Source of the DNA: Mesorhizobium sp.
Lineage (GTDB): Bacteria; Pseudomonadota; Alphaproteobacteria; Rhizobiales; Rhizobiaceae
Reading direction: 5' to 3'
NCBI GenBank assembly: GCA_004020545.1
Contig: SAQE01000019.1
Location: 27,833-91,832 of the forward strand
Length of the DNA: 64,000 nucleotides
This document shows positions 1-64,000 of this stretch, in pieces. Below the pieces are notes generated by a model. The model did not search any database, was not told the DNA's origin, and saw only the letters and a list, made by a program, of their open reading frames with translations. Every line of letters starts with the position of its first letter. The first letter of the stretch is position 1. Position numbers and translations under genes: made by a program.

Positions 1-70
1 CGAGGGCGCGAAGATGACGAAGGTCACCGTCGGCGCCTCGGCGGAAGGGTTCACCTACTCGTTCGAATAG
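1..70 (+). CDS. C-terminal end of a truncated upstream gene
   Basis: An open frame enters from the left edge and ends with TAG at 68-70, giving a 22-residue tail that finishes in Phe-Glu. Codon use (GCC, GTC, ACC rich) agrees with the neighbours. The tail alternates Thr/Val with small residues, like a terminal beta strand, but it is too short to assign to a family. It is followed by 89 bases containing the ECF41-type promoter of the next gene, so it probably belongs to a different transcription unit. Confidence 0.5.
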   Translation, partial: EGAKMTKVTVGASAEGFTYSFE

Positions 71-100
71 TGGGGCCTGGGCGTAAAAAATTCGGCGCCA

Positions 101-128
101 TGTCACATTGGCGGATGCCTCGCTCGTC
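101..128 (+). promoter_or_regulatory. Putative ECF41 sigma-factor promoter
   Basis: TGTCACA lies at 101-107 and CGTC at 125-128, separated by 17 bases and ending 31 bases before the carboxymuconolactone-decarboxylase start codon. These are the -35 and -10 elements described for ECF41-group sigma factors. The sigma factor encoded directly downstream belongs to that group, so the promoter is probably read by its own operon's product. The motif match is seen directly; the autoregulation is inferred. Confidence 0.75.
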
Positions 129-159
129 TTGAGGTCGGAACCAACGAAAGGAACCGACC

Positions 160-648
160 ATGACTGCCAGACTTGACCCCCTTGCCGCCGCCCCCTCGCT
201 GATGAGGGAATGGCACCGCGCCTCGCTCGCGATCTCCGCCAGCCTCGATCCGGCGCTCGCCGAGCTCATCGAAATCCGCTCCTCCCAGATCAACGGCTGC
301 GCCAACTGCATCAATTTGCACACCACCTACGCCCGCGAACGCGGAGAAACCGAGCAGCGCGTCTACCTGCTGGCGGCCTGGCGCGAGGCGCCGTGCTATA
401 CCGACCGCGAACGCGCCGCGCTCGGCTGGACCGAAGCGCTGACGCGCATCAGCGAAGGCCATACGCATGAGGCCGCTTACGAAGCGCTGAAGGACCATTT
501 CACCGAGGAGGAGCGGGTGAAGCTCACCCTGATGATCAACATCATCAATGGCTGGAACCGCATCGCGGTCGGCTTCGGCGGCTTCGTCGATCCGGCGGCC
601 CTGAAAGCCGCCAATGCGACGGCCTCCAACAAGGCGGCCGCCGCTTGA
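160..648 (+). CDS. Carboxymuconolactone decarboxylase / AhpD-like protein (ECF41 target)
   Basis: The 162-residue protein carries the AhpD-like signature with Cys47-x2-Cys50 followed by His54, in the context NGCANCINLH. In this fold (CMD/AhpD) the Cys pair and His form a peroxidatic or thiol relay centre. Length and an all-helical composition fit a stand-alone single-domain CMD protein in the cytoplasm. It starts at ATG 160 behind AAAGGA, and its TGA overlaps the TTG start of the sigma gene (TTGA), implying translational coupling. A CMD, oxidoreductase or epimerase gene beside an ECF41 sigma factor is the standard genomic context for that sigma group, so it is probably the main regulon member. 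The true substrate is unknown; a peroxide-, quinone- or lactone-related role is only inference. Confidence 0.88.
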   Translation: MTARLDPLAAAPSLMREWHRASLAISASLDPALAELIEIRSSQINGCANCINLHTTYARERGETEQRVYLLAAWREAPCYTDRERAALGWTEALTRISEGHTHEAAYEALKDHFTEEERVKLTLMINIINGWNRIAVGFGGFVDPAALKAANATASNKAAAA

Positions 649-1505
649 CGGCGGAGCCGGCATCAAAGGGCGCGGCGGCAGTGTTCGAGCCGCTGCGCCC
701 GAAGCTGATGCGGGTCGCCTACCGCATGCTGGGCTCAATAGCCGACGCCGAGGACATGGTGCAGGAGGCTTTCGTCCGCTGGATGGGGGCCGACCGCGCC
801 GAGGTGCGCGAGCCCGAGGCGTTCCTGCGCCGCACGGTCACCCGCCTCTGCCTCGACCAGCTCAAATCCGCGCGCCACCAGCGCGAGACCTATGTCGGCT
901 CCTGGCTTCCCGATCCGGTTGTCGAAGACGACGAACCGGATGACGTCACCTTGCCGCTGATGCTGGCGCTGGAGCGCCTGTCGCCGCTCGAGCGGGCGGC
1001 CTTCCTGCTGCACGACGTGTTCGGGCTGCAATTCGAGGAGGTTGCGGCTGAGATCGAGCGTGACCCTGCTGCGTGCCGTCAGCTCGCCGCCCGCGCCCGC
1101 AGCCATGTCCGGGAGGCGCGGCCGCGTTTCAAGGTCGAGAAGGAGCGTGGCCTTGAACTCGCCGAGGCCTTCTTCAACGCCTCGCGCAGCGGCGACATGA
1201 AGGCGCTGGGCGCCATGCTGAGCGCCGATGTCAGCGCCCATGCCGACGGCGGCGGCAAGCGTCCTGCGGCCATGGCGCCGGTCTTCGGCTACGATGCGGT
1301 CATCAAGCAGTACGAGACGATTGTCGCCTGGCTTAAGGACAATCGCTCGCAGCTCGTCCGCTTTGGCTTCATCAACGGGTTGCCGGGTTTCGTCACGCGC
1401 GAGTCCGATGGCGAGCTCCAGACGACCGCGCTGGACATCGAGGACGGCAAGATCGCGGCGATCTATGTGATGCGCAATCCCGACAAGCTGCGGCATCTGC
1501 ATTAG
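645..1505 (+). CDS. sigJ: ECF41-family RNA polymerase sigma factor with SnoaL-like C-terminal domain
   Basis: 286 residues. Sigma-70 region 2 lies at about 15-80 (YRMLGSIADAEDMVQEAFVR) and region 4 at about 113-152 (LSPLERAAFLLHDVFG plus a helix-turn-helix). A fused NTF2/SnoaL-like domain occupies about 165-286. Two hallmarks of ECF41 are visible: DGGGK at 201-205 and NPDKL at 278-282 near the C-terminus. In this group the fused domain replaces a separate anti-sigma factor and can both activate and inhibit the sigma. The start is TTG at 645, overlapping the stop of the CMD gene; no better in-frame start retains region 2. The promoter at 101-128 matches the ECF41 consensus, so autoregulation is likely. 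The symbol follows the SigJ-like naming used for this group and is approximate. Confidence 0.92.
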   Translation: MTAEPASKGAAAVFEPLRPKLMRVAYRMLGSIADAEDMVQEAFVRWMGADRAEVREPEAFLRRTVTRLCLDQLKSARHQRETYVGSWLPDPVVEDDEPDDVTLPLMLALERLSPLERAAFLLHDVFGLQFEEVAAEIERDPAACRQLAARARSHVREARPRFKVEKERGLELAEAFFNASRSGDMKALGAMLSADVSAHADGGGKRPAAMAPVFGYDAVIKQYETIVAWLKDNRSQLVRFGFINGLPGFVTRESDGELQTTALDIEDGKIAAIYVMRNPDKLRHLH

Positions 1506-1613
1506 CAGTCGCAACTGGCCAGAGCATTTGCAAGGTTGCTGACGGAACCTTTGTTCCGCTGGCGATTTTGGCTATATGTTTCGGTACCTGATGGCCAGAA
1601 GGGTTGTTTGACG

Positions 1614-1889
1614 ATGACGACGAAAAACCTTGCGATCTCCACTGTCGTTCTGGCCATGGCCGTTGCCGTATCCGCCCCGGCATTTGCCGGCGACCGGCAC
1701 CATCATCGTCCGGTCGAGCAGGAACGCTACGTTCCCGCCGAAGGCGACCTCATCGACATCCTGTTCGGCGGACCGCGCTATTATGATGCCATGCTGGTCA
1801 CCACGGCGGCGGGGGCCTGCTCCTACCACCGGACGGGGCCGGACGCGAACGCGCTGAACAAGATCAACGATCATCACTGCGGAAAATAG
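1614..1889 (+). CDS. Small exported hypothetical protein
   Basis: 91 residues from ATG 1614, chosen because it begins a clear signal peptide (hydrophobic stretch about residues 8-24, cleavage after Ala-Phe-Ala). The mature part is about 65 residues, starts with a His cluster (GDRHHHRP), contains two Cys (in GACSY and HHCGK) and ends in Lys. It probably acts in the periplasm, and the Cys pair may form a disulphide. No family is recognised. It stands alone between the sigma-factor operon and the long promoter region of the ABC operon, with a 108-base gap upstream. Confidence 0.7.
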   Translation: MTTKNLAISTVVLAMAVAVSAPAFAGDRHHHRPVEQERYVPAEGDLIDILFGGPRYYDAMLVTTAAGACSYHRTGPDANALNKINDHHCGK

Positions 1890-2055
1890 GCCACCCGCAC
1901 CAGTCTTTCGTTCCGCGTGGCCACCCGGCCGCTCGGTCGCGACCGCTTCTGATTTTCGCCGCTCCCTTGTTGGGTTCACCGAGGCTGACCGGTCGGGCGG
2001 CCGGCTGCTGGCTTCCGTGCGGGTCTCAAACCATCGCACACATTCGGCCCCAAAC

Positions 2056-2067
2056 ATTGTATACAAT
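2056..2067. promoter_or_regulatory. Perfect 12-bp palindrome, candidate GntR operator
   Basis: ATTGTATACAAT is a perfect inverted repeat 105 bases upstream of the substrate-binding-protein start codon. The core GTATAC with flanking TT/AA resembles operators of FCD-type GntR regulators, and such a regulator is encoded as the last gene of the same cluster (7684-8391). A TTGACA at 2082-2087 just downstream could be a -35 element, although no good -10 is visible at the usual distance. The rest of the 282-base gap 1890-2171 shows no gene. The palindrome is seen directly; its assignment to GntR is inferred. Confidence 0.6.
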
Positions 2068-2171
2068 AATAAAGAAAGATGTTGACAATCTGTCGCAGCC
2101 GGTTTCCCTTAAGCCATCCGCGCAGCCGATGAGCAAAACACAAAGCGCGATAACCAGAAGGGGAACTGCAG

Positions 2172-3374
2172 ATGATCAACCGACGCTCGACTCTGAAATC
2201 GATGGTGCTTGGCGCCGTCTCGACCCTGGCTATTGCTGCTGTCGGCATTCCGTCCGCGCAGGCCGAAAACAAGGAGCTGAAGATCGGCTTCGTTGGCGTC
2301 ACCAGCGGCCCCGCCGCCGCCTGGGGCACGTCGAACGTGCGCTCGATGCAGACGCGCGCCGCCTGGCTTAATGAAAAAGGCGGCGTCAAGATCGGCAGCG
2401 ACACCTACAACATCAACATCGTCACCTTCGACGACCAAAAGGACCCCAAGCGCGCCATCGCCGGCATGGAAAAGATGGCGCAGGAAGGCATCCACTATGT
2501 CGTCGGGCCGAATGTCGATGACGGCGCCGCCGCGGTGCGCCCTGTCGCCGAGGCCAATGGCATCATTTATTTCCCCTATGCCTTCCCGAAGGCGCTTTAC
2601 CAGAAGCCGGCCTCGAATGCCGTGCTCGGCATGATCGCCAATTACCAGTCGGGCCCGGCGATCTACAAATACCTCAAGGAAAACAATGGCGTGAAGACGA
2701 TCGCCTTTGTCGCCGCGAACGAATCCGACCCGCTCAGCCAGCGTGACAGCGGCGTCGAGGCGGCCAAGGCGCTCGGGCTCGACGTCGTCGCCCAGAACGA
2801 CACCTATCAGAACGACACCCGCGACTTCACCCCGGTGCTGACGCCGATCGTCGCGCTGAAACCCGACCTGCTGGTGCTGTCGGGCGTTGCGCCCGCCAAT
2901 GCGCCGCTGCTGATCCGCGCCGCCCGCGAACTCGGATACGAGGGTCTGATTTCGACCGAAACCGCGCAGGACGCCAAGGTCCTGGAGGAGGGCGCCGGCG
3001 AATACGCCAACGGCTTCATCTCCGTCGGCGGCGCCTCGACCCCGGAGATCGCGTCCGACGAGATGAAGGAGTTCGTCGCCCGCTACACCAAGATGTTCGG
3101 CGAATACAACGACGAGTCCAACACCAAGGTCTACGCGCTGGAATACATCCTCGACACGCTGAAGGCCAATCCGGCGGCAATCAACGACGTCGCGGAATTC
3201 AAGAAGACCATCGACACGTTCTCGGCGCCCAATCCCTTCCTGAAGGGCGACGCCAAGCTGAGCTATGTCGGCACGACTTCGTTCGGCCAGAAGCGCCAGC
3301 TCGCCGTGCCGATGGTGGTCAACGAGTACAAGGACGGCGCATTCCAGACCCTGTTCGTCGGCTCCGTCGACTAG
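2172..3374 (+). CDS. Branched-chain-amino-acid-type ABC transporter substrate-binding protein
   Basis: 400 residues with an N-terminal signal (RR pair at 4-5, hydrophobic core about 11-26, cleavage after AQA near 31). The mature protein has the type I periplasmic-binding layout of the LivK/AmiC group: an early GFVGVTSGP strand-loop, KRAIAGMEKM, and VVGPNVDDGAAAVRPVA, the ligand-loop region. It delivers a ligand to the LivHMGF-like complex encoded next. First gene of a seven-gene cluster. The ligand cannot be read from sequence; the racemase homologue downstream suggests an amino-acid, hydantoin or related compound, but this is inference. ATG 2172 follows GGGGAACTGCAG, a plausible ribosome-binding site. 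Confidence 0.9.
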   Translation: MINRRSTLKSMVLGAVSTLAIAAVGIPSAQAENKELKIGFVGVTSGPAAAWGTSNVRSMQTRAAWLNEKGGVKIGSDTYNINIVTFDDQKDPKRAIAGMEKMAQEGIHYVVGPNVDDGAAAVRPVAEANGIIYFPYAFPKALYQKPASNAVLGMIANYQSGPAIYKYLKENNGVKTIAFVAANESDPLSQRDSGVEAAKALGLDVVAQNDTYQNDTRDFTPVLTPIVALKPDLLVLSGVAPANAPLLIRAARELGYEGLISTETAQDAKVLEEGAGEYANGFISVGGASTPEIASDEMKEFVARYTKMFGEYNDESNTKVYALEYILDTLKANPAAINDVAEFKKTIDTFSAPNPFLKGDAKLSYVGTTSFGQKRQLAVPMVVNEYKDGAFQTLFVGSVD

Positions 3375-3454
3375 GGTCGGGTTCCTAAGGTTACTTCCTC
3401 CCGCATGCCGGGGGTCCGGGCGATGCTCGGGCCCCGCGGAAGATCGAAGGTTCC

Positions 3455-4321
3455 ATGGAACAGGTTATCGCTAACGGATTGTATCTCGGTGCCCAATACG
3501 CGCTGATCGCGCTGGGCCTCACCCTGATCTTCGCCCTGATGAACGTGCTCAACTTCGCCCACGGGCAGATGTACGTTCTGGGCGGGTTCATCACCTACAC
3601 CATCTACGGTCAGCTCGGCCTGCCTTTCGTCGTGGCGCTGCTGGCGTCCGGTGTGACGCTCGCCGTGATCGGCGCGCTGATGGAGAAATTCCTCTTCCGC
3701 ACCGTCATCAGGCGCAGCCTGCGCGAGGAAAGCACGATGCTGCTCGCCGCGGCGACAGCCTTCTTTTTCGACGCGGTCATCCTGCTGTTGTTCGGTGAGA
3801 AGCAGCGCGGCGTTCCCAAGATCGTCAAAGGCGTTTTCAACGAGGGCGGCATCATCATGCCTTACGACCGTCTGGTCGTCGGCGCCCTCGCTTTGATCTT
3901 CATCGCGGCCTTCGTCCTCTACATCCAGTACAGCCGGGTCGGCCGCGCCATGCGGGCGCTGGCCCAGGATCGCGTCGCCGCGCAATTGATGGGCGTCAAG
4001 GTCGATCGCTATTCGATGATCGGCTTTGCCATGGGCGCCATGCTGGCCGGCATCGTCGGCGGCCTTCTGGTCACAATTACCGGCGTCAATTCCGGCATCG
4101 GCGGACCGATTTCGATCAAGGCCTTCCTGATGGTGATGATCGGCGGCGCCGGCGTCGTGGGCGGCGCCATCGCCGGTGGCTTCATTCTCGGCATGATGGA
4201 GTCGATCGGCCTTACCGTGTTGCGTCAGTATGGCGACGTCACCTACCTCGCCATCTTTGCTGCGCTGATGGTGTTCCTGTCGATCCGCCCCAACGGGTTG
4301 ATGGGCAAGCCGTGGGGTTGA
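3455..4321 (+). CDS. livH: ABC transporter permease, LivH type
   Basis: 288 residues, highly hydrophobic, with about eight membrane segments. Typical LivH features are the start NGLYLGAQYALIALGLTLIF, the FAHGQMYVLGGF segment, and the C-terminal IRPNGLMGKPWG. It forms half of the inner-membrane channel with the next protein. The start ATG 3455 comes 80 bases after the binding-protein gene, behind GGAAGATCGAAGG. The symbol reflects family similarity; the system is probably not a true leucine transporter, given the racemase and GntR genes in the same cluster. Confidence 0.9.
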   Translation: MEQVIANGLYLGAQYALIALGLTLIFALMNVLNFAHGQMYVLGGFITYTIYGQLGLPFVVALLASGVTLAVIGALMEKFLFRTVIRRSLREESTMLLAAATAFFFDAVILLLFGEKQRGVPKIVKGVFNEGGIIMPYDRLVVGALALIFIAAFVLYIQYSRVGRAMRALAQDRVAAQLMGVKVDRYSMIGFAMGAMLAGIVGGLLVTITGVNSGIGGPISIKAFLMVMIGGAGVVGGAIAGGFILGMMESIGLTVLRQYGDVTYLAIFAALMVFLSIRPNGLMGKPWG

Positions 4322-4328
4322 TCGTGCC

Positions 4329-5315
4329 ATGACGCATCCTGCCATGATGCTCAGCGTGAAGATCGCCTCGGTCGCTGTCTTCCTGGCGATCGTCTTTATC
4401 GCCGTGCCGGTTCTGATCGCGGCGAGCGGCCGCACCGACCTTTACTACACGCTGACCTCAGTGGCGCTGCTCAGCATCGCCAGCGCCGGCGTGTGGCTCA
4501 CCTTCTATATCGGCCGGATCAATATCGGCCAGGGCGCCTATGCGCTGATGGGCGGCTACGTGTCGGCCATCCTCGTAATGAACCACGGCTGGTCGTTCTG
4601 GCCGACGCTGCCGGTCGCAGGCCTGTTCTGCGCGGCAGCAAGCGTGCTCATCGGCCTGCCGATCCTGCGCCTGCGCGGGGTCTACTTCGCCATGGTGACG
4701 CTGACGCTGACCGAGGTCGCGCGGCTCCTGGCGTTGGCACTGCCGATCACCAACGGCGCCAAGGGCATCGTCAGCATCCCGCTGCCCGGCGCGCTCTCGG
4801 TCTTCGGCCTCACCATCATTCCCGATTTCGCCACGTTGCAGAATCCCCGTCTGGCCTTCTATCTGCTGGCGGTCACGCTCATGGTGGTCTGCTTCGCGGT
4901 GATGTACCGGCTGGTTCATTCGCGTATCGGCAAGCTCTGCCAGTCGCTGCAGCAAAACGAGGAACTGGCCTCGTCCATCGGCGTCAACATCGCCTATCTG
5001 CGCGTCATCGCCTACGCCGTTTCGTCCTTCTTCGGCGGTGTCGCCGGCGCGATCTTCGCTGCCATTTCGCAATCGATCTATCCGTCGAGTTTCACCGTCA
5101 CCGATTCCGTCAACTTCATGCTGAACTGTTTCCTCGGCGGTCTTGGCTACGTGTTCGGGCCGATGCTCGGCACGCTGGTGCTCTATTTCGGCTGGGACCT
5201 GCTCTTCCAGACCGGCGAGTTCCAGCTCCTGATCTACTCGGGCCTGATGATCGTGCTGATGCTTGTCTTACCCAATGGGCTGCTCAGCCTCGCCCTCCCG
5301 AGCCGGAAGAGTTGA
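4329..5315 (+). CDS. livM: ABC transporter permease, LivM type
   Basis: 328 residues with about nine to ten hydrophobic segments. The LivM hallmarks are YIGRINIGQGAYALMGGYVS, the loop LRLRGVYFAMVTLTLTEVAR, and the GGLGYVFGPMLGT segment near the C-terminus. It is the second membrane subunit of the same importer. It begins 7 bases after livH ends and stops 3 bases before the ATPase gene, so the genes are co-transcribed. A second in-frame ATG nine codons in (about 4353) is possible; the first was kept because it preserves the tight spacing. Confidence 0.9.
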   Translation: MTHPAMMLSVKIASVAVFLAIVFIAVPVLIAASGRTDLYYTLTSVALLSIASAGVWLTFYIGRINIGQGAYALMGGYVSAILVMNHGWSFWPTLPVAGLFCAAASVLIGLPILRLRGVYFAMVTLTLTEVARLLALALPITNGAKGIVSIPLPGALSVFGLTIIPDFATLQNPRLAFYLLAVTLMVVCFAVMYRLVHSRIGKLCQSLQQNEELASSIGVNIAYLRVIAYAVSSFFGGVAGAIFAAISQSIYPSSFTVTDSVNFMLNCFLGGLGYVFGPMLGTLVLYFGWDLLFQTGEFQLLIYSGLMIVLMLVLPNGLLSLALPSRKS

Positions 5316-5318
5316 GCC

Positions 5319-6098
5319 ATGGCTGACATGCTCGAAGTCTCAGGCCTGACGAAACGCTTCGGCGGTCTTGTCGCCGTCAACAACGTTTCCTTCTCTGTGC
5401 GCGAGAAGGAAATCCTCTCGGTCATCGGCCCCAACGGTGCCGGCAAATCGACGCTGTTCAAGCTGATCGCGTCGTTCCTCAGGCCGACATCCGGCGAAGT
5501 GCGCCTGAAGGGTGAGCGTATCTCGAACCTCGCGCCGCATATCGCAGCCCGCAAGGGTGTCGTCCGCACCTTCCAGGAAACCACGATCTTCAAGAACATG
5601 AGCGTGCGCGACAACGTCATCATCGCGCATCACTTGCGTTCGAAGGCGAGCCTCGTCGGCTTCTTCCTCGGCACCGGCACGGCCAAGGCCGACGAAGCGG
5701 CTTTCGGCCAATCGGCCGACGAGATCCTGGCGCTGCTCGGCCTGGCCTCGCTTGCCGGCGAGACCGCCCACAACCTGCCGCACGGCCATTTGCGGGCGCT
5801 TGGCATCGCCATCGGCCTCGCCACGAACCCGTCGATCCTGCTGCTGGACGAGCCTTTCGCCGGCATGAACCACGACGAGACGATGCGCATGGTGGCGATG
5901 GTGCGGCGCCTGCGCGATCTCGGCCTCACCATCCTGCTGGTCGAGCATGACATGCCGGCGGTGATGAAGATCTCGGACCGCATAGTGGTCCTCAATTTCG
6001 GGCAGAAGATCGCCGAGGGAACGCCGCCGGAAATCCAGGCCAACGAGAAGGTCATCGAAGCCTATCTCGGCAGCGAAGACGAGGCGATCGGCCTATGA
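5319..6098 (+). CDS. livG: ABC transporter ATP-binding protein, LivG type
   Basis: 259 residues. Walker A is GPNGAGKST (about 37-45), Walker B is ILLLDEPFAGM, and the switch His lies in LLVEHDM. The long insert between Q-loop and signature is typical of LivG. The signature reads LPHGHLRAL instead of LSGGQ; LivG proteins normally deviate here (LPYGQQR and similar), so this is an unusual but probably functional variant. It energises the LivHM channel from the cytoplasm. It starts 3 bases after livM and overlaps the next gene by 4 bases (ATGA). Confidence 0.9.
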   Translation: MADMLEVSGLTKRFGGLVAVNNVSFSVREKEILSVIGPNGAGKSTLFKLIASFLRPTSGEVRLKGERISNLAPHIAARKGVVRTFQETTIFKNMSVRDNVIIAHHLRSKASLVGFFLGTGTAKADEAAFGQSADEILALLGLASLAGETAHNLPHGHLRALGIAIGLATNPSILLLDEPFAGMNHDETMRMVAMVRRLRDLGLTILLVEHDMPAVMKISDRIVVLNFGQKIAEGTPPEIQANEKVIEAYLGSEDEAIGL

Positions 6099-6817
6099 AC
6101 CAGATCCTCAAATTCGCCGGCGTCGAGCTTTATTACGATCACGTCTACGCGCTGAAAGGCGTCTCGCTCGAGGTCAATGAAGGCGAGACCGTCGCCCTGA
6201 TCGGCGCCAATGGCGCCGGCAAGTCGTCGATCCTTCGCGCTATCACCGGCCTGCGCAAGATCAGGTCGGGCGAGATCCACTACAGCGGCAAGCGCATCGA
6301 CGGCGCCGCCCCTGACGAGATCGTCAAGATGGGCATCGCCATGGTGCCGGAGGGGCGCCGGGTCTTCCCTTACATGACGGTCAGGGACAACCTCCTGATG
6401 GGCGCCTTCACACGCTCCAGTAAGGCTGAGATCGCTGCCTCGATGGAGATGGTGCTGGGGCGCTTTCCCCGCCTCAAGGAGCGCTTCTCGCAGGCCGCCG
6501 GCACGATGAGCGGCGGCGAGCAGCAGATGCTGGTCATCGGCCGCGCGCTGATGGCGAAGCCGAAGTTGCTGCTGCTCGACGAGCCGTCGCTCGGCGTCGC
6601 GCCCAAGCTCGTCCAGGACATCGCCCGTTCTATCGTCGCCATCAACCGCGACGAGAAAGTCAGCGTTCTCCTGGTTGAGCAGAATTCCCGCATGGCGCTG
6701 CGCATCTCGCAGCGCGCCTATGCGCTGACCACCGGCAGCGTCGCGCTGAGCGGCAACTCCGCCGAATTGCTGACCGACGACCGGGTCAAGCGTCTTTATC
6801 TCGGCGGCGAGATCTGA
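6095..6817 (+). CDS. livF: ABC transporter ATP-binding protein, LivF type
   Basis: 240 residues, the usual LivF length. Walker A is GANGAGKSS, the signature is TMSGGEQQM, Walker B is LLLLDEPSLGVAP, and the final strand LLVEQNSRMALRIS is characteristic of LivF. It pairs with LivG as the nucleotide-binding heterodimer. Its ATG overlaps the livG stop by four bases, indicating translational coupling. The racemase homologue begins 11 bases after its stop, so that enzyme is part of the same transcript. Confidence 0.9.
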   Translation: MNQILKFAGVELYYDHVYALKGVSLEVNEGETVALIGANGAGKSSILRAITGLRKIRSGEIHYSGKRIDGAAPDEIVKMGIAMVPEGRRVFPYMTVRDNLLMGAFTRSSKAEIAASMEMVLGRFPRLKERFSQAAGTMSGGEQQMLVIGRALMAKPKLLLLDEPSLGVAPKLVQDIARSIVAINRDEKVSVLLVEQNSRMALRISQRAYALTTGSVALSGNSAELLTDDRVKRLYLGGEI

Positions 6818-6828
6818 GGCTGATTTTA

Positions 6829-7599
6829 ATGCGCATACTCGTCATCAACCCCAACACCACCGCTTCGATGACCGCCAAGATCGGCGAGGCGGCGGCAAGC
6901 GTCGCGTCCGCGGGAACCGAGATCGTCGCCGTCAATCCGGCTGACGGTCCGCCGAGCATAGAGGGGTATTTCGACGAGGTCTTCGCCATTCCCGGCGTCA
7001 TCGCGGAGATGGGCAAGGCGCCGGCGGCGGATGCCTATGTGATCGCCTGCTTCGACGACACCGGGCTCGATGCCGCGCGTTGCGCCGCCGAAGCTCCGGT
7101 CATCGGCATCGGCGAGGCGGCCTTCCACCTTGCCAGCCTTGTCGCCGGCAGGTTCAGCGTCGTCACCACGCTCGCCCGCTCGGTTCCCGCCATCGAGCAC
7201 AATCTGGCGAAATACGGCCTCGCCTCGCGCTGCGCCAGGGTGCGCTCGTCGGAAGTCGCCGTGCTCGACCTCGAACGGCCCGGCTCGAATGCGCGGCACA
7301 GGATCTCGGACGAGATCGCGCGCGCCATCCGCGAGGATCGGGCCGAGGCGATCGTGCTTGGCTGCGCCGGCATGGCCGACCTCGCGCACAGCCTGTCTGA
7401 AGAACACGGCGTTCCCGTGCTCGACGGCGTCGTCTGCGCGGTCACGCTGGCCGAGAGCCTGTTCAAGGCGGGCTTGAAGACATCGAAGATTGGAGGCTAT
7501 GCCGCTCCTCGCGGCAAGCGCTTCGCAGGTATGTTTGCGTCAGCGTCGCCGATGGGCGCCGGTTCGCCGGGCTGGAGCGGCGGATCCCAGCGGGATTGA
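6829..7599 (+). CDS. Aspartate/glutamate/hydantoin racemase-family protein
   Basis: 256 residues starting MRILVINPNTT, the typical opening of the hydantoin/Asp-Glu racemase family (HyuE-like). The two catalytic Cys of this cofactor-independent racemase fold are visible at Cys74 (VIACFDDTGL) and Cys179 (VLGCAGMADL). Such enzymes invert the alpha-carbon of hydantoins, Asp/Glu or related imides in the cytoplasm. It lies 11 bases after livF in the importer operon, so it probably acts on the imported compound. No hydantoinase or carbamoylase gene is adjacent, so whether the substrate is a hydantoin or a free amino acid is open. Confidence 0.85.
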   Translation: MRILVINPNTTASMTAKIGEAAASVASAGTEIVAVNPADGPPSIEGYFDEVFAIPGVIAEMGKAPAADAYVIACFDDTGLDAARCAAEAPVIGIGEAAFHLASLVAGRFSVVTTLARSVPAIEHNLAKYGLASRCARVRSSEVAVLDLERPGSNARHRISDEIARAIREDRAEAIVLGCAGMADLAHSLSEEHGVPVLDGVVCAVTLAESLFKAGLKTSKIGGYAAPRGKRFAGMFASASPMGAGSPGWSGGSQRD

Positions 7600-7683
7600 C
7601 CGGGGCGCGAGCGATATTAGATTGAACGCGCTGCTGGCGATTTGGGGGCAGATCAGGCCGGATCGGGCCTGTGCATTGAAAGC

Positions 7684-8391
7684 ATGTTGACGGTACTCAG
7701 GGAAGACGATCGCGACGACAGGCCGGCAGCGCGCTGGTCGCCGATCTATTATGGCCTCAGGGACGCCATCGTCAGCCATCGCCTCGCCCCGGGCACCAAG
7801 CTGCCGGAAGACGAGCTGGCCTCGATCTATTCGGTGAGCCGCACCGTCGTCCGCGCCGCCCTGCAGGCGCTCGCGCATGACCGGCTGGCGCGGCTCGAGC
7901 CCAATCGCGGCGCCTTCGTCGCGCAGCCGTCGAAGATCGAGGCGCGCGAGGTGTTCGAGGCCCGCGCCCTGATCGAGCCCAAGGTGGCCGCGCTTGCCGC
8001 CAAGGCGGCGGTGCCATCCGACATCGCACAATTGCGGGCCCACCTGGAGAAGGAACACGAGGCGCTGCATGACGGCCGCGACAGCGACGCCATCATGTTG
8101 TCGGCGCGCTTCCATGTCGGCATCGCCGAGATCGCCGCGCATTCGGTCTTCACCAACTTCGTGCGCGACCTCGTCTCGCATTCCTCGCTGATCATCGCGC
8201 TCTATTGGAAGCGCCGCGACGCGACCTGCGAGAAGCACGCCCACCATGCGCTGGTCGACGCGATCGAGGCCGGCGACAGCGCCGATGCTGCGGCGCTGAT
8301 GAACAGCCATCTGGTCGATCTGCTGTCCGGGCTCGACCTCAGCGACAAGGTGGAGAAGTCGGACAGCCTGGCGGATTTGCTGCGCGCCTAG
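7684..8391 (+). CDS. GntR-family transcriptional regulator, FCD subfamily
   Basis: 235 residues. A winged helix spans about 15-80 (WSPIYYGLRDAIVSHRLAPG, then LASIYSVSRTVVRAALQAL), followed by an all-helical FCD ligand domain at about 85-220 with the usual Arg/His-rich helices. It probably binds a small acid or amino acid and controls the adjacent importer/racemase operon; the palindrome at 2056-2067 is the best operator candidate. The start ATG 7684 was preferred over an upstream in-frame TTG at 7642 because the domain begins soon after it. It is separated from the racemase gene by 84 bases and lies on the same strand. Confidence 0.88.
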   Translation: MLTVLREDDRDDRPAARWSPIYYGLRDAIVSHRLAPGTKLPEDELASIYSVSRTVVRAALQALAHDRLARLEPNRGAFVAQPSKIEAREVFEARALIEPKVAALAAKAAVPSDIAQLRAHLEKEHEALHDGRDSDAIMLSARFHVGIAEIAAHSVFTNFVRDLVSHSSLIIALYWKRRDATCEKHAHHALVDAIEAGDSADAAALMNSHLVDLLSGLDLSDKVEKSDSLADLLRA

Positions 8392-8478
8392 TGGGAAAGC
8401 GCTGGCGCCTTTCGATCCAGCCACGGCCGAGGCTGATGCTTGCGCTAGATTGCTTGATGCAACAAGGATGGGAAGTAC

Positions 8479-8817
8479 GTGACTTTCAATGACATCAAAT
8501 GGTCTCCGTCGGAAAAGAAGGTCGCCCGCAGCGCCTTCGATGCAGCGTTGCAGGCGGCGCTTGCTGAAATAATGGCTGAACTCAAAAGGAGGGCCAGCGC
8601 CGCGACCACGCCTTCCGACATGTGGGAAATCGAAGACTACCTCCAGCGGCAAAGGCGAAAGATAGACCAAATGTTCGACTATCGCTATTCGCAGCTTATT
8701 CTCGTCTTTGCGTCTCTCATTCGAGAGGGATATCTGGAACAGAACCGTCTCGCCGGCTTGTCGGAAGACAAGTTGGAAATGATCCGCTCTTTCCTTGCAT
8801 ACCACGCCAGAGCCTGA
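8479..8817 (+). CDS. Fluorescence recovery protein (FRP)-like small helical protein
   Basis: 112 residues from GTG 8479 behind AAGGATGGGAAG. The sequence follows the cyanobacterial FRP family closely in layout: an N-terminal WSPSEKKVARSAFDAAL helix, a central block with Trp49, Asp53, Arg60, Asp63 and Asp67 (SDMWEIEDYL then KIDQMFDYRY), and a tail LSEDKLEMIRSF. In cyanobacteria FRP binds the C-terminal domain of orange carotenoid protein (OCP) and switches it off. No OCP, carotenoid or phycobilisome gene is present here. FRP-like proteins are known from non-photosynthetic proteobacteria, but their job is not established. Family membership rests on recalled motif similarity. Confidence 0.72.
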   Translation: MTFNDIKWSPSEKKVARSAFDAALQAALAEIMAELKRRASAATTPSDMWEIEDYLQRQRRKIDQMFDYRYSQLILVFASLIREGYLEQNRLAGLSEDKLEMIRSFLAYHARA

Positions 8818-9002
8818 CCGGGAGCGGCGATAGTCGAGGCAGCGTTGCCAGGATCACGAGGCCTTTCTGCGCTGATATTTCCGGCGGCGGCCTCTTTCCG
8901 GCACTGAACGATCGACAAGGGAGGGAGGCGGACGCCCCGCCTCTTGAACCGCCACTGGCTTCCGTGCTTGCCTGTCTCGGCAAATCGCGACGGACGGTGA
9001 GC

Positions 9003-9383
9003 ATGGCGAAATCAGTCAGGAACAGCGCCGCACCCGACCCGATGGTCGAGCGCCTGCGCGCGGCGCTCGGGCAACGTCAATTCACCGAACAAAAAATGTT
9101 CGGCGGCACCTGCTTCATGATCAACGGCAACATGCTGATCGGAACCTCGAAGCGCGGGCTGCTGGTTCGCGTTGGCAAGGCCGCGCATGCGGCCGCGGCC
9201 ACACGGCCGCATGCGCGGCCGATGGAAATGGGTGGGCGCTCGATGGAGGGCTATGTCCACGTCGCGCTGGAAGGCACGGCTACCGACGCGGACCTCCGGG
9301 CCTGGCTCGACCGCGCGCTGGCCTTCGTCGAAACTTTGCCGCCGAAGGTCAAACCCGCCAAGGTCGCAAAGCGGCCAGCCTGA
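9003..9383 (+). CDS. TfoX/Sxy N-terminal-domain family protein
   Basis: 126 residues. The TfoX_N fold is recognised by KMFGGTCFMINGNMLIG followed by LLVRVGK and the later MEMGGRSMEGYVHV. Only the N-terminal domain is present, without the C-terminal helix-hairpin-helix domain of full competence regulators, as is usual for the many short TfoX_N proteins in Rhizobiales. The Lys/Ala/Pro-rich tail (VKPAKVAKRPA) is probably disordered. The ATG 9003 follows ACGGTGAG. Its function in these bacteria is unknown. It sits between the FRP-like and GFA-like genes, both on the same strand, but gaps of 185 and 68 bases leave operon membership uncertain. Confidence 0.82.
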   Translation: MAKSVRNSAAPDPMVERLRAALGQRQFTEQKMFGGTCFMINGNMLIGTSKRGLLVRVGKAAHAAAATRPHARPMEMGGRSMEGYVHVALEGTATDADLRAWLDRALAFVETLPPKVKPAKVAKRPA

Positions 9384-9451
9384 GCAGATCGCGCGGCCTA
9401 TTCTGCGCCGCACGGCGGGCCGCCCCGGACACGCGGCTGACGGAGGAAGCA

Positions 9452-9880
9452 ATGGCATCTCTCGCGGGACGTTGCATGTGTGGCGCGGTCACCTGGATCT
9501 ATTCCGGGCAAGTCACGCGCAACCTGGTCTGCCACTGCGCCGATTGCCAGCGCGCCACGTCCGCCCCGCTGACGGCCTTCCTCGGCATGAGGCCGGAGCA
9601 ACTGAGCTGGACCGGTGACATCAGGCACTATGAAAGCAGCCCGAACACCTTTCGCGGGTTCTGCCCGTCCTGTGGCACGAGGCTCTATTTCCGTTCCGAC
9701 AGATGGCCTCATGAGATCCACGTTCACGCCGCCACCATGGCGAATCCGGAGGACTACCTGCCCGATGCGCAGGTCCTCATACGCTCGCGGATGAAATGGC
9801 TCGACCGGCTGTCGTCGATTCCTGCCCATGAGGGCTTCCAGCAACAGCCGTCAGGTCATTCGCCCACCGAAACGCGTTAA
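9452..9880 (+). CDS. GFA-family (glutathione-dependent formaldehyde-activating-like) zinc protein
   Basis: 142 residues with the complete Cys pattern of the GFA/CENP-V fold: Cys8-x-Cys10, Cys27-x-Cys29-x2-Cys32 (CHCADCQRAT) and Cys71-x2-Cys74 (CPSCGTRLYF). These bind one structural and one catalytic-type zinc. In characterised members the protein accelerates S-hydroxymethylglutathione formation, but most family members have no proven activity. It starts at ATG 9452 after GGAGGAAGC. A bidirectional terminator lies 23 bases after the stop, and the next gene is convergent. Confidence 0.87.
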   Translation: MASLAGRCMCGAVTWIYSGQVTRNLVCHCADCQRATSAPLTAFLGMRPEQLSWTGDIRHYESSPNTFRGFCPSCGTRLYFRSDRWPHEIHVHAATMANPEDYLPDAQVLIRSRMKWLDRLSSIPAHEGFQQQPSGHSPTETR

Positions 9881-9902
9881 GGTCTGGGTTGCTCAGACCA
9901 AC

Positions 9903-9932
9903 AAAAAAAGCCGGGCGCGAGGCCCGGCTTTT
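9903..9932. terminator. Bidirectional intrinsic terminator between GFA and porin genes
   Basis: Perfect 8-bp arms AAGCCGGG (9908-9915) and CCCGGCTT (9923-9930) enclose a 7-base loop. A run of A's (9903-9909) on one side and TTTT (9929-9932) on the other allow termination in both directions, which fits the convergent genes. Confidence 0.85.
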
Positions 9933-9953
9933 CCGTGTCGTGGCTTGGACGAC

Positions 9954-10610
9954 TTAGAACTTCATACCGACGCCGAAGGTGACGCGGTTGTCCTTGGACT
10001 TGACGTTGCCGAGAGCGCCGAAGTCCTTGTCGCCGTAGTCGGTGTAGCGGTACTCGACGCGGCCGAACACGTTGTCCGTGATCTTGATGTCGGTGCCGAC
10101 ACCGGCCGTCCAGCCGAGCATCGCCTTGCTCTCGTCGGTGAGGGTGACGCTATCCGTGATCTTCTGGTTCTTGGCGGCGAGACCGCCCGTGCCATAGAGC
10201 AGGATTTCCGGGGTCACGGCATAGCCGAGGCGAGCGCGCAGCGAGCCTTCGAGGCCGCCCTTGGCCTCGATGCCTTCACTGTCGCCCTTGACGCCGTTGT
10301 AGCCGATATCGGCTTCAGCGCCGTAGACAAAATTCTCCTGCTGCCACTGATAGCCGCCGAAGACGCCACCGATGAAGCCCTTGGTCTTCACGTTGACGCC
10401 GGCGTCGCGCGCATCGGCATGGCCGCTGAAGCCGTAACCGACGCTGATACCGGCATAGGGGCCGGCCCAGGAGGCGACGGGGAGTTCGGCAACCGGGGCG
10501 GGAGCCGGCGGCTCTTCCGAAACCACGTCCGCGGCATAGGCGGTACCGCCGAGGGCGAAGAGCCCGAGCGCAACCGCCAGCGGCCGCGCAAACTTGAGAT
10601 TGGCTTGCAT
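9954..10610 (-). CDS. Outer-membrane beta-barrel porin-like protein (Omp25/Omp31/RopB family)
   Basis: 218 residues with a signal peptide (cleavage after AYA near 26). A Pro/Ala-rich linker (EEPPAPAPVAELP) is followed by an eight-stranded barrel starting WAGPYAGISVGYGF and ending in Phe (FGVGMKF), the C-terminal residue recognised by the BAM machinery. Length and layout match the Brucella Omp25/31 and Rhizobium RopB family, which are major surface proteins. ATG at 10610 is preceded by AAGGAGT. It is a single-gene unit ending in the shared terminator at 9903-9932. Confidence 0.88.
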   Translation of the reverse strand: MQANLKFARPLAVALGLFALGGTAYAADVVSEEPPAPAPVAELPVASWAGPYAGISVGYGFSGHADARDAGVNVKTKGFIGGVFGGYQWQQENFVYGAEADIGYNGVKGDSEGIEAKGGLEGSLRARLGYAVTPEILLYGTGGLAAKNQKITDSVTLTDESKAMLGWTAGVGTDIKITDNVFGRVEYRYTDYGDKDFGALGNVKSKDNRVTFGVGMKF

Positions 10611-11022
10611 TGTTGTTTACTCCTTAAGCCACAAGACACTAGGCTTTTTATGTTCATGAATGCCCCGGCCCGTCCGGGGGGATAAACGGGCCTGGCGTTC
10701 AACGGTTCCAAATGTCGTGCTGAAATGCGGCTGAAGCGAACCTTAACTTGGGTCATTCCCCGGCGCGAATGAGGCCGAAACTTGACGTTGCATCTTCGCA
10801 ACAGCGAATGTCAGCAGGCTAATCATGTCGCGCCGCACAGCGCTTGGTTCAAGGGGTCCGGCGGCATATATTGAATTATGACGGACCCGAATCCGGGCCG
10901 GGCAAGCGTGCGTGCCGACCGCTTCGCCACATTCCTGCCCCAGGTGGAAATGGCATTTAACGCTTGGCCCGTCATATTGTGCCGGCTTCCCGGAATCGTG
11001 AGGCCGATTGAGGATTGACAAC
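10611..11022. other. Intergenic region between divergent porin and SDR genes
   Basis: 412 bases with no convincing gene. It must hold the promoters of both flanking genes. The porin side has the Shine-Dalgarno (AAGGAGT) and a long 5' leader. A 46-codon frame at 10878-11018 on the plus strand runs nearly into the SDR start but has no clear ribosome-binding site and no recognisable product. Confidence 0.5.
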
Positions 11023-11787
11023 ATGAGACAAGCCGCTGGCGTGGCGCTGGTGACGGGTGGGGCGAGAAGGATCGGCAGGGCTATCGTCGAGGATCTGGCC
11101 GGGCACGGCTTTGCCGTCGCCATCCATGCCAACCGTTCGGAAGCCGAGGCTGAGGCCTTGGCCGATCGCATCAGGAGCGAAGGCGGTCGCGCCGCCGTGG
11201 TTGCTGCCGACCTCACCGACATGGACGCCGTCGGCGATCTCGTCGGCCGATCCGAGGCCGCCCTCGGTCCGGTCACGCTGCTTGTCAACAATGCCTCTTT
11301 GTTCGTCGACGACCGTGTTGAGGAGTTCGACTGGCAGGCCTGGGACCGGCACTTCGCCATCCATGTCAAGACCCCGGCGCTTCTGGCGCGGAACTTCGCT
11401 CGCGCGCTGCCGGACGGCGCGGAGGGGTTGATCGTCAACATAATCGACCAGCGCGTCTGGCGGCCGACGCCGCGCTACTTCTCCTATGCGCTGTCGAAAT
11501 CGGCGCTGTGGACGCAGACGCAAATGCTGGCGCAGGCGCTTGGACCCCGCATCCGCGTCAACGCCATCGGTCCCGGCCCGACGCTCAAGAACAAGCGCCA
11601 GGACGACGACGATTTCGGCAAGCAGGTCGAAGGCCTGATCCTGAAGCGCGGCCCGCAATTGCCGGAATTCGGCGCCACCATCCGCTATCTTTGGGAAGCG
11701 CGCTCGGTCACCGGCCAGATGATCGCGCTCGACGGCGGCCAGCATCTTGCATGGCAGACGCCCGATGTGACAGGCATGGTGGAATGA
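11023..11787 (+). CDS. SDR oxidoreductase, pteridine reductase/FolM-like
   Basis: 254 residues. The Rossmann NAD(P) motif is [12 protein letters not shown] near the N-terminus; a glycine-loop Arg pair suggests NADPH preference. The catalytic Tyr-x3-Lys is in [10 protein letters not shown]. The usual catalytic Ser is replaced by Asp in [10 protein letters not shown], as in pteridine reductase PTR1 and dihydromonapterin reductase FolM. It probably reduces a pterin or folate in the cytoplasm. ATG 11023 was preferred to an in-frame TTG at 11008. Its stop overlaps the uvrC start by 4 bases (ATGA), a coupling conserved in many rhizobia. Confidence 0.85.
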
Positions 11788-13880
11788 GTCCCGCCCAAAA
11801 ACACAGACAAAACACCGCCGCCGACGACCTGCCGCCCGATGTCGACCCCGATATCGACATTGAGGACGAGGCGGCGGAGGAGATCGTCGAGCCGGAGGCG
11901 CCTCCCGCTGGTCCCGATGTCGCCTTCACCGCGATAGACTGGACGCCGCATGCGGGCGACGCCGAGGGCATGGTCGGCGCCGAGGTGATCCAGACCTTAG
12001 TCAAGCGGCTGCCCAACCAGCCCGGCGTCTACCGCATGATGAACGCCGCTGGCGACGTGCTCTATGTCGGCAAGGCGCGCAGCCTGAAGAAGCGCGTCAC
12101 CAACTATGCGCAGGGGCGCTTCCATACCGCCCGCATCGGCCGCATGGTGCGAGAGACGGCGACGATGGAATTCGTCGTCACCCGCACCGAGATCGAGGCG
12201 CTGCTGCTCGAGGCGAACCTCATCAAGCGGTTGAGACCCCGCTTCAACGTGCTGCTGCGGGACGACAAGTCGTTCCCCTACATCCTGCTCACCGGCGACC
12301 ATGTCTCGCCTGGCATCTACAAGCATCGCGGAGCGCGCTCGCGCAAGGGCGACTATTTCGGTCCCTTCGCCTCCGCCGGCGCCGTCGGGCGCACCATCAA
12401 TTCGCTGCAGCGCGCCTTCCTGCTCCGAAGCTGCACGGACTCCTTTTACGAGAACCGCACCCGGCCCTGCCTGCTCTATCAGATCAAGCGCTGCGCCGGT
12501 CCCTGCACCGGCGAGATCTCGCATCAGGGCTATGCCGAGCTGGTCGCCGAGGCGAAGGATTTCCTCTCCGGGCGCAGCCAGAAGGTGAAGACCGAGATTT
12601 CGGCCGCCATGCAGCAGGCCGCGGAGGAGCTCGATTTCGAGCGCGCCGCTATTCATCGCGATCGCCTCGCGGCGCTCTCGCATGTGCAGGCGCATCAAGG
12701 CATCAACCCGCAGACGGTCGAGGAGGCGGACGTCTTCGCCATCCACCAGGAAGGCGGCCAGACCTGCATCCAGGTGTTCTTCTTCCGCACCGGCCAGAAC
12801 TGGGGCAACCGCGCCTATTTCCCCAAGGCCGATCCGGCGCTGGAGCCGGCCGAGGTGCTGGGCTCGTTCCTGGCGCAGTTCTATGACGACAAATTGCCGG
12901 CCCGCACGCTGCTTCTCTCCCAGACGGTGCAGGAACAGGAGCTGCTTGCCGAGGCGCTCTCGACCCGCGCCGGCCGCAGGATAGCGATCTCGGTGCCGCA
13001 GCGCGGCGAGAAGAAGGATCTGACCGACCACGCGCTGCAGAACGCGCGCGAGGCGCTCGGCCGCAGGCTGGCGGAAACCTCGACGCAGGCGCGGCTGCTG
13101 CAGGGCTTCGCCGAGACCTTCGGCCTGGAAAAGCCGCCGGTGCGCGTCGAGGTCTACGACAATTCGCACATCATGGGCACGAATGCGGTCGGCGCCATGG
13201 TCGTTGCCGGCCCGGAAGGTTTTGTGAAGAACCAGTACCGGAAATTCAACATCCGCTCGACCGAGATCACGCCGGGCGACGATTTCGGCATGATGCGCGA
13301 GGTGATGGAGCGGCGTTTCTCGCGGCTGCTCAGGGAGCACGGCGACGCCAAATCTTCGGGCGTGGCGGGCGCGGTAGCCGAGGACGATGCTGCCGAGGAC
13401 ATCGTCGAGGGAAACGGCGGCTTCCCGGCCTGGCCCGACGTCATCCTGATCGACGGCGGCCGGGGCCAGATGACGGCGGTGCGCAAGATTCTGTCCGATC
13501 TCGGCATCGAGGATCGCGTCGCGGCAATAGGCATCGCCAAGGGCCAGGACCGCGACGCCGGGCGCGAACGCTTCTTCGTCAAGGGCAGGGAGAGCTTCAT
13601 GCTGCCGGTGCGCGACCCGGTGCTCTATTTCGTCCAGCGCCTGCGCGACGAGGTGCACCGCTTCGCCATCGGCTCGCACCGCGCCCGCCGCAAGAAGGAG
13701 ATGGTGAAAAGCCCGCTCGACGAGATCGCCGGCATCGGCCCCGGCCGCAAGCGCGCGCTGCTGCTCGCATTCGGCACCGCCAAGGCGGTCAGCCGCGCGG
13801 CGGTCGAGGACCTAGTCAAGGTCGATGGCATTTCAGAGCACGTGGCGAAGCTGGTCTACAACCATTTTCATGACAGTTGA
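11784..13880 (+). CDS. uvrC: UvrABC excinuclease subunit C
   Basis: 698 residues. The GIY-YIG nuclease domain starts near 80 ([20 protein letters not shown]) and makes the 3' incision. Then come a Cys-rich region, a UVR motif (about 280-310) that contacts UvrB, the RNase-H-like domain ([19 protein letters not shown]) for the 5' incision, and a helix-hairpin-helix pair at the C-terminus ([24 protein letters not shown]). About 70 N-terminal residues rich in Asp, Glu and Pro precede the nuclease domain and are an extension relative to enterobacterial UvrC. The start ATG 11784 overlaps the SDR stop. It acts in nucleotide-excision repair with UvrA and UvrB, which are not in this window. Confidence 0.97.
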
Positions 13881-13987
13881 CCATTCTTGCGCCAATTTTC
13901 ATCTGACCAATCGAATCTCGCCTGTTGACCCCCCACATCGGCTTCTGATTTGAGTACGGGAGGCGGAGAAGAGTTCCCGATCAGACA

Positions 13988-14584
13988 ATGGCCCAGCGCG
14001 CTTTCAACCTGCCGAACATCCTCACCTACGCCCGCATCGTCGCGGTGCCGCTGGTGGTGCTGTGCTTTTTCCTCGAAGGCCATCTGAAGTCGTCCGACTT
14101 CGCCCGCTGGTCGGCGCTGGTCATTTTCCTGCTCGCCTCCATCACCGACTATTTCGACGGCTATTTCGCGCGCGCCTGGCAGCAGACGTCCAACATCGGC
14201 AAGATGCTGGACCCGATCGCCGACAAGCTCCTGGTCGCCACCTGCCTTCTGCTTTTAGCCGCCGACACCGACCGCCATGCCGGCATCGCCGGCTGGTCGC
14301 TCTGGGCGGCGATCATCATCCTGTGCCGCGAGATCCTGGTTTCGGGCCTGCGCGAATATCTGGCCGCGCTGAAGGTCTCGGTGCCGGTGACGCAGCTCGC
14401 CAAATGGAAGACCACAATCCAGATGGTCGCCATCGCCTTCCTGCTCGTCGGTCCGGCCGGCGACAAGATCTTCCCGCTGACCACTCAGATCGGACTGGTG
14501 CTGCTGTGGATTGCGGCGCTCGTCACCCTCTACACCGGCTACGATTATTTTCGTGCCGGCCTGAAGCACATCATGGACGAGTGA
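13988..14584 (+). CDS. pgsA: CDP-diacylglycerol-glycerol-3-phosphate 3-phosphatidyltransferase
   Basis: 198 residues. The CDP-alcohol phosphatidyltransferase signature D-x2-D-G-x2-A-R-...-G-x3-D-x3-D is complete (TDYFDGYFAR then GKMLDPIADK). Opening FNLPNILTYARIV and six hydrophobic segments fit PgsA, the inner-membrane enzyme that commits to phosphatidylglycerol synthesis. It follows uvrC after 107 bases and precedes moaD by one base, the usual alphaproteobacterial order uvrC-pgsA-moaD-moaE. A second, divergent CDP-alcohol transferase lies at 52852-53409. Confidence 0.94.
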   Translation: MAQRAFNLPNILTYARIVAVPLVVLCFFLEGHLKSSDFARWSALVIFLLASITDYFDGYFARAWQQTSNIGKMLDPIADKLLVATCLLLLAADTDRHAGIAGWSLWAAIIILCREILVSGLREYLAALKVSVPVTQLAKWKTTIQMVAIAFLLVGPAGDKIFPLTTQIGLVLLWIAALVTLYTGYDYFRAGLKHIMDE

Positions 14585-14585
14585 G

Positions 14586-14837
14586 ATGCGTCTTATCTAT
14601 TTCGCCTGGGTACGCGAGCGGATCGGCAAGCCGGAAGAGGATGTCGAGCTGCCGGCCGGCATCGAGACCGTGGCCGACCTTTTGCGCTGGCTGAAGTCGC
14701 GCGGCGAGGAATACGAAAACGCGCTGCAATATCCGGACGTCATCCGCGTCGCCATCAACCAGGAACATGTCGGCCACCGCGAGAAGATCGCGGGCGCGCG
14801 CGAGATCGCGCTGTTCCCGCCGATGACCGGAGGCTGA
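14586..14837 (+). CDS. moaD: Molybdopterin synthase small subunit MoaD
   Basis: 83 residues with a ubiquitin-like fold and the essential C-terminal Gly-Gly (PPMTGG), which is thiocarboxylated and donates sulphur to precursor Z. The opening MRLIYFAWVRERIGKPEE is typical of rhizobial MoaD. It lies one base after pgsA and one base before moaE, so expression is coupled. The product is needed by molybdoenzymes such as the oxidoreductase at 36533-38638. Confidence 0.94.
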   Translation: MRLIYFAWVRERIGKPEEDVELPAGIETVADLLRWLKSRGEEYENALQYPDVIRVAINQEHVGHREKIAGAREIALFPPMTGG

Positions 14838-14838
14838 G

Positions 14839-15318
14839 ATGGCGGGCGCTGTCGTGCCGGCCATCCGCGTCCAGCGCGAGGACTTCGACGTCGCCGCCGA
14901 GATCGCCGCCCTGACCGGAGGCCGCGCGGATATCGGCGCCGTGGTGACCTTCTCTGGTCTCTGCCGGGATGAAGCGGGCACGCTGTCGGCCCTCGAGCTC
15001 GAGCATTATCCCGGCATGGCAGAGGCCGAGATCGGCCGCATCGCCGCGGAGGCTGTTCAGCGCTGGCCGCTGCAGGGGCTCACCGTCATCCACCGCCACG
15101 GCAAGATCGTGCCGGGCGAGAATATCGTGCTGGTGGTGGCGGCCTCCGCGCACCGGCAGGCGGCCTTCGAAGCAGCGAATTTCCTGATGGATTATCTGAA
15201 GTCACGCGCGCCCTTCTGGAAGAAGGAGCATCGCGCCGATAGCTCCGAAGGCGGCTGGGTCGAGGCCAAGGAAGCCGACGACGAAGCAGCGGATCGCTGG
15301 AAGAAATCGGACGAATAG
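14839..15318 (+). CDS. moaE: Molybdopterin synthase catalytic subunit MoaE
   Basis: 159 residues. MoaE features visible are GAVVTFSGLCRDE near the N-terminus, LELEHYPGMAEAEI, the His-rich VIHRHGKIVPGENIV, and the catalytic-Lys segment APFWKKEH. It accepts MoaD's C-terminal thiocarboxylate and converts cyclic pyranopterin monophosphate to molybdopterin. The C-terminal 20 residues are rich in Glu, Asp and Lys. It starts directly after moaD and is followed by a RIME-like repeat. Confidence 0.94.
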   Translation: MAGAVVPAIRVQREDFDVAAEIAALTGGRADIGAVVTFSGLCRDEAGTLSALELEHYPGMAEAEIGRIAAEAVQRWPLQGLTVIHRHGKIVPGENIVLVVAASAHRQAAFEAANFLMDYLKSRAPFWKKEHRADSSEGGWVEAKEADDEAADRWKKSDE

Positions 15319-15341
15319 CCAAGACTGCACAGCTTGGGGAT

Positions 15342-15496
15342 CGCCCCTCATCCGGCCGCTGCGCGGCCACCTTCTCCCCAAGGGGCCCCAAGGGGAAGAG
15401 GTCAGCGCCGGCGCCGACAAGCTCCTCTCCCCTCGGGGAGAGGTCGGATTGGCCCGAATTGCCTCTTCGCATTTCGGTTGGCAATCCGGGTGAGGG
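15342..15496. repeat. RIME-like intergenic palindromic element (copy A)
   Basis: About 155 bases bounded by CCCCTCATCCGG and its inverted counterpart GGTGAGGGGCCC. Internal hairpins CTCCCCAAGGGG and CTCTCCCCTCGGGGAGAG are visible. It fills most of the moaE / YbaY-META gap and belongs to the same family as copies at 21764, 27613, 30688, 36298 and 52606. Such elements are common, apparently non-coding and non-autonomous in rhizobia. Confidence 0.75.
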
Positions 15497-15593
15497 GCCC
15501 AAGCCGGCGAGAATTTCCTCACCAACGCCATCGAAGGACCGCAATCCGTCCCGACCTTGCAAACCGGTTTGATTTGCTTGGCGGAGCAATCTC

Positions 15594-16361
15594 ATGCTGG
15601 ACAGGATTGCGGAATTCTTCATCTTCGGCCTTGTGCCGCTGATGGTCGGCGTGCTTGCCGTGCCGGAGCTCACCAGTGCCGCCGAAAAGACGATTGCCGG
15701 CGAGGCGACCTATCGCGAGCGCATCGCGCTGCCGCCCGATGCGGTGCTTTCGGTCGAGCTCGTGGATGTTTCGCTGGCCGATGCGCCGGCGACGATCATC
15801 GGCCAGCGCAAGATCGTGCCGGCCGGCCAGGTGCCGATCAAATTCGAGATCAGCTTCGATCCCCAGGCGATTCTGCCGGGCAGAACCTATGCGCTGCAGG
15901 CCCGCATCACCGTCGACGACCGGCTGCTGTTTGTCACCGACACCCGCCACCAGGTCGATCCGCTGGATGGCAAGCCTCAGACCGTCGTGCTGAAAATGGC
16001 CGCGCCCGCCGCCGAACCGGACGCCGCGGCCTTGTACGGCCAGAGCTGGCTCGTCGAATATATCGACGGCATCGGCGCGATCGCCGAGCCGCGGGCGACG
16101 TTCCGCATCAGCGAGGCCGGCAAGGCCGGCGGCAAGGGCCCGTGCAACACCTATTTCGCCACCGCCACGGTGGCAGGGCACAGCATCGCCATCGGCGACA
16201 TCGGCTCGACCCGCATGGCTTGTGCGCCGGATGTGATGGCTGAGGAGCAGGCGCTGTTCGACGCGCTGAGCAAGGCTGCTTCCTACCGGATCGACGCCGG
16301 CAAGCTCACCATCGCCGACAAGGACGGCCGCGACATCCTGCGCTTCAGCGCCGCGAGCTGA
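15594..16361 (+). CDS. YbaY domain plus META/HslJ domain protein
   Basis: 255 residues. The N-terminus is hydrophobic (about 10-30, signal peptide or anchor; no lipobox Cys). The YbaY beta-sandwich follows at about 35-135 (ERIALPPDAVLSVELVDVSL; QVPIKFEISFDP). The META/HslJ domain covers about 145-250 (SWLVEYIDG, CNTYFATATVAG, TRMACAPDVMAEEQALFDAL). Both domains occur in envelope proteins of unknown function; HslJ is linked to stress and novobiocin tolerance in E. coli. The protein is probably periplasmic or outer-membrane-associated. ATG 15594 follows GGCGGAGCAATCTC. Confidence 0.82.
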   Translation: MLDRIAEFFIFGLVPLMVGVLAVPELTSAAEKTIAGEATYRERIALPPDAVLSVELVDVSLADAPATIIGQRKIVPAGQVPIKFEISFDPQAILPGRTYALQARITVDDRLLFVTDTRHQVDPLDGKPQTVVLKMAAPAAEPDAAALYGQSWLVEYIDGIGAIAEPRATFRISEAGKAGGKGPCNTYFATATVAGHSIAIGDIGSTRMACAPDVMAEEQALFDALSKAASYRIDAGKLTIADKDGRDILRFSAAS

Positions 16362-16549
16362 GGCCGCGACGACCTTTCTGGGGCGCCGATCGCGACGCGG
16401 CGTCAGCCAATATCCCGCGATCCCCCGGAATAATCTGCACTGCGGAGGCGTTACCTCTCATATGCGGGCAGGCAAAAGGGACATGTCCCTTCGTTGAAAC
16501 CGCCGGACCGAATGCGCGGCTCGATCTGGCCACTCAAAGGAGACCAGAA

Positions 16550-16819
16550 ATGAAAAAGCACGCGCTCATCCTTGCTGCCACCGGTGCGTCGCTCCTTGCC
16601 TTCGCCGGCATTGCGAAGGCGGACGATCACCTGTTCAATGCCACACTGCATGGCCTCAGCCTCGACAGCCAGCCCTACCAGACCAACAAGGCCGGCCACA
16701 GCGGCGATCTTGCGCCCGGGCAGGGCAGTCCGTTCACCGGCGAGGAGACCAAGACACCGGCCACCGACACGGATGCGGCAAACGATCATGCGAATGTGAA
16801 AGAGCGCCAAGCGAAATGA
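16550..16819 (+). CDS. Small exported hypothetical protein
   Basis: 89 residues with a signal peptide (MKKHALILAATGASLLAFAG, cleavage after AKA near 23). The mature 66 residues are polar and rich in Gly, Thr, Asp and Asn, without Cys, and look unfolded. The start ATG 16550 has a strong ribosome-binding site (AAAGGAGACC). A terminator follows directly, so it is a monocistronic gene. No family is recognised. Confidence 0.75.
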   Translation: MKKHALILAATGASLLAFAGIAKADDHLFNATLHGLSLDSQPYQTNKAGHSGDLAPGQGSPFTGEETKTPATDTDAANDHANVKERQAK

Positions 16820-16823
16820 CGTC

Positions 16824-16852
16824 AGCCCGCTGCGAGGAGCGGCGGGCTTTTC
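16824..16852 (+). terminator. Intrinsic terminator after small exported protein gene
   Basis: Arms AGCCCGC (16824-16830) and GCGGGCT (16842-16848) with an 11-base loop, followed by a short T run (16848-16851). It lies 5 bases after the stop codon. Confidence 0.7.
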
Positions 16853-16868
16853 GCTCCGCATGAGCCAG

Positions 16869-17711
16869 TTAGCGCGGGGCCGTTCCGGGCATCGAACAGT
16901 CGAATGTCAGGGCGCCCGGCCCCGCATAGGAAGCGAGCCTGGGTCGTGCGGGCACGCCCGCGATTTCGAGAAGCAGCTTTCGGCGGATCGCGACCTCGAA
17001 CATGGCGAGATCGTCAATTCCGATCACGAATGCGTCCGGCCCGCCGATGACGCAATGTTCGTAGTATAGCGAGAGATACTGGCCTGCGAAGGATTGAAAG
17101 CCGTTGGCGTCGCTATGCGGCAGCGAAACCGGCAGGCCGTTGATGGTGATGCCCGAGCCGGTCAGCATATCGCGTATCGGCCCAACCGGCGGGCCGGCAT
17201 TGTTTGGGCCATCGCCGGATATGTCGATCACCCGGCGCTCGCCCGCCACCTGGATGTGCGCGAACAGGCCGGCTGCCGCCAGCAGCCCACTGGAAATGGA
17301 CGTACCCGTTTCCGCCATGATCGGCTTCATGGAAAGGGCATCAGCGAAACGCTTTGCATCCCCAGCACTGCTGATAATCGTCCATGGCAGAACGACGCGT
17401 TGATACTTTGGCCCGGCCCATTCAAGGTAAGATACCGCGATCGCGCCGCGCGCCCCCGATCCTATGGCCCGTTCAAAGTCGGGGTGGCGGAATGCGCTGA
17501 TATAGCCGTCGCGTTGGACGCGCTGCTCGGCGAGACTCATCGAGGAAGAGACGTCGACGGCAAGCACCAGTTCGAGGTCGACGTCGGATTTTCGGACCCC
17601 GCCGGCCGCTGTTGGCGAGCAGGGGCTGCTGACAAGGAGCGACAGGATCAAGAGACATCCTGTCGGCCTCGATCTCTTGGGCGGGGCGAGTCTGTTCTTC
17701 CAGCCTAACAT
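16869..17711 (-). CDS. DUF1194 (von Willebrand A-like) exported protein
   Basis: About 280 residues. After an N-terminal hydrophobic segment the VWA-like domain begins with VDLELVLAVDVSSSMSLAEQ, a MIDAS motif (DxSxS), continues through TGTSISSGLL (the MIDAS Thr region) and VIDISGDGPNN. This is the DUF1194 family, common in Rhizobiales and of unknown function. The C-terminus keeps two Cys. The start is uncertain: ATG 17711 (MLGWKN) has a GGATGG upstream, ATG 17720 is three codons earlier, and an open frame extends to 17816 without a clear signal. The gene ends 49 bases after a convergent gene. Confidence 0.8.
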   Translation of the reverse strand: MLGWKNRLAPPKRSRPTGCLLILSLLVSSPCSPTAAGGVRKSDVDLELVLAVDVSSSMSLAEQRVQRDGYISAFRHPDFERAIGSGARGAIAVSYLEWAGPKYQRVVLPWTIISSAGDAKRFADALSMKPIMAETGTSISSGLLAAAGLFAHIQVAGERRVIDISGDGPNNAGPPVGPIRDMLTGSGITINGLPVSLPHSDANGFQSFAGQYLSLYYEHCVIGGPDAFVIGIDDLAMFEVAIRRKLLLEIAGVPARPRLASYAGPGALTFDCSMPGTAPR

Positions 17712-17816
17712 TGCTGCCATCCGTCGCGGCGCGGCGCCATACGGTTTCGGCAATCGGATAAGGAATCTGCGCTGGCAGACGGATGCGCGCTTCACCCGAA
17801 CGGGTGAGGGCATCAA

Positions 17817-18959
17817 TCAGGGTTTTGAAGGCACTCGCAAGCGCGACAGCAGTGCCGCGAGCTCAGCCTGGCGATGCGTTCCCGTTTTGTCGAGGATTGC
17901 CCTCAACTGGGTTCGGGCGGTTTCGTGGCCGATCGCCAATCGCTCGCTCGCCGCCTCGATCCCGCAGCCGGTGGCGAGGCTGGAAGCCAGTCGCGCTTCG
18001 GCCGGGGTCAGTTGGAAAGCATGCCGGAGCAACCACGCCGGCGGCGCCCGTTCGCTGACAGGATCAGTGAAGCAAAGCAGAAAGTCACCGCCATTGAACA
18101 GATCGTGCACGAATGACGTCATCGGCACGATCTCGGCCAGTAGCCAGAACGACCCGTCACGGGTGATGACGGCCGGCTCGCTCCGGAGCGCTTTGTCCCG
18201 CGCACTGGAAACGGCCGCACCAATCATGCGCTGCAGGCTGGAATCGCTCTCCCGGTCGGCTGCATGGATGCGGCCATGGCGGATCATGAGACCGGAACCG
18301 AACAGGGCATCTGCATGTGCATTGGAACGCGTCACGCCGCCGCGGCAGTCGAGCAGCGCCGCAGCGCAATTGAACTGGTCGAGCACGGCTAATGCCGGGT
18401 CGAGCGAAACATCCCAGATCTTCTCGGCCAGACTGATGATGCGGATCAGATCCGGTGCCACGCGCAGAAAATGGTCGGCCTCGGATGTGTCAAAGGGGTC
18501 GCTCCTTGTGGCATCACGGTACATCGACAGGACCCATTTGCGTCGCCTGACCGGGAAGACAACGGCGGCCCACAACTCGCGATGCCCCGGACGGGCTATC
18601 TTCTGATAGTAGGGCAGGAGCTTTCTTTCCTCCGGCGTGGAGATTTCGTCTTCGACGGTGAAGTAGGGCGCCGGTTTCGGCAGCCGCGGCTCCCTTTCCG
18701 GATGCGGGTCGGGCGCGTCTCGGGCATTTTCGACCCAGAGCTCCGTGAATTCAGCGTGTTCCAGCGAGTCCGGGGTCGGTCTGGTTCGCTTGCGTTGATC
18801 GCTGCGGAACGGATGCGTGTTATCGTGGGTGCGGATAGCGCAACTCGTCACGCCCAGGGAATCGGCCAGGTTTTGCAAGGCCCGCGGCCACCGCCCGAAT
18901 TCGAAGGCGGCGTCGTAGCAATCCTCGATCGCGGACGCGATTCCCCGGTTGGCAGCCAT
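17817..18959 (-). CDS. LuxR-type helix-turn-helix transcriptional regulator
   Basis: 380 residues. The C-terminal 60 residues form a LuxR/GerE helix-turn-helix (FQLTPAEARLASSLATGCGIEAASERLAIGHETARTQLRAIL in separate helices), preceded by about 300 residues with no receiver or autoinducer domain recognisable. The organisation resembles rhizobial orphan LuxR proteins with a PAS-like central region. ATG 18959 was chosen for GAAGG at about -10; an upstream in-frame ATG at 18995 is possible and the frame stays open to 19565 without coding character. The ligand and targets are unknown. Confidence 0.8.
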   Translation of the reverse strand: MAANRGIASAIEDCYDAAFEFGRWPRALQNLADSLGVTSCAIRTHDNTHPFRSDQRKRTRPTPDSLEHAEFTELWVENARDAPDPHPEREPRLPKPAPYFTVEDEISTPEERKLLPYYQKIARPGHRELWAAVVFPVRRRKWVLSMYRDATRSDPFDTSEADHFLRVAPDLIRIISLAEKIWDVSLDPALAVLDQFNCAAALLDCRGGVTRSNAHADALFGSGLMIRHGRIHAADRESDSSLQRMIGAAVSSARDKALRSEPAVITRDGSFWLLAEIVPMTSFVHDLFNGGDFLLCFTDPVSERAPPAWLLRHAFQLTPAEARLASSLATGCGIEAASERLAIGHETARTQLRAILDKTGTHRQAELAALLSRLRVPSKP

Positions 18960-19212
18960 TGGACTGACCTTCGTAATGGACGGGCTACCGCGCATCCATG
19001 TTAGCACAGGCATACGGGTGCGAAAAATCACAAGCAAACAAGGCGATGCAGCGGCGCGGCCGTAGTCAAAGTACGATGTTCTCGGGAGTGAGTTGTGAAT
19101 CACGGCCTTTGTCGTTCCATTGCAATTCATGGCATCGCCGTTTCGACGCGCCTGCCAACTTCCTCCAGCCGATTGACCGGGATGGCGGAAGCACCTAGTT
19201 TGCCGGTGCAAA

Positions 19213-19274
19213 ATGGGGATGGGGTTCCCCCGAAAACGCCCGAGCGTTTCGTATCTGGGCCGATGACTCCTGCC
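19213..19274 (+). promoter_or_regulatory. Fluoride riboswitch (crcB motif) aptamer
   Basis: The conserved 5' part GGGGATGGGGTTCCCCCG and AAACGCC (19215-19240) and the 3' signature CCGATGACTCCTGCC (19260-19274) match the crcB RNA consensus, a pseudoknotted aptamer that binds fluoride through Mg2+. It lies about 104 bases upstream of the first fluC gene and runs directly into a terminator hairpin, giving a transcriptional ON switch in fluoride. Motif and position are seen directly; the mechanism follows from the family. Confidence 0.92.
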
Positions 19275-19306
19275 AGGCGTGCTTTCGCGCGGCAGGATTT
19301 GTTTTT
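19268..19306 (+). terminator. Riboswitch expression-platform terminator
   Basis: Arms TCCTGCC (19268-19274) and GGCAGGA (19291-19297) are followed by TTTGTTTTT (19298-19306). The 5' arm uses the last bases of the aptamer, so ligand-bound folding and the terminator are mutually exclusive. Confidence 0.85.
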
Positions 19307-19377
19307 CCGCTCGCAACATGCCTGTTTTCATGAGGTGATTCCTTAAGTGGAATCGCATTTGGAAAGGTATTGAAACG

Positions 19378-19770
19378 ATGACCCTTGCGGCTTGCGCCCT
19401 GGTCCTGGTCGGCGGTTTCCTCGGCGGCGTTTCCCGCTTCTTCCTGTCGGGCCTTATCGGCCGCAGCATCGGCGAGACCTTTCCCTGGGGCACCCTGGTG
19501 GTCAACGTCTCCGGCGCGCTCGCCATCGGCGCTTTCGCCGGCGCGGCGCGCGCCGTCGGCGGCATCTTTTCCGCCGAACTGGTGCGCGACCTGATCGTGG
19601 TCGGCCTCTTCGGCGGCTACACGACGGTTTCGTCCTTCTGCCTGCAGACGCTGAACCTGGCGCTCGACGGCGAGCGGCGGCTCGCCGTCTTCAACATCGT
19701 CGCTTCCTCGGCGCTTTGCGTGCTTGCGGTCGCCCTGGGCTTCCGGGCTGTCGTCTGGATGGCGGGGTAG
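19378..19770 (+). CDS. crcB: Fluoride exporter FluC/CrcB, first subunit
   Basis: 130 residues, four membrane helices. Fluc hallmarks: GGFLGGVSRFFLSG in helix 1, the Asn in GTLVVNVSGAL of helix 2, and GLFGGYTTVSSFCLQT, the helix-3 break that binds the central Na+. The Phe of the usual TTFS is Val here, so a polar-track residue differs from the second subunit. It exports fluoride passively as a dual-topology dimer. It sits behind the fluoride riboswitch and 6 bases before a second, divergent copy; such pairs usually form a heterodimer. Confidence 0.92.
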   Translation: MTLAACALVLVGGFLGGVSRFFLSGLIGRSIGETFPWGTLVVNVSGALAIGAFAGAARAVGGIFSAELVRDLIVVGLFGGYTTVSSFCLQTLNLALDGERRLAVFNIVASSALCVLAVALGFRAVVWMAG

Positions 19771-19776
19771 GGCGTC

Positions 19777-20205
19777 ATGTCCGGAAACGACAGGCAGACG
19801 GAGTTTCGCCTCTATCTCTCGGTCGGCTGCGGCGCGGCGATCGGCTCGCTGGTGCGCTTTCTCTCAGGCTACGTCATCGTCTCGCTGCTGGGCTTGAGCG
19901 CGCTTTATGCCACTGCCTTCGTCAACGTGGTCGGCTCCTTCGTGATCATGTTCTTCGCTACGCTGACCCGGCCGGACGGGCGCCTGATGGTCGGCCCGGC
20001 CGGTCGCCAGTTCGTGACCGGAGGGTTCTGCGGCGGCCTCACCACCTTCTCGGCCATGAGCCTCGATACCTTCATCCTGCTTTTCGAGGGCGACCTCGGC
20101 CTCGCCACGACCTATCTTGTCAGTGTGGTGGTGCTGTCGCTTGCCTCGGCCTGGCTCAGCTATCTCATGGCGGCCAGGCTCAACCGCTTGCCGATCACCA
20201 GGTGA
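19777..20205 (+). CDS. crcB: Fluoride exporter FluC/CrcB, second subunit
   Basis: 142 residues, four membrane helices. Hallmarks are the helix-1 Gly-rich segment with Arg ([17 protein letters not shown]), [12 protein letters not shown] in helix 2, and [17 protein letters not shown] in helix 3. It differs strongly from the first copy, which supports an obligate heterodimer in which the two subunits have opposite topology. It lies in the same riboswitch-controlled operon, 6 bases after the first copy. Confidence 0.92.
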
Positions 20206-20220
20206 CTCAGGGAGGAGAAC

Positions 20221-20559
20221 ATGGAACTTCCCAGCCAATGCGTGCTGCTCAGGATATTCTTCGGCGAGGACGACAGGGCGGCCGACGGCATGCCGCTGCA
20301 TGAGGCGATCGTCATCAAGGCGCGCGAGATCGGCATGGCGGGCGCGACCGTGCTCCGGGGACCGCTCGGCTTCGGCCGCTCGAGCGTGCTCCACACCGCC
20401 AAGATCCTGCGGCTGTCGCAGGATCTGCCTATCGTCGTCGAGATCGTCGACGCGCCGGAGAAGATCGATGCGCTGATCCCCCAGATCAAGGCGCTGACCA
20501 TGAGCTGCCTGATCACCAAGGAGAAGGTCGAGGTCATCCGCTACGGTGACGGGAATTGA
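20221..20559 (+). CDS. DUF190 protein associated with fluoride export
   Basis: 112 residues, PII-like ferredoxin fold of the DUF190 family: LRIFFGEDDR at the start, GMAGATVLRGPLGFG in the centre, and LPIVVEIVDAPEKID, which resembles PII-type strands. DUF190 genes are frequent neighbours of crcB. It may sense a nucleotide or ion and regulate the channel, but this is inference. The start ATG 20221 has AGGGAGGAGAAC upstream and is the last gene of the riboswitch operon. Confidence 0.88.
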   Translation: MELPSQCVLLRIFFGEDDRAADGMPLHEAIVIKAREIGMAGATVLRGPLGFGRSSVLHTAKILRLSQDLPIVVEIVDAPEKIDALIPQIKALTMSCLITKEKVEVIRYGDGN

Positions 20560-20573
20560 ACTCGGCCGGCCGA

Positions 20574-20780
20574 TCAGCCATGGCGAAGACGGCGGCCGAT
20601 CGTGTCTTCGTCGAAGATGCCCGCGGAAAAGAGCCTCATGGCTTCGATCGCCAGCTCGGAAGCCTCAGGGCTGCCACGGGTAATGCCCCGCTCCTCGCAG
20701 ACCTGGTCATAGATGCGCTTCAACAGGACGAGATCGTCCGGATATGCAACGCCGCTTGTGGAAACATGGGCTTTGATCAT
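20574..20780 (-). CDS. Conserved small hypothetical protein
   Basis: 68 residues from ATG 20780, chosen because GGGAGGGAAGC precedes it. The sequence is mainly helical (YPDDLVLLKRIYDQVCEERG; SPEASELAIEAMRLFSAG), with one Cys and no signal or membrane segment. No Pfam-type domain is recognised with certainty; similar short proteins are common in rhizobia. It is convergent with the fluoride operon, 14 bases from its end. Confidence 0.7.
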   Translation of the reverse strand: MIKAHVSTSGVAYPDDLVLLKRIYDQVCEERGITRGSPEASELAIEAMRLFSAGIFDEDTIGRRLRHG

Positions 20781-20901
20781 GCTTCCCTCCCTATCTTTGG
20801 GCGGAAGCATGATGTTCGCTCACAGCCGGTGGCGCCCATTGCCACTGCCACCGATCGCTCCGATTTAGTGCAGTCGGCCTGCTCGCCCACCCCACTGCAA
20901 C

Positions 20902-20927
20902 AAAAAAGGCGGCCCGAGAGCCGCCTT
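20902..20927 (-). terminator. Intrinsic terminator of ndk
   Basis: Perfect arms AAGGCGGC (20906-20913) and GCCGCCTT (20920-20927); read on the minus strand the A run at 20902-20907 becomes the U tract. It lies 21 bases after the ndk stop. Confidence 0.85.
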
Positions 20928-20947
20928 CATTGCAAAACCGCAGCTTC

Positions 20948-21370
20948 TCAGCCGACGATCTCGGTGTCGGAGAACCAGTAGCGGATCTCCTGCGCGGCGG
21001 TTTCCGGTGCGTCCGAGCCGTGCACCGAATTCTCGCCGATCGACAGCGCATGTACCTTGCGGATGGTGCCCTCGGCGGCGTTGGCCGGGTTGGTGGCTCC
21101 CATCACTTCGCGGTTCTGGGCAATGGCGTTCTCGCCCTCCAGCACCTGCACGACGGTCGGACCCGAAGACATGAACTCGACCAGCTCGCCGAAGAACGGA
21201 CGCTCCTTGTGCACGGCGTAAAAACCTTCGGCCTCGCGGCGGCTCATCCACACGCGGCGCGATGCGATAACGCGCAGGCCCGCGTCCTCCAGCATCTTGG
21301 TGATGGCGCCGGTCAGATTACGCTTGGTCGCATCCGGCTTGATCATGGAGAAGGTGCGTTCGATCGCCAT
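20948..21370 (-). CDS. ndk: Nucleoside-diphosphate kinase
   Basis: 140 residues, the standard length. The protein begins [18 protein letters not shown], has [16 protein letters not shown] and the active-site His in [11 protein letters not shown]. It transfers the gamma-phosphate from ATP to NDPs through phospho-His. ATG 21370 was chosen from homology of the opening residues; the frame upstream (to 21421) is not conserved-looking. It is a single gene with its own terminator. Confidence 0.96.
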
Positions 21371-21546
21371 TGGCTCGTCCTTGTTTTGGGAATGGAAATT
21401 GGAGTGGCGGGCTCTATACAAGTCGCTCGGCGGCTTGCCAAGGGGCGGCAGCTTCTGGCCAAGGCTGGCTCTTTGCGGGATAATTAGACGGCTGCGAGCG
21501 CGCCTCGCTCAAAGTCCCGGGCGCCGCAGCGGCGGAGCAGGAGGCG

Positions 21547-21750
21547 ATGAACCGGCCCTACCTCAGACGCGACGACATCGCCGGCATTCTCCTCATGGCC
21601 GTGGTTCTTGCCGCGATCGTCTTCGTGCTGCTGTTCTTCCCACAGCCCGGACAAAAGAATTTCGGCTTCGGCCCGGAATGGCAATGCGCCCGCATGGAAA
21701 AGGGTGACCCGATCTGCGTCAGGCTGGTCCAGAAGGATGAGGCAAAATGA
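21547..21750 (+). CDS. Small single-pass membrane protein, unknown
   Basis: 67 residues: a short basic N-terminus (NRPYLRRDD), one membrane helix (about 12-32) and a 35-residue polar tail with two Cys (QCARM; ICVRL), presumably periplasmic. ATG 21547 follows GCAGGAGGCG. Similar orphan proteins occur in Mesorhizobium and relatives. It is followed by a RIME-like element. Confidence 0.72.
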   Translation: MNRPYLRRDDIAGILLMAVVLAAIVFVLLFFPQPGQKNFGFGPEWQCARMEKGDPICVRLVQKDEAK

Positions 21751-21763
21751 CGGCAGCGGCAAA

Positions 21764-21917
21764 TCTCCCCCTCGAGGGGGAGATGGCCGCGAAGCGGCCA
21801 GAGGGGGTCGTCTCGCGTGGAGCGCCGGCCTCTTCTTTCGCCGCCTCATGGCGTCGCGGCAGTTGAGGCGACCCCCTCTGTCGCCTTCGGCGATCTCCCC
21901 TCGAGGGGGGAGATCGC
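21764..21917. repeat. RIME-like element (copy B)
   Basis: About 154 bases with two inverted arms: ATCTCCCCCTCGAGGGGGAG plus AGAGGGGGTCG on the left and CGACCCCCTCT plus CTCCCCTCGAGGGGGGAG on the right. Each arm is itself a palindrome. It fills the gap between the small membrane protein and the GST gene. Confidence 0.8.
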
Positions 21918-21922
21918 CAGCG

Positions 21923-22615
21923 TCACGCTGCGGCCGCGACCTGCCGGCCGATCGCGCCATGCAGGTCGAGGCAGCGCTCGAACCACTGGGCCACGCTATC
22001 GCTCTCGTCGAGCAGCCGGTAGGGCGAGGCGATGCGCGCCCATTGCAGCGCGCCGAAGACGATGTAATCGGCAAACAGCGGCGAGCTCCCGCCGATGAAG
22101 GGCTGGTAGGTCAACATCGAGCGCAGCGGCTCCAGCGAAGCGCGGAAGCCTGCCAGTCCCGCATCGCGGCCCGCCACTACCTCTTCCAGCTTCTTGCCCA
22201 AGCGCTGTTCGCGATTCTCGCGGAAATACACCGCGTTCGCCTCGTCCTGCATGCCATGCAAGTCGGTAAGCGCTACGCTTGTGACGTAGGGATGGATGGT
22301 GAGCTGCGACCAGCGCTCGATGAAGCGCGCCATCGCCTTGCCGCCTTCGCCGCCAAACAGCGCCGGCCGCTCCGGATAGGCCTCGTCGAGATAGAGCGCG
22401 ATGGCGAAGGAATCGGCCACCACGCGGTCGCCGTCGCGGATCACCGGCACCGTCTTCGAGACGCCGCCTTCGACCTCCGGCACTTCCAGGAAGCGCGTCG
22501 GCACCTTGGTGGCGGCGAGCCCCTTATGGGCCAGCGCCATCTTCGTCTTCCAGCAATGCGGGCTGAACGGGCGTTGGGCGTCGTGGCCGACGAGGTCGTA
22601 GAACAGAATGGTCAT
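21923..22615 (-). CDS. Glutathione S-transferase family protein, LigE/LigF-like N-terminus
   Basis: 230 residues. The thioredoxin-like domain has FSPHCWKTKMALAHKG (about 17-32), a pattern resembling the beta-etherase/LigE-LigF branch rather than the classical Tyr or Ser GSTs. The cis-Pro segment is KTVPVIRDGDRVVADSFAIA, and the helical C-terminal domain runs from about 95. It probably conjugates or cleaves with glutathione in the cytoplasm; the substrate is unknown. It is divergent from the DinB-like gene, with 60 bases between. Confidence 0.84.
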   Translation of the reverse strand: MTILFYDLVGHDAQRPFSPHCWKTKMALAHKGLAATKVPTRFLEVPEVEGGVSKTVPVIRDGDRVVADSFAIALYLDEAYPERPALFGGEGGKAMARFIERWSQLTIHPYVTSVALTDLHGMQDEANAVYFRENREQRLGKKLEEVVAGRDAGLAGFRASLEPLRSMLTYQPFIGGSSPLFADYIVFGALQWARIASPYRLLDESDSVAQWFERCLDLHGAIGRQVAAAA

Positions 22616-22675
22616 TGGCGGGTCGGTCCCTGAGGTTTACGAAGAGCCGGGATTCGTTGCGAGCCGGATGGAAGA

Positions 22676-23185
22676 ATGAAACAGCATTTCATGATGTTTG
22701 CAGCCTACAATCAATGGGCCAACGCGCGCATCTACGATGCCGCCGCCGATCTCAACGAAGAAGAATTCGGCCGCGATGTCGGCGCGTTCTTCGGCTCGAT
22801 GCTGGGCACGCTCAACCATCTGCTCGTCACCGACCGCATCTGGATGAAGCGCTTTACCAGCGAGGGTGATGCGCCCTCAAACCTTGCGACAATCCTCTAT
22901 CGCGCCTTCCCAGGCTTGCGTTTGGCGCGCGAGGCCGAGGACAGGAGGATCGTCGACTGGGTAGGCGGCATGACCGACAAGGCGTTCACCGGACGTTTTT
23001 CTTATATGACGACCGACATGCGCACCGTCTCGCAGCGGCTGGCGCCGGCGCTCAGCCATCTTTTCAACCACCAGACCCACCATCGCGGCCAGGCGCATAT
23101 GTGCCTCACCGTGCTCGGCAGACCCTCGGTGCCGCTCGACCTGATGCTGTTCCAGCGCTCCGAGGAAGGCCGCGCCTACGCCTGA
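22676..23185 (+). CDS. DinB-fold protein
   Basis: 169 residues, four-helix DinB/YfiT fold. The metal-binding His triad is visible as His48 (TLNHLL) and His132/His136 (NHQTHHRGQ). The opening MKQHFMMFAAYNQWANARIY is typical. Members bind Zn or Ni, and some act as mycothiol/bacillithiol or glutathione-dependent transferases. The adjacent divergent GST could be functionally related, but no evidence proves it. Confidence 0.88.
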   Translation: MKQHFMMFAAYNQWANARIYDAAADLNEEEFGRDVGAFFGSMLGTLNHLLVTDRIWMKRFTSEGDAPSNLATILYRAFPGLRLAREAEDRRIVDWVGGMTDKAFTGRFSYMTTDMRTVSQRLAPALSHLFNHQTHHRGQAHMCLTVLGRPSVPLDLMLFQRSEEGRAYA

Positions 23186-23279
23186 TTGCTTGTTAACCAA
23201 GCTTGCATTGAAGCTAATATATTAGGACTTCGTTTGCGCTCGCGCTCCACAATAGGCCAGTTGCAGTGGGAGCAGTGAC

Positions 23280-24065
23280 ATGCGCATCGATTTGTCCCCC
23301 ACGAGTTGGGGCAGGGTGGCGCTGGTCACCATCGCCGGCACGGCCTTCTTCATTGCCGCGGCCTTCTTTGTCGATTCCTTCAACTTTCCCTCGCTGTCGC
23401 CGGACGCGCTGCTCTGGGCAGAACTCACCGACCTGTTCCTGCCGCTCGTCCTTGGCGGCTCCTTCCTGTTCTTCCTGATGTGGAAGATGCGCCAGTTGGC
23501 GATCGCCCAGAAAGAGCTCAGCATCGTCGCCGCGACCGACAGCCTGACGGCCGTCTTCAACCGCGGCGCCTTCTCGATGTTGGTGGAAGCTTATCTCGAA
23601 CAGGCGCGCGGCCATGCCGTCGCCGATACCGGCGCGCTGCTGATCGTGGACGCCGATCATTTCAAGTCGATCAACGACCGTCTCGGCCACGATTGCGGCG
23701 ACCAGGCGCTGAAGCTGATCGCCAGGACGATCCAGGGCCAGCTTCACGGCGCCGACATCGTCGGGCGCATAGGCGGCGAGGAATTCGCGGTCTTTCTTCC
23801 GGGCGCCGATGCGACGCGCTCCTTCCTGGTCGCGGAATCGATCAGGCTGGGCATCCGCGAGGCCGGGTTCGCGCCCAGCGGGCAGCCATGGCCGCTCTCG
23901 GTCAGCATCGGCGGCGTCGCCTTCAGCGGACCCACCACCTATCACCACATGTTCCAGGTCGCCGACAGGCATCTCTACAAGGCGAAGTCGAACGGGCGTG
24001 ACCAGGTAAGCTTCGAAAGCCCGCGCAACGTGTTGTTGGACGACGTCTCCAGCACGTTCCATTGA
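23280..24065 (+). CDS. Membrane-bound diguanylate cyclase (GGDEF)
   Basis: 261 residues. Two hydrophobic segments (about 13-32 and 52-69) form an N-terminal anchor, followed by a GGDEF domain (about 82-250) with GGEEF at 165-169 and the conserved DADHFKSINDRLGH. The active-site sequence predicts c-di-GMP synthesis. The upstream inhibitory I-site (RxxD) is replaced by His-Gly-Ala-Asp at 156-159, so product inhibition may be weak. No other sensory domain is present; the protein probably has a short periplasmic loop. ATG 23280. Confidence 0.92.
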   Translation: MRIDLSPTSWGRVALVTIAGTAFFIAAAFFVDSFNFPSLSPDALLWAELTDLFLPLVLGGSFLFFLMWKMRQLAIAQKELSIVAATDSLTAVFNRGAFSMLVEAYLEQARGHAVADTGALLIVDADHFKSINDRLGHDCGDQALKLIARTIQGQLHGADIVGRIGGEEFAVFLPGADATRSFLVAESIRLGIREAGFAPSGQPWPLSVSIGGVAFSGPTTYHHMFQVADRHLYKAKSNGRDQVSFESPRNVLLDDVSSTFH

Positions 24066-24130
24066 TAGGTTGCGCGAAAACATCCGCCTCTTTGCCGCAC
24101 GTTCGCAAACCTGCACCGGCAAGGCGAGTG

Positions 24131-24217
24131 TTCTGTGCGATGTTTCACGCAAGGGACCGTTCTGTGCGCTGCTTCACGCAGCGGCATGTTCTATGCGATG
24201 TTTCACGCAGCGCCGGA
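24131..24217. repeat. Three imperfect 29-bp tandem repeats
   Basis: Units begin at 24131, 24160 and 24189, each reading TTCTGTGCG (or TTCTATGCG) then AT/CT-G-TTTCACGCA. Two or three substitutions separate copies. They lie in the 287-base gap between the diguanylate cyclase and the DUF982 gene, which holds no other recognisable feature. Confidence 0.8.
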
Positions 24218-24352
24218 AAAGTTTCGTCGAATCTGGCCGGGGCAGCGGCATGCATGCCGGAAGGCTGGGTTGAACGAGAAAAACCCGCCCGAGAAAATCA
24301 TCTCAGGTGGGTCTGGCGGGCCCTCCATCGGGCCGTGCGGGGCCTGCCAGTA

Positions 24353-24655
24353 TCAGGCGGCGAAGCCACTATGGGCGCGCGCGACTGGCTTCACCGAGAC
24401 GATCGGCTGATCCGCCGGCCACAGGATGCCGGCCGTCACCGCGAAGGTGACCAGCGCGTCGCGCGCCGATTCGGCCGAGATTTCTCCGCTCCGCGCGGCT
24501 CCGCAGGCCCTCACCGCCGCGCCATAGCTCAGCCGACGCCGTGACGGCGGAAATTCGGTCAGGAACACGTGCATGTCGGACAGCGTGGCTATCATACGCC
24601 TATGGCCGGCGCCGACACTGAGCGCGACCGGAGCGAAGAACATCCCGTCGTACAT
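24353..24655 (-). CDS. DUF982 protein
   Basis: 100 residues. The family core is VFLTEFPPSRRRLSYGAAVR followed by RACGAARSGEISAESARDAL, typical of DUF982, small cytoplasmic proteins almost confined to Rhizobiales and of unknown function. The start ATG 24655 follows GAGAGGTCTAA. It is separated from the next minus-strand gene by 128 bases. Confidence 0.83.
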   Translation of the reverse strand: MYDGMFFAPVALSVGAGHRRMIATLSDMHVFLTEFPPSRRRLSYGAAVRACGAARSGEISAESARDALVTFAVTAGILWPADQPIVSVKPVARAHSGFAA

Positions 24656-24783
24656 TTAGACCTCTCGGACTGGGGCGGAGGATGGCGGGCTGCCACCCTC
24701 GGTCTTGGGGTAGGACGTCACACAACGCGCCTTGTGGCGTGAGGTTCCGCGTTCGGGGGATCTTTCGCGCCTGGCTTCCGGAG

Positions 24784-24969
24784 CTATGGGCTGGCGCCGG
24801 CGGTGATTGCCATTTCCGGTGGAAGTTGCGGAACCTGGTAGTGCGCCGACAACACCAGCAGGAGGATCGCGACACCTGCGATCAGCGCCGCGACGATGTT
24901 GACGAAAAGCTGGCCCGCCAGTTCACCGAGCCGCTGCCGCCAACTCATCGTCGATGGAATGAAGCGCAT
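24784..24969 (-). CDS. Small membrane protein, unknown
   Basis: 61 residues from ATG 24969 with AGGTGG about 8 bases upstream. An amphipathic start (SWRQRLGELAGQLF) leads into one strong membrane helix (VNIVAALIAGVAILLLVLSA), with a short polar tail (QVPQLPPEMAITAG). No family recognised. The frame extends upstream to 25026, but without a ribosome-binding site. Confidence 0.6.
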   Translation of the reverse strand: MRFIPSTMSWRQRLGELAGQLFVNIVAALIAGVAILLLVLSAHYQVPQLPPEMAITAGASP

Positions 24970-25031
24970 TTTCCACCTGTTTTCATGGGTGGGCTCAAGG
25001 CCTGCGTCACGCGTCGACCACAGCACCCGAG

Positions 25032-25343
25032 CTAGTCCCTCCAGCCTCTGTGGAGGCCGCAGCTCCAGACCCTCTTCACGACCCAGTGATGGTGATGCCA
25101 GCGCCTGTGCTCGCGGACCATGCAGTCGCGGCGGTGGCCGTAGCGGTACCCGTCGCGCATTTCATATCGGCCGCGGTAGCGCCAGCTATCGTCGCGCATG
25201 TAATGGCGGCGCCAGTAGTAATCGTCATTGTATCTGCCCATGCCATCGTCGGTGGTTATGGTCAGGCTTACCGCCTGTGTCGGAACCGTCATTGGCGCCA
25301 AGCTAGCCACGCCCAACATGGCGGCGAGAATGAGATTCTTCAT
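25032..25343 (-). CDS. Exported small His/Tyr/Arg-rich protein
   Basis: 103 residues from ATG 25343, preceded by AAGGAGGCC. A signal peptide (MKNLILAAMLGVASLAPMTV, cleavage after QAV or nearby) leads to a mature part very rich in Arg, Tyr, His and Trp (DDYYWRRHYMRDD; EHRRWHHHHWVVK), with two Cys (DCMVRE; WSCGLH). The composition suggests a metal- or polyanion-binding periplasmic protein. No family is firmly recognised. Confidence 0.75.
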   Translation of the reverse strand: MKNLILAAMLGVASLAPMTVPTQAVSLTITTDDGMGRYNDDYYWRRHYMRDDSWRYRGRYEMRDGYRYGHRRDCMVREHRRWHHHHWVVKRVWSCGLHRGWRD

Positions 25344-25491
25344 AACTGGCCTCCTTGCATTAGATTTTACTAACGAAAATCCGTTGCCGGGTGAAAAGTT
25401 CCATTGCAGAGGCAGCAAGCCACCGGGTCGCGGCCCGGCTTGGCTGGTTTCGAGCGGCGTGCGGTTCCGGTACTGCTGCCGGGCGCGGGGT

Positions 25492-27573
25492 CTATTTCCA
25501 CATGCCGCGCATGCGGGCGCCGAGATCGACCTTGACTTGGGGTTGGGTCCGCGGATCGTTCGTCATGCGCGCGCTCGCCCACGACGTCTGCTCGAAGGCG
25601 GCAAGCATCGAGGCCGGGATGAAGCGGGTGCGCGAGGCATAGATGTGTCGGTCGCCGCGCACTGGCTGGTTGTGCGGATAGAAGCGCTGCGGCACCACCA
25701 GGTGCAGGCTGTCCTTGGCCCGCGTCATCGCCACATAGAGCAGCCGGCGCTCCTCCTCGATGTCCTCCTTGGTGCCGACGCCGAGATCGGCCGGGATGCA
25801 GCCGTCGACGGTGTTGAGGACGAAGACGTTCTTCCATTCCTGGCCCTTGGCGGAATGGATGGTCGACAGGATCAGGTAATCCTCGTCGCGATGCGGCGGC
25901 CCGGCCTGGTCGCTCGTGGCGTCCGGCGGATCGAGTGTCAGCTCGGTCAGGAAGCGTTCGCGCGAGGGATAGCCGGACGCGATCTGCTCGAGCTGCAACA
26001 GGTCGGCCCGGCGGGTGATCGCATCCTCATGGATGCGTTCCATATGCGGCTCGTACCACAGCCTGATCCGTTCGAGGTCGGCCGGCCATTTGGGACCGGC
26101 ACGCAGCCCACCGTAGATGTCGAGGAAGACCGGCCAGTCTTCTGCTGCGCGCTGCGGCGGCCGGAAGCGGGCAAGGCCCATCGTCTCGTCCAGCGAGGTC
26201 GCCATCGCCTCGACGATCTGCGAGGCGGCGGAAGGGCCGATGCCCGGCATCAATTGCAGCACCCGGAAGCCGGCGACGCGGTCGCGCGGGTTCTCGGCAA
26301 AGCGCAGCATCGCCAGCATGTCCTTCACGTGCGCGGCGTCGAGGAATTTCAGCCCGCCGAATTTCACGAAGGGGATGTTGCGGCGCGTGAGCTCCACCTC
26401 CAGCGGTCCGCTGTGATGCGAGGCGCGAAAGAGCACCGCTTGCGCCTTCAGCGCCGTGCCGGCCTCGCGCTCGGCAAGGATCGCCTGGCAGACATAGTTG
26501 GCCTGCTCGGCCTCGTCGCGCACGCTCACCAACTGCGGCTTGTGCGACGATCGGCGCTCCGTCCAGAGGTTCTTGGTGAAGCGCTCGGTGGCCTCACCGA
26601 TCACTGCGTTGGCGGCGGCAAGGATCGTCTCGGTCGAGCGGTAGTTGCGCTCCAGCATGACGATCTCGGCGCCTTGCGCGAACTGCTTCGGGAAATCGAG
26701 GATGTTGCGCACTTCCGCGGCGCGGAAGGAATAGATCGACTGCGCGTCGTCGCCCACCACTGTGAGCCCGGCGCCGTCCGGTTTCAACGCTAGCAGGATC
26801 GAGGCCTGAAGCCGGTTGGTGTCCTGGTATTCGTCTACCAGCACATGGTCGAAGCGAGAGCCGAGATGCGCCGCGATCTCCGGCTCGGCCGCCATCTGCG
26901 CCCAGTAGAGCAACAGGTCGTCGTAATCGAGCACGTTCTGTGCCTGCTTGGCCTCGACATAGGCCGCGAACAACTGCTTGAGCTGGTCTGCCCAGCCGGC
27001 GCACCAGGGGAATGCCGAGCCCAGCACTTCGCCCAGCGGCGCCTGCGCGTTGACGGCGCGCGAATAGATCTGCAGGCAGGTGCTTTTCGTGGGGAAGCGA
27101 CTTTCGGTTTTCGAGAATCCCAGCTCATGCCGGGCGAGATTCATCAGGTCGGCCGAATCTTCGCGGTCGTGGATGGTGAAGGCCGGGTCGAGGCCGATCT
27201 GCTCGGCATAGTCGCGGAGCAGCCTGGCGCCGATGCCGTGGAAGGTGCCGGCCCAGGCGAGCGCGTCGGCGATGATGGCCGCGTCGCGGCCCAGCACCTC
27301 GCCGGCGATGCGCTCGACGCGCTTGGCCATTTCTGACGCCGCGCGGCGCGAGAAGGTCATCAGCAGGATGCGGCGCGGGTCGGCGCCCTTGACGATGAGA
27401 TGGGCGACGCGATGCGCCAGCGTGTTGGTCTTGCCGGAGCCGGCGCCGGCGATCACCAAGAGCGGCGCCGCCACCTTGCCGTCGCCATGCACCACCGCCA
27501 GCCGCTGCTCGTCATTCAGCCGGGCGAGATAGGCGGGAGCTTCGAAGGACGAATCACGGGCAGCGATGTTCAT
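25492..27573 (-). CDS. UvrD/Rep-type ATP-dependent DNA helicase
   Basis: 693 residues, superfamily 1A helicase. Motifs in order: LNDEQRLAVVHG (Q motif), GAGSGKTN (Walker A), VLVDEYQDTN (motif II), IYSFRAAEVR (motif III), LERNYRST (motif IV), STIHSAKGQEWKNV (motif V) and LLYVAMTRAKDSL (motif VI). It lacks a nuclease domain. The length is near that of PcrA/UvrD/Rep, and rhizobia usually carry it in addition to the main uvrD, so the symbol is left blank. It probably unwinds DNA in repair or replication restart. Confidence 0.92.
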   Translation of the reverse strand: MNIAARDSSFEAPAYLARLNDEQRLAVVHGDGKVAAPLLVIAGAGSGKTNTLAHRVAHLIVKGADPRRILLMTFSRRAASEMAKRVERIAGEVLGRDAAIIADALAWAGTFHGIGARLLRDYAEQIGLDPAFTIHDREDSADLMNLARHELGFSKTESRFPTKSTCLQIYSRAVNAQAPLGEVLGSAFPWCAGWADQLKQLFAAYVEAKQAQNVLDYDDLLLYWAQMAAEPEIAAHLGSRFDHVLVDEYQDTNRLQASILLALKPDGAGLTVVGDDAQSIYSFRAAEVRNILDFPKQFAQGAEIVMLERNYRSTETILAAANAVIGEATERFTKNLWTERRSSHKPQLVSVRDEAEQANYVCQAILAEREAGTALKAQAVLFRASHHSGPLEVELTRRNIPFVKFGGLKFLDAAHVKDMLAMLRFAENPRDRVAGFRVLQLMPGIGPSAASQIVEAMATSLDETMGLARFRPPQRAAEDWPVFLDIYGGLRAGPKWPADLERIRLWYEPHMERIHEDAITRRADLLQLEQIASGYPSRERFLTELTLDPPDATSDQAGPPHRDEDYLILSTIHSAKGQEWKNVFVLNTVDGCIPADLGVGTKEDIEEERRLLYVAMTRAKDSLHLVVPQRFYPHNQPVRGDRHIYASRTRFIPASMLAAFEQTSWASARMTNDPRTQPQVKVDLGARMRGMWK

Positions 27574-27612
27574 CGCCCATCAAGCATCGTTTCCGCTTTG
27601 TTCGCAAGATTT

Positions 27613-27790
27613 CCTCGCCCCCGCGAGAGCGGGGGAGAGGTGGCCGCGTAGCGACCGGAGAGGGGGCCTGCGCCAGCATCTAAAAATTGGGCTCCGCCGA
27701 GGGAAGTTCGAAGCGAAGGGCGCATTCCTCCGCTCCGTCTCGGGCTTCGCCGGAGCCACCTCTCCCCACTTCGTGGGGGCGAGGAAACGG
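27613..27790. repeat. RIME-like element (copy C)
   Basis: Outer arms TTTCCTCGCCCCCGCGAGAG (beginning about 27609) and CGTGGGGGCGAGGAAA (ending about 27785) are inverted; inner parts GGAGAGGTGGCCGCG and CGGAGCCACCTCTCC are too. It spans most of the gap between the helicase and the next small gene. Confidence 0.78.
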
Positions 27791-27793
27791 CCG

Positions 27794-27961
27794 CTACCTT
27801 TTCGGCTCCGCCCCCATCGCGGCAGACTGGCGCCGCAGCGTCCGCCTTTCATCGCCTGGCATGTCCAACGGTGCGACGTCGCCTGGCACTTCCTCGATGA
27901 TCCGCATCGTCACGCGGTAGACCGTGTAGGCGAACAGGCCGACAAGTATCAGACGGATCAT
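27794..27961 (-). CDS. Small single-pass membrane protein, unknown
   Basis: 55 residues from ATG 27961 behind GGGAGGTGGTC, an almost perfect Shine-Dalgarno. One N-terminal membrane helix (MIRLILVGLFAYTVYRVTM) is followed by a charged tail (IIEEVPGD; DERRTLRRQ). It is too short to assign. Its last codons abut RIME-like copy C, so part of the tail may be repeat-derived. Confidence 0.65.
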   Translation of the reverse strand: MIRLILVGLFAYTVYRVTMRIIEEVPGDVAPLDMPGDERRTLRRQSAAMGAEPKR

Positions 27962-28092
27962 GACCACCTCCCAGTTCCGTTCGATCAGTCGAGAGTTCAA
28001 CCGGAACCTGGGGGATTGGTTCCGCACGCCTACGCAACCAAACCGCTGCCGCTTCGTTTGCCCGTGAAAGGGGCGAACGAGAGGAGGTCGTC

Positions 28093-28266
28093 ATGATGAA
28101 GCTTCTTGTGCTGCTGGCTCTCGCGGCAGGGCTCGCGCTCGCCGCCTGCGACAACAGCGTGCAGCCCACCAAGGCGCCCGCCGACCAGACCCCGCAGCTC
28201 GACAAGAATCCGGTGCCGAAATCGACCACCGGTGGCGACCAGCCCGGCACGCCGCCGAAGCAGTGA
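28093..28266 (+). CDS. Small lipoprotein, 57 residues
   Basis: ATG 28093 follows GAGGAGGTCGTC. The N-terminus is a lipoprotein signal with lipobox Leu-Ala-Ala-Cys ending at Cys19. The 38-residue mature part is rich in Pro, Thr, Gln and Lys (QPTKAPADQTPQL; GDQPGTPPKQ) and is probably disordered. Such entericidin-like or linker lipoproteins are common in rhizobia. A perfect hairpin follows the stop by 26 bases. Confidence 0.72.
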   Translation: MMKLLVLLALAAGLALAACDNSVQPTKAPADQTPQLDKNPVPKSTTGGDQPGTPPKQ

Positions 28267-28292
28267 TCGCGGGACGATTTGGTCGGGAAATG

Positions 28293-28328
28293 AAGCAGCG
28301 CCGCCACAGAAGAAGGCCGGCGCTGCTT
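28293..28328 (+). terminator. Possible terminator after the small lipoprotein gene
   Basis: Perfect 11-bp arms AAGCAGCGCCG (28293-28303) and CGGCGCTGCTT (28318-28328) enclose a 14-base loop. No T run follows (GGGAGG), so termination would be Rho-assisted or the hairpin may simply protect the 3' end. Confidence 0.45.
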
Positions 28329-28524
28329 GGGAGGAAGCTGGGAAAGCGCCGGCCAAGCGGGAAATCAGGCCCGCCGCACGGTCAAAGATAGCTGAGTCTC
28401 TCCGCCGCGTCATGGTGCGATCGCGCCAGCCGGCTATAGATAGCCGGCCAGGGCCGAAACCATTGCTGCATTCTTTCAAGGAGAGACCCGGACTGGGAAG
28501 ACTTGCGTCTGGTGGCCGACAGCC

Positions 28525-29493
28525 TCACGCCATCGCTACCCGCTTCACCGGCATATCGGCGATCTCGATGTCCAGCTGGCGCTGCGTCAGCGCCGCCTCG
28601 GCCATGATCCACTGCTTGAACAGCTCCACCTTGCGCGCGCCCAGCGCCTTGATCGGGCTGACGAAATACCAGCCGGCGGTGTTGGGGTGATGGACGGCGA
28701 AGGGCGCCACCAGCCGTTCGGCGCGGATGTCGCTCGCCATGTAGGCGCGGTTGGCGACGGCAAAGCCCATGCCGGCATTGGCCGCCTCGTAGGACATCAG
28801 GCAGGAATCGAAATAGATGCTCCTGGTCTCGCCGAGCACGAAGCTCGCGCCGGCAAAGCCCAGCCATGACTGCCAGTTCTGGGTGCAGGTGTCGGAGTGG
28901 AGCAGAGTGAAGTGCCTGAGGTCCTCGGGCGTCACCTTGTACAGCGGCTTGTCGCCAAGCACCTCGTGGAACAGCTTGCGACTGCACACCGGCGTCAGGT
29001 CCTCCTTGAACAGCAGCTCGGATTTGAGGCCGGGGAAATTGCCGTCGCCATAGCGGATCTCGAGGTCGTACTCGGAGGTCGAGAATTCGTGCGTCGCATA
29101 GGAGGTCGAGACCCGCATCTCGATGTCGGGATACTGCCGCTGGAAGGCCGAAAGCCGTGGAAACAGCCAGCGCGCCGCGAATGTCGGCAAAACGCAGATC
29201 CTGAGCACATGCGCCTGCGACTGGCCGGTGGCCTCCATGCTGGCGGCGACGATCCGCTCCAGCGCCTCGCGCACCCGGGCCACATAGGTCTCGCCCTCCG
29301 GCGTCAGCGACACCGCATTTCCGCCGCGCTGGAAAATCTTGAAGCGCAGCTGATCCTCCAGGCTCTTGACCCGCTGACTGACAGCCGAGGCGGTGATGAA
29401 CTGCTCCTCGCCGGCGCGCGTGAAGTTCTTGTGCCTTGCGGCGCTCTCCACGATTTTCAGCGAGTTTAAGTTGACCTGACTGAGCAGACGCAC
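28525..29493 (-). CDS. LysR-family transcriptional regulator, GcvA-like
   Basis: 322 residues. The N-terminal HTH (SLKIVESAARHKNFTRAGEE; TASAVSQRVKSLEDQL) is followed by the substrate domain from about 95. It has the GcvA/AmpR-type details (YDLEIRYGDGNFPGL; a Cys-Thr-Gln-Asn-Trp region). The start is GTG 29493. It is divergent from the 2OG-oxygenase-like gene, with 111 bases between, so it probably regulates that gene and the EamA exporter behind it. Confidence 0.88.
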   Translation of the reverse strand: MRLLSQVNLNSLKIVESAARHKNFTRAGEEQFITASAVSQRVKSLEDQLRFKIFQRGGNAVSLTPEGETYVARVREALERIVAASMEATGQSQAHVLRICVLPTFAARWLFPRLSAFQRQYPDIEMRVSTSYATHEFSTSEYDLEIRYGDGNFPGLKSELLFKEDLTPVCSRKLFHEVLGDKPLYKVTPEDLRHFTLLHSDTCTQNWQSWLGFAGASFVLGETRSIYFDSCLMSYEAANAGMGFAVANRAYMASDIRAERLVAPFAVHHPNTAGWYFVSPIKALGARKVELFKQWIMAEAALTQRQLDIEIADMPVKRVAMA

Positions 29494-29503
29494 GGGGTTC
29501 GAC

Positions 29504-29521
29504 CTTTAGCTGGGCTTAAAG
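29504..29521. promoter_or_regulatory. Candidate LysR box in the divergent promoter
   Basis: CTTTAGCTGGGCTTAAAG is a near-palindrome containing the T-N11-A pattern typical of LysR sites. It lies just upstream of the lysR start and 84 bases before the oxygenase start. The assignment is by position and pattern only. Confidence 0.4.
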
Positions 29522-29604
29522 TAGCACCAGCATTCCTAAATTTACAGGGGCGGGCGGCTTAATCGACTGTTTACCAAGTGTTGCCCCCATCTTGGAGAAG
29601 TAGA

Positions 29605-30438
29605 ATGAACGCCCATACGATCCCCGAACTGCGCTATGCGATGAGCCGTGAAGCCATCATTGGTCATGATACGGCGTGGAAAGTGTCGAGCTTCGGCGTC
29701 GCCCAGTATCTGCACGGCTACGACCCCGCACTGCTTGCCGCGATCGAGGAGGCGGCGCTCAAGCTCAAGGCCAGCCATGCGGTGCACAAGCATCTCGACC
29801 TCACCTTCATCACCGGCGCCGACCGTTACATTCCGGAGATCAAGGAGCTTTTGCATGACAAGCTGCGCCTGGAGCGGCTGTCCGACATGATGGGCACCAG
29901 GCTTGAACCCTACCCGCTGTCGATCGTCGGCTCGACCGTCACCTTCATGAACCCCAAAGACGGCGCCGTCGAATGGCACTGCGACGGTGTTCCGGTGACG
30001 GAGCTCATTCCGCTGTCGATCAGCGACCCTCTGATCGGCGGCCATCTTGAAATCTATTGCGACGATTCCGAGACCGGGCGCGCCATCCTCGAATCCGGCC
30101 GCGACCTGCCGCGCAACAAGGTCATGCGCATCGACCACAAGATGAACTACGCCACGCTCGGCCAGTTCCTCGGCGTGCTCCATCGCACCGCGCCCATCCA
30201 ACTCGGCTCGCGCGTTACCCTGGTTCTCAACCAGCGTTCGGTGACCAAGCCCTATGTCGACGACAACCGCATGTTCTACCTCGCCGCCGACAACGACCAC
30301 GACCGCGAATGGGTCAACGAGCTGGCCGACGACGTCTGGACCAACCAGCTCCCCGCCTATCGCCGCCATACGGAGGAGCATCCGGTGCCGAAGCCGGCCG
30401 TCGAGCCGGTTTCCGGCGGAGCCAGAGAGTCGTGGTAG
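29605..30438 (+). CDS. Putative 2-oxoglutarate/Fe(II) oxygenase-like protein
   Basis: 277 residues. A His-x-Asp iron-ligand motif appears in VEWHCDGVPVTEL, and about 75 residues on a His plus Arg appear in LGVLHRTAPIQLGSRVTLV, consistent with the HxD...H and 2OG-binding Arg of this superfamily. The final ~40 residues are acidic and Pro-rich. No precise family is recognised, and the reaction is unknown. ATG 29605 was chosen with GGAGAAGTAGA upstream; an in-frame start at 29578 exists but lacks this. The neighbouring DMT exporter and LysR regulator suggest that it modifies a small metabolite that is then exported. Confidence 0.65.
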   Translation: MNAHTIPELRYAMSREAIIGHDTAWKVSSFGVAQYLHGYDPALLAAIEEAALKLKASHAVHKHLDLTFITGADRYIPEIKELLHDKLRLERLSDMMGTRLEPYPLSIVGSTVTFMNPKDGAVEWHCDGVPVTELIPLSISDPLIGGHLEIYCDDSETGRAILESGRDLPRNKVMRIDHKMNYATLGQFLGVLHRTAPIQLGSRVTLVLNQRSVTKPYVDDNRMFYLAADNDHDREWVNELADDVWTNQLPAYRRHTEEHPVPKPAVEPVSGGARESW

Positions 30439-30491
30439 CGAGTGATGACCCGGCTCGGTTGCCTTCGGCGTCGCCGAGCCTCGCTCCGGTC

Positions 30492-31520
30492 ATGGCCGAA
30501 AGCCAGCAACCCCGGTCCGGCGCCGCCTCGACGGCGGCGCTGGCGTTTGCCTTCGGCGCGGTGGCGCTCTGGGCGACCAATGCCCTGGTCGGTAACACGT
30601 TGCTTGCAAGTCATCCGGTCTCGCAAGTGCAGTTCCTGCAGTTCTGCGGCGCCGCGCTGGTTTTTGCGGTGATCAGGCTGACGAGCACTTCTCCTTCCCC
30701 CCTTGTGGGGGAAGGTGGATCGGCGCGCAGCGCCGAGACGGATGAGGGGTGTTCCAGCGAAGTGAGACGTCGGCGTTCCCTGAAACACCCCTCATCCGAC
30801 CTCGCTTCGCGAGGCCACCTTCTCCCACAACAAGGGGAGAAGGGAAGGATCCCGCTCGCCGCCTACGTGGTCGGCTTCATTGGCCTGGTCGGCACCATGG
30901 TGCTGCAATACATCGCCTTCGCTTCGATGCCGGTCATCGAGGCCAATCTGGTCGCCTACACCTGGCCGTTGATGGTCGCCGCGGCGGTCATCGCGCTCGG
31001 CCGCCCGCAGCGACCGCTGCTGCTTGGGCTGACTGCCGCGCTCGGCTTCGTCGGCGTGGCGCTGGTGATCTCCAGCGGACGTGCGTCCGCTTGGCTCGAA
31101 GGCAGCTTCGCCGGCTATTGCGCCGCCTTTGGCTCGGCGCTTTGCATGGCCTTTTATTCGCTCGCCGTCGGCCGTCTTGCCCTGTCGCCGGATCGCCTTC
31201 TGCTGCCCTCGGCACTGATCGGCGTCGCGCTGACCTTCGCCCGGTGCCTAGATGACGGCGCTGCAGACCTGAGCGGCACGCACCTCCTGCTCGGCCTCTA
31301 TCTCGGCGCAGGGCCGATGGGGTTCGGCTACTATTTCTGGTCGCGCGCGCTCAGCCTCGACCAGGGCGGCAGGCTCGCGGTCGTCGCCTATCTGACGCCG
31401 ATCGCTTCCACGCTTTTGCTTGCGCTGTCGGGCGAAAGCCTGTCGATGACGGCCGTTACCGGCGCCGTCCTCGTCATCGGCAGCTGCATTGCTGTAGGCA
31501 TCGAACGTCCGGAGGCCTGA
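30492..31520 (+). CDS. EamA/DMT-family transporter interrupted by an in-frame repeat
   Basis: 342 residues, versus about 290 for ordinary EamA permeases. The family pattern is intact: TM1 (AALAFAFGAVALWATNALVG), the two EamA repeats, and a C-terminal half with LGAGPMGFGYYFWSRAL. About 56 residues (roughly 64-119), between the second and third helices, are hydrophilic and derive entirely from a RIME-like element (30688-30848) that keeps the frame open. ATG 30492 was used; a GTG at 30432 overlapping the previous stop is an alternative. It probably exports a metabolite linked to the upstream oxygenase. Function may survive because the insert lies in a loop. Confidence 0.85.
   Translation: MAESQQPRSGAASTAALAFAFGAVALWATNALVGNTLLASHPVSQVQFLQFCGAALVFAVIRLTSTSPSPLVGEGGSARSAETDEGCSSEVRRRRSLKHPSSDLASRGHLLPQQGEKGRIPLAAYVVGFIGLVGTMVLQYIAFASMPVIEANLVAYTWPLMVAAAVIALGRPQRPLLLGLTAALGFVGVALVISSGRASAWLEGSFAGYCAAFGSALCMAFYSLAVGRLALSPDRLLLPSALIGVALTFARCLDDGAADLSGTHLLLGLYLGAGPMGFGYYFWSRALSLDQGGRLAVVAYLTPIASTLLLALSGESLSMTAVTGAVLVIGSCIAVGIERPEA
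30688..30848. repeat. RIME-like element inside a coding sequence (copy D)
   Basis: Outer inverted arms are CTTCTCC...CCTTGTGGGGGAAGGTGG and CCACCTTCTCCC...AAGGGGAGAAG, and inner arms GATGAGGGGTGTTCC and GAAACACCCCTCATC. It is the same family as copy F at 36298-36486. It lies wholly in the EamA gene and introduces no stop codon or frameshift. Confidence 0.85.
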
Positions 31521-31525
31521 AGATC

Positions 31526-31759
31526 ATGTCAGGAAGCATGCCAGGGATCATACTTGACGACGACGAACGCCGCGCCCGGCAAGAGGCGCACTGGCTTGTG
31601 AAGGAATTCGGCGCCGAGGCACCGCTCTATGCCGCCATGAAGGCCGAGAAGGCCATCGAGCAGAAGGATTTCGGCCGCTGCGCGCGCTGGAAGCGCGTGC
31701 TGGAGATCCTGGCCGACAGCGGATCGGCGCGTCTCCGCCGGAGCGCCGCAGCGAAATAG
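31526..31759 (+). CDS. Conserved small hypothetical protein
   Basis: 77 residues starting 5 bases after the EamA stop, so co-transcribed. It is mainly helical and charged (DDDERRARQEAHWLVKEFGA; KAEKAIEQKDFGRCARWKRV), with no signal or membrane segment. Similar proteins occur as short hypotheticals in Rhizobiales. Nothing identifies a function. Confidence 0.65.
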   Translation: MSGSMPGIILDDDERRARQEAHWLVKEFGAEAPLYAAMKAEKAIEQKDFGRCARWKRVLEILADSGSARLRRSAAAK

Positions 31760-32125
31760 GCGACTCGTCGTGACGTCATCGAATCGGGCATGATCAGTCA
31801 TAGTAGGTCATTCGAGACCGATGCTGCGCGCCTGCTTCGGTGTTCGGGTGCTGTTTTCGATTTTTGCTGGAAATACTCGCAAAAATTGAAGTGCTGTTGC
31901 GTCATTTACGCGCCCGCGAGATTTACGGCGCTGTAAACTGTTTGTTGTAGGTATTAGAATTCCTAACTTGCGCGGTCGCAACCCGCGGTGAAAACGTGTA
32001 TCTGGTATTGAGTCTCGTGCGTTTACTGACTCTGGACGGTCCGTTGGGGGGCAGGTCCAATACGATACCTAGACCAAAGTCTTAAAAACAGCTGGTCATT
32101 TGAGAGCCAGCAGAAGGTGAAAAAA
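31760..32125. other. Long AT-rich leader region of mucR
   Basis: 366 bases without a gene, noticeably richer in A+T than the surroundings. It contains a near-palindrome TTAGAATTCCTAA at 31957-31969 and several T-A-rich steps of the type MucR proteins prefer. MucR regulators commonly repress their own promoter, so this is the expected control region. Confidence 0.5.
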
Positions 32126-32566
32126 TTGTCCAATATCGACGACAAGACTGCAATCGAGCTGACCGCCGACATTGTCTCGGCCTATGTCGGCAACAATCCG
32201 CTTCCGGCTTCCGGCCTGCCTGATCTGATCGCCAGCGTCAGCGCATCGGTTCGCAAGCTCGCCGGCGGCGCGGCCGTCAAGGAAAGCGCGCCACTGACGC
32301 CAGCCGTCAATCCGAAGCGCTCGGTGTTCCCCGATCACATCGTCTGCCTCGAGGACGGCAAGAAGTTCAAGTCGCTGAAGCGGCACCTGTCGACCGACCA
32401 TGGGCTGACGCCGGACGAATACCGCGCCAAATGGGGCCTGCCGGCAGACTATCCGATGGTAGCCCCCAGCTATTCGGCCACCCGCTCGGCCTTGGCCAAG
32501 TCTTCCGGCCTCGGCCGCAAACCGGCCGCGGATTCCGGCAAGGGCAAGCGCAAGCCCAAGGCTTGA
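32126..32566 (+). CDS. mucR: MucR/Ros family transcriptional regulator
   Basis: About 146 residues. The N-terminal oligomerisation region (IELTADIVSAYVGNNPLP) is followed by the Ros-type zinc-finger-like DNA-binding domain IVCLEDGKKFKSLKRHLSTD with His residues and GLTPDEYRAKWGLP. The second zinc ligand is Asp rather than Cys, as in Brucella and Mesorhizobium MucR. These proteins are H-NS-like repressors of exopolysaccharide, motility and cell-cycle genes. TTG 32126 was preferred because AGAAGGTG sits at the proper distance; GTG 32117 would add three residues. Confidence 0.93.
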   Translation: MSNIDDKTAIELTADIVSAYVGNNPLPASGLPDLIASVSASVRKLAGGAAVKESAPLTPAVNPKRSVFPDHIVCLEDGKKFKSLKRHLSTDHGLTPDEYRAKWGLPADYPMVAPSYSATRSALAKSSGLGRKPAADSGKGKRKPKA

Positions 32567-32677
32567 GGCCGGCCGCTGATGCTCGCAACGGCCGACGCCA
32601 TGCCGTCGGCCGACTGCTTGGCCACGCTCGACGCATTGCGTCGCAGGGTGGCCAACCAGTCCTCCGCCTGGCCGCCT

Positions 32678-32869
32678 TCAGTTGCGGGGCGGCTTACGCG
32701 CCTCCGCGCGGCGGTCCTGCTCGGCCGCGAGGCTGTCCGCCTCGACAGCCGTCATCTCCAGAAAATAGACAAGCATCTGGTAGCGCGTGCGCGAAAGCAT
32801 CTTCGCCAGCCTGCGCGCGATCTCCGCGACATATCTCAGCATGCGCAGATCGTTGGCCGCCTCGCCCAT
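32678..32869 (-). CDS. Conserved small hypothetical protein
   Basis: 63 residues from ATG 32869 with AGGAGCTCACG in front. It is helical and basic (LRMLRYVAEIARRLAKMLSR; VYFLEMTAVEADSLAAEQ), cytoplasmic, without Cys. Short proteins of this type with an Arg-rich tail recur in Rhizobiales near mucR-like genes. Function is unknown. Confidence 0.68.
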   Translation of the reverse strand: MGEAANDLRMLRYVAEIARRLAKMLSRTRYQMLVYFLEMTAVEADSLAAEQDRRAEARKPPRN

Positions 32870-33132
32870 CGTGAGCTCCTGACACAGTCAAGCTATTGTT
32901 GTTATTGTTGATTGTTATTGGCGCCTACGCGCGAATCACGACGCTTTCGTAAGTTCGCAGGATTGCGGCAAAACTGAAATCGATTTTTCGCCAAGCATCG
33001 CGGCCGGATCAAAAGATTTGGCACTTTTTTTGGTGGTTTCGGCATCCATCACGCTAATATAGGCCAAGGCGCGATTTCGGGTTGTCTTGGCCGACTGATT
33101 TGATCTTCGGCATGGGTTGGTCAGTGCTAAAG

Positions 33133-33180
33133 CATGTCTCCCGAAAGTGGGAACCGGTTTCGGGACGAAGACATGCGTAA
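33133..33180. repeat. REP-like palindrome in the mucR-lprI gap
   Basis: Arms GCATGTCT (about 33133-33140) and AGACATGC enclose CCCGAAAGTGGGAACCGGTTTCGGG-type inner repeats. The same design (CATGT.../CCGAAA.../...TTTCGG.../...ACATG) occurs at 63212-63264. The 414-base gap 32870-33283 has no gene; a long GC hairpin (AGGCGGGCC / GGCCCGCCT) at 33246-33277 ends it, without a T run. Confidence 0.7.
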
Positions 33181-33283
33181 AATCAAGAATCTAAAGCGCG
33201 CGGGCGAATCTGAAAGATTGCGACGCGCTTTGGTGTTCTGGCGGCAGGCGGGCCTGGCCATACGGCCCGGCCCGCCTTGCTGC

Positions 33284-33976
33284 TCAGTTCTTGTAGGCGG
33301 AACAGAAGGCCGGCGGATTGTCGTTGCCGATCATGGCGCAGCCTCGCTTGATCTCGTCGATCATCATGCTGCACGCATTCTGCCCGTTGCAGGGCGGATG
33401 TGTCGCCGGCGACACCTGAACGCATTGCGAGACATATTGGTCTGATTTCGCCTTGCCGGCGGATTGCACGCATGGCCTCGTGTCGTTCTGGCTTGCCTGG
33501 GCAGGTGTCGCGGGCGCGGCGCCAGCCTTCGCTGGCGCGGCGCTAGGGGCAGCAGTCACAAGCTTGGTGCCGCCGGCGGTTTGCGGCACGCAGGAGAGGT
33601 CGCCTTCCGGGCATTGCAACTGGTGCTGCAGCTGCGTCAGCCGCGCCTGGGTCAATTCCGCCTTGCAGGTTTCGACCAGGCTCGAATACACCGAGCCGTC
33701 GGCATAGGGCTGGGTGCGGAAGGCGCATTCCTTGTCGCGGAACGGGATCCAGGCGCGCTGCGCGTCACGAAGGCGCTGCTGGTCGGCGGGAGCGAGGCGT
33801 CCCGACAGCCCCTTGTAGACGGCGTTGAGCGCGGTGTCGGCCGAGGCAGCGTCCTTGGCGGTGCAGGTGGTAAGCTCGGCCTGCGTCTTCGCCGCCGCGC
33901 AATCCGCCGCTGCCGCATGGGCCGCGGGCATGATGAGAAGCAGGGCAACGCCGGCGGCGTGGAGCAATCGCTTCAT
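33284..33976 (-). CDS. LprI/DUF1311 lysozyme-inhibitor-like exported protein
   Basis: 230 residues. A signal peptide (cleavage after AHAAAA near 24) precedes a DUF1311/LprI domain: DCAAAKTQAELTTCTAKDAA, LSGRLAPADQQRLRDAQRAW, and RDKECAFRTQ, with Cys pairs that form disulphides. LprI-like proteins inhibit lysozyme in mycobacteria; in alphaproteobacteria the function is not proven. A linker of Ala/Pro/Thr and a C-terminal Cys-rich segment (QVSPATHPPCNGQNACSMM) follow. A small ORF (34158-34280) lies further upstream on the same strand. Confidence 0.86.
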   Translation of the reverse strand: MKRLLHAAGVALLLIMPAAHAAAADCAAAKTQAELTTCTAKDAASADTALNAVYKGLSGRLAPADQQRLRDAQRAWIPFRDKECAFRTQPYADGSVYSSLVETCKAELTQARLTQLQHQLQCPEGDLSCVPQTAGGTKLVTAAPSAAPAKAGAAPATPAQASQNDTRPCVQSAGKAKSDQYVSQCVQVSPATHPPCNGQNACSMMIDEIKRGCAMIGNDNPPAFCSAYKN

Positions 33977-34115
33977 AGGAGCACCTCATGATGAGAGTTC
34001 TACAAAGCCCGCCGCTGCAACCAGCATAGGTTGAGAACATGGCAGCGATCAACGTCAAACCGGTGACGTGGCAAGCAAAGTGTGACCGGTGATTGGCGAA
34101 AGCGCACGACCTGCC

Positions 34116-34138
34116 ATCTCCCCCTCAAGGGGGGAGAT
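34116..34138. repeat. Solo RIME half-site
   Basis: The palindrome ATCTCCCCCTC...GGGGGGAGAT is a single arm of the RIME-like family, without a partner arm nearby. Confidence 0.6.
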
Positions 34139-34157
34139 CGCCGGGTCGGCGCCTCAC

Positions 34158-34280
34158 TTACTGGAACTGCAAAGTCGGCGATCCATCCGTATCGCCCTCA
34201 AACAACACCACCTGCGTCGCCAGCGCGGCTGTCGTGGCGACCTGGAAGAAGATGAAGGCGAGGGCGAAATAGCGGATCAC
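34158..34280 (-). CDS. Possible 40-residue membrane peptide
   Basis: A GTG start at 34280 would give about 40 residues with one hydrophobic helix (IRYFALAFIFFQVATTAALA) and a short polar tail. The ribosome-binding site is weak. The frame stays open upstream to 34448 without coding character. Reported as low confidence. Confidence 0.3.
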   Translation of the reverse strand: MIRYFALAFIFFQVATTAALATQVVLFEGDTDGSPTLQFQ

Positions 34281-34416
34281 GGGGCTCAAAACGCTCCGGC
34301 CGGCAACTGGTTCCAGTCCCGTCGTGCTTTGCTGAATGGTTCGCGGTCGCGCGCAGCTAGCCTCATGAAGGGCCTGGCTCTTGCGAAGCGCCGATGTCCC
34401 GTGCAAAAGCCCGCCC

Positions 34417-36294
34417 ATGCTTATCATCAACGACCTCTCGCTGCGCATGGCGGGGCGCCTGCTTCTCGATCATGCCTCGCTGACCTTGCCCGCCGGCACC
34501 AAGGCCGGTCTCGTCGGCCGCAACGGCACCGGCAAGACGACGCTGTTCAAGGCGATCACCGGCGATTTTCCCTCCGAGACCGGCTCGATCAGCCTGCCCA
34601 AGAACACGCGCATCGGCCAGGTGGCGCAGGAGGCGCCGGGCACCGAGGAGCCGCTGATCGAGATCGTGCTCAAGGCCGATGTCGAGCGCTCGGCGCTGCT
34701 CGAAGAGGAAAAGACCGCCACCGATCCGCACCGCATCGCCGAGATCCACACGCGGCTGGCCGACATCGACGCGCATTCGGCCGAATCCCGCGCCGCCACC
34801 ATCCTGGCCGGCCTCGGCTTCGACGATGCCGCGCAGAAGCGCCCGGCCTCGTCCTTCTCGGGCGGCTGGCGCATGCGGGTGGCACTCGCCGCCGTGCTCT
34901 TCTCCGAGCCCGACCTTCTGCTGCTCGACGAGCCGACCAATTATCTCGACCTCGAAGGCACGCTGTGGCTGGAGAACTATGTCTCCAAATATCCGCACAC
35001 GGTGCTGCTCATCTCGCACGACCGCGACCTGCTCAACCGCGCCGTCAACTCGATCGTCCATCTCGACCAGAAGAAGCTGACTTTCTGGCGCGGCGGCTAC
35101 GACCAGTTCGAGCGGCAGCTCACCGAGCAGCGCGAGCTGCAGGAAAAGAGCCGCGTCAAGCAGGAAGCGCAGCGCAAGCATATGGAATCCTTCGTCGAGC
35201 GCTTCCGCGCCAAGGCCTCGAAGGCCAGGCAGGCGCAGTCGCGACTGAAGGCGCTGGAGAAGCTGAAGCCGATCGCGGCGATCGTGAACGACACGGTGCG
35301 GCCGTTCTCGTTCCCCGAACCTGTCAAGACGGTGGCCTCGCCGATCGTGGCGCTCAACGGCGTCAATGTCGGCTACACCGAGAACAATCCGGTGCTGAAG
35401 AAGATGACGCTGCGCATCGACGCCGATGACCGCATCGCGCTGCTCGGCGCCAACGGCAACGGCAAGTCGACCTTCGCCAAGCTGCTCGCCGGCCGCCTGA
35501 AGGGAGAGACCGGCACGATGACTGTTGCGCCGGGGCTGAAGGTGGCGATCTTCGCCCAGCATCAGCTCGACGACCTGCGGCCGGAGGAAAGCGCCTATGA
35601 GCATGTGCGCCGGCTGATGCCCGACGCGCCGGAAGCCAAGGTGCGTGCCCGCGTCGCCCAGTTCGGGCTCTCGACCGAGAAGATGAACACTGCCGCCAAG
35701 GCCCTGTCCGGCGGCGAGAAGGCGCGGCTCTTGATGGGCCTCTCGGCCTTCGAGGGGCCGAACCTGTTCATCCTCGACGAGCCGACCAACCACCTCGACA
35801 TCGACAGCCGTGAATCGCTGATCCATGCGCTCAACGATTTCCCGGGTGCCGTGATCCTGATCTCGCACGATCGGCATCTGCTGGAGGCAACCGCCGACCG
35901 GCTGTGGCTGGTCAAGGACGGCGCCGTCAATCCCTATGACGGCGACCTGGAGGACTACAAGACCCTGGTCACCGGTGTTTCCTCCAACCGCCGCGAGCAG
36001 AAGGAGGCGGACAAGGCGTCGAAGGCCGACCGCCGCCGCGAGGCCGCCCAGCGCCGCGCCGCATTGGAGCCTTTAGCCAAGGAGATCCGCGCCACCGAAG
36101 CGCTGATGGACCGCATCCGCAAGCGCATCGACCTGATCGAGGACGAGCTCGCCAACCCGGCTGTCTACGAGAGGGACCCCTCGACCGCCACCCGCCTCGC
36201 CAAGGAACGTTCGCAATTGGCGCACACGCTGGCGCAGAACGAGGACAAGTGGCTGGCGATGTCGGCGGAGTATGAGGAAGGGATCGCGGAGTAG
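34417..36294 (+). CDS. ABC-F family ATPase (YheS/Uup type)
   Basis: 625 residues, soluble, two ABC domains. Domain 1: Walker A GRNGTGKTT, signature SSFSGGWRMR, Walker B LLLLDEPTNYLD. Domain 2: Walker A GANGNGKST, signature ALSGGEKAR, Walker B LFILDEPTNHLD. A charged linker (KSRVKQEAQRKHMESFVERF) lies between them, and a coiled-coil C-terminal extension (about 530-615) follows. ABC-F proteins act on the ribosome (translation factors or antibiotic protection), not in transport. ATG 34417 begins the first domain directly. It is followed by RIME-like copy F and a molybdoenzyme gene. Confidence 0.93.
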   Translation: MLIINDLSLRMAGRLLLDHASLTLPAGTKAGLVGRNGTGKTTLFKAITGDFPSETGSISLPKNTRIGQVAQEAPGTEEPLIEIVLKADVERSALLEEEKTATDPHRIAEIHTRLADIDAHSAESRAATILAGLGFDDAAQKRPASSFSGGWRMRVALAAVLFSEPDLLLLDEPTNYLDLEGTLWLENYVSKYPHTVLLISHDRDLLNRAVNSIVHLDQKKLTFWRGGYDQFERQLTEQRELQEKSRVKQEAQRKHMESFVERFRAKASKARQAQSRLKALEKLKPIAAIVNDTVRPFSFPEPVKTVASPIVALNGVNVGYTENNPVLKKMTLRIDADDRIALLGANGNGKSTFAKLLAGRLKGETGTMTVAPGLKVAIFAQHQLDDLRPEESAYEHVRRLMPDAPEAKVRARVAQFGLSTEKMNTAAKALSGGEKARLLMGLSAFEGPNLFILDEPTNHLDIDSRESLIHALNDFPGAVILISHDRHLLEATADRLWLVKDGAVNPYDGDLEDYKTLVTGVSSNRREQKEADKASKADRRREAAQRRAALEPLAKEIRATEALMDRIRKRIDLIEDELANPAVYERDPSTATRLAKERSQLAHTLAQNEDKWLAMSAEYEEGIAE

Positions 36295-36297
36295 GGG

Positions 36298-36486
36298 TCC
36301 CCCTTCTCCCCTTGTGGGAGAAGGTGGCCGCGAAGCGGCCGGATGAGGGGTGTTCCAGCTTGACGCAACCTTCGCAAGCGTTGGAGGCGCAACGGGATCG
36401 TCACCGCCTCATTCCTTCCAGCACCCCTCGTCCGTCTCGGCGCTTCGCGCCGATCCACCTTCTCCCACAAAGGGAGAAGGGAAGGA
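36298..36486. repeat. RIME-like element (copy F)
   Basis: Same design as copy D: CCCCTTCTCCCCTTGTGGGA at the left, then GAAGGTGGCCGCG, GGATGAGGGGTGTTCC, the inner inverted CACCCCTCGTCC, and CCACCTTCTCCCACAAAGGG at the right. It occupies the gap between the ABC-F and molybdoenzyme genes; a long open frame in this gap (from 36350) is repeat-derived and not a true N-terminus. Confidence 0.85.
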
Positions 36487-36532
36487 GCCTCTGGCCCTAC
36501 ACCTCTCCGACAAAACCCGCTACACACCCCGC

Positions 36533-38638
36533 ATGAACCAGCACGCCAAGCTCAAGATCGGCCATTCGGCCTGTCCGCACGATTGCCCGTCCACCTGCGC
36601 GCTCGAAGTCGAGCTGCTCGACCAAAACCGCATCGGTCGCGTCCATGGCGCCAAGACGAACAGCTACACGGCGGGCGTCGTCTGCGCCAAGGTCGCCCGC
36701 TATGCCGACCGCGTCCACCATCCCGACCGCCTGCTGAAGCCGCTGGTGCGCTCGGGCGCGAAGGGCGAGGGCGCCTGGAAGGAGGCGAGCTGGGAAGCCG
36801 CGCTCGATCTCGTCGCGGAGAAGTTCATCGCGGCCGAAGAGAAATACGGCTCGGAAACCGTCTGGCCCTATTTCTATGCCGGCACGATGGGGCTGGTGCA
36901 GCGCGACGGCATCGAGCGGCTGCGGCATGCGAAGAAATACTCCGGCTTCTTCGGCTCCATCTGCACCAACCTTGCCTGGACCGGCTGGATGATGGGCGCC
37001 GGCGCCCTGCGCGGTCCCGATCCGCGCGAGATGGCGAAGTCCGACTGCGTGGTGATCTGGGGCACTAACGCCGTGGTCACCCAGGTCAATGTCATGACCC
37101 ATGCGACCAGGGCGCGGAAAGAACGCGGCGCCAGGATCGTCGTCATCGACATCTACGAGAACGCCACGATGAAGCAGGCCGATCTCGGCTTGGTGCTGAA
37201 GCCCGGCACCGACGGCGCGCTCGCCTGCGCGGTCATGCATGTGCTGTTCCGCGATGGCATGGCCGACCGCGCCTATCTCGAAAGATACACCGACGATCCG
37301 CGCGGGCTGGAGGAACACCTCAAGACCCGCACGCCGGAATGGGCGGCCGCCATCACGGGCTTGAGCGTCGCCGAGATCGAGGCTTTCGCGCATCTCGTCG
37401 GCACGACGAAGAAGACCTATTTCCGCCTTGGCTACGGTTTTGCCCGCCAGCGCAACGGCTCGGTCAACATGCATGCCGCCTCCTGCATCGCCGCGGTCAG
37501 CGGCGCCTGGCAATATGAGGGCGGAGGCGCCTTCCACTCCAATTCCGGCATCTTCAAGCTGAACCAGGACGTGCTGGAAGGCACTGCCATGCGCGACCCG
37601 AAGGTCCGCTATCTCGACCATTCGCGCATCGGCCCGGTGCTGACCGGAGCGGCCGACGCGCTCTATGGCGGCCCGCCGGTGACCGCGATGCTGATCCAGA
37701 ACACCAATCCGGTGAATGTCGCGCCCGAGCAGCGATTGGTGAAGCAAGGCTTCCTGCGCGAGGACCTGTTCACCTGCGTGCACGAGCAGTTCATGACCGA
37801 TACGGCCAAACTCGCCGACGTCGTGCTGCCGGCGACGATGTTTTTGGAGCATGACGACATCTACAAGGGCGGCGGCAACCAGCACATCACGCTCGGCCCC
37901 AAGCTGATCGAGCCGCCGCAAGGGCCGCGCACCAACCACTACGTCAATGAGGAACTCGCCAAGCGGCTGGGCGTCGGCGACCGGCCGGGCTTCGGCCTGA
38001 CCGAGAAGGAGCATATCGACATCATTCTGGCCAAGCGCGGGATCGGCAGCTTCGACAGCCTGAAGGAACAGAAATGGGTCGACCTGCAGCCCGAATTCGA
38101 CGACGCGCATTTCATCAACGGCTTCGGCCATGCCGACAAGAAATTCCACTTCCGGGCCAACTGGACCGGACAATCGGCGCCCAACCGGCCGCCGAAGAGC
38201 ATGGGCCTGTTCGGGCCGGTCGAGCGGCTTCCGGAATTCCCCGACCACGTCGATCTGATCGAGGTGGCGGATGAGGAGCATCCGTTCCGGCTGACGACCT
38301 CGCCGGCGCGCAATTTTTTGAACTCGACCTTCGCCGAGACGCCGGTGTCGAGGGCCAAGGAAGGCAGGCCTGAGTTGCTTCTCCATCCCGAGGATGCGGC
38401 GGCGCTCGGCATCGAGGATGGCGGCCGTGTCGAGGTCGGCAACCGGCGCGGCGACCTCGTGCTGCACGCCAAACTCTTCGACGGCGTGAAGCGCGGCGTG
38501 GTGGTGGCCGAAGGCATCTGGCCCAACAGCGCGCATGAGCGTGGCGAAGGCATCAATGTGCTCACCGGCGCCGACGCGCCGGCACCCTACGGGGGTGCCG
38601 CCTTCCATGACAACAAGGTCTGGCTCAGGGCGCTCTGA
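36533..38638 (+). CDS. Molybdopterin-dependent oxidoreductase (DMSO-reductase family)
   Basis: 701 residues. The N-terminal [4Fe-4S] ligands are Cys14, Cys18, Cys22 and Cys51 (ACPHDCPSTC ... GVVC). Central blocks (VVIWGTNAVVTQVNVMTHA; GYGFARQRNGSVNMHA) and a C-terminal dinucleotide-binding domain (RLTTSPARNFLNSTFAETP; GIEDGGRVEVGNRRGD) follow. No Tat signal, so it is cytoplasmic. No partner electron-transfer subunit is adjacent. The exact substrate (formate-, nitrate- or thiosulphate-like) is not determinable; it is of the group often annotated as uncharacterised molybdopterin oxidoreductase. ATG 36533 is the first start after the repeat element. Confidence 0.9.
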   Translation: MNQHAKLKIGHSACPHDCPSTCALEVELLDQNRIGRVHGAKTNSYTAGVVCAKVARYADRVHHPDRLLKPLVRSGAKGEGAWKEASWEAALDLVAEKFIAAEEKYGSETVWPYFYAGTMGLVQRDGIERLRHAKKYSGFFGSICTNLAWTGWMMGAGALRGPDPREMAKSDCVVIWGTNAVVTQVNVMTHATRARKERGARIVVIDIYENATMKQADLGLVLKPGTDGALACAVMHVLFRDGMADRAYLERYTDDPRGLEEHLKTRTPEWAAAITGLSVAEIEAFAHLVGTTKKTYFRLGYGFARQRNGSVNMHAASCIAAVSGAWQYEGGGAFHSNSGIFKLNQDVLEGTAMRDPKVRYLDHSRIGPVLTGAADALYGGPPVTAMLIQNTNPVNVAPEQRLVKQGFLREDLFTCVHEQFMTDTAKLADVVLPATMFLEHDDIYKGGGNQHITLGPKLIEPPQGPRTNHYVNEELAKRLGVGDRPGFGLTEKEHIDIILAKRGIGSFDSLKEQKWVDLQPEFDDAHFINGFGHADKKFHFRANWTGQSAPNRPPKSMGLFGPVERLPEFPDHVDLIEVADEEHPFRLTTSPARNFLNSTFAETPVSRAKEGRPELLLHPEDAAALGIEDGGRVEVGNRRGDLVLHAKLFDGVKRGVVVAEGIWPNSAHERGEGINVLTGADAPAPYGGAAFHDNKVWLRAL

Positions 38639-38652
38639 TTACCTGGCTCTGA

Positions 38653-41421
38653 TTATTTGGCGGCCTGGGCGTCCAGGGTCTTGATCTCTTCCGCGGCGGC
38701 CTTGCGGGCCGTGGCATCGATGCCGGTCGCACCCTTGCCCTTGGCGAAGGCGATGAGGGCCGCGCGTGCTTGCTCGTCGCATCCGTCTTCGCCCACGCCG
38801 TCGATGCCGGCCTTGCGGGCAGCCGCGAGCACGGAGTCGCAGGCGTCCGGAGCGAAGGTGAATTGGCCCATGATGGCGCCGAGCGTCAGCGCGTCCTGCA
38901 AACGCGGATCGTCGCGGATTGCCTGCAAGGTGGCGCTGCCGACTGCCTTGGATTTCCGGTCCTGCGCGATCTGTGTCAGGTCGAAGATGAACTCGAACTC
39001 CGGCTTGTCGACGCCGTCGGGCTTCGAGACCAGGATGTCCAGCGCATAGCGGGTGATCTCCTCGGGCGTGACGACCGACCGGATGGCCCTTGCCTGGTGG
39101 TAGTTGCGCATCAGCACCCAGCGTGAGGGGAGGTCGCCATAGCGGGCGAGCATGCCGAGCCGCTTGATGGCGGCAAGCTTCTGCTTGTCGGTCTTGGCGG
39201 CCTGCGCCTGGGCGAACACCTTGTCGCGGACGCGGTCAAGGATTTCGCCCGCGAGCAGGCTTGCTGCCGGCGCGGCCTGCTCTGTCCCGGCCACGGCTTG
39301 CGGGCTGGAAGCGTCGACTAGTGGGCCTTTCGCATCGACCCACGCGGCCAACGCCTTGCGCGCGTCCGGGCCGAAATAGCCCTTCGGCTCGCCCGCATAA
39401 AAACCCTCGCTCTTCAGCGTCGTCTCGATCGCAACGCGGATCTCGTCGGGCAGAGCCTTGCCGACGCTGACCAGGTTTTCCTCGTCGAGGCCGGCCGGCG
39501 CTTCACGGAACGCGTCCATCACCGCAGCGGCGACCGCGGCCGTTCCGGCGCTGGAGGCCGGCCCGGAAAACAGGCCGCTCAGTTCGATACCGGCATCGCC
39601 GCCGAAGACGCCGGCGCCCATCCTGCCGAAGCCGTCATTGTAGAGGGCAATCCGGTTGGTGATGCCTTCGCGCAGCGTCATCAGGTGATCGAAACTGTCG
39701 AAGGTGAAGGCATCGGCGAGCTTGCCCTTTGCCTTGAGCGAACCGAGCCGGGCCGCCTCGCGCCACGCATGCAGCCGTTCGCGTGGGTTCTTGTCGATGC
39801 CGAGACCGTTGTCGTAGGCGTCGCCGAGCAGCACCATGGCCTCGACGCTGCCGAGATTGGCGGCGTTGATCAGCATCGCGGTCGCCCTGACGTCGTCCTG
39901 CGGATAGACCAAGCCCCGCCGCAGCAGCTTGGCATGAAGCAGATAGGCCTGCGGTTCCTTCTTGCCTTCGCCCTCATCGATCAGCGCTTTCAGATCATCG
40001 TCGCTCAGGCCGCCGTCGCGGCGCGACGGCCGATAGCTGGTGGAATCGAGATTGGCGTATTGCGTCGAGGCGTAGAGCCAGAGCGCGTCGCGGTCGCCCC
40101 CATCTGCCAGTGGCTTCAGCATGGCGCGCGCCTGGTCCTCGCTCTTGAACTGCTGATTGTCCGAAAGCTCGAGCCGCGCCAGCGCCAGCGCCGCGCCGGG
40201 CTCGCCGGCATCGGCGCCGTCGCGCAGGCGCTCGGTAAGCAGATCGGGATAGTCGACCCGCACGCCGTCATAGTCGAGAAGCGAGCCCGCAAGCCTGATG
40301 CAGGCATCGAGGTCCCATGAGAGGTTGAACAGCTGGACCGCCGCCCGCGGCTGGCGGCCGACGAACTTGCCGTCCAGCAGCAGGCCGGCGAGCATCGGCC
40401 CGGCCTCGGCAACATGGGCGGCGCGCAGCATGGCGATGGCGCGCTTGCCGTCCACCGGGCCGCCTTCGCCCTTGGCCAGCATGTCGGCCAGCATCGGGAT
40501 CGCGTAATCGTCGTGACCGGGGCGCGCCTCCAGCAACTGCCTGGCCTTTGCTGCATCCTGCGGCGTCCCCCGGCCCAGCCGCAGCGCCGTGATGTAGGCG
40601 AGCGCGGATCGTCCGGAGTCGTTGGTCCCGGCCTGGGAATCTGCCTCGACAGCATGAAAGGCCTTTTGCTGCTCGTCGCCGGTGAAGCCGTCCTTCTCCA
40701 GCGTCGTCTGCGCGATCAGCAGCGGCATGTCCTTACGGACCTGGCTGTCCCATTCGCCGGGCGACTGGCCCTGGACCGGTGCGTCGATGATGTGCTGCGC
40801 GGTCTCGACCAGCTTGCGCGCGTCGCGGCGCAGCAGCGGCCCGTCGTTATACTGACGGAGCAGCGTCATCAGGGCTGTCAGATGACCGGCGGCGCCAGCT
40901 TTCTGCAGGGCATCGAGCGCCATTTCGCGCGTGACCGACGGCGCATCGGCATCCGCGCTGTCGCGCCGATGCACCGAGTAGAAATCGTAGAGCAGGAAAT
41001 TCGCTTCAGGGCTGCCGCCGTCGGCCAGCAGCTTGACCTGCGGGATCAGCCAGGTCAGCCCCGGCTGGTCGAGTGCCACTTCGACCCTCAGCCATTGCAG
41101 CGTCAGCCGCTTTTCCTGCGGTGCGCCGAGCATCGCCGCCTGGCATTTGTCGGCCAGGCCTTTGAGCTTGCTGAGGTTCATATCCTGCGGGAAGAGCTCG
41201 CCATACTGGACCGGCGGGGCCTTGGCTTCAGGGTCGAGCGGCACGGAGGCGCCCCGGTCGCAGATGCTGATCGCCTCGGCGAGGACAGCCTTCTTCGCCG
41301 CATCGTCGGGTTTGTCGGAAGACACTTGCGCCGCGAAGGCCCCGCCGGCAAGCGGCGCCAGAGCGAAGCAGGACAGAACAGCGAGGCAGGAAAGAAGCAG
41401 GACATGCACCGGCCGCAACAT
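38653..41421 (-). CDS. Large exported Sel1-repeat protein with peptidoglycan-binding-like domain
   Basis: 922 residues. A signal peptide (hydrophobic about 8-30) leads to a long alpha-helical Sel1/TPR-like repeat array, e.g. GSVEAMVLLGDAYDNGLGID near the middle, plus many degenerate repeats from about 180. A later segment (IETTLKSEGFYAGEPKGYFG) resembles a peptidoglycan-binding PG_binding_1 domain. Two Cys near the N-terminus and three near the C-terminus are present. Sel1 proteins act as scaffolds or regulators (e.g. ExoR in rhizobia), but this protein's partner is unknown. It is convergent with the molybdoenzyme gene, 14 bases apart. Confidence 0.85.
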   Translation of the reverse strand: MLRPVHVLLLSCLAVLSCFALAPLAGGAFAAQVSSDKPDDAAKKAVLAEAISICDRGASVPLDPEAKAPPVQYGELFPQDMNLSKLKGLADKCQAAMLGAPQEKRLTLQWLRVEVALDQPGLTWLIPQVKLLADGGSPEANFLLYDFYSVHRRDSADADAPSVTREMALDALQKAGAAGHLTALMTLLRQYNDGPLLRRDARKLVETAQHIIDAPVQGQSPGEWDSQVRKDMPLLIAQTTLEKDGFTGDEQQKAFHAVEADSQAGTNDSGRSALAYITALRLGRGTPQDAAKARQLLEARPGHDDYAIPMLADMLAKGEGGPVDGKRAIAMLRAAHVAEAGPMLAGLLLDGKFVGRQPRAAVQLFNLSWDLDACIRLAGSLLDYDGVRVDYPDLLTERLRDGADAGEPGAALALARLELSDNQQFKSEDQARAMLKPLADGGDRDALWLYASTQYANLDSTSYRPSRRDGGLSDDDLKALIDEGEGKKEPQAYLLHAKLLRRGLVYPQDDVRATAMLINAANLGSVEAMVLLGDAYDNGLGIDKNPRERLHAWREAARLGSLKAKGKLADAFTFDSFDHLMTLREGITNRIALYNDGFGRMGAGVFGGDAGIELSGLFSGPASSAGTAAVAAAVMDAFREAPAGLDEENLVSVGKALPDEIRVAIETTLKSEGFYAGEPKGYFGPDARKALAAWVDAKGPLVDASSPQAVAGTEQAAPAASLLAGEILDRVRDKVFAQAQAAKTDKQKLAAIKRLGMLARYGDLPSRWVLMRNYHQARAIRSVVTPEEITRYALDILVSKPDGVDKPEFEFIFDLTQIAQDRKSKAVGSATLQAIRDDPRLQDALTLGAIMGQFTFAPDACDSVLAAARKAGIDGVGEDGCDEQARAALIAFAKGKGATGIDATARKAAAEEIKTLDAQAAK

Positions 41422-41638
41422 TGGCGCCCCCCTCGGGCACGGTCCGGCGGCGCGTCGCGGCCGGACACAGCGCTAAATTAGCACACCGCGCGAGCCATGA
41501 TGAGTGTGGCGTTTCACATTCGCCGCAGTCCGCCTCCGCTTGCGGCGTGCGTTGCGATCTGGCCCAAGCGCCTCCGGTCGCCCTCGTCAGCTCCGGCGTT
41601 TATAGAGGCATCCTGTCTCCGCAACGAGGGAGGATACG

Positions 41639-42448
41639 GTGGCCAAAGTCTCGCTCCTGGGCATTCCGCATGACGAGAACTCGTCCTATCTGCGCGGGCC
41701 GGCCGAGGCGCCGCCGCTGATCCGGCGCGAGCTCGCCAGCGACGCCTATACCTCATGGTCGGAGACCGGCTTCGACCTGACCGACCGCTTCGTCGATTAC
41801 GGCGACATCGATTTCACCCAGGCCGGCGACCCGTGGGAGCGGATCGAGAGCGAGGTCGGCCGCGCGCTCGATGCCGGCCATCCGCTGATCTCGCTCGGCG
41901 GCGACCACGCGATCATCTGGCCGGTGCTGCGCGCGGTGCGCCGGCGCCATCGGAGCCTGACGATCGTCCATATCGACGCGCACCCGGACATCTATCATTC
42001 CTACGACGACAATCCGCGCTCGCACACTTCGCCGTTCGCGCGCATCATGGAGGAGCGGCTGGCCGACCGGCTGATCCAGATCGGCCTGCGCACCGTCAAC
42101 GACCACCACCGCGACCAGTTCAGGCGCTTCGGCGTCGAGGTTGTCGAGATGCGGCATTTCAAGGAGGGGCTGCAACTCGACCTCAAGATGCCCGTCTATA
42201 TCTCGATGGACATCGACGCGCTCGATCCGGCCTTTGCCCCCGGCATCTCCCACCGTGAGCCGGGGGGCTTCACCACCCGCCAGGTGATCGGCCTGATCCA
42301 GGGAATAGACCAGCCAATCGTTGCTGCCGACATTGTCGAATACAATCCGCGCCAGGACCTCTCCAACGTCACCGCACTCGTCGCCGCCAAGCTGGTCAAG
42401 GAGATCGCCGGCATGATGCTGAAGACGAACGGCGCGACCGCTGGCTGA
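41639..42448 (+). CDS. speB: Agmatinase/arginase (ureohydrolase) family protein
   Basis: 269 residues. The binuclear-Mn ligand motifs are all present: GGDHA, DAHPD and [14 protein letters not shown]. Agmatinase makes putrescine and urea from agmatine; arginase, formimidoylglutamase and guanidinobutyrase share the fold, so specificity is uncertain. GTG 41639 follows GAGGGAGG. It probably forms a unit with dapB 62 bases downstream, on the same strand. The symbol is tentative. Confidence 0.85.
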
Positions 42449-42510
42449 ATCAATTTGCCAAGGCCACGTGCTTAAGCTTTGTTCCGACTCGCCTCTCGAC
42501 AGGGAAAGCC

Positions 42511-43284
42511 ATGCCGCAGCCGCTCAGGATAGCTATCGCCGGCGCGCTCGGCCGCATGGGCCGGCAGATGGCGGAGGCCGTCGCGACCGATCCGCGGCTG
42601 GACCTCGTCGCCCGCTTCCATCGGCCGGGCAGCGCGGGCGAGGGGTTGGTGGAGCGGGATGAAGCGCTGGCGCTTGCCGATGTGGTCATCGACTTCACCA
42701 CGCCGGCGGCTTCCGCAGAACTGGCAAGGGCCTGCGCGGCGCGCGGCGGGCCGGCGCTGGTCATCGGTTCGACGGGTTTCGATGCCGCTGAACTGGAAAC
42801 CATCGCCGACGCCGCGAGGAAAATCGCCATCATGCGCTCCGGCAGCTATTCGCTGGGGCTCAACCTGCTGACCGGCCTGGTCGAGCAGGCAGCAAGAGCG
42901 CTCGGCGCCGAAGACTGCGACCTCGAGATTTTCGAAGCGCATCACCGCTTCAAGGTCGACGCGCCGTCGGGCACGGCGCTGATGCTGGGGGAGGCGGCCG
43001 CGCGCGGGCGTGGAGTCAGGCTGGATGAGGTGGCAATGCGTGCCCGCGATGGCGTCACCGGCCCGCGCCCTTCCGGCGAGATCGGTTTCGCCGTGCTGCG
43101 TGGCGGCAGCATCGTCGGCGAGCATTCCGTCAGCTTCCTCGCCGAGGGCGAGAGGCTCACGCTTTCGCATGCCGCAGGCGATCGCTCCATGTTCGCGCGC
43201 GGCGCTATTGCGGCGGCGCTCTGGGTAGCCGGACAGCCGCCAGGCGAATACGACATGCGCGACGTGCTCGGTCTTGCCGCGTGA
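42511..43284 (+). CDS. dapB: 4-hydroxy-tetrahydrodipicolinate reductase
   Basis: 257 residues. NAD(P)-binding [10 protein letters not shown] near the N-terminus, [12 protein letters not shown] and [10 protein letters not shown], and the catalytic [13 protein letters not shown] (DapB signature). It makes tetrahydrodipicolinate for lysine and diaminopimelate (cell wall). Its neighbours are not lysine genes, which is normal in rhizobia. Confidence 0.95.
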
Positions 43285-43326
43285 TCGGCAATTTCGCCGG
43301 ATTCCATTTCAACCATCTCTAAAATG

Positions 43327-43346
43327 GCTGAAAGCCAGCTGAAAGC
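43327..43346 (+). promoter_or_regulatory. Two direct repeats, candidate response-regulator box
   Basis: GCTGAAAGC occurs at 43327-43335 and 43338-43346, an 11-bp spacing typical of OmpR-family direct-repeat sites. It lies 115 bases upstream of the binding-protein start. The TctD-like regulator at 47831-48499 is the obvious candidate, but this is inference. Confidence 0.4.
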
Positions 43347-43461
43347 TTGGGCATGCCATGACGGTTTCGTGGCGTTCGCCACGTGACCGGCCTGGGAGCG
43401 GCCGGCAAGGAGGAAATGCGGCGCGGCCCGGATGGGGCGCCGCCCAGGTGGAGGAAGTTAC

Positions 43462-44475
43462 GTGACCGGTTTCATCTCGAAGTGCATCTTGCGTTCGGCG
43501 GCGCTTTCGCTTGCCATTGTCGCCACGGGCGCGACGGCGGCATCGGCGGCCGACAAGATCACCATCATCGTCGGCGGCATGGAAAAGCAGATCTATCTGC
43601 CGGCCGTGCTCACCCAACAGCTCGGCTACTTCAAGGATGAAGGCCTCGATGTCGAGCTGGTCAACTCACGCGCCGGCGTCGAGGCCGAGAACGAATTGCT
43701 GGCGGGCGCCGTGCAAGGCGTCGTCGGTTTCTACGACCATACCGTCGACCTGCAGTCGAAGGGCAAATACATCCAGTCGATCGTCCAGTTCAGCCAGGCG
43801 CCGGGCGAGGTCGAGCTGGTTTCCGCCAAGCACCCGGAGATCAAGTCGCCGGCCGACTTCAAGGGCGCGACGCTCGGCGTCACCGGCCTCGGTTCCTCGA
43901 CCGATTTCCTGACGCAATATCTCGCGGTTCGTAACGGCCTGAAGCCCGGCGACTACACGCTGCTGCCGGTCGGCGCCGGCAACACCTTCATCGCCGCCGT
44001 CAAGCAGGACCAGATCCAGGCCGGCATGACCACCGAGCCGACCATCGCCAAGTTGCTGCAGACCGGTGAGGCCAGCGTGCTGGTCGACATGCGCACGCCC
44101 GAGAAGACCAAGGAAGCGCTCGGCGGCGACTATCCGGCGGCGTCCTTCTATGTCCAGACGGCCTGGCTCGACAGCCACAAGGAGGAGGCGCAGAAGCTTG
44201 CCAATGCCTTCGTCAAGACGATGAAGTTCATCGCCAGCCATTCGGCCGAGGAGATCGCCGACAAGATGCCGAAGGACTATTACGCCGGCAACAAGGACCT
44301 CTATGTGCAAGGGTTGGCCGGCGGCAAGGCGATGTTCACGCCCGATGGCCGCATGCCCGCCGACGGCCCGGAGACGGTGTTGAAGGTGCTGTCGACCTTC
44401 TCCAAGAGCCTGCAGGGCAAGCAGGTCGACCTGTCGAAGACCTACACGACGGAATTCGTCGACGCCGCCAAGTAG
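43462..44475 (+). CDS. SsuA/NMT1-type ABC transporter substrate-binding protein
   Basis: 337 residues from GTG 43462 behind GAGGAAG. A signal peptide (cleavage after ASA near 30) precedes the type II binding-protein fold of the SsuA/ThiY/NrtA group: TIIVGGMEKQIYLPAVLTQQ, LGYFKDEGLDVELV, and GVTGLGSSTDFL. It probably binds a sulphonate, thiamine precursor, nitrate-type or aromatic ligand; sequence does not decide. First gene of an operon with an ATPase and a permease (44640-46384). Confidence 0.9.
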   Translation: MTGFISKCILRSAALSLAIVATGATAASAADKITIIVGGMEKQIYLPAVLTQQLGYFKDEGLDVELVNSRAGVEAENELLAGAVQGVVGFYDHTVDLQSKGKYIQSIVQFSQAPGEVELVSAKHPEIKSPADFKGATLGVTGLGSSTDFLTQYLAVRNGLKPGDYTLLPVGAGNTFIAAVKQDQIQAGMTTEPTIAKLLQTGEASVLVDMRTPEKTKEALGGDYPAASFYVQTAWLDSHKEEAQKLANAFVKTMKFIASHSAEEIADKMPKDYYAGNKDLYVQGLAGGKAMFTPDGRMPADGPETVLKVLSTFSKSLQGKQVDLSKTYTTEFVDAAK

Positions 44476-44483
44476 CACCGATC

Positions 44484-44509
44484 GGCGGGGCGGACTTGTC
44501 CGCTCCGCC
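44484..44509 (+). terminator. Stem-loop between binding protein and ATPase genes
   Basis: Arms GGCGGGGCGGA (44484-44494) and TCCGCTCCGCC (44499-44509) with one mismatch and a 4-base loop. No T run follows, so it more likely stabilises the upstream message or gives partial termination, producing excess binding protein. Confidence 0.5.
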
Positions 44510-44639
44510 CTTGACGAACAACGACTTGCGCCGGCAGCCTGGATCAATTCGGCAGCGGCGCCTTACTGGATGCCGATGCATGGCAGGCCCATGGGGTTGA
44601 GCCGCAGGCATCCTCGCACCATCGCCACAGGAGTGTGCC

Positions 44640-45494
44640 ATGCAGTTGCAAACCATGGCGGCTGAGAAGCTGTCTCAGGCCGCGCCGCCGGCCGACGCCG
44701 CGATCGCCATCGACGACGTGACGCTGCGCTTCGTCACCCCCGACGGTCACATGATGACGGCGATCCGCGATTTCACCATGACGGTGGCGCGCGGCGAATT
44801 CGCCTGCGTGGTCGGGCCGACCGGCTGCGGCAAGTCGACGACGCTCAATCTCGTCACCGGGTTGCTGCGCCCGACGACAGGCAATGTCCGCGTCATGGGC
44901 AATCCCGTCACCGAGATCAGCCGCGACATCGGCTTCGTCTTCCAGGCGGATGCGCTGTTTCCGTGGCGCAGCGTCATCGACAATGTCGCCGCCGGCCCGC
45001 TCTATCGTGGCACGCCGAAGGGGCAAGCCTATGAGCGGGCGCGCGACTGGATCGCGCGCGTCGGCCTTGCCCGCTTCGAGAAGCACTATCCGCATCAGCT
45101 TTCGGGCGGCATGCGCAAGCGCGTGGCGCTGGCGCAAACCTTCATCAATCAGCCGAAGATCCTGCTGATGGACGAGCCGTTCAGCGCGCTGGACATGCAG
45201 ACCCGCACCGCCATGCAGGATGAATTGCTGGGCCTCTGGTCGGAGCTGAAATCCTCCGTCGTCTTCGTCACCCACGATCTCGAGGAAGCGGTGGCGCTGG
45301 CCGACAAGGTCTATGTGCTCACTGCCGGCCCGGGCACGGTGAAGAGCGTCTATCGCATCGACCTGCCGCGCCCGCGCGTCATGGCCGACATCCGCTACGA
45401 TCAGAAATTCATCGAGATCGCCAAGGTGATCTGGAACGACCTGCGCGAGGAAGTGCAGCTCGGCCAGAGCCGCGGCCTGCAGACCGGCCATTGA
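44640..45494 (+). CDS. ABC transporter ATP-binding protein, nitrate/sulphonate type
   Basis: 284 residues. Walker A GPTGCGKSTT, signature LSGGMRKRV, Walker B ILLMDEPFSALD, His switch FVTHDLEEAV. The LSGGMR form is typical of the SsuB/TauB/NrtD group and fits the SsuA-type binding protein. The N-terminus is extended by about 25 residues relative to SsuB. It precedes the permease gene by 14 bases. Confidence 0.92.
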   Translation: MQLQTMAAEKLSQAAPPADAAIAIDDVTLRFVTPDGHMMTAIRDFTMTVARGEFACVVGPTGCGKSTTLNLVTGLLRPTTGNVRVMGNPVTEISRDIGFVFQADALFPWRSVIDNVAAGPLYRGTPKGQAYERARDWIARVGLARFEKHYPHQLSGGMRKRVALAQTFINQPKILLMDEPFSALDMQTRTAMQDELLGLWSELKSSVVFVTHDLEEAVALADKVYVLTAGPGTVKSVYRIDLPRPRVMADIRYDQKFIEIAKVIWNDLREEVQLGQSRGLQTGH

Positions 45495-45508
45495 AAGGAG
45501 GTACCGCA

Positions 45509-46384
45509 ATGACTGCCATCTCTCCCACTGACCAGGCTGCCGCGCGTGCAACCTTCATCGTCGCCGCCGAAGCCCGGGCGAGGGCGCGGCTGCGCCGCCG
45601 CCACGCCCTGGTCATCGGTCTGCGGCTTGCAATCCTCATTGTCTTCCTCGGCCTTTGGGAACTCTGCGCCGACTTCAACATCATCGATCCATTCTTCTTC
45701 TCCAGCCCCTCCGGCATCTGGGAGCAGATCTGGTCGTGGATCACCGAGGGCACCTCGCAGGGACCGCTATGGCTGCAGATCTATGTGACGCTGGAAGAAA
45801 CCTTCCTCGGTTTCGTCATCGGCGCGTTGGGCGGCATCGCCGCCGGCATCATCCTCGGCCGCAACAAGCTCCTGGCGGATGTCTTTTCGATCTACATCAA
45901 GATCGCCAACTCCGTGCCCCGCGTCGTGCTGGGCTCGGTCTTCATCATCGCGCTCGGCCTCGGCATGGCCTCCAAGGTGGCGCTCGCTGTCGTCATGGTG
46001 TTCTTCGTCGTCTTCGCCAACGCCTTCCAGGGCGTTCGCGAGGCTGACCGGGCGATGATCGCCAACGCCCAGATCCTCGGCGCCTCGCCCTACCAGATCA
46101 CCACCACGGTGATCATCCCGTCGGCGATGAGCTGGATCCTCGCCAGCCTTCACGTCAGCTTCGGCTTCGCGTTGGTCGGCGCCGTGGTGGGCGAGTTCCT
46201 CGGCGCCAAGCAGGGCATGGGCCTGCTGATCTCGACCGCGCAGGGCGCCTTCAACGCCAATGGCGTCTTCGCCGCCATGATCATCCTGGCGGTGATGGCG
46301 CTGGTGGTGGAGTTCCTGATCACCCGCTTCGAGAACTATGTTGTCAAATGGCGGCCGGCGCCGTTCAACGAGCAGGGGACCTGA
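45509..46384 (+). CDS. ABC transporter permease, SsuC/TauC type
   Basis: 291 residues from ATG 45509 with AAAGGAGGT upstream. Six membrane helices, with the BPD_transp_1 loop EADRAMIANAQILGASPYQI characteristic of the family. Operon with the ATPase and binding protein. The gene is convergent with the frameshifted sensor kinase. Confidence 0.92.
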   Translation: MTAISPTDQAAARATFIVAAEARARARLRRRHALVIGLRLAILIVFLGLWELCADFNIIDPFFFSSPSGIWEQIWSWITEGTSQGPLWLQIYVTLEETFLGFVIGALGGIAAGIILGRNKLLADVFSIYIKIANSVPRVVLGSVFIIALGLGMASKVALAVVMVFFVVFANAFQGVREADRAMIANAQILGASPYQITTTVIIPSAMSWILASLHVSFGFALVGAVVGEFLGAKQGMGLLISTAQGAFNANGVFAAMIILAVMALVVEFLITRFENYVVKWRPAPFNEQGT

Positions 46385-46420
46385 CAAGCAATTCCAGCAA
46401 AAAGTGTGAAACGGTTAGGC
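46385..46420. repeat. Degenerate REP fragment
   Basis: CAATTCCAGCAAAAAGTGTG followed by AAACGGTT is a partial copy of the AATTCC/AAAAGTGTG...CGGTT REP module seen again at 57260-57305. Confidence 0.55.
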
Positions 46421-46452
46421 TCGGCACCTTCGCAATTGCGTCAAACAAAGCT

Positions 46453-47825
46453 CTACCTCGCTCCGTCATCGGATGAGGCAAGCGGAAGCCGCACCTCGAC
46501 CCTGAGCCCGCCGGCGGGGGCGTCGCCCAGCGTGACGCTGCCGCCGGCATTCTCGACCACCTCGCGCACAATTGCCAGGCCGAGCCCGCTGCCTTCCTCG
46601 GTGGCACCGGCAATGCGGTAGAAGCGCTCGAAGACGTGCTCCCGCTCCTCTACCGCAATGCCTGGACCGGCGTCGGTGACCGTCAGCTCCGCCTCGCCAT
46701 TCGAAGCGGCGAGCTTCACGGTGACGCTGCCGCCGGGCTTGGAGTAGCGCAGCGCGTTGTCGATGAGGTTGACGATCATCTCGCGCAGCATCGTGCCGTC
46801 TCCGATCACCGGCACAGGCCCGGTCTCCTCGAGCCCGAGGTCGATGTTGCGCTCGACTGCCTTCGGCGCTTGGCCTTCCAGCACCTGGCGCGCGGCCTCC
46901 GTGAGGTCGATGCGGTCGGCGCGCGGCCGCCGGCTGCCCGGTTCCGCGCGTGACAGGGTCAGAAGCTGTTCGGCCAGCCGTGCCAGCCGGCCGGAGCTTG
47001 CCTGCAGGGCCACCAGCGCCTCCTGGCGTCGGTCGGCGGCGCTTTCGCGAAGCGCATAGCTTGCCTGCGTCGACAGCAGCGCCAACGGCGTGCGCAACTG
47101 ATGCGCCGCATTGGCGATAAAGCGGCGCTGCGCCGCCATCTGCGCCCGCACGCGCTCCATATAGGCGTTGAGCGCATCGATCAGCGGCCGGATCTCGCTT
47201 TGCGCGCCAGGCACCTCGACCGGGTCAAGATCGCTGCGGTCCGGCGAGCGCACCGCATCGCGCAACCGGATCAGCGGCGCGAGGCCGCGGCGTAGACCGA
47301 GCAGCACGAACACGCCGGCAATCGCCACAGCGCTAGCTGCTGGGCGAAGGCGCTGAGCCACAAGCGCTTCACCATCGCGTCATGCCCGGCAAGCGTGACG
47401 CCCACCGTGACCTTGATCGGCGAGTCCATCCCGGCGCCGATCACGGCATGGCTGAGCGTTGCGAGACGCAACGGGTGATCGCGATAGGAAGCCTCGATGC
47501 TGCCGCGCTGCGATGCTTCCGGCAGGTCGGGATAGCCGGTAAGCAGCCGGCCGTTCGCGGTCTCGACCCGGTAATAGACGCTGTCGCGGTCGCCGGTGTC
47601 GAACATCTCGATCGCCGCCGGCGGAATGGTGGCGTCGAGCACGCCGTCGGCCATGGCCACCTGCTCGGCGATCGCGCGCGCCGAGCCGACCAGCATGCGG
47701 TCGGTGACGAGGTTGGCGGTCGCCAGCGCGTTGCGCTGGCTGGTCCACAAATTGACGGTCACCAGCGCGGCCAGCGGCAGCACCACCCAGGCCAGCAATT
47801 GCAAGCGGAGGCTGCTAATCCGCAT
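46453..47825 (-). pseudogene. Frameshifted TctE/QseC-like sensor histidine kinase
   Basis: Two frames together make one kinase. The N-terminal part (47825 to about 47330) carries a membrane helix and a 2CSK_N sensor domain. The C-terminal part (about 47330 to 46453) has the membrane re-entry, a HAMP-like region, the H-box FIANAAHQLRTPLALL, N-box NLIDNALRYS, and G-boxes DAGPGIA / GSGLGLAIV. The frames join if one G is restored (C on the plus strand) near 47328, where CTG-TGG-CG should read CTG-GTG-GCG. Whether this is a true mutation or a base error cannot be told here. Confidence 0.85.
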
Positions 47826-47830
47826 GGCGC

Positions 47831-48499
47831 CTAATCTTCATGGCGCAGCAGATAACCGAGGCCGCGCAAGGTGGCGATCTGGACGCGCGATCCCTCCAGC
47901 TTCTTGCGCAGCCGATGCACATAGATCTCGATGGCGCTGGGGTCGGTATCGGTCTCGAAGTCGTAGATCGCCGCCGAGAGTGCCGCCTTGCTCACCGTGC
48001 GTCCGGCCTTGACCACCAGTTGCTCCAGCACCGCATGCTCGCGCGGCGTCAGCGCCAGCGTCTCGCCGCCGAGCGCGAACAGCCTGGTGTTGGTGTCGAA
48101 GACGAGATCGCCGCAGGAGATGATTGGTGCTGTCCGGTCGTTGGCGCGGCGCAACTGCACGCGGATGCGTGCCTCAAGCTCCTCGATCTGGAAGGGCTTT
48201 GCCAGATAGTCGTCGGCGCCTTCGTTGAGGCCCTTGACCCGGCCATCGAGGCTGGCATTGGCGGTGAGCACGATCACCGGCACAGAGTTGCCGCGCGCTC
48301 TCAGCCGCTTCAGCACCTCCATTCCGCCCATGCGCGGCAGGGCGAGGTCGAGAATGATGAGCGCATGGTCGCCGGCCGCCAGCGCGTGCTCGACATCCTC
48401 GCCGTCATGGACGACATCGACGACATAGCTCGCCTGGCGCAGCGTCTTGCTCAGCCAATCGGCCAGTTCGCGATTGTCTTCGACAAGCAGGAGCCGCAT
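47831..48499 (-). CDS. OmpR-family response regulator (TctD-like)
   Basis: 222 residues from ATG 48499. Receiver domain with Asp pair near the N-terminus (LLLVEDNREL), phosphorylation Asp in LIILDLALPRMGG, Thr in VIVLTANA and Lys in LAKPFQIEEL; C-terminal winged helix (ALTPREHAVLEQLVVKAG; IEIYVHRLRKKLEG). It is the partner of the kinase 5 bases downstream on the minus strand (its stop precedes the kinase start). It probably controls the SsuA-type transporter convergent to it. Confidence 0.92.
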   Translation of the reverse strand: MRLLLVEDNRELADWLSKTLRQASYVVDVVHDGEDVEHALAAGDHALIILDLALPRMGGMEVLKRLRARGNSVPVIVLTANASLDGRVKGLNEGADDYLAKPFQIEELEARIRVQLRRANDRTAPIISCGDLVFDTNTRLFALGGETLALTPREHAVLEQLVVKAGRTVSKAALSAAIYDFETDTDPSAIEIYVHRLRKKLEGSRVQIATLRGLGYLLRHED

Positions 48500-48679
48500 C
48501 GTTGATCGCTGTTCAGGAATGCCTCCATCCGGGTGCCGCCGGCCCTTCGCAAGCGCGGCCGGCGGCCCGAACGGACAGTTGAAGACAATCGATAGTATCG
48601 ATCCGCCGCCAAGGCAAACACCAGCTAAGGCCCGCGCCGGCGGCCGGTTCAAGTCCCGATCCGCTCCCGCAAGGAATAA

Positions 48680-48696
48680 AACCGAACCGTTCGGTT
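48680..48696. promoter_or_regulatory. Palindromic operator-like site 1
   Basis: AACCGAAC-C-GTTCGGTT: perfect 8-bp arms around one central base. The same core recurs at 48841-48859, 162 bp away centre to centre. Sites of this form are typical TetR-family operators. No tetR gene lies in the 483-base gap 48500-48982, although an open frame of 25 codons (48703-48780) starts just after it. Confidence 0.7.
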
Positions 48697-48840
48697 CAAT
48701 TTATGTTGACGGATCGTGCAACCCAGGTGAACGACGGTACGCCGAAGCAGAGTTGTCGAGCCGCACGGATATCATCATAACCAATTGATATTGAACGAAA
48801 AGAATGTGGCGCGAGGGGCGTTCACGCGGATTTCAAGTTC

Positions 48841-48859
48841 GAACCGAACGGTTCGGTTC
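48841..48859. promoter_or_regulatory. Palindromic operator-like site 2
   Basis: GAACCGAAC-G-GTTCGGTTC: perfect 9-bp arms around one central base, 124 bases upstream of the first DUF680 gene. It shares its core with site 1. Confidence 0.7.
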
Positions 48860-48982
48860 ACACATTTTCGTGATTGGAAATGGCAACGGGGCCGACCCAT
48901 CTCGGGGTGGTCCGAGCGACGCGAATTTCCATTTCGGCACGCCACTTGACGGACAGGATTTTGAGAATCTGGAGTACCTAAA

Positions 48983-49228
48983 ATGAACAAGATTGCTCTT
49001 ACCGCCGCTGCCCTTCTCGTTGCCACGGGCAGCGCCTTCGCCGGCTCCGACCATTACGGTTCGGACAACGTCAACCAGCCGGCCGTTACCCAGTCGGTCG
49101 CGCCCCAGTCCGGCGACAACATCGACCGCAGGATCACCGGCTCGATCCGCAAGTTCGAACAGCGCGATCTCAAGATCACGCCCGACCAGAACCAGCCGGA
49201 ATCCGGCCACGGCATCTGGGGCCGCTAA
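48983..49228 (+). CDS. DUF680 exported protein, copy 1
   Basis: 81 residues. The signal peptide (MNKIALTAAALLVATGSAFA) is followed by AGSDHYGSDNVNQPA, the DUF680 signature, and a C-terminus ending GHGIWG-R. DUF680 is a Mesorhizobium-centred family of small periplasmic proteins without known function. The ribosome-binding site is CTGGAGTACC. The first 20 codons and the leader are almost identical to those of copy 2, pointing to a recent duplication. Confidence 0.87.
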   Translation: MNKIALTAAALLVATGSAFAGSDHYGSDNVNQPAVTQSVAPQSGDNIDRRITGSIRKFEQRDLKITPDQNQPESGHGIWGR

Positions 49229-49284
49229 ACCGGCTTCCGTCCCGAACCAACCAAGCATCAACATTCAAATCCGGAGTAGCTAAA

Positions 49285-49491
49285 ATGACCAAGATCGCTC
49301 TTACCGCCGCCGCCCTTCTGGTTGCCACCGGTGCCGCTTTCGCCGGCTCCGACAACTACGGCTCGGCCAACGCCAACCAGCCGGCCGCTTCGGTCGACAC
49401 CTCGTTCACCGCTTCGGTCAAGAAGTCGGATGCGAACGTCCAGAAGCCGCTGACCCAAGGCGCCGACCGCGACCTCTTCGGCAACCACTAA
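49285..49491 (+). CDS. DUF680 exported protein, copy 2
   Basis: 68 residues; the signal and first mature residues (AGSDNYGSANANQPA) match copy 1 but the C-terminal half is shorter and ends DRDLFGNH. The leader CCGGAGTAGCTAAA copies that of copy 1. A strong terminator follows (49517-49547), so copies 1 and 2 form one transcript or two short ones. Confidence 0.87.
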   Translation: MTKIALTAAALLVATGAAFAGSDNYGSANANQPAASVDTSFTASVKKSDANVQKPLTQGADRDLFGNH

Positions 49492-49516
49492 ACGGGTCCG
49501 ATCCTCGATGGCTCAA

Positions 49517-49547
49517 AGCGGCGGGCTTGTCCCGCCGCTCTGTTTTT
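49517..49547 (+). terminator. Intrinsic terminator after DUF680 copy 2
   Basis: Perfect 9-bp arms AGCGGCGGG (49517-49525) and CCCGCCGCT (49531-49539), 5-base loop, then CTGTTTTT. Confidence 0.92.
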
Positions 49548-49822
49548 GTAGAGCCGGCTATCCGTTGGGCCGGCTTTCCGCGTGGTAGATCAAGCATTCA
49601 TCACAAGCGGTGATGCCTGTAACGACGAGGGTTCGCCCCACTGCTTTTTTCCGGAGCCGGCTATGGGTCGGCCTGAATCAGTCGGGCGGAATCTCCTTCT
49701 AATCCATTCGGCGAAGAAGAGATTTCGACCGGGAATAAATCCGGGCCGTTCCGGGTCTTGTCGGCAGCGGGGCCATCCTCCCAAGGCGCCGCCGATGAAA
49801 CGACAGGACAAGGAACAGTGAG
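49548..49822. other. Spacer between DUF680 copies 2 and 3
   Basis: The 275-base stretch holds no gene. It contains a second hairpin AGCCGGC (49552-49558) / GCCGGCT (49569-49575) directly behind the terminator, and must include the promoter of copy 3. A weaker repetition of AGCCGGCTAT occurs near 49655. Confidence 0.5.
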
Positions 49823-50068
49823 ATGACAAGGATCGCATTCGTCGCGGCCGCCATGCTCGTCGCTGCCATGGGCAGCGCCTCTGCCGGCAGCGACCACTAC
49901 GGCGCCGACAGCGCCAACCAGCCGACCGCCGGCGTCGACCGCGGCCTCACCGCCTCGGTGCGCAAGCACGAGCCCGTCAAACCGGCCAATGTCGACACCT
50001 CGGTGACGATCGGATCGGCACCGTCGCAAGCCCGGCCGGACCCGGGCCAGGGCATCTGGGGCAACTGA
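49823..50068 (+). CDS. DUF680 exported protein, copy 3
   Basis: 81 residues. Signal (MTRIAFVAAAMLVAAMGSAS) followed by AGSDHYGADSANQPT and the C-terminal GQGIWGN, so it is closer to copy 1 in its ends but diverged in the middle (SVRKHEPVKPANVDTS). ATG 49823 follows AAGGAACAGTGAG. It has its own terminator. Confidence 0.87.
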   Translation: MTRIAFVAAAMLVAAMGSASAGSDHYGADSANQPTAGVDRGLTASVRKHEPVKPANVDTSVTIGSAPSQARPDPGQGIWGN

Positions 50069-50094
50069 TTTTTTGCCTCGGGAATTTTCGAAGG

Positions 50095-50119
50095 CGGCGG
50101 ACTTGGTCCGCCGTTTTTT
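50095..50119 (+). terminator. Intrinsic terminator after DUF680 copy 3
   Basis: Arms CGGCGGA (50095-50101) and TCCGCCG (50107-50113), then TTTTTT. Confidence 0.9.
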
Positions 50120-50139
50120 GCGCGAGGCGATGAAGTGCC

Positions 50140-50164
50140 GATCTCCGCCACAAGGGGCGAGATC
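50140..50164. repeat. RIME-like half-site
   Basis: The imperfect palindrome GATCTCCGCC...GGGGCGAGATC is a solo arm of the RIME-like family, 15 bases before the convergent sixA stop. Confidence 0.55.
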
Positions 50165-50178
50165 TGCAGCTTCGGCTT

Positions 50179-50697
50179 CTACCCCAAATCCTTCGGCCGC
50201 ACGAAATCCGTCAGCCGGGCGCCGCCAAATTCGAGGTTCGCCCAATCGTCCTTCACCGTGAGCCGCGCCAGCGCCATCGTCGGGAATTTCGCCTCGATCT
50301 TTTTGAACACACCGGTGTCCGATCCGGCGCCGGCGAGCCTGAGCACGAAGTTCTGCAGGCCGGGGTTGTGGCCGATCACGATCAGGCTGGTCGCCTTGGC
50401 CTGCCGCACGCGCGCCAGGATGGCGGCCGGCGCCGCCTCATAGAGCTCCTCGGCGAATTCCGCCGGCACATGCTCCGGCAATTCGGCGGCGACCAGCCGC
50501 CAGGTGTCGCGGGTGCGCAGCGCCGGCGAAACCAGCGCCAGATCCGGCAGCCAGCCGCGACGGACAAGCTCTTGCCCCATCAGCGGCGCCGTCTTCAGCC
50601 CGCGCCGGGCGAGAGGGCGGTCGAAGTCGGCGAGCTTGGGATCGTCCCGGCTCGACTTGGCGTGGCGCAGGATAAGCAGTTGTCTAAGCGTCGCCAT
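50179..50697 (-). CDS. sixA: SixA-type histidine phosphatase
   Basis: 172 residues. Catalytic RHAKSS motif at the N-terminus (LLILRHAKSSRDD), second His in VIGHNPGLQNF. This matches SixA-like phosphohistidine phosphatases; a role in dephosphorylating the NPr/PTS-Ntr or a Hpt protein is suggested by homologues, not shown here. It lies 8 bases downstream of purN on the same strand. Symbol by family only. Confidence 0.84.
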   Translation of the reverse strand: MATLRQLLILRHAKSSRDDPKLADFDRPLARRGLKTAPLMGQELVRRGWLPDLALVSPALRTRDTWRLVAAELPEHVPAEFAEELYEAAPAAILARVRQAKATSLIVIGHNPGLQNFVLRLAGAGSDTGVFKKIEAKFPTMALARLTVKDDWANLEFGGARLTDFVRPKDLG

Positions 50698-50705
50698 GGC
50701 AGTCT

Positions 50706-51413
50706 CTACGGCGTGATCCGCGCCAGTTGCTCGAGGTCGGTTTCCTCGCGCAGCGGGTCCGGCGCCATCACCACCGAGGTGGCGTTGTCGGCGTCGTCGG
50801 CGAAATGGGCAAGCACGGTGTGGCCCTTTTCCATGCGCGCCTTGCCCTCAGCGACCAGCCCGAGCGCCAGCGGATAGATCCGGTGCTCCACCTTCAGCAC
50901 GCGCGCGGCAAGCGTGTCCTCGTTGTCGCCGACCATCACCGGCACGGCGGCCTGGGCGATGATCGGGCCGTCATCCATTTCGGGCGTGACGAAATGCACC
51001 GAGCAGCCATGGATGCGCACACCGGCGCGGATGGCGCGGGCGTGCGTGTCCAGCCCCTTGAACGCAGGCAAAAGGGCAGGGTGGATGTTGACCATGCGCC
51101 CCACCCATTTTTCGACGAGGCCACGGCCGAGAATGCGCATATAGCCGGCCAAAGCTACGATCTCGGCGCCGAAGCCGGTGAGCGCGGCATCGAGCGCGGC
51201 GTCATAGGCGTCCTTGCTCGGATGGTCGGCGCGCTGGATGACCTTGGTGGCGATACCGCGCGACTGGGCGATACCGAGCCCGGCCGCGTTAGCGCGATCG
51301 GAGATGACGCCGACGATCTCGGCCGGGTAGGCGGGATCGGCGGCGGCAGCGATCAGCGCCGTCATGTTGGAGCCGCGCCCCGAGATCAGGACGACCGTGC
51401 GCTTCCTGCTCAT
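50706..51413 (-). CDS. purN: Phosphoribosylglycinamide formyltransferase
   Basis: 235 residues (ordinary PurN is about 190-220, so the C-terminal tail is longer). [14 protein letters not shown] at the N-terminus, LAGYMRIL, the catalytic [12 protein letters not shown] with Asn and His, and the conserved Asp in [10 protein letters not shown]. It formylates GAR with 10-formyl-THF. ATG 51413 overlaps the purM stop by 4 bases (51410-51413), so purM-purN are coupled as in most alphaproteobacteria. Confidence 0.96.
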
Positions 51414-52489
51414 AGGCCGATCGAGCCTCGATAGATGACGCCGGCGTCGCGGCGCGGCACGATGCGGCCGATCGGCGTCACTGTCTCGCCCGCCTCCTGC
51501 AGCACCGCCGCGACCTGCGCCGCCTGGCCGGACGCCACGGCGAGGATCATCCCGATGCCGCAGTTGAAGGTGCGCATCATCTCTTCCGGCGCGACGCCGC
51601 CGGTCCTGGCGAGCCACGAGAACACCGGCGGCACCTCGATCGCCTCGAGGTCGAGCTCGGCGGAAAAATCCTTGGGCAGCACGCGCGGAATGTTTTCCGG
51701 AAAGCCGCCACCGGTGATGTGGGCGAGCGCCTTGATCCCATGCGTGTTGCGGATCGCCTTCAGGATCGATTTGACATAGATGCGCGTCGGCTCGAGCAGC
51801 GCTTCGGCGAGGCTCAACTCGTCGTTGAACGGCGCCGGATCGCTCCAGGCAAGACCGCTCGCGGCAACGATGCGGCGCACCAGCGAGAAGCCGTTGGAGT
51901 GCAGGCCGGAGGAGGCAAGGCCGAGCAGCACGTCGCCCTCGACGATGTCGTCGGTCGGAAGCAATTGGCCGCGCTCGGCCGCGCCCACGGCGAAGCCGGC
52001 GAGGTCGTAATCCTTGTCGTGATACATGCCTGGCATCTCGGCGGTCTCGCCGCCGATCAGCGCGCAGCCGGCCAGCCGGCAGCCCTGCGCGATGCCGCCG
52101 ACAATGGCCGCGCCCTGGTCGGGGTCGAGCTTGCCGGTGGCGAAATAGTCGAGGAAGAACAGCGGCTCCGCGCCCTGCACGACGATGTCGTTGACGCACA
52201 TGGCGACGAGGTCGATGCCGATCGTGTCGTGCTTGCCGGAATCGATGGCAATCTTGAGCTTGGTGCCGACGCCGTCATTGGCGGCGACCAGCACCGGATC
52301 GGTGAAGCCGGCGGCCTTGAGGTCGAAAAGGCCGCCGAAGCCGCCGATCTCGCCATCGGCGCCCGGCCGGCGCGTCGCGCGCACCAGCGGCTTGATCTTC
52401 TCGACCATCAAATTGCCGGCATCGATATCGACGCCCGCCTCGGCATAGGTGAGCCCGTTCTTGCGCTTGGCCGGATCGCCCTTGCTCAT
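51410..52489 (-). CDS. purM: Phosphoribosylformylglycinamidine cyclo-ligase
   Basis: 359 residues from ATG 52489. PurM features: [47 protein letters not shown] and [13 protein letters not shown]. It closes the imidazole ring to AIR. Upstream is RIME copy G, then a divergent phosphatidyltransferase gene. Confidence 0.97.
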
Positions 52490-52605
52490 CTTCGGCTCAT
52501 CCCTGTTTCCATTGCGGGCTCTTCGCATGAATGGTTTCGGGGAGCAAGGATGACGCGCGGGTGAGGCGGTTTTGCCCAGGGAAAAAGCGGAAATGCTGGC
52601 GGGAC

Positions 52606-52760
52606 AGCCCCCCTCTGGCCTGCCGGCCAGCTCCCCCTCAGGGGGGAGATTGAAGGATCACTTCGGATTTCGCCAATCGCCGACGTTGCAGGAGCCAGTG
52701 CGACGCCGAAATTGCCGATCTCCCCCCTCGAGGGGGGAGATGCCCGGCAGGGCAGAGGGG
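52606..52760. repeat. RIME-like element (copy G)
   Basis: Left arm GCCCCCCTCTGGCC...CAGCTCCCCCTCAGGGGGGA and right arm CTCCCCCCTCGAGGGGGGAG...CAGAGGGGGG are inverted. It occupies most of the 362-base purM / phosphatidyltransferase gap. Confidence 0.8.
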
Positions 52761-52851
52761 GGTGCATCGCACAGACCTTCGTCGTTCCTCCCTTGCGCCC
52801 ACCCCCCGTCTCCATCATCTATTTCACAACAAAGCCACGACGGGACATCAC

Positions 52852-53409
52852 GTGACCATACCAAACATGATCACGATCATGCGCTTGCTGCTGGTGCCCG
52901 CCGTGGTGCTGGCCATGCTCAGCGCGCGCTGGGACTGGGCTTTCGCCGGCTTCCTCGTCGCCGGCGTTTCCGATGGCGTCGACGGCTTCGTTGCCCGGCG
53001 TTACAGGCAGTTCTCGCGCCTCGGCGCCTATCTCGATCCGATGGCCGACAAGCTTCTGCTGGTCTCGGTCTTCGTGGTCATGGGTTATGCCGGGGAACTG
53101 CCGCTGTGGCTGGTGGTGACCATGGTTTCTCGCGACGCGCTGATCGTCTGCGCGGTGCTTCTGTCCAGCGTGATGGCGCATCCCGTCGAGATGAAGCCGC
53201 TCTTCGTGTCCAAGGTGAACACCGCCGTGCAGATCGCGCTGGCGGCGCTAGCGCTGGGGGAGCTTGCCTTTTCCACGCATCTCGATCCTCTCCGGCCCGC
53301 GCTCATATTGCTGTCCGGGGTCTTGACCGTGGCTTCGGCCGCAGCCTATCTCGTGGCCTGGCTGAGGCATATGAGCGGTTATGGCGAAGGCTCCACGACG
53401 GGCGACTGA
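52852..53409 (+). CDS. CDP-alcohol phosphatidyltransferase family protein
   Basis: 185 residues from GTG 52852. The complete motif D-x2-D-G-x2-A-R...G-x3-D-x3-D is seen (SDGVDGFVAR then GAYLDPMADK) with IPNMITIMRLLLVP at the start and five to six hydrophobic segments. It is a second PgsA/cardiolipin-synthase-like (ClsC or PgsA-like) enzyme; its head group is undetermined. It overlaps the next gene by 29 bases. Confidence 0.9.
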   Translation: MTIPNMITIMRLLLVPAVVLAMLSARWDWAFAGFLVAGVSDGVDGFVARRYRQFSRLGAYLDPMADKLLLVSVFVVMGYAGELPLWLVVTMVSRDALIVCAVLLSSVMAHPVEMKPLFVSKVNTAVQIALAALALGELAFSTHLDPLRPALILLSGVLTVASAAAYLVAWLRHMSGYGEGSTTGD

Positions 53410-54559
53410 CAGCGAAGCCGCGGACGTTTCGGCGGGCGTGGCTCTGCGTCGCCAGGTCTTCTTCTGGCTGGGCACGGCAATTGTGCTCGCGCTCTTCCTC
53501 TACGTCTTCTCGGGCATCCTGCTGCCCTTTGTCGCCGGTATGGCGCTTGCCTATTTCCTCGACCCGGTCGCCGACCGGCTGCAGCGGCTGGGCCTTTCGC
53601 GGCTGATGGCGACGGTGGTGATCCTCATTGCCTTCATTGTCGTGGTGGTGCTGGCCTTGGTCATCCTGGTGCCGGTGCTGGCGACGCAGATGGCCGATTT
53701 CGCCCGCAAGCTGCCGGAATATCTGACCCGGCTGCAGTCGCTGATCACCAGCTTCGATCCGAGATGGCTGGAGCAGCGCTTCGGCGTCAATGCCGGCAGC
53801 CTGCGCGACGGGCTGAACTCGCTGCTTACCTCCGGCTTCAGCCTTCTCACCACCGTCTTCACCTCGATCTGGAGCTCGGGCGTGGCATTGGTCTCGGTGG
53901 TCAGCCTCTTCGTCGTCACCCCGGTCGTCGCCTTCTACATGCTGCTCGACTGGGACCGCATGGTGGCCGTGGTCGACAGCTGGGTGCCGCGCGATTATGT
54001 CGAGACGGTGCGCGCGCTCGCCCGCGACATCAACACCGCCACCGCCGGTTTCGTGCGCGGTCAGGGCACGCTCTGCCTGGTGCTCGGCGCCATGTATGCC
54101 ACCGGCCTGACGTTCACCGGGCTGAACTTCGCCATCCTCATCGGCTTCTTCTCGGGGCTGATTTCCTTCATCCCCTATGTCGGCTCGCTGACCGGCCTGG
54201 TTCTTGCCGTGGGCGTCGCCTTCGTCCAGTTCTGGCCGGACTGGGCCATGGTGGTCCTGGTGGCTTGCGTGTTCTTCGTCGGCCAGTTCATCGAAGGCAA
54301 CATCCTGCAGCCCAGGCTGGTCGGCAAAAGCGTCGGCCTGCATCCGGTCTGGCTGATGTTCGCGCTGTTCGCCTTCGGTGCGCTGTTCGGCTTCGTCGGC
54401 CTGCTGATCGCGGTGCCGGCTTCGGCGGCCATCGCGGTGCTGGTCCGCTTCGCGATTTCCCGCTATCTCGAATCGCCGCTCTACAAGGGCCATGCCGCCG
54501 AGTCCGTGCCGCCGCTGCCGGCCGATCGCGGCGGCGGCCACCGTTCCGCGCGTGGCTGA
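53381..54559 (+). CDS. AI-2E family (PerM-like) membrane transporter
   Basis: 392 residues, about eight membrane helices: LYVFSGILLPFVAGMALAYF at the start, then SGLISFIPYVGSLTGLVLAV and the AI-2E family tail ending EGNILQPRLVGKSVGLHPVW. These permeases move small molecules or sodium; function is not defined. It overlaps the phosphatidyltransferase gene by 29 bases and precedes hdaA by 1 base, so all three are co-expressed. Confidence 0.9.
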   Translation: MAKAPRRATDSEAADVSAGVALRRQVFFWLGTAIVLALFLYVFSGILLPFVAGMALAYFLDPVADRLQRLGLSRLMATVVILIAFIVVVVLALVILVPVLATQMADFARKLPEYLTRLQSLITSFDPRWLEQRFGVNAGSLRDGLNSLLTSGFSLLTTVFTSIWSSGVALVSVVSLFVVTPVVAFYMLLDWDRMVAVVDSWVPRDYVETVRALARDINTATAGFVRGQGTLCLVLGAMYATGLTFTGLNFAILIGFFSGLISFIPYVGSLTGLVLAVGVAFVQFWPDWAMVVLVACVFFVGQFIEGNILQPRLVGKSVGLHPVWLMFALFAFGALFGFVGLLIAVPASAAIAVLVRFAISRYLESPLYKGHAAESVPPLPADRGGGHRSARG

Positions 54560-54560
54560 G

Positions 54561-55265
54561 ATGGCTGGTGAGCGAACCGATCCGCCACGCCAACTGCCGC
54601 TCGACCTCGGCCACGGCACCGGCTATTCGCGCGACGAGCTCGTCGTCTCCGGCACGAACGCTGAGGCCGCGGCCCTTGTCGACCGATGGCCGGACTGGCC
54701 CTCGCCGGTGGTAGTGCTGGCCGGCCCCCCGGGTTCCGGCAAGACGCATCTTGCCCATATCTGGCAAACGCAGGCGCACGCCGTCGCCATCGATCCCGGC
54801 AGGATCGGCGAGCACATCGGCGGGCTTGGCGCCAGGCCCGCGCTCATCGACGACATCGACAAGGGCCCGATCGACGAACAGGGCCTGTTCCACCTGATCA
54901 ACACGGTGCGCGGCGCCGGCTCCACGCTTTTGCTTACCGCGCGCCGCTTTCCTTCCGCCTGGCGCGTCGCGTTGCCCGACCTCGTCTCGCGGCTGAAGGC
55001 GGCGGCGACGGTCGAGATCCACGAGCCGGACGACCTGCTGCTCGCCGGCGTCATCACAAAATTGTTCGCCGATCGCCAGGTCGAGGTCGAGCCGCATGTC
55101 GTGCAATATCTGGTGCGGCGCATCGAGCGTTCGCTGGCGACCGCCATGCGGGTGGTGGAACGCCTTGATCGCGCCGCGCTCGAGCGCAAGACGCCGATCA
55201 CCCGCGCGCTTGCCGCCGAGACCGTCAGCGCCATGGACGAAGGACAGGGCGAGTTCGATATATAG
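54561..55265 (+). CDS. hdaA: HdaA/Hda-like regulator of DnaA (RIDA)
   Basis: 234 residues. The clamp-binding peptide QLPLDL lies near the N-terminus (about 12-17), followed by an AAA+ domain with Walker A AGPPGSGKTHLAH and a degenerate Walker B ALIDDIDKG. This is the alphaproteobacterial HdaA, which with the loaded sliding clamp stimulates ATP hydrolysis on DnaA. ATG 54561 was chosen to include the clamp motif; an upstream GTG at 54552 is possible. Confidence 0.88.
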   Translation: MAGERTDPPRQLPLDLGHGTGYSRDELVVSGTNAEAAALVDRWPDWPSPVVVLAGPPGSGKTHLAHIWQTQAHAVAIDPGRIGEHIGGLGARPALIDDIDKGPIDEQGLFHLINTVRGAGSTLLLTARRFPSAWRVALPDLVSRLKAAATVEIHEPDDLLLAGVITKLFADRQVEVEPHVVQYLVRRIERSLATAMRVVERLDRAALERKTPITRALAAETVSAMDEGQGEFDI

Positions 55266-55330
55266 GGCTTCTTTCTTGTCCTCCATGTCTGCCTTTGCGG
55301 CCAGACCCGAAGCCCCCGAACAGCGCTGTC

Positions 55331-55450
55331 GGCATTTGGCGCGAGGTCGAGCAGGAAATCGAACGCCGCAACGCGTCCGGCTATGCCGAATCCTCCGTCA
55401 CGACCTTTCTGCTTCAGACCCGATGGTTGCCGCTTTCCCGATCGTTTTAG
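55331..55450 (+). pseudogene. Possible C-terminal gene remnant
   Basis: An open frame without a start encodes about 39 residues, beginning GIWREVEQEIERRNASGYAE. This is a charged, coding-like sequence, and its first 20 residues resemble the tail of rhizobial hypothetical proteins (SWIM-finger or DUF type). It stops inside the 3' end of the LysR gene. The remaining gap 55266-55330 has no feature. Confidence 0.35.
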
Positions 55451-56364
55451 CGCGGCCCCGGCGCCGCCCTGATATGATCGATGAACGCCCGCAGCTTGGG
55501 CAGGACCTGCCGTCGTTCGGGGTAGTAGAGGAACGCCCCCGGCGTGGTGACGGCGAACGGCGTCAAGAGCGCTTGCAATCGGCCATCGGCGATCGGTGCG
55601 CTGGCGAGCGGGCCAGGCACCTGCGCAAGTCCCACACCCTGGATCGCCGCGCCGAGAAGCGTTGGGTAATCGTGTGCGATGAGCGGCCCTGTGACGATGG
55701 CCTCGACCGTCTTGTTGCCGTCGGTAAAGCGCCAGGGGGCAACCGAGCCGTTCGAGCGCCGCATGCGCAGGCAGGCATGCCCGCGCAGGTCCTCGATGCG
55801 CTCCGGCCGCGACCGCTGGCGCAGATAGTCGGGGCTGCCGACGACCAACAGCGGGAACGGCGGCGTCAGCCGCACCGCCACCATGTCGGCGGCGATGAGC
55901 TCGCCGAGCCGGATGCCGGCATCGAATCCTTCGGCGGCGACATCGACGAGTTCCCCGCTTGCGACGATCTCCAGCTCGATTTCGGGATAGGCTTGGCAGA
56001 AGGATGCGATGAGCGGCTCCAGCAGGAGCGGCATCACCGCCGGCGGCACCGAGAGGCGCAGCAATCCGGTCGGGCGCTTGCCGAATTCATGCGCGACCTC
56101 GCTCGCGGCGACCAGCTCCTCGAAGGCAGGCCCTGCGCGCGACAGGAATCGCTCGCCGGCCTCCGTCAGGCCGACGCTGCGCGTCGTGCGGATGAAAAGC
56201 GCGGCGCCGATACGAGCTTCGAGTGCACGGACCGCCTGGCTGATCGCTGACGGCGTCACGCCAAGCTCGGCTGACGCCTTGCGGAAATTGCGGTGCTTGG
56301 CGACGCTCAGGAACGCTTCCACGCCATCCAGCGCGCCATGCCTGACTGTGAAGTTCTGCTTCAT
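55447..56364 (-). CDS. LysR-family transcriptional regulator
   Basis: 305 residues. HTH (VEAFLSVAKHRNFRKASAEL; TPSAISQAVRALEARIG), then the substrate-binding domain with the pattern EGFDAGIRLGELIAADMVAV found in the LysR-substrate subgroup. It is divergent from the methyltransferase pseudogene (79 bases), which it probably used to control. Confidence 0.9.
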   Translation of the reverse strand: MKQNFTVRHGALDGVEAFLSVAKHRNFRKASAELGVTPSAISQAVRALEARIGAALFIRTTRSVGLTEAGERFLSRAGPAFEELVAASEVAHEFGKRPTGLLRLSVPPAVMPLLLEPLIASFCQAYPEIELEIVASGELVDVAAEGFDAGIRLGELIAADMVAVRLTPPFPLLVVGSPDYLRQRSRPERIEDLRGHACLRMRRSNGSVAPWRFTDGNKTVEAIVTGPLIAHDYPTLLGAAIQGVGLAQVPGPLASAPIADGRLQALLTPFAVTTPGAFLYYPERRQVLPKLRAFIDHIRAAPGPR

Positions 56365-56443
56365 AGCCTGTCGACATTATCGCGGATAGTTGCCGGCTGA
56401 AAGCCGTCCTATGTCTGTCACGAGAAGCAGGAAGGAATTGAGG

Positions 56444-57260
56444 ATGGCAGATAACCTCAATCGCGTGCGCGATCATTACCACGCGGCCGGCTTGGCCGAG
56501 CGTCTGAAGACGGCGCTGGCTGTCTTCGGGCCGGAGGAAGAGCGGCTGAAGCCCGAGCAACTGGCTGGCCTCGACCAGTTCCACACCCGCGGGCTCGCCG
56601 CGACCGCCGAGCTTGCGAAATTGGCCGCCATCACGGCCGACATGTCGGTCCTCGATGTCGGGTGGGCCGGCCCGTTTTCTCGCAGCGACCTATGCCTGCG
56701 AGGTGACGGGTGTCGACCTCAGCGAGCCCTTCGTCGAAGCTGCGGATTATCTGACCGCCCGGACGGGGCAGGCCGCAAAGGTGTCGTTCAAGACCGGCAG
56801 CGCGCTGGCGCTTCCCTTCGACGACGGCGGCTTCGACGTCGTTTTGCTGCAGCATGTGGCGATGAACATCGCCGCCCGCCCGCTTCTCTATCGCGAGATA
56901 AGGCGCATGCTGAAGCCGGGCGGAAAATTCGTGACCTTCGACGTCGTGCTGAACGGTGGCGATCCACTCTATCCGGTTCCCTGGGCTAAGACCCCGGCAG
57001 AGAGCTTTCTGCTCACTGCCGCCGCGACTTGCGAGGCGATCGAGGCCGCCGGGTTCCGCATGCTTGTCCAGCGGGACGATACCGCGGAGGCGAAGACGTG
57101 GTTCGCGGCGCTGCGGGCGTCAGGGCCGCCGCCTTCGCTGAACCTCGGCGTCGTCATGGGGCCGGGTTTCGCGGATTTTGCCGCCAATCTCGGACGCAAT
57201 CTGATGGAAGGCCGGCTGGGTATACTCACTGCAGTGTTCGAGACAGTTCCGGCTGAATAG
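56444..57260 (+). pseudogene. SAM-dependent methyltransferase pseudogene
   Basis: The start (ATG 56444, MADNLNRVRDHYHAAG) and the C-terminal half are both well conserved (VTGVDLSEPFVEAADYL; ALALPFDDGGFDVVLLQHV), but in different frames. Near 56660 the code reads VLDV then SGGPARFLAATY; the expected VLDVG-x-G-x-GGPARF needs about 11 more bases. So the glycine-rich SAM loop is deleted and the frame shifted by a net -11. No continuous product is possible. Family: class I methyltransferase of the gamma-TMT/UbiE-like type. Confidence 0.85.
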
Positions 57261-57305
57261 AGCAATTCCAGGAAAAGTGTGCAGCGGTTTTCCGTCCGGA
57301 AAAAC
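57260..57305. repeat. REP-like palindrome
   Basis: AGCAATTCCAGGAAAAGTGT, then GCAGCGGTTTTCC and GTCCGGAAAA, an imperfect stem of the rhizobial REP type. It overlaps the end of the pseudogene by one base and fills the short gap to the next gene. Confidence 0.65.
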
Positions 57306-57326
57306 AAATACTGAGAGGAGACGAAA

Positions 57327-57887
57327 ATGTCGCCGGCGACGATCTTCAATATCCATCTCGTCCTGGGCTACGCGCCATGGCTGCTTTGCTTCGGCGCCTA
57401 TATCTGGCCAAGGCTCAAGCTCATGGACCGCGTCGAGGCGCAGCGCGCCATCGCCACGCTGCACAGCTTTCGCTTCTTCGGGCTGGTTTTCCTGCTTCCC
57501 GGCGTCGTCGGTCCGAACCTGCCCGCCGGCTTCGCTGTCTTTGCCGCCTATGGCGATTTCGCAACCGGACTGCTGGCCATGCTGGCGCTGCTTGCCGTGA
57601 GGCGACCCTCGATCTTCTGGCCGCTCGTCGTAGGTTTCAACCTGGTAGGGATAGTCGACCTTGTCGTCGATTATTACCACGGCACCGTGCTCGACCTTCC
57701 GGACCTGGCGGGACAACTGGGCGCCACCTACGCGATCCCGATCGTCTATGTGCCGCTGCTGATGATCACGCATGTCGCCGCCTTCTACCTGCTGGCGCGC
57801 TCTCAGCCCAAGGCCGCAACGGCCGCCAGCGATCAGGAAACAGGCGGCGGCCTCAGTTCCCGCCGCTCTCCTTCATCCGCTCGATGA
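57327..57887 (+). CDS. Conserved membrane protein, unknown
   Basis: 186 residues with about five hydrophobic segments (FNIHLVLGYAPWLLCFGAYI; FFGLVFLLPGVVG; LLAMLALLAV; PLVVGFNLVGIVDLVV; VYVPLLMITHVAAFYLLA). ATG 57327 follows GAGAGGAGACGAAA. The Ser/Arg-rich tail runs 35 bases into the convergent Gfo/Idh gene. No family is recognised with confidence. Confidence 0.78.
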   Translation: MSPATIFNIHLVLGYAPWLLCFGAYIWPRLKLMDRVEAQRAIATLHSFRFFGLVFLLPGVVGPNLPAGFAVFAAYGDFATGLLAMLALLAVRRPSIFWPLVVGFNLVGIVDLVVDYYHGTVLDLPDLAGQLGATYAIPIVYVPLLMITHVAAFYLLARSQPKAATAASDQETGGGLSSRRSPSSAR

Positions 57888-58938
57888 TCTCGGCCATCAG
57901 CGCCAGATCGCGTCGCGAGTCCGCGAGATCGGTGAGCGGCCTGGTGCCCTCCATGATGTGGCGGTGGAAAGTCTCGAGCTCGTTGGAGAAGGCGTCGCCA
58001 TAGAGCGGCCCGAGCGCCTTCGTCACCGGGCCGAGCGGGCCGGCCTCCGTCACCTCGAGCCGTGTGGGCAGGCTGCGGATGTAGGGCGTGTCGTAGATGA
58101 TGCGCACCCGCCTGGTGTTCGAGCGTACCTCGATCATGGCGTCGAACAGGCCGAGATAGTCGACCACTGCGTCATAGAGACAGGCGAAGTGGCCGTAGTC
58201 GAAGGTCACGCTTGTATTGGCGCCGCCATTGGTGCGGTGCGCCGCCACCACGCGCTTCGGCTCGCCGATCAGGCCGCGCATGGCCGAGATATGATGCGAG
58301 GAAAGCGCTGTGAGACCGCGATAGGCGCGCACCAGGTCGGTCGAGGCATTCTCGCCGACCACCTCGCGGATCAGCGCGTCGCGCTCGCTCGCGCCGCGCG
58401 CCAGAACCGTCGGGTCGATGTCTCGAGGGTAGAGGATGTTCTGGCTTTTCTTCAGGAAATGCCGGCCCTCCGAGATCAGGTCGAAGATGCGGACATGGGT
58501 GATGTCGCCATGGGCCGGCAGCTCCTGCCTTGCCGCCAGATAGGCCGGTGCGTAGCGGCGCATGTAGCCGACGAAGATCGTCTTGCCGTAGTCCTTGCTG
58601 AACGCCAGCAGTTCGTCGATCTCGCGTACCGTCAGGCAGGCGGGCTTCTCGAGCAGGATGTGCTTGTTGGCTTCGATCGCCGCGCGCACGAACCGGCTGT
58701 GCGTGTCGTCGGACGACAGCACGAAGACCGCGTCGATGTCGCGCGAACTGATCAGCGCTTCCGCGCTCTCATACGCCCTGGCGGTCGGATATTCCGATGT
58801 GATGAGCGACACCAGGCTTGGCGAAACGTCATGCACGCCGGCGATCACCCAGCGGTCGCGCTGGTCCGCCAGTACCGGCAAATGGATCGACTGCGCGACT
58901 TCTCCAAGACCCACAAGCCCGACACGGATCAGCGCCAC
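57853..58938 (-). CDS. Gfo/Idh/MocA-family oxidoreductase
   Basis: 361 residues from GTG 58938 behind AAGGAGTG. Rossmann start IRVGLVGLGEVAQSIHLPVL, VLSSDDTH, the conserved EKP (HILLEKPACLTV), and GYMRRYAPAY. It oxidises or epimerises a sugar or polyol with NAD(P). It is the last gene of the CUT2 sugar operon (SBP, permease, ATPase), 56 bases after the ATPase stop. Confidence 0.9.
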   Translation of the reverse strand: MALIRVGLVGLGEVAQSIHLPVLADQRDRWVIAGVHDVSPSLVSLITSEYPTARAYESAEALISSRDIDAVFVLSSDDTHSRFVRAAIEANKHILLEKPACLTVREIDELLAFSKDYGKTIFVGYMRRYAPAYLAARQELPAHGDITHVRIFDLISEGRHFLKKSQNILYPRDIDPTVLARGASERDALIREVVGENASTDLVRAYRGLTALSSHHISAMRGLIGEPKRVVAAHRTNGGANTSVTFDYGHFACLYDAVVDYLGLFDAMIEVRSNTRRVRIIYDTPYIRSLPTRLEVTEAGPLGPVTKALGPLYGDAFSNELETFHRHIMEGTRPLTDLADSRRDLALMAEIIERMKESGGN

Positions 58939-58994
58939 GGCACACTCCTTTTCAATGCGATTGTTTTCAAGTTCTCCGTCCAGGCGCGGCGGCG

Positions 58995-59759
58995 TCACGC
59001 CGCGCCGGTCACCAGCGCCACGAGCTCGTTGCCGCTGGTTTCTGACGCGCGCACCGTCGCCACCATCCTGCCGGCGCGCATCACCCAGATCTGGTCGGAG
59101 AGCCGCCGCACCTGATCGAAATTGTGGCTGATCAGGATGACGCTGACACCTTGCTCGCGCAGCTTGCGGATCAGTGCCTCGACATTGGCCGTCTCCTGCA
59201 CGCCAAGCGCTGCCGTCGGCTCGTCCATCACCACCAGCTTGGCGCCCGAGCCGGCGGCGCGGCAGATCGAGATCGCCTGCCGCTGCCCGCCGGAAAGCCG
59301 CCGCACGCGCTGGCTCACCGAGGGCACGTTGATCGACAGCCTGGACAGCATGGCGCGCGCCTGGGCCTTCATCGCCTTGCGGTCGAGCAGTGCAAACGGG
59401 CCGATGCGGCGCACGATCTCGCGGTTGAGGAAGAGGTTCTGCGCCACCGTCAATTCGTCGATCAGCGCCAGATTCTGGTGCACGGTCTCGATGCCCGCCT
59501 TGCGCGCCTCGTCAGGATTGGAGAACGGGTGCTGGCGGCCGTCGAAATAGATCGTGCCGCCGTCTGGCACGTGCACACCGATCAGGCAGCGGATCAGCGT
59601 CGACTTGCCGGCGCCATTGTCGCCGATCACGGCGGTGACCTCGCCGCGTCTCGCCTCGAAACCGACGTCGGTGAAGGCGCGGATGCCGCCGAAATGCTTG
59701 CTCAGTCCCTGGCAGGCAAGGATCGCCTCGGAAGGCGCGATGTGATTGACCGTGCTCAT
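58995..59759 (-). CDS. Sugar ABC transporter ATP-binding protein (CUT2, single domain)
   Basis: 254 residues. Walker A GDNGAGKST, signature LSGGQRQAI, Walker B LVVMDEPTAALG, His switch LISHNF. Single-domain CUT2 ATPases of the FrcA type, unlike the fused 500-residue RbsA, are typical of rhizobia. It overlaps the permease gene by 4 bases. Confidence 0.92.
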   Translation of the reverse strand: MSTVNHIAPSEAILACQGLSKHFGGIRAFTDVGFEARRGEVTAVIGDNGAGKSTLIRCLIGVHVPDGGTIYFDGRQHPFSNPDEARKAGIETVHQNLALIDELTVAQNLFLNREIVRRIGPFALLDRKAMKAQARAMLSRLSINVPSVSQRVRRLSGGQRQAISICRAAGSGAKLVVMDEPTAALGVQETANVEALIRKLREQGVSVILISHNFDQVRRLSDQIWVMRAGRMVATVRASETSGNELVALVTGAA

Positions 59760-60760
59760 TTCTGATACCGCATGATCAGCGCTGCCAGCACCACGATGAC
59801 GCCCACGGCAAGCGGTTGGTAGAAGGCCGAGACGCTGAGCAGCGTCAGCCCGTTGACCAGCGCCGTCAGCATCAGCGCGCCGATCGCTGGCCCCAGGATG
59901 CTGGCGCGGCCGCCGAACAGGCTGACACCGCCCAGCACCACGGCCGCCACCGAATTCAACAGCAGGCTGGTGTTGATCTGCGGCTCGGCCGAGCCGATGC
60001 GCGCCACCAGAAGGATCGCGGCGATGCCGGCGCAGAAGCCCGAGATCGTGTAGGCGGCGATCTTGACCCGGTCGGTGCGGATGCCGAGCGCGGCAGCACT
60101 TTCGGCCTGGCCGCCGGTGGCCAAGAGATGCACGCCGAACCGGGTATGGTAGAGCGCGATATGCGCGACGACGACCGCCGCGATCGCCACCCAGACCGGA
60201 TAGCCGAACGGCCCGAAGGAGCCCGAGGCGAGCTTGAGCAGGAAGGTCGAGCCGACCATTGTCGGCTCGCCGCCGGAGATGATGAGGCCGAGGCCGGTGA
60301 TGCCGGAAAGCGTGCCGAGCGTCACCACGAAATCGGGAATGCGCCCCGCGGTGATCAGCACACCGTTGAGCAGGCCGATCGCGCTGGTGGCGGCGACGGC
60401 GAGCATGCAGGCCGCGAAGACGCCCCAGCCGGCGGCGTTGGCCAGACCGAGGATGACGGCACCCAGCATGACGGCGGCGGCGAGCGACAGGTCGATGCCG
60501 GAGGTCGCGACGACGAAGGTCTGGCCGATCGACAGCACGACCAGGATCGCCGCCGCGAGAAGCAGCGCCTGCAGATTGGCGACGCTGAGGAAGACCGGCT
60601 GGGTGATGCCGAACAAGATGACGAGGCCGACCAGGCCGACGACGGACGCCCAGTCGGCCCAGAAGGAAGGATCGAGGAGGAGAGCCGCAAGGGAGGGACG
60701 GCTCTCCTCCGTGGCGCCCGCCCGTGGGGCGGCGGGCGCGTTGTCGGCTGGAAGGCTCAC
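59756..60760 (-). CDS. Sugar ABC transporter permease (CUT2)
   Basis: 334 residues, about ten hydrophobic segments, of the RbsC/FrcC family: ATSGIDLSLAAAVMLGAVIL and VAAVVLGGVSLFGGRASILG. The first 30 residues are polar (APAAPRAGATEESRPS), longer than in E. coli RbsC. It overlaps the binding-protein gene by 4 bases. Confidence 0.92.
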   Translation of the reverse strand: MSLPADNAPAAPRAGATEESRPSLAALLLDPSFWADWASVVGLVGLVILFGITQPVFLSVANLQALLLAAAILVVLSIGQTFVVATSGIDLSLAAAVMLGAVILGLANAAGWGVFAACMLAVAATSAIGLLNGVLITAGRIPDFVVTLGTLSGITGLGLIISGGEPTMVGSTFLLKLASGSFGPFGYPVWVAIAAVVVAHIALYHTRFGVHLLATGGQAESAAALGIRTDRVKIAAYTISGFCAGIAAILLVARIGSAEPQINTSLLLNSVAAVVLGGVSLFGGRASILGPAIGALMLTALVNGLTLLSVSAFYQPLAVGVIVVLAALIMRYQK

Positions 60761-61743
60761 TTCAGCATCTCGCGGAAGGGATCGGGATAGTCACCGCCGG
60801 GCCGCGGGAAGTTTTTCAGCGAGGCTTCGGCATTGTCCTTGTTGATCAAAAGCACCGGCGCCGGGACGTTGGCTGGCAGCTCCTTGCCCATCGCGGCCGC
60901 CTTGCAGGCCTCGACCCCCATCGCGCCGACCACGTAGGGATACTGGGCGACGGTGGCGGAGAGCTCGCCCGCGGCGACCGACTTCAGCGCGTCGATGATG
61001 CCGTCGAGGCCGATCACCTTGACCTCCTTGCCGGAGGTTTGCACGGCGCGCTCGACGCCGAGCGCCATGATGTCGTTGGCGGCGAAGAAGCCGGCGAGGT
61101 CGGGATGCGCCTGCAAGATGTCGGTGGCAGCCGTCAGCGCCTTCTCGCGATCCCAGTCGGCGCTCACCATCACCACCACCTCGAGCTTGCCTTCGACCGC
61201 CTGCTTGAAGCCCTTGATGCGGGCGTTGGAGCCGACGTCGCCGACGATACCGGCAATCAGCGCGACCTTGGAGCCCGTCGGCACCAGCTTCAGCATTTCC
61301 TCGCCGGCCAGCGCGCCGGCGGCGACATTGTCGGTGCCGATATAAGTCGAGACGCCGAACCCTGCGGCCTTGGCCTGTTCGGGATCGATCGTGCTGTCGA
61401 TGTTGACGATCGGCTTCTTCTTCTGGGCTACAGGCACCAGCGCCTGCACAAGATTGGAGACGCTGATCGGGTTGGTGAGGTAGCAGTCGAAATCCTGCAT
61501 GGCGAGCGCGGTCAGCTTGTCGGCCTGGCCGGTCGCGTCGCCCATATTGGCGGCGGCTTGCACGGTCACGCCGACGCCGTCGGCCTTGGCCTGCTCCTCG
61601 ATGCCCTTCTGCATGTACTGGAAGAAGGGATTGTCGAGACCCTTCACGATCGCCGCGACCTTTGCCTCCTCGGCCTGGGCCGATGCCGAGATGACGGTGG
61701 CAAACAGGCCCGCGCCAAGCGTCAGGCCGTTGAAGATGCGCAT
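60757..61743 (-). CDS. Sugar ABC transporter substrate-binding protein (CUT2)
   Basis: 328 residues. Signal peptide (cleavage after SAQA near 24), then the type I sugar-binding layout: VAAIVKGLDNPFFQYMQKGI, VNIDSTIDP and FFAANDIMALGVE. It belongs to the RbsB/FrcB group, probably for a ribose-, fructose- or inositol-like sugar. First gene of the four-gene operon with the Gfo/Idh enzyme. Confidence 0.92.
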   Translation of the reverse strand: MRIFNGLTLGAGLFATVISASAQAEEAKVAAIVKGLDNPFFQYMQKGIEEQAKADGVGVTVQAAANMGDATGQADKLTALAMQDFDCYLTNPISVSNLVQALVPVAQKKKPIVNIDSTIDPEQAKAAGFGVSTYIGTDNVAAGALAGEEMLKLVPTGSKVALIAGIVGDVGSNARIKGFKQAVEGKLEVVVMVSADWDREKALTAATDILQAHPDLAGFFAANDIMALGVERAVQTSGKEVKVIGLDGIIDALKSVAAGELSATVAQYPYVVGAMGVEACKAAAMGKELPANVPAPVLLINKDNAEASLKNFPRPGGDYPDPFREMLK

Positions 61744-61969
61744 GGATATTCCTCCTCCGAATTTTTGGTTGTCGCCTCGTTTTCTGCGAGTGGGAATGTC
61801 TGACGTGACATAGGCGACCCCGGCGCCTGTCCTGCGAAAGTGACGACCGGGTGCCGACCGCGACGTGCGCTGGCTGCGGCCCCTGGTTCGGGTTTTTCTA
61901 TGTCAGGCATTGCTCCTCCCAGAGCGCTGGTCTATGCCTTGCCAGCGTTTCCGCATGTTTTAGAAAAAT

Positions 61970-62010
61970 TTGACACGCGTCAAGAATTAAAATGATGCGC
62001 TGTGCATTTT
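61970..62010. promoter_or_regulatory. Two inverted repeats in the CUT2 operon promoter region
   Basis: TTGAC-N4-GTCAA at 61970-61983 and AAAATG-N10-CATTTT at 61989-62010 sit in the 363-base gap 61744-62106 upstream of the sugar operon (read on the minus strand). The remainder of this gap shows no gene. Either inverted repeat could be an operator; a LacI- or GntR-type regulator must be encoded elsewhere. Confidence 0.4.
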
Positions 62011-62106
62011 GATATGCCGCGATGCGGCGGGGGATGCAGTAACAATAGCGTCGGCGGGACAGCGGGGGCGCTGTCCCGCCGGCGAACCACAAGCTTCTGC
62101 GGCGAC

Positions 62107-63198
<1,092 letters not shown>

Positions 63199-63211
63199 GG
63201 CTTGCCTCCCT

Positions 63212-63264
63212 AGAGCATGATGCCGAAAAAAGCGTGAAGCGGTTTTCGGACGACATCATGCTCT
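63212..63264. repeat. REP palindrome contributing to a coding end
   Basis: Outer arms AGAGCATGATG (63212-63222) and CATCATGCTCT (63254-63264), inner CCGAAAA / TTTTCGG. The right arm encodes the last two residues and the stop codon of the ROK gene. Confidence 0.85.
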
Positions 63265-64000
63265 ATCGCTTTGACTAGAGCCGGACGGTCCGCCGGCCTT
63301 CGTCTCCTCATTCTGCACCATCGCCAGCGCCGTGCCCGGCTCGCCCTCCCACAGGATCAGGCTCGCCGCGCCGACCAGCCCGGCGCGGTCGCCGAGCTCG
63401 GCCGGCACGATCGGCACGTCGCGATAAGCCTGCATGGCGCGCTCATCGACCGTCGCCCTGATGCCCGGCGCCAGAAGATCGAAGCCGTTGGCGAGCCCGC
63501 CGCCCATGACGATCACCTCGGGCGAATAGAGATGCAGCAGGTTGGTGAAGCCGATGCCGAGCCACTTCGCCTCCGCCTCGACCAATTGGCGGGCGCCGGC
63601 ATCGCCGGCACGCGCGGCCTCGACGACATGGCGGGCGGAGACGTCGCCATCCTTCGAAAGACGCCGGAGCAGCGAGCCGTCGCCCGGCGAGGTGAGCCGC
63701 GTCGCCCGACGCCCGAGCGCGGTGCCGGAGGCGACCGCCTCGAAGCAGCCGACGGCACCGCAGAAGCAGCGGTCGCCTTCGCCGGTGATCGTCATGTGGC
63801 CGATCTCGGCCGCGAGCCCACGTCTGCCGTGATAGATGTGGCCGTCGGCGATCACGCCGCCGCCGATGCCGGTCGACACGGTGACGAAGACCATCGATGC
63901 GGCGCCCCGGCCGGCGCCGAAACGCCATTCGCCCAGCGCCGCCGCGTTGGCGTCGTTCTCCAGCCGCACCGGCAGGCCGAACTGACGGCTGAGAATGTCG
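63256..64000 (-). CDS. ROK-family sugar kinase/regulator (5' end beyond window)
   Basis: The visible 248 codons start outside the window (first seen residues DILSRQFGLPVRLENDANAA). ROK hallmarks: ASMVFVTVSTGIGGGVI (phosphate loop), IGHMTITGEGDRCFCGAVGC with the zinc Cys cluster, and FEAVASGTAL. It phosphorylates a sugar such as fructose, glucose or N-acetyl-glucosamine/mannosamine; specificity is not visible. The end is unusual: the last codons and TGA are encoded by the REP element at 63212-63264. Confidence 0.9.
   Translation of the reverse strand, partial: DILSRQFGLPVRLENDANAAALGEWRFGAGRGAASMVFVTVSTGIGGGVIADGHIYHGRRGLAAEIGHMTITGEGDRCFCGAVGCFEAVASGTALGRRATRLTSPGDGSLLRRLSKDGDVSARHVVEAARAGDAGARQLVEAEAKWLGIGFTNLLHLYSPEVIVMGGGLANGFDLLAPGIRATVDERAMQAYRDVPIVPAELGDRAGLVGAASLILWEGEPGTALAMVQNEETKAGGPSGSSQSDRA

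Follow-up and report, generated by a model that had tools for sequence, protein, structure and literature searches.

A palindromic repeat lying in frame within a Mesorhizobium EamA-type transporter gene, at a site holding several cassettes in two orientations

A repeat element of a dispersed palindromic family lies in frame inside an EamA/DMT-type transporter gene of Mesorhizobium, in the loop between the second and third transmembrane helices, and across species of the genus the same site carries cassettes of at least four types and two orientations. The case described here was found in a 64,000-nt stretch of DNA (the window), in which the gene spans 30492-31520 on the + strand. We consider it probable that an old in-frame insertion has been tolerated in this loop and has since been swapped or shortened many times, with selection on the transporter holding the reading frame.

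The gene encodes a 342-aa product that scores above the curated cut-off of the Pfam EamA profile (60.5 bits against 28.2, E 2.8e-16). The element, of cassette type A, occupies 30688-30848 (+ strand, limits approximate), 161 nt that are read as about SPSPLVGEGGSARSAETDEGCSSEVRRRRSLKHPSSDLASRGHLLPQQGEKG, and separates a 5´ part with TM1 and TM2 (30492-30687, +) from a 3´ part that runs from TM3 to the C-terminus (30849-31520, +). The frame crosses the element with no stop and no frameshift, as claimed by a sequence-only reading of this DNA. That reading had given bounds of 30681-30848 and about 56 residues; the right end stands, while the left end belongs at about 30688 and the peptide coded by the element has ~53 residues (SPSPLVGEGG...LLPQQGEKG), with a net gain of ~44 residues relative to insert-free orthologs. 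It had also placed the insert between TM2 and TM3, in agreement with helices predicted at residues 43-65 and 120-143, between which residues 66-119 are unstructured in an AlphaFold model that is poor (pLDDT 49) and thus unfit for a fold search. The resemblance of the 342-aa protein to YddG was below the cut-off; a profile lacking most insert columns aligned to 5i20_A (E 9.4e-15), with the gap falling at the insert region. We take 5i20_A to be the YddG transporter, the TM2-TM3 loop of which is presumably cytoplasmic. A cytoplasmic loop would be fitted by the arginine-rich inserts in both orientations, and the element-coded loop is probably extra, basic and unfolded.

As RNA, the element is predicted to form a single long stem with three hairpins (MFE -108.7 kcal/mol, z -10.4, 200 shuffles). 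The outer stem provides terminal inverted repeats, its left strand at 30688-30718 and its right strand at 30815-30847, and encloses a first small hairpin (30720-30736), a central long hairpin whose centre tells the cassette types apart (30739-30798) and a second small hairpin (30800-30814; all on the + strand). The right strand includes an extra in-frame CAA (QQ) absent from the other carriers tabulated by insert peptide. In L058, L051, L045, L052 and L070 the stem strands of the small hairpin are swapped relative to other alleles (CTCGC..GCGAG versus GAGC..GCTC), as if flipped in place. No target site duplication of 5 bp or more was detected in 87 copies and shorter ones were at chance level; the stem extends ~5 nt past the ends used and the slack was 4 nt, so a duplication further out could escape.

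In the genome of origin (7.0 Mb), the element is present at at least 40 places (92 BLAST matches, E<=0.001, with matches on the two strands or to the two arms of a copy merged into one count), a minimum figure, as scoring covered 40 of 173 candidates. Matches at E<=1e-8 were obtained in 32 of 151 genomes and 25 of 109 genera of the family, own genus counted, and partial matches in four records of a plasmid collection; in Rfam the sole matches were microRNA models below the gathering score. The proposal that the element is otherwise confined to intergenic DNA was borne out by the copies tested: none of 67 others (27 of the own-genome places and 40 chosen from six other genomes) was gene-internal by an imperfect filter, which was limited to frames running open across the copy and extending 40 codons or more to either side, and whose GC3-GC2 rule just missed the EamA gene of the window itself (17 against a threshold of 18). 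Four frames (L002, L007, L209 and L229) passed this loose rule and, being without the GC3>GC1>GC2 order on both sides, were rejected by eye as gene-internal copies. The window holds a second, intergenic copy of the family at 36305-36481, the neighbours of which look by eye like an ABC-F ATPase (34381-36294) and a molybdopterin oxidoreductase; a listed ORF start at 36350 falls within this copy, and the true start is probably further downstream. A repeat scan of the window also returned partial relatives of the repeat arms at 15338-15396, 21764-21807 and 27621-27664, as well as a 120-nt direct repeat, 87% identical (48966-49085 and 49268-49387, spacing 302 nt).

Orthologs were collected from 146 genomes of the genus, own genome included, using only the 3´ part of the protein as query (E<=1e-40), which kept the search independent of the condition of the junction. 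The gene was present in 102 genomes, and all 102 loci were read and sorted by peptide, DNA and BLAST. In the comparison with insert-free Mesorhizobium loci that the sequence-only reading suggested, 42 of the orthologs have the element, whole or as a remnant, at this site, and 60 have none. The carriers fall into type A, in the orientation of the window (22, taking in six of other subfamilies: L043, L044, L063, L064, L068 and L094), type B, in the opposite orientation (12), short remnants alone (7) and one long composite; a long insert is found in 35 of the 42. Named records bearing an insert include M. loti UFLA 01-765, M. tamadayense, M. hawassense and M. silamurunense, and of 247 genomes drawn more widely from the family, 4 matched at E<=1e-60, every one in Mesorhizobium. 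The composite (L034, the same as L142, M. tamadayense) is a different long in-frame insert at this site, partly related to the element. Given the 42 carriers, a recent strain-specific insertion is ruled out, and the varied cassettes in both orientations indicate an old, repeatedly rewritten site and no single event.

The frame has been kept across this variation. In 40 of the 41 carriers that can be judged, the insert leaves both halves of the gene in a common frame; L057 is left out on account of a run of N. The exception is L038, a one-contig genome in which the two halves do not share a frame across the insert and which likely has a broken copy. Among the 41 in-frame members of the clade (the 40 carriers plus insert-free L046, with L038 and L057 outside), 19 lengths occur, and on the tree they require at least 30 length changes, each by a multiple of three. 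In 40 insert-bearing species, pN/pS is 0.22 for the 5´ part (49 codons used in the tree) and 0.26 for the 3´ part (from LVGTM on), compared with 0.19 and 0.22 in species without the insert. The upstream constraint weighs most here, since TM1 and TM2 would matter only if the ribosome continued through the insert; together, frame keeping and constraint on both halves suggest that the insert is translated.

Presence and absence of the insert require two changes on the flank tree, most simply one gain and one loss; a strict clade of all 42 carriers is rejected (p-AU 7.5e-9), with insert-free L046 nested inside. Orientation (A versus B) requires 11 changes in 34 genes on this tree, and B as a single clade on the flanks is rejected (p-AU 4e-39). 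In the element trees, which have few columns and weak support, the B elements cluster (97 in one, 99/94 in another with two long-branched copies from other loci inside), while the type A copies are not one clade (6 and 10 changes), L057 and L058 falling among other copies. Sister species carry opposite types in L066/L070 (support 100), L033/L039 (99) and L054/L060 (96), with the flanks of L066 and L070 differing by ~4%. We ruled out that type B is a plain flip of type A, since their centres, in opposite orientations, differ and come from different subfamilies; the B centre was not found in the other copies compared, with that of L251 alike in part. Cassette type was not associated with flank variants in any of nine bins (P 0.45-0.79), including the 47 nt beside the left edge, in a test of 28 genes (six of other subfamilies dropped) that would miss weak linkage and whose right-hand bins start at LVGTM, ~20-40 nt past the element. 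Exchange carrying long flanking tracts is unsupported by this test, and the conflict of orientation with the gene tree, taken with the absence of flank association, means that the element alone seems to have been exchanged.

Similarities among the inserts bear on where the cassettes came from. Of five short type A inserts compared from other species, four resemble that of the window at 95-97% and the fifth (L053) at 90%, while the best non-orthologous full-length copy reaches 93% among the matches listed from ten genomes (88% in the own genome), and shorter non-orthologous pieces among those listed reach 95%. For type B, the insert of L070 is matched at 94% by that of L039 and at 91% by that of L037, and one copy from another locus reaches 92%, such that orthologous and other copies overlap in similarity. 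The type C insert (L043) has its closest copy at another locus of the same genome (90%), orthologous inserts following at 87% and 85%, and for the L044 element nothing above 85% was found across six genomes. On these similarities, it is type A that exchange between species at the site fits best, and other loci may also act as donors by conversion. Mean divergence of the untrimmed inserts (0.09-0.14) is below synonymous flank divergence (0.24-0.40), as expected if elements were exchanged after the species split; the L040/L041 pair is reversed (0.11 for the insert, 0.08 for the flank).

Could the gene be a decaying pseudogene, or two separate genes, with an open frame through a GC-rich repeat by chance? 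Among oriented copies taken from 86 other loci (170 in all), 88 were open and 35 of these were also in phase at the right end, a generous null that includes 40 loci chosen for long open frames and from which an unrecorded number of copies with unrecognisable ends or frame were dropped. The own genome provided 25 distinct copies (window copy, two duplicates and two partial copies excluded), of which 10 were open in that frame. Open frames through the repeat are thus common, and a single in-frame insertion is by itself weak evidence; the broken frame of L038 also fits chance. Against this, the frame is kept in all other determinable carriers over 30 length changes, pN/pS is low on both sides, and TM1-TM2 by itself would make no EamA protein, such that we regard this explanation as hardly credible. 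The sequence-only reading had named a pseudogene as the outcome that would undo it; in this genome the gene is not a pseudogene. It is also very unlikely, in our judgement, that the loop has been recruited, with a basic peptide or an mRNA hairpin tuning the transporter and maintained by selection. Retention of a long insert in 35 of the 42 carriers would fit recruitment, as would hairpins not clearly weaker than elsewhere (p 0.13, 14 of 34 type A and B inserts scorable against 57 other copies), and the 12 type B inserts have a third-position change ratio of 2.03 (1.66-2.46), compared with 1.12 (1.05-1.21) in 62 other copies in the same frame. However, the 16 type A inserts show no such excess (1.32, 0.90-1.83, versus 1.56 in the control), pN/pS for six short type A copies is 1.93, and in-frame deletion down to a few residues (seven carriers have short remnants only) and full absence (L046) both occur at the site. 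Because pN/pS of the trimmed inserts disagrees between groups (0.29-0.58 in those other than the short type A copies), we make no claim of selection on the peptide; the sequences are also related, so these counts are not independent. We read the element-coded peptide as a tolerated passenger and do not rely on the weak hint of selection for type B.

An insertion hot spot would explain the diversity differently, through independent insertions of different copies in many lineages and in either orientation, with only the in-frame survivors seen. The number of cassette types and their two orientations are consistent with this, as are the left junction of type B, which differs from that of type A, and the type C and L044 elements, which are no nearer to orthologous inserts than to other copies. 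Presence nevertheless maps to one clade with two changes, most same-type A inserts are closer to that of the window than is any other full-length copy among the matches listed, and L053, L043 and L044 combine a B-like left edge with other interiors, so that junction and interior types are mixed. We therefore consider a hot spot unlikely, although less so than the two explanations above. A bolder extension, which we think quite unlikely, is that the TM2-TM3 loop is a natural cassette slot, with single-element swaps between species or loci, in either orientation, within a live frame, and with at least type B under protein-level selection, whereby a non-coding repeat family would supply interchangeable peptide modules.

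The reading we prefer, an old tolerated insertion that has been repeatedly rewritten, can be set out as a series of events. In the ancestor of one clade, a mobile palindromic repeat would have entered a codon in a short TM2-TM3 loop. With the frame left open, the ribosome would read through the element and the protein would gain an extra loop, presumably neutral or nearly so in effect. Later, family members of either orientation would have replaced the resident copy and hairpins would have been lost, with each swap apparently reaching no further than the element itself and a few adjoining bases on the left. The arms of the element would offer the simplest route of exchange, by recombination or template switching, and frame-breaking outcomes would be purged by selection on the transporter.

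Several known systems are similar in form. Rickettsia palindromic elements are ~105-150 bp long and occur both between genes and in frame inside conserved protein genes, and an RPE-bearing product, Gmk, is reported to be active (PMC10969869, PMC2229807). The likeness to these elements noted by the sequence-only reading is borne out in that a palindromic repeat lies in frame inside a conserved, constrained protein gene, and in this sense of form the element works like an RPE. The present case differs in involving one gene, many rhizobial species and several cassettes in two orientations at one site. GTAG/CGTC REPs, units of 20-40 bp, one end of which bears a GTAG or CGTC tag, are described as lying wholly within ORFs in several species, with some clusters coding for 43-82 residues and with different REPs at about one site in Xanthomonas recB (PMC3733652). 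Our element is instead ~150 bp, with arms CCTTCTCC...GGAGAAGG and no terminal GTAG or CGTC when its ends are read directly. The RIME (Rhizobium-specific intergenic mosaic elements) are rhizobial intergenic palindromic mosaic repeats of a size similar to that of the element. By description only, the two are alike in size, palindromy and rhizobial dispersal, with RIME described as intergenic; RIME are named among the annotated intergenic repeats of S. meliloti in PMC2573895. MITE-type elements (ERIC, Correia) are described in PMC2229807 as short non-autonomous inverted-repeat elements that can form in-frame fusions. They share with our element an inverted-repeat structure read in frame and differ in that no target duplication was found here, by a weak test.

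Among the best-ranked titles in the open-licence literature, none reported a rhizobial in-frame palindromic repeat. The expectation that this would be a rare rhizobial case thus stands as to rarity; in view of the in-frame palindromic repeats known outside Rickettsia (PMC3733652), it is not unprecedented. An in-frame mobile repeat is known in kind, and what is unusual is an old, many-species, multi-cassette, two-orientation site held in frame. The site offers a many-species series for a question open since the discovery of RPEs, namely whether a non-coding palindromic repeat can become and stay protein sequence. With ~40 natural variants at one position, in two orientations and several types, together with remnants and empty sites, tolerance, selection and the mechanism of exchange become testable in soil bacteria.
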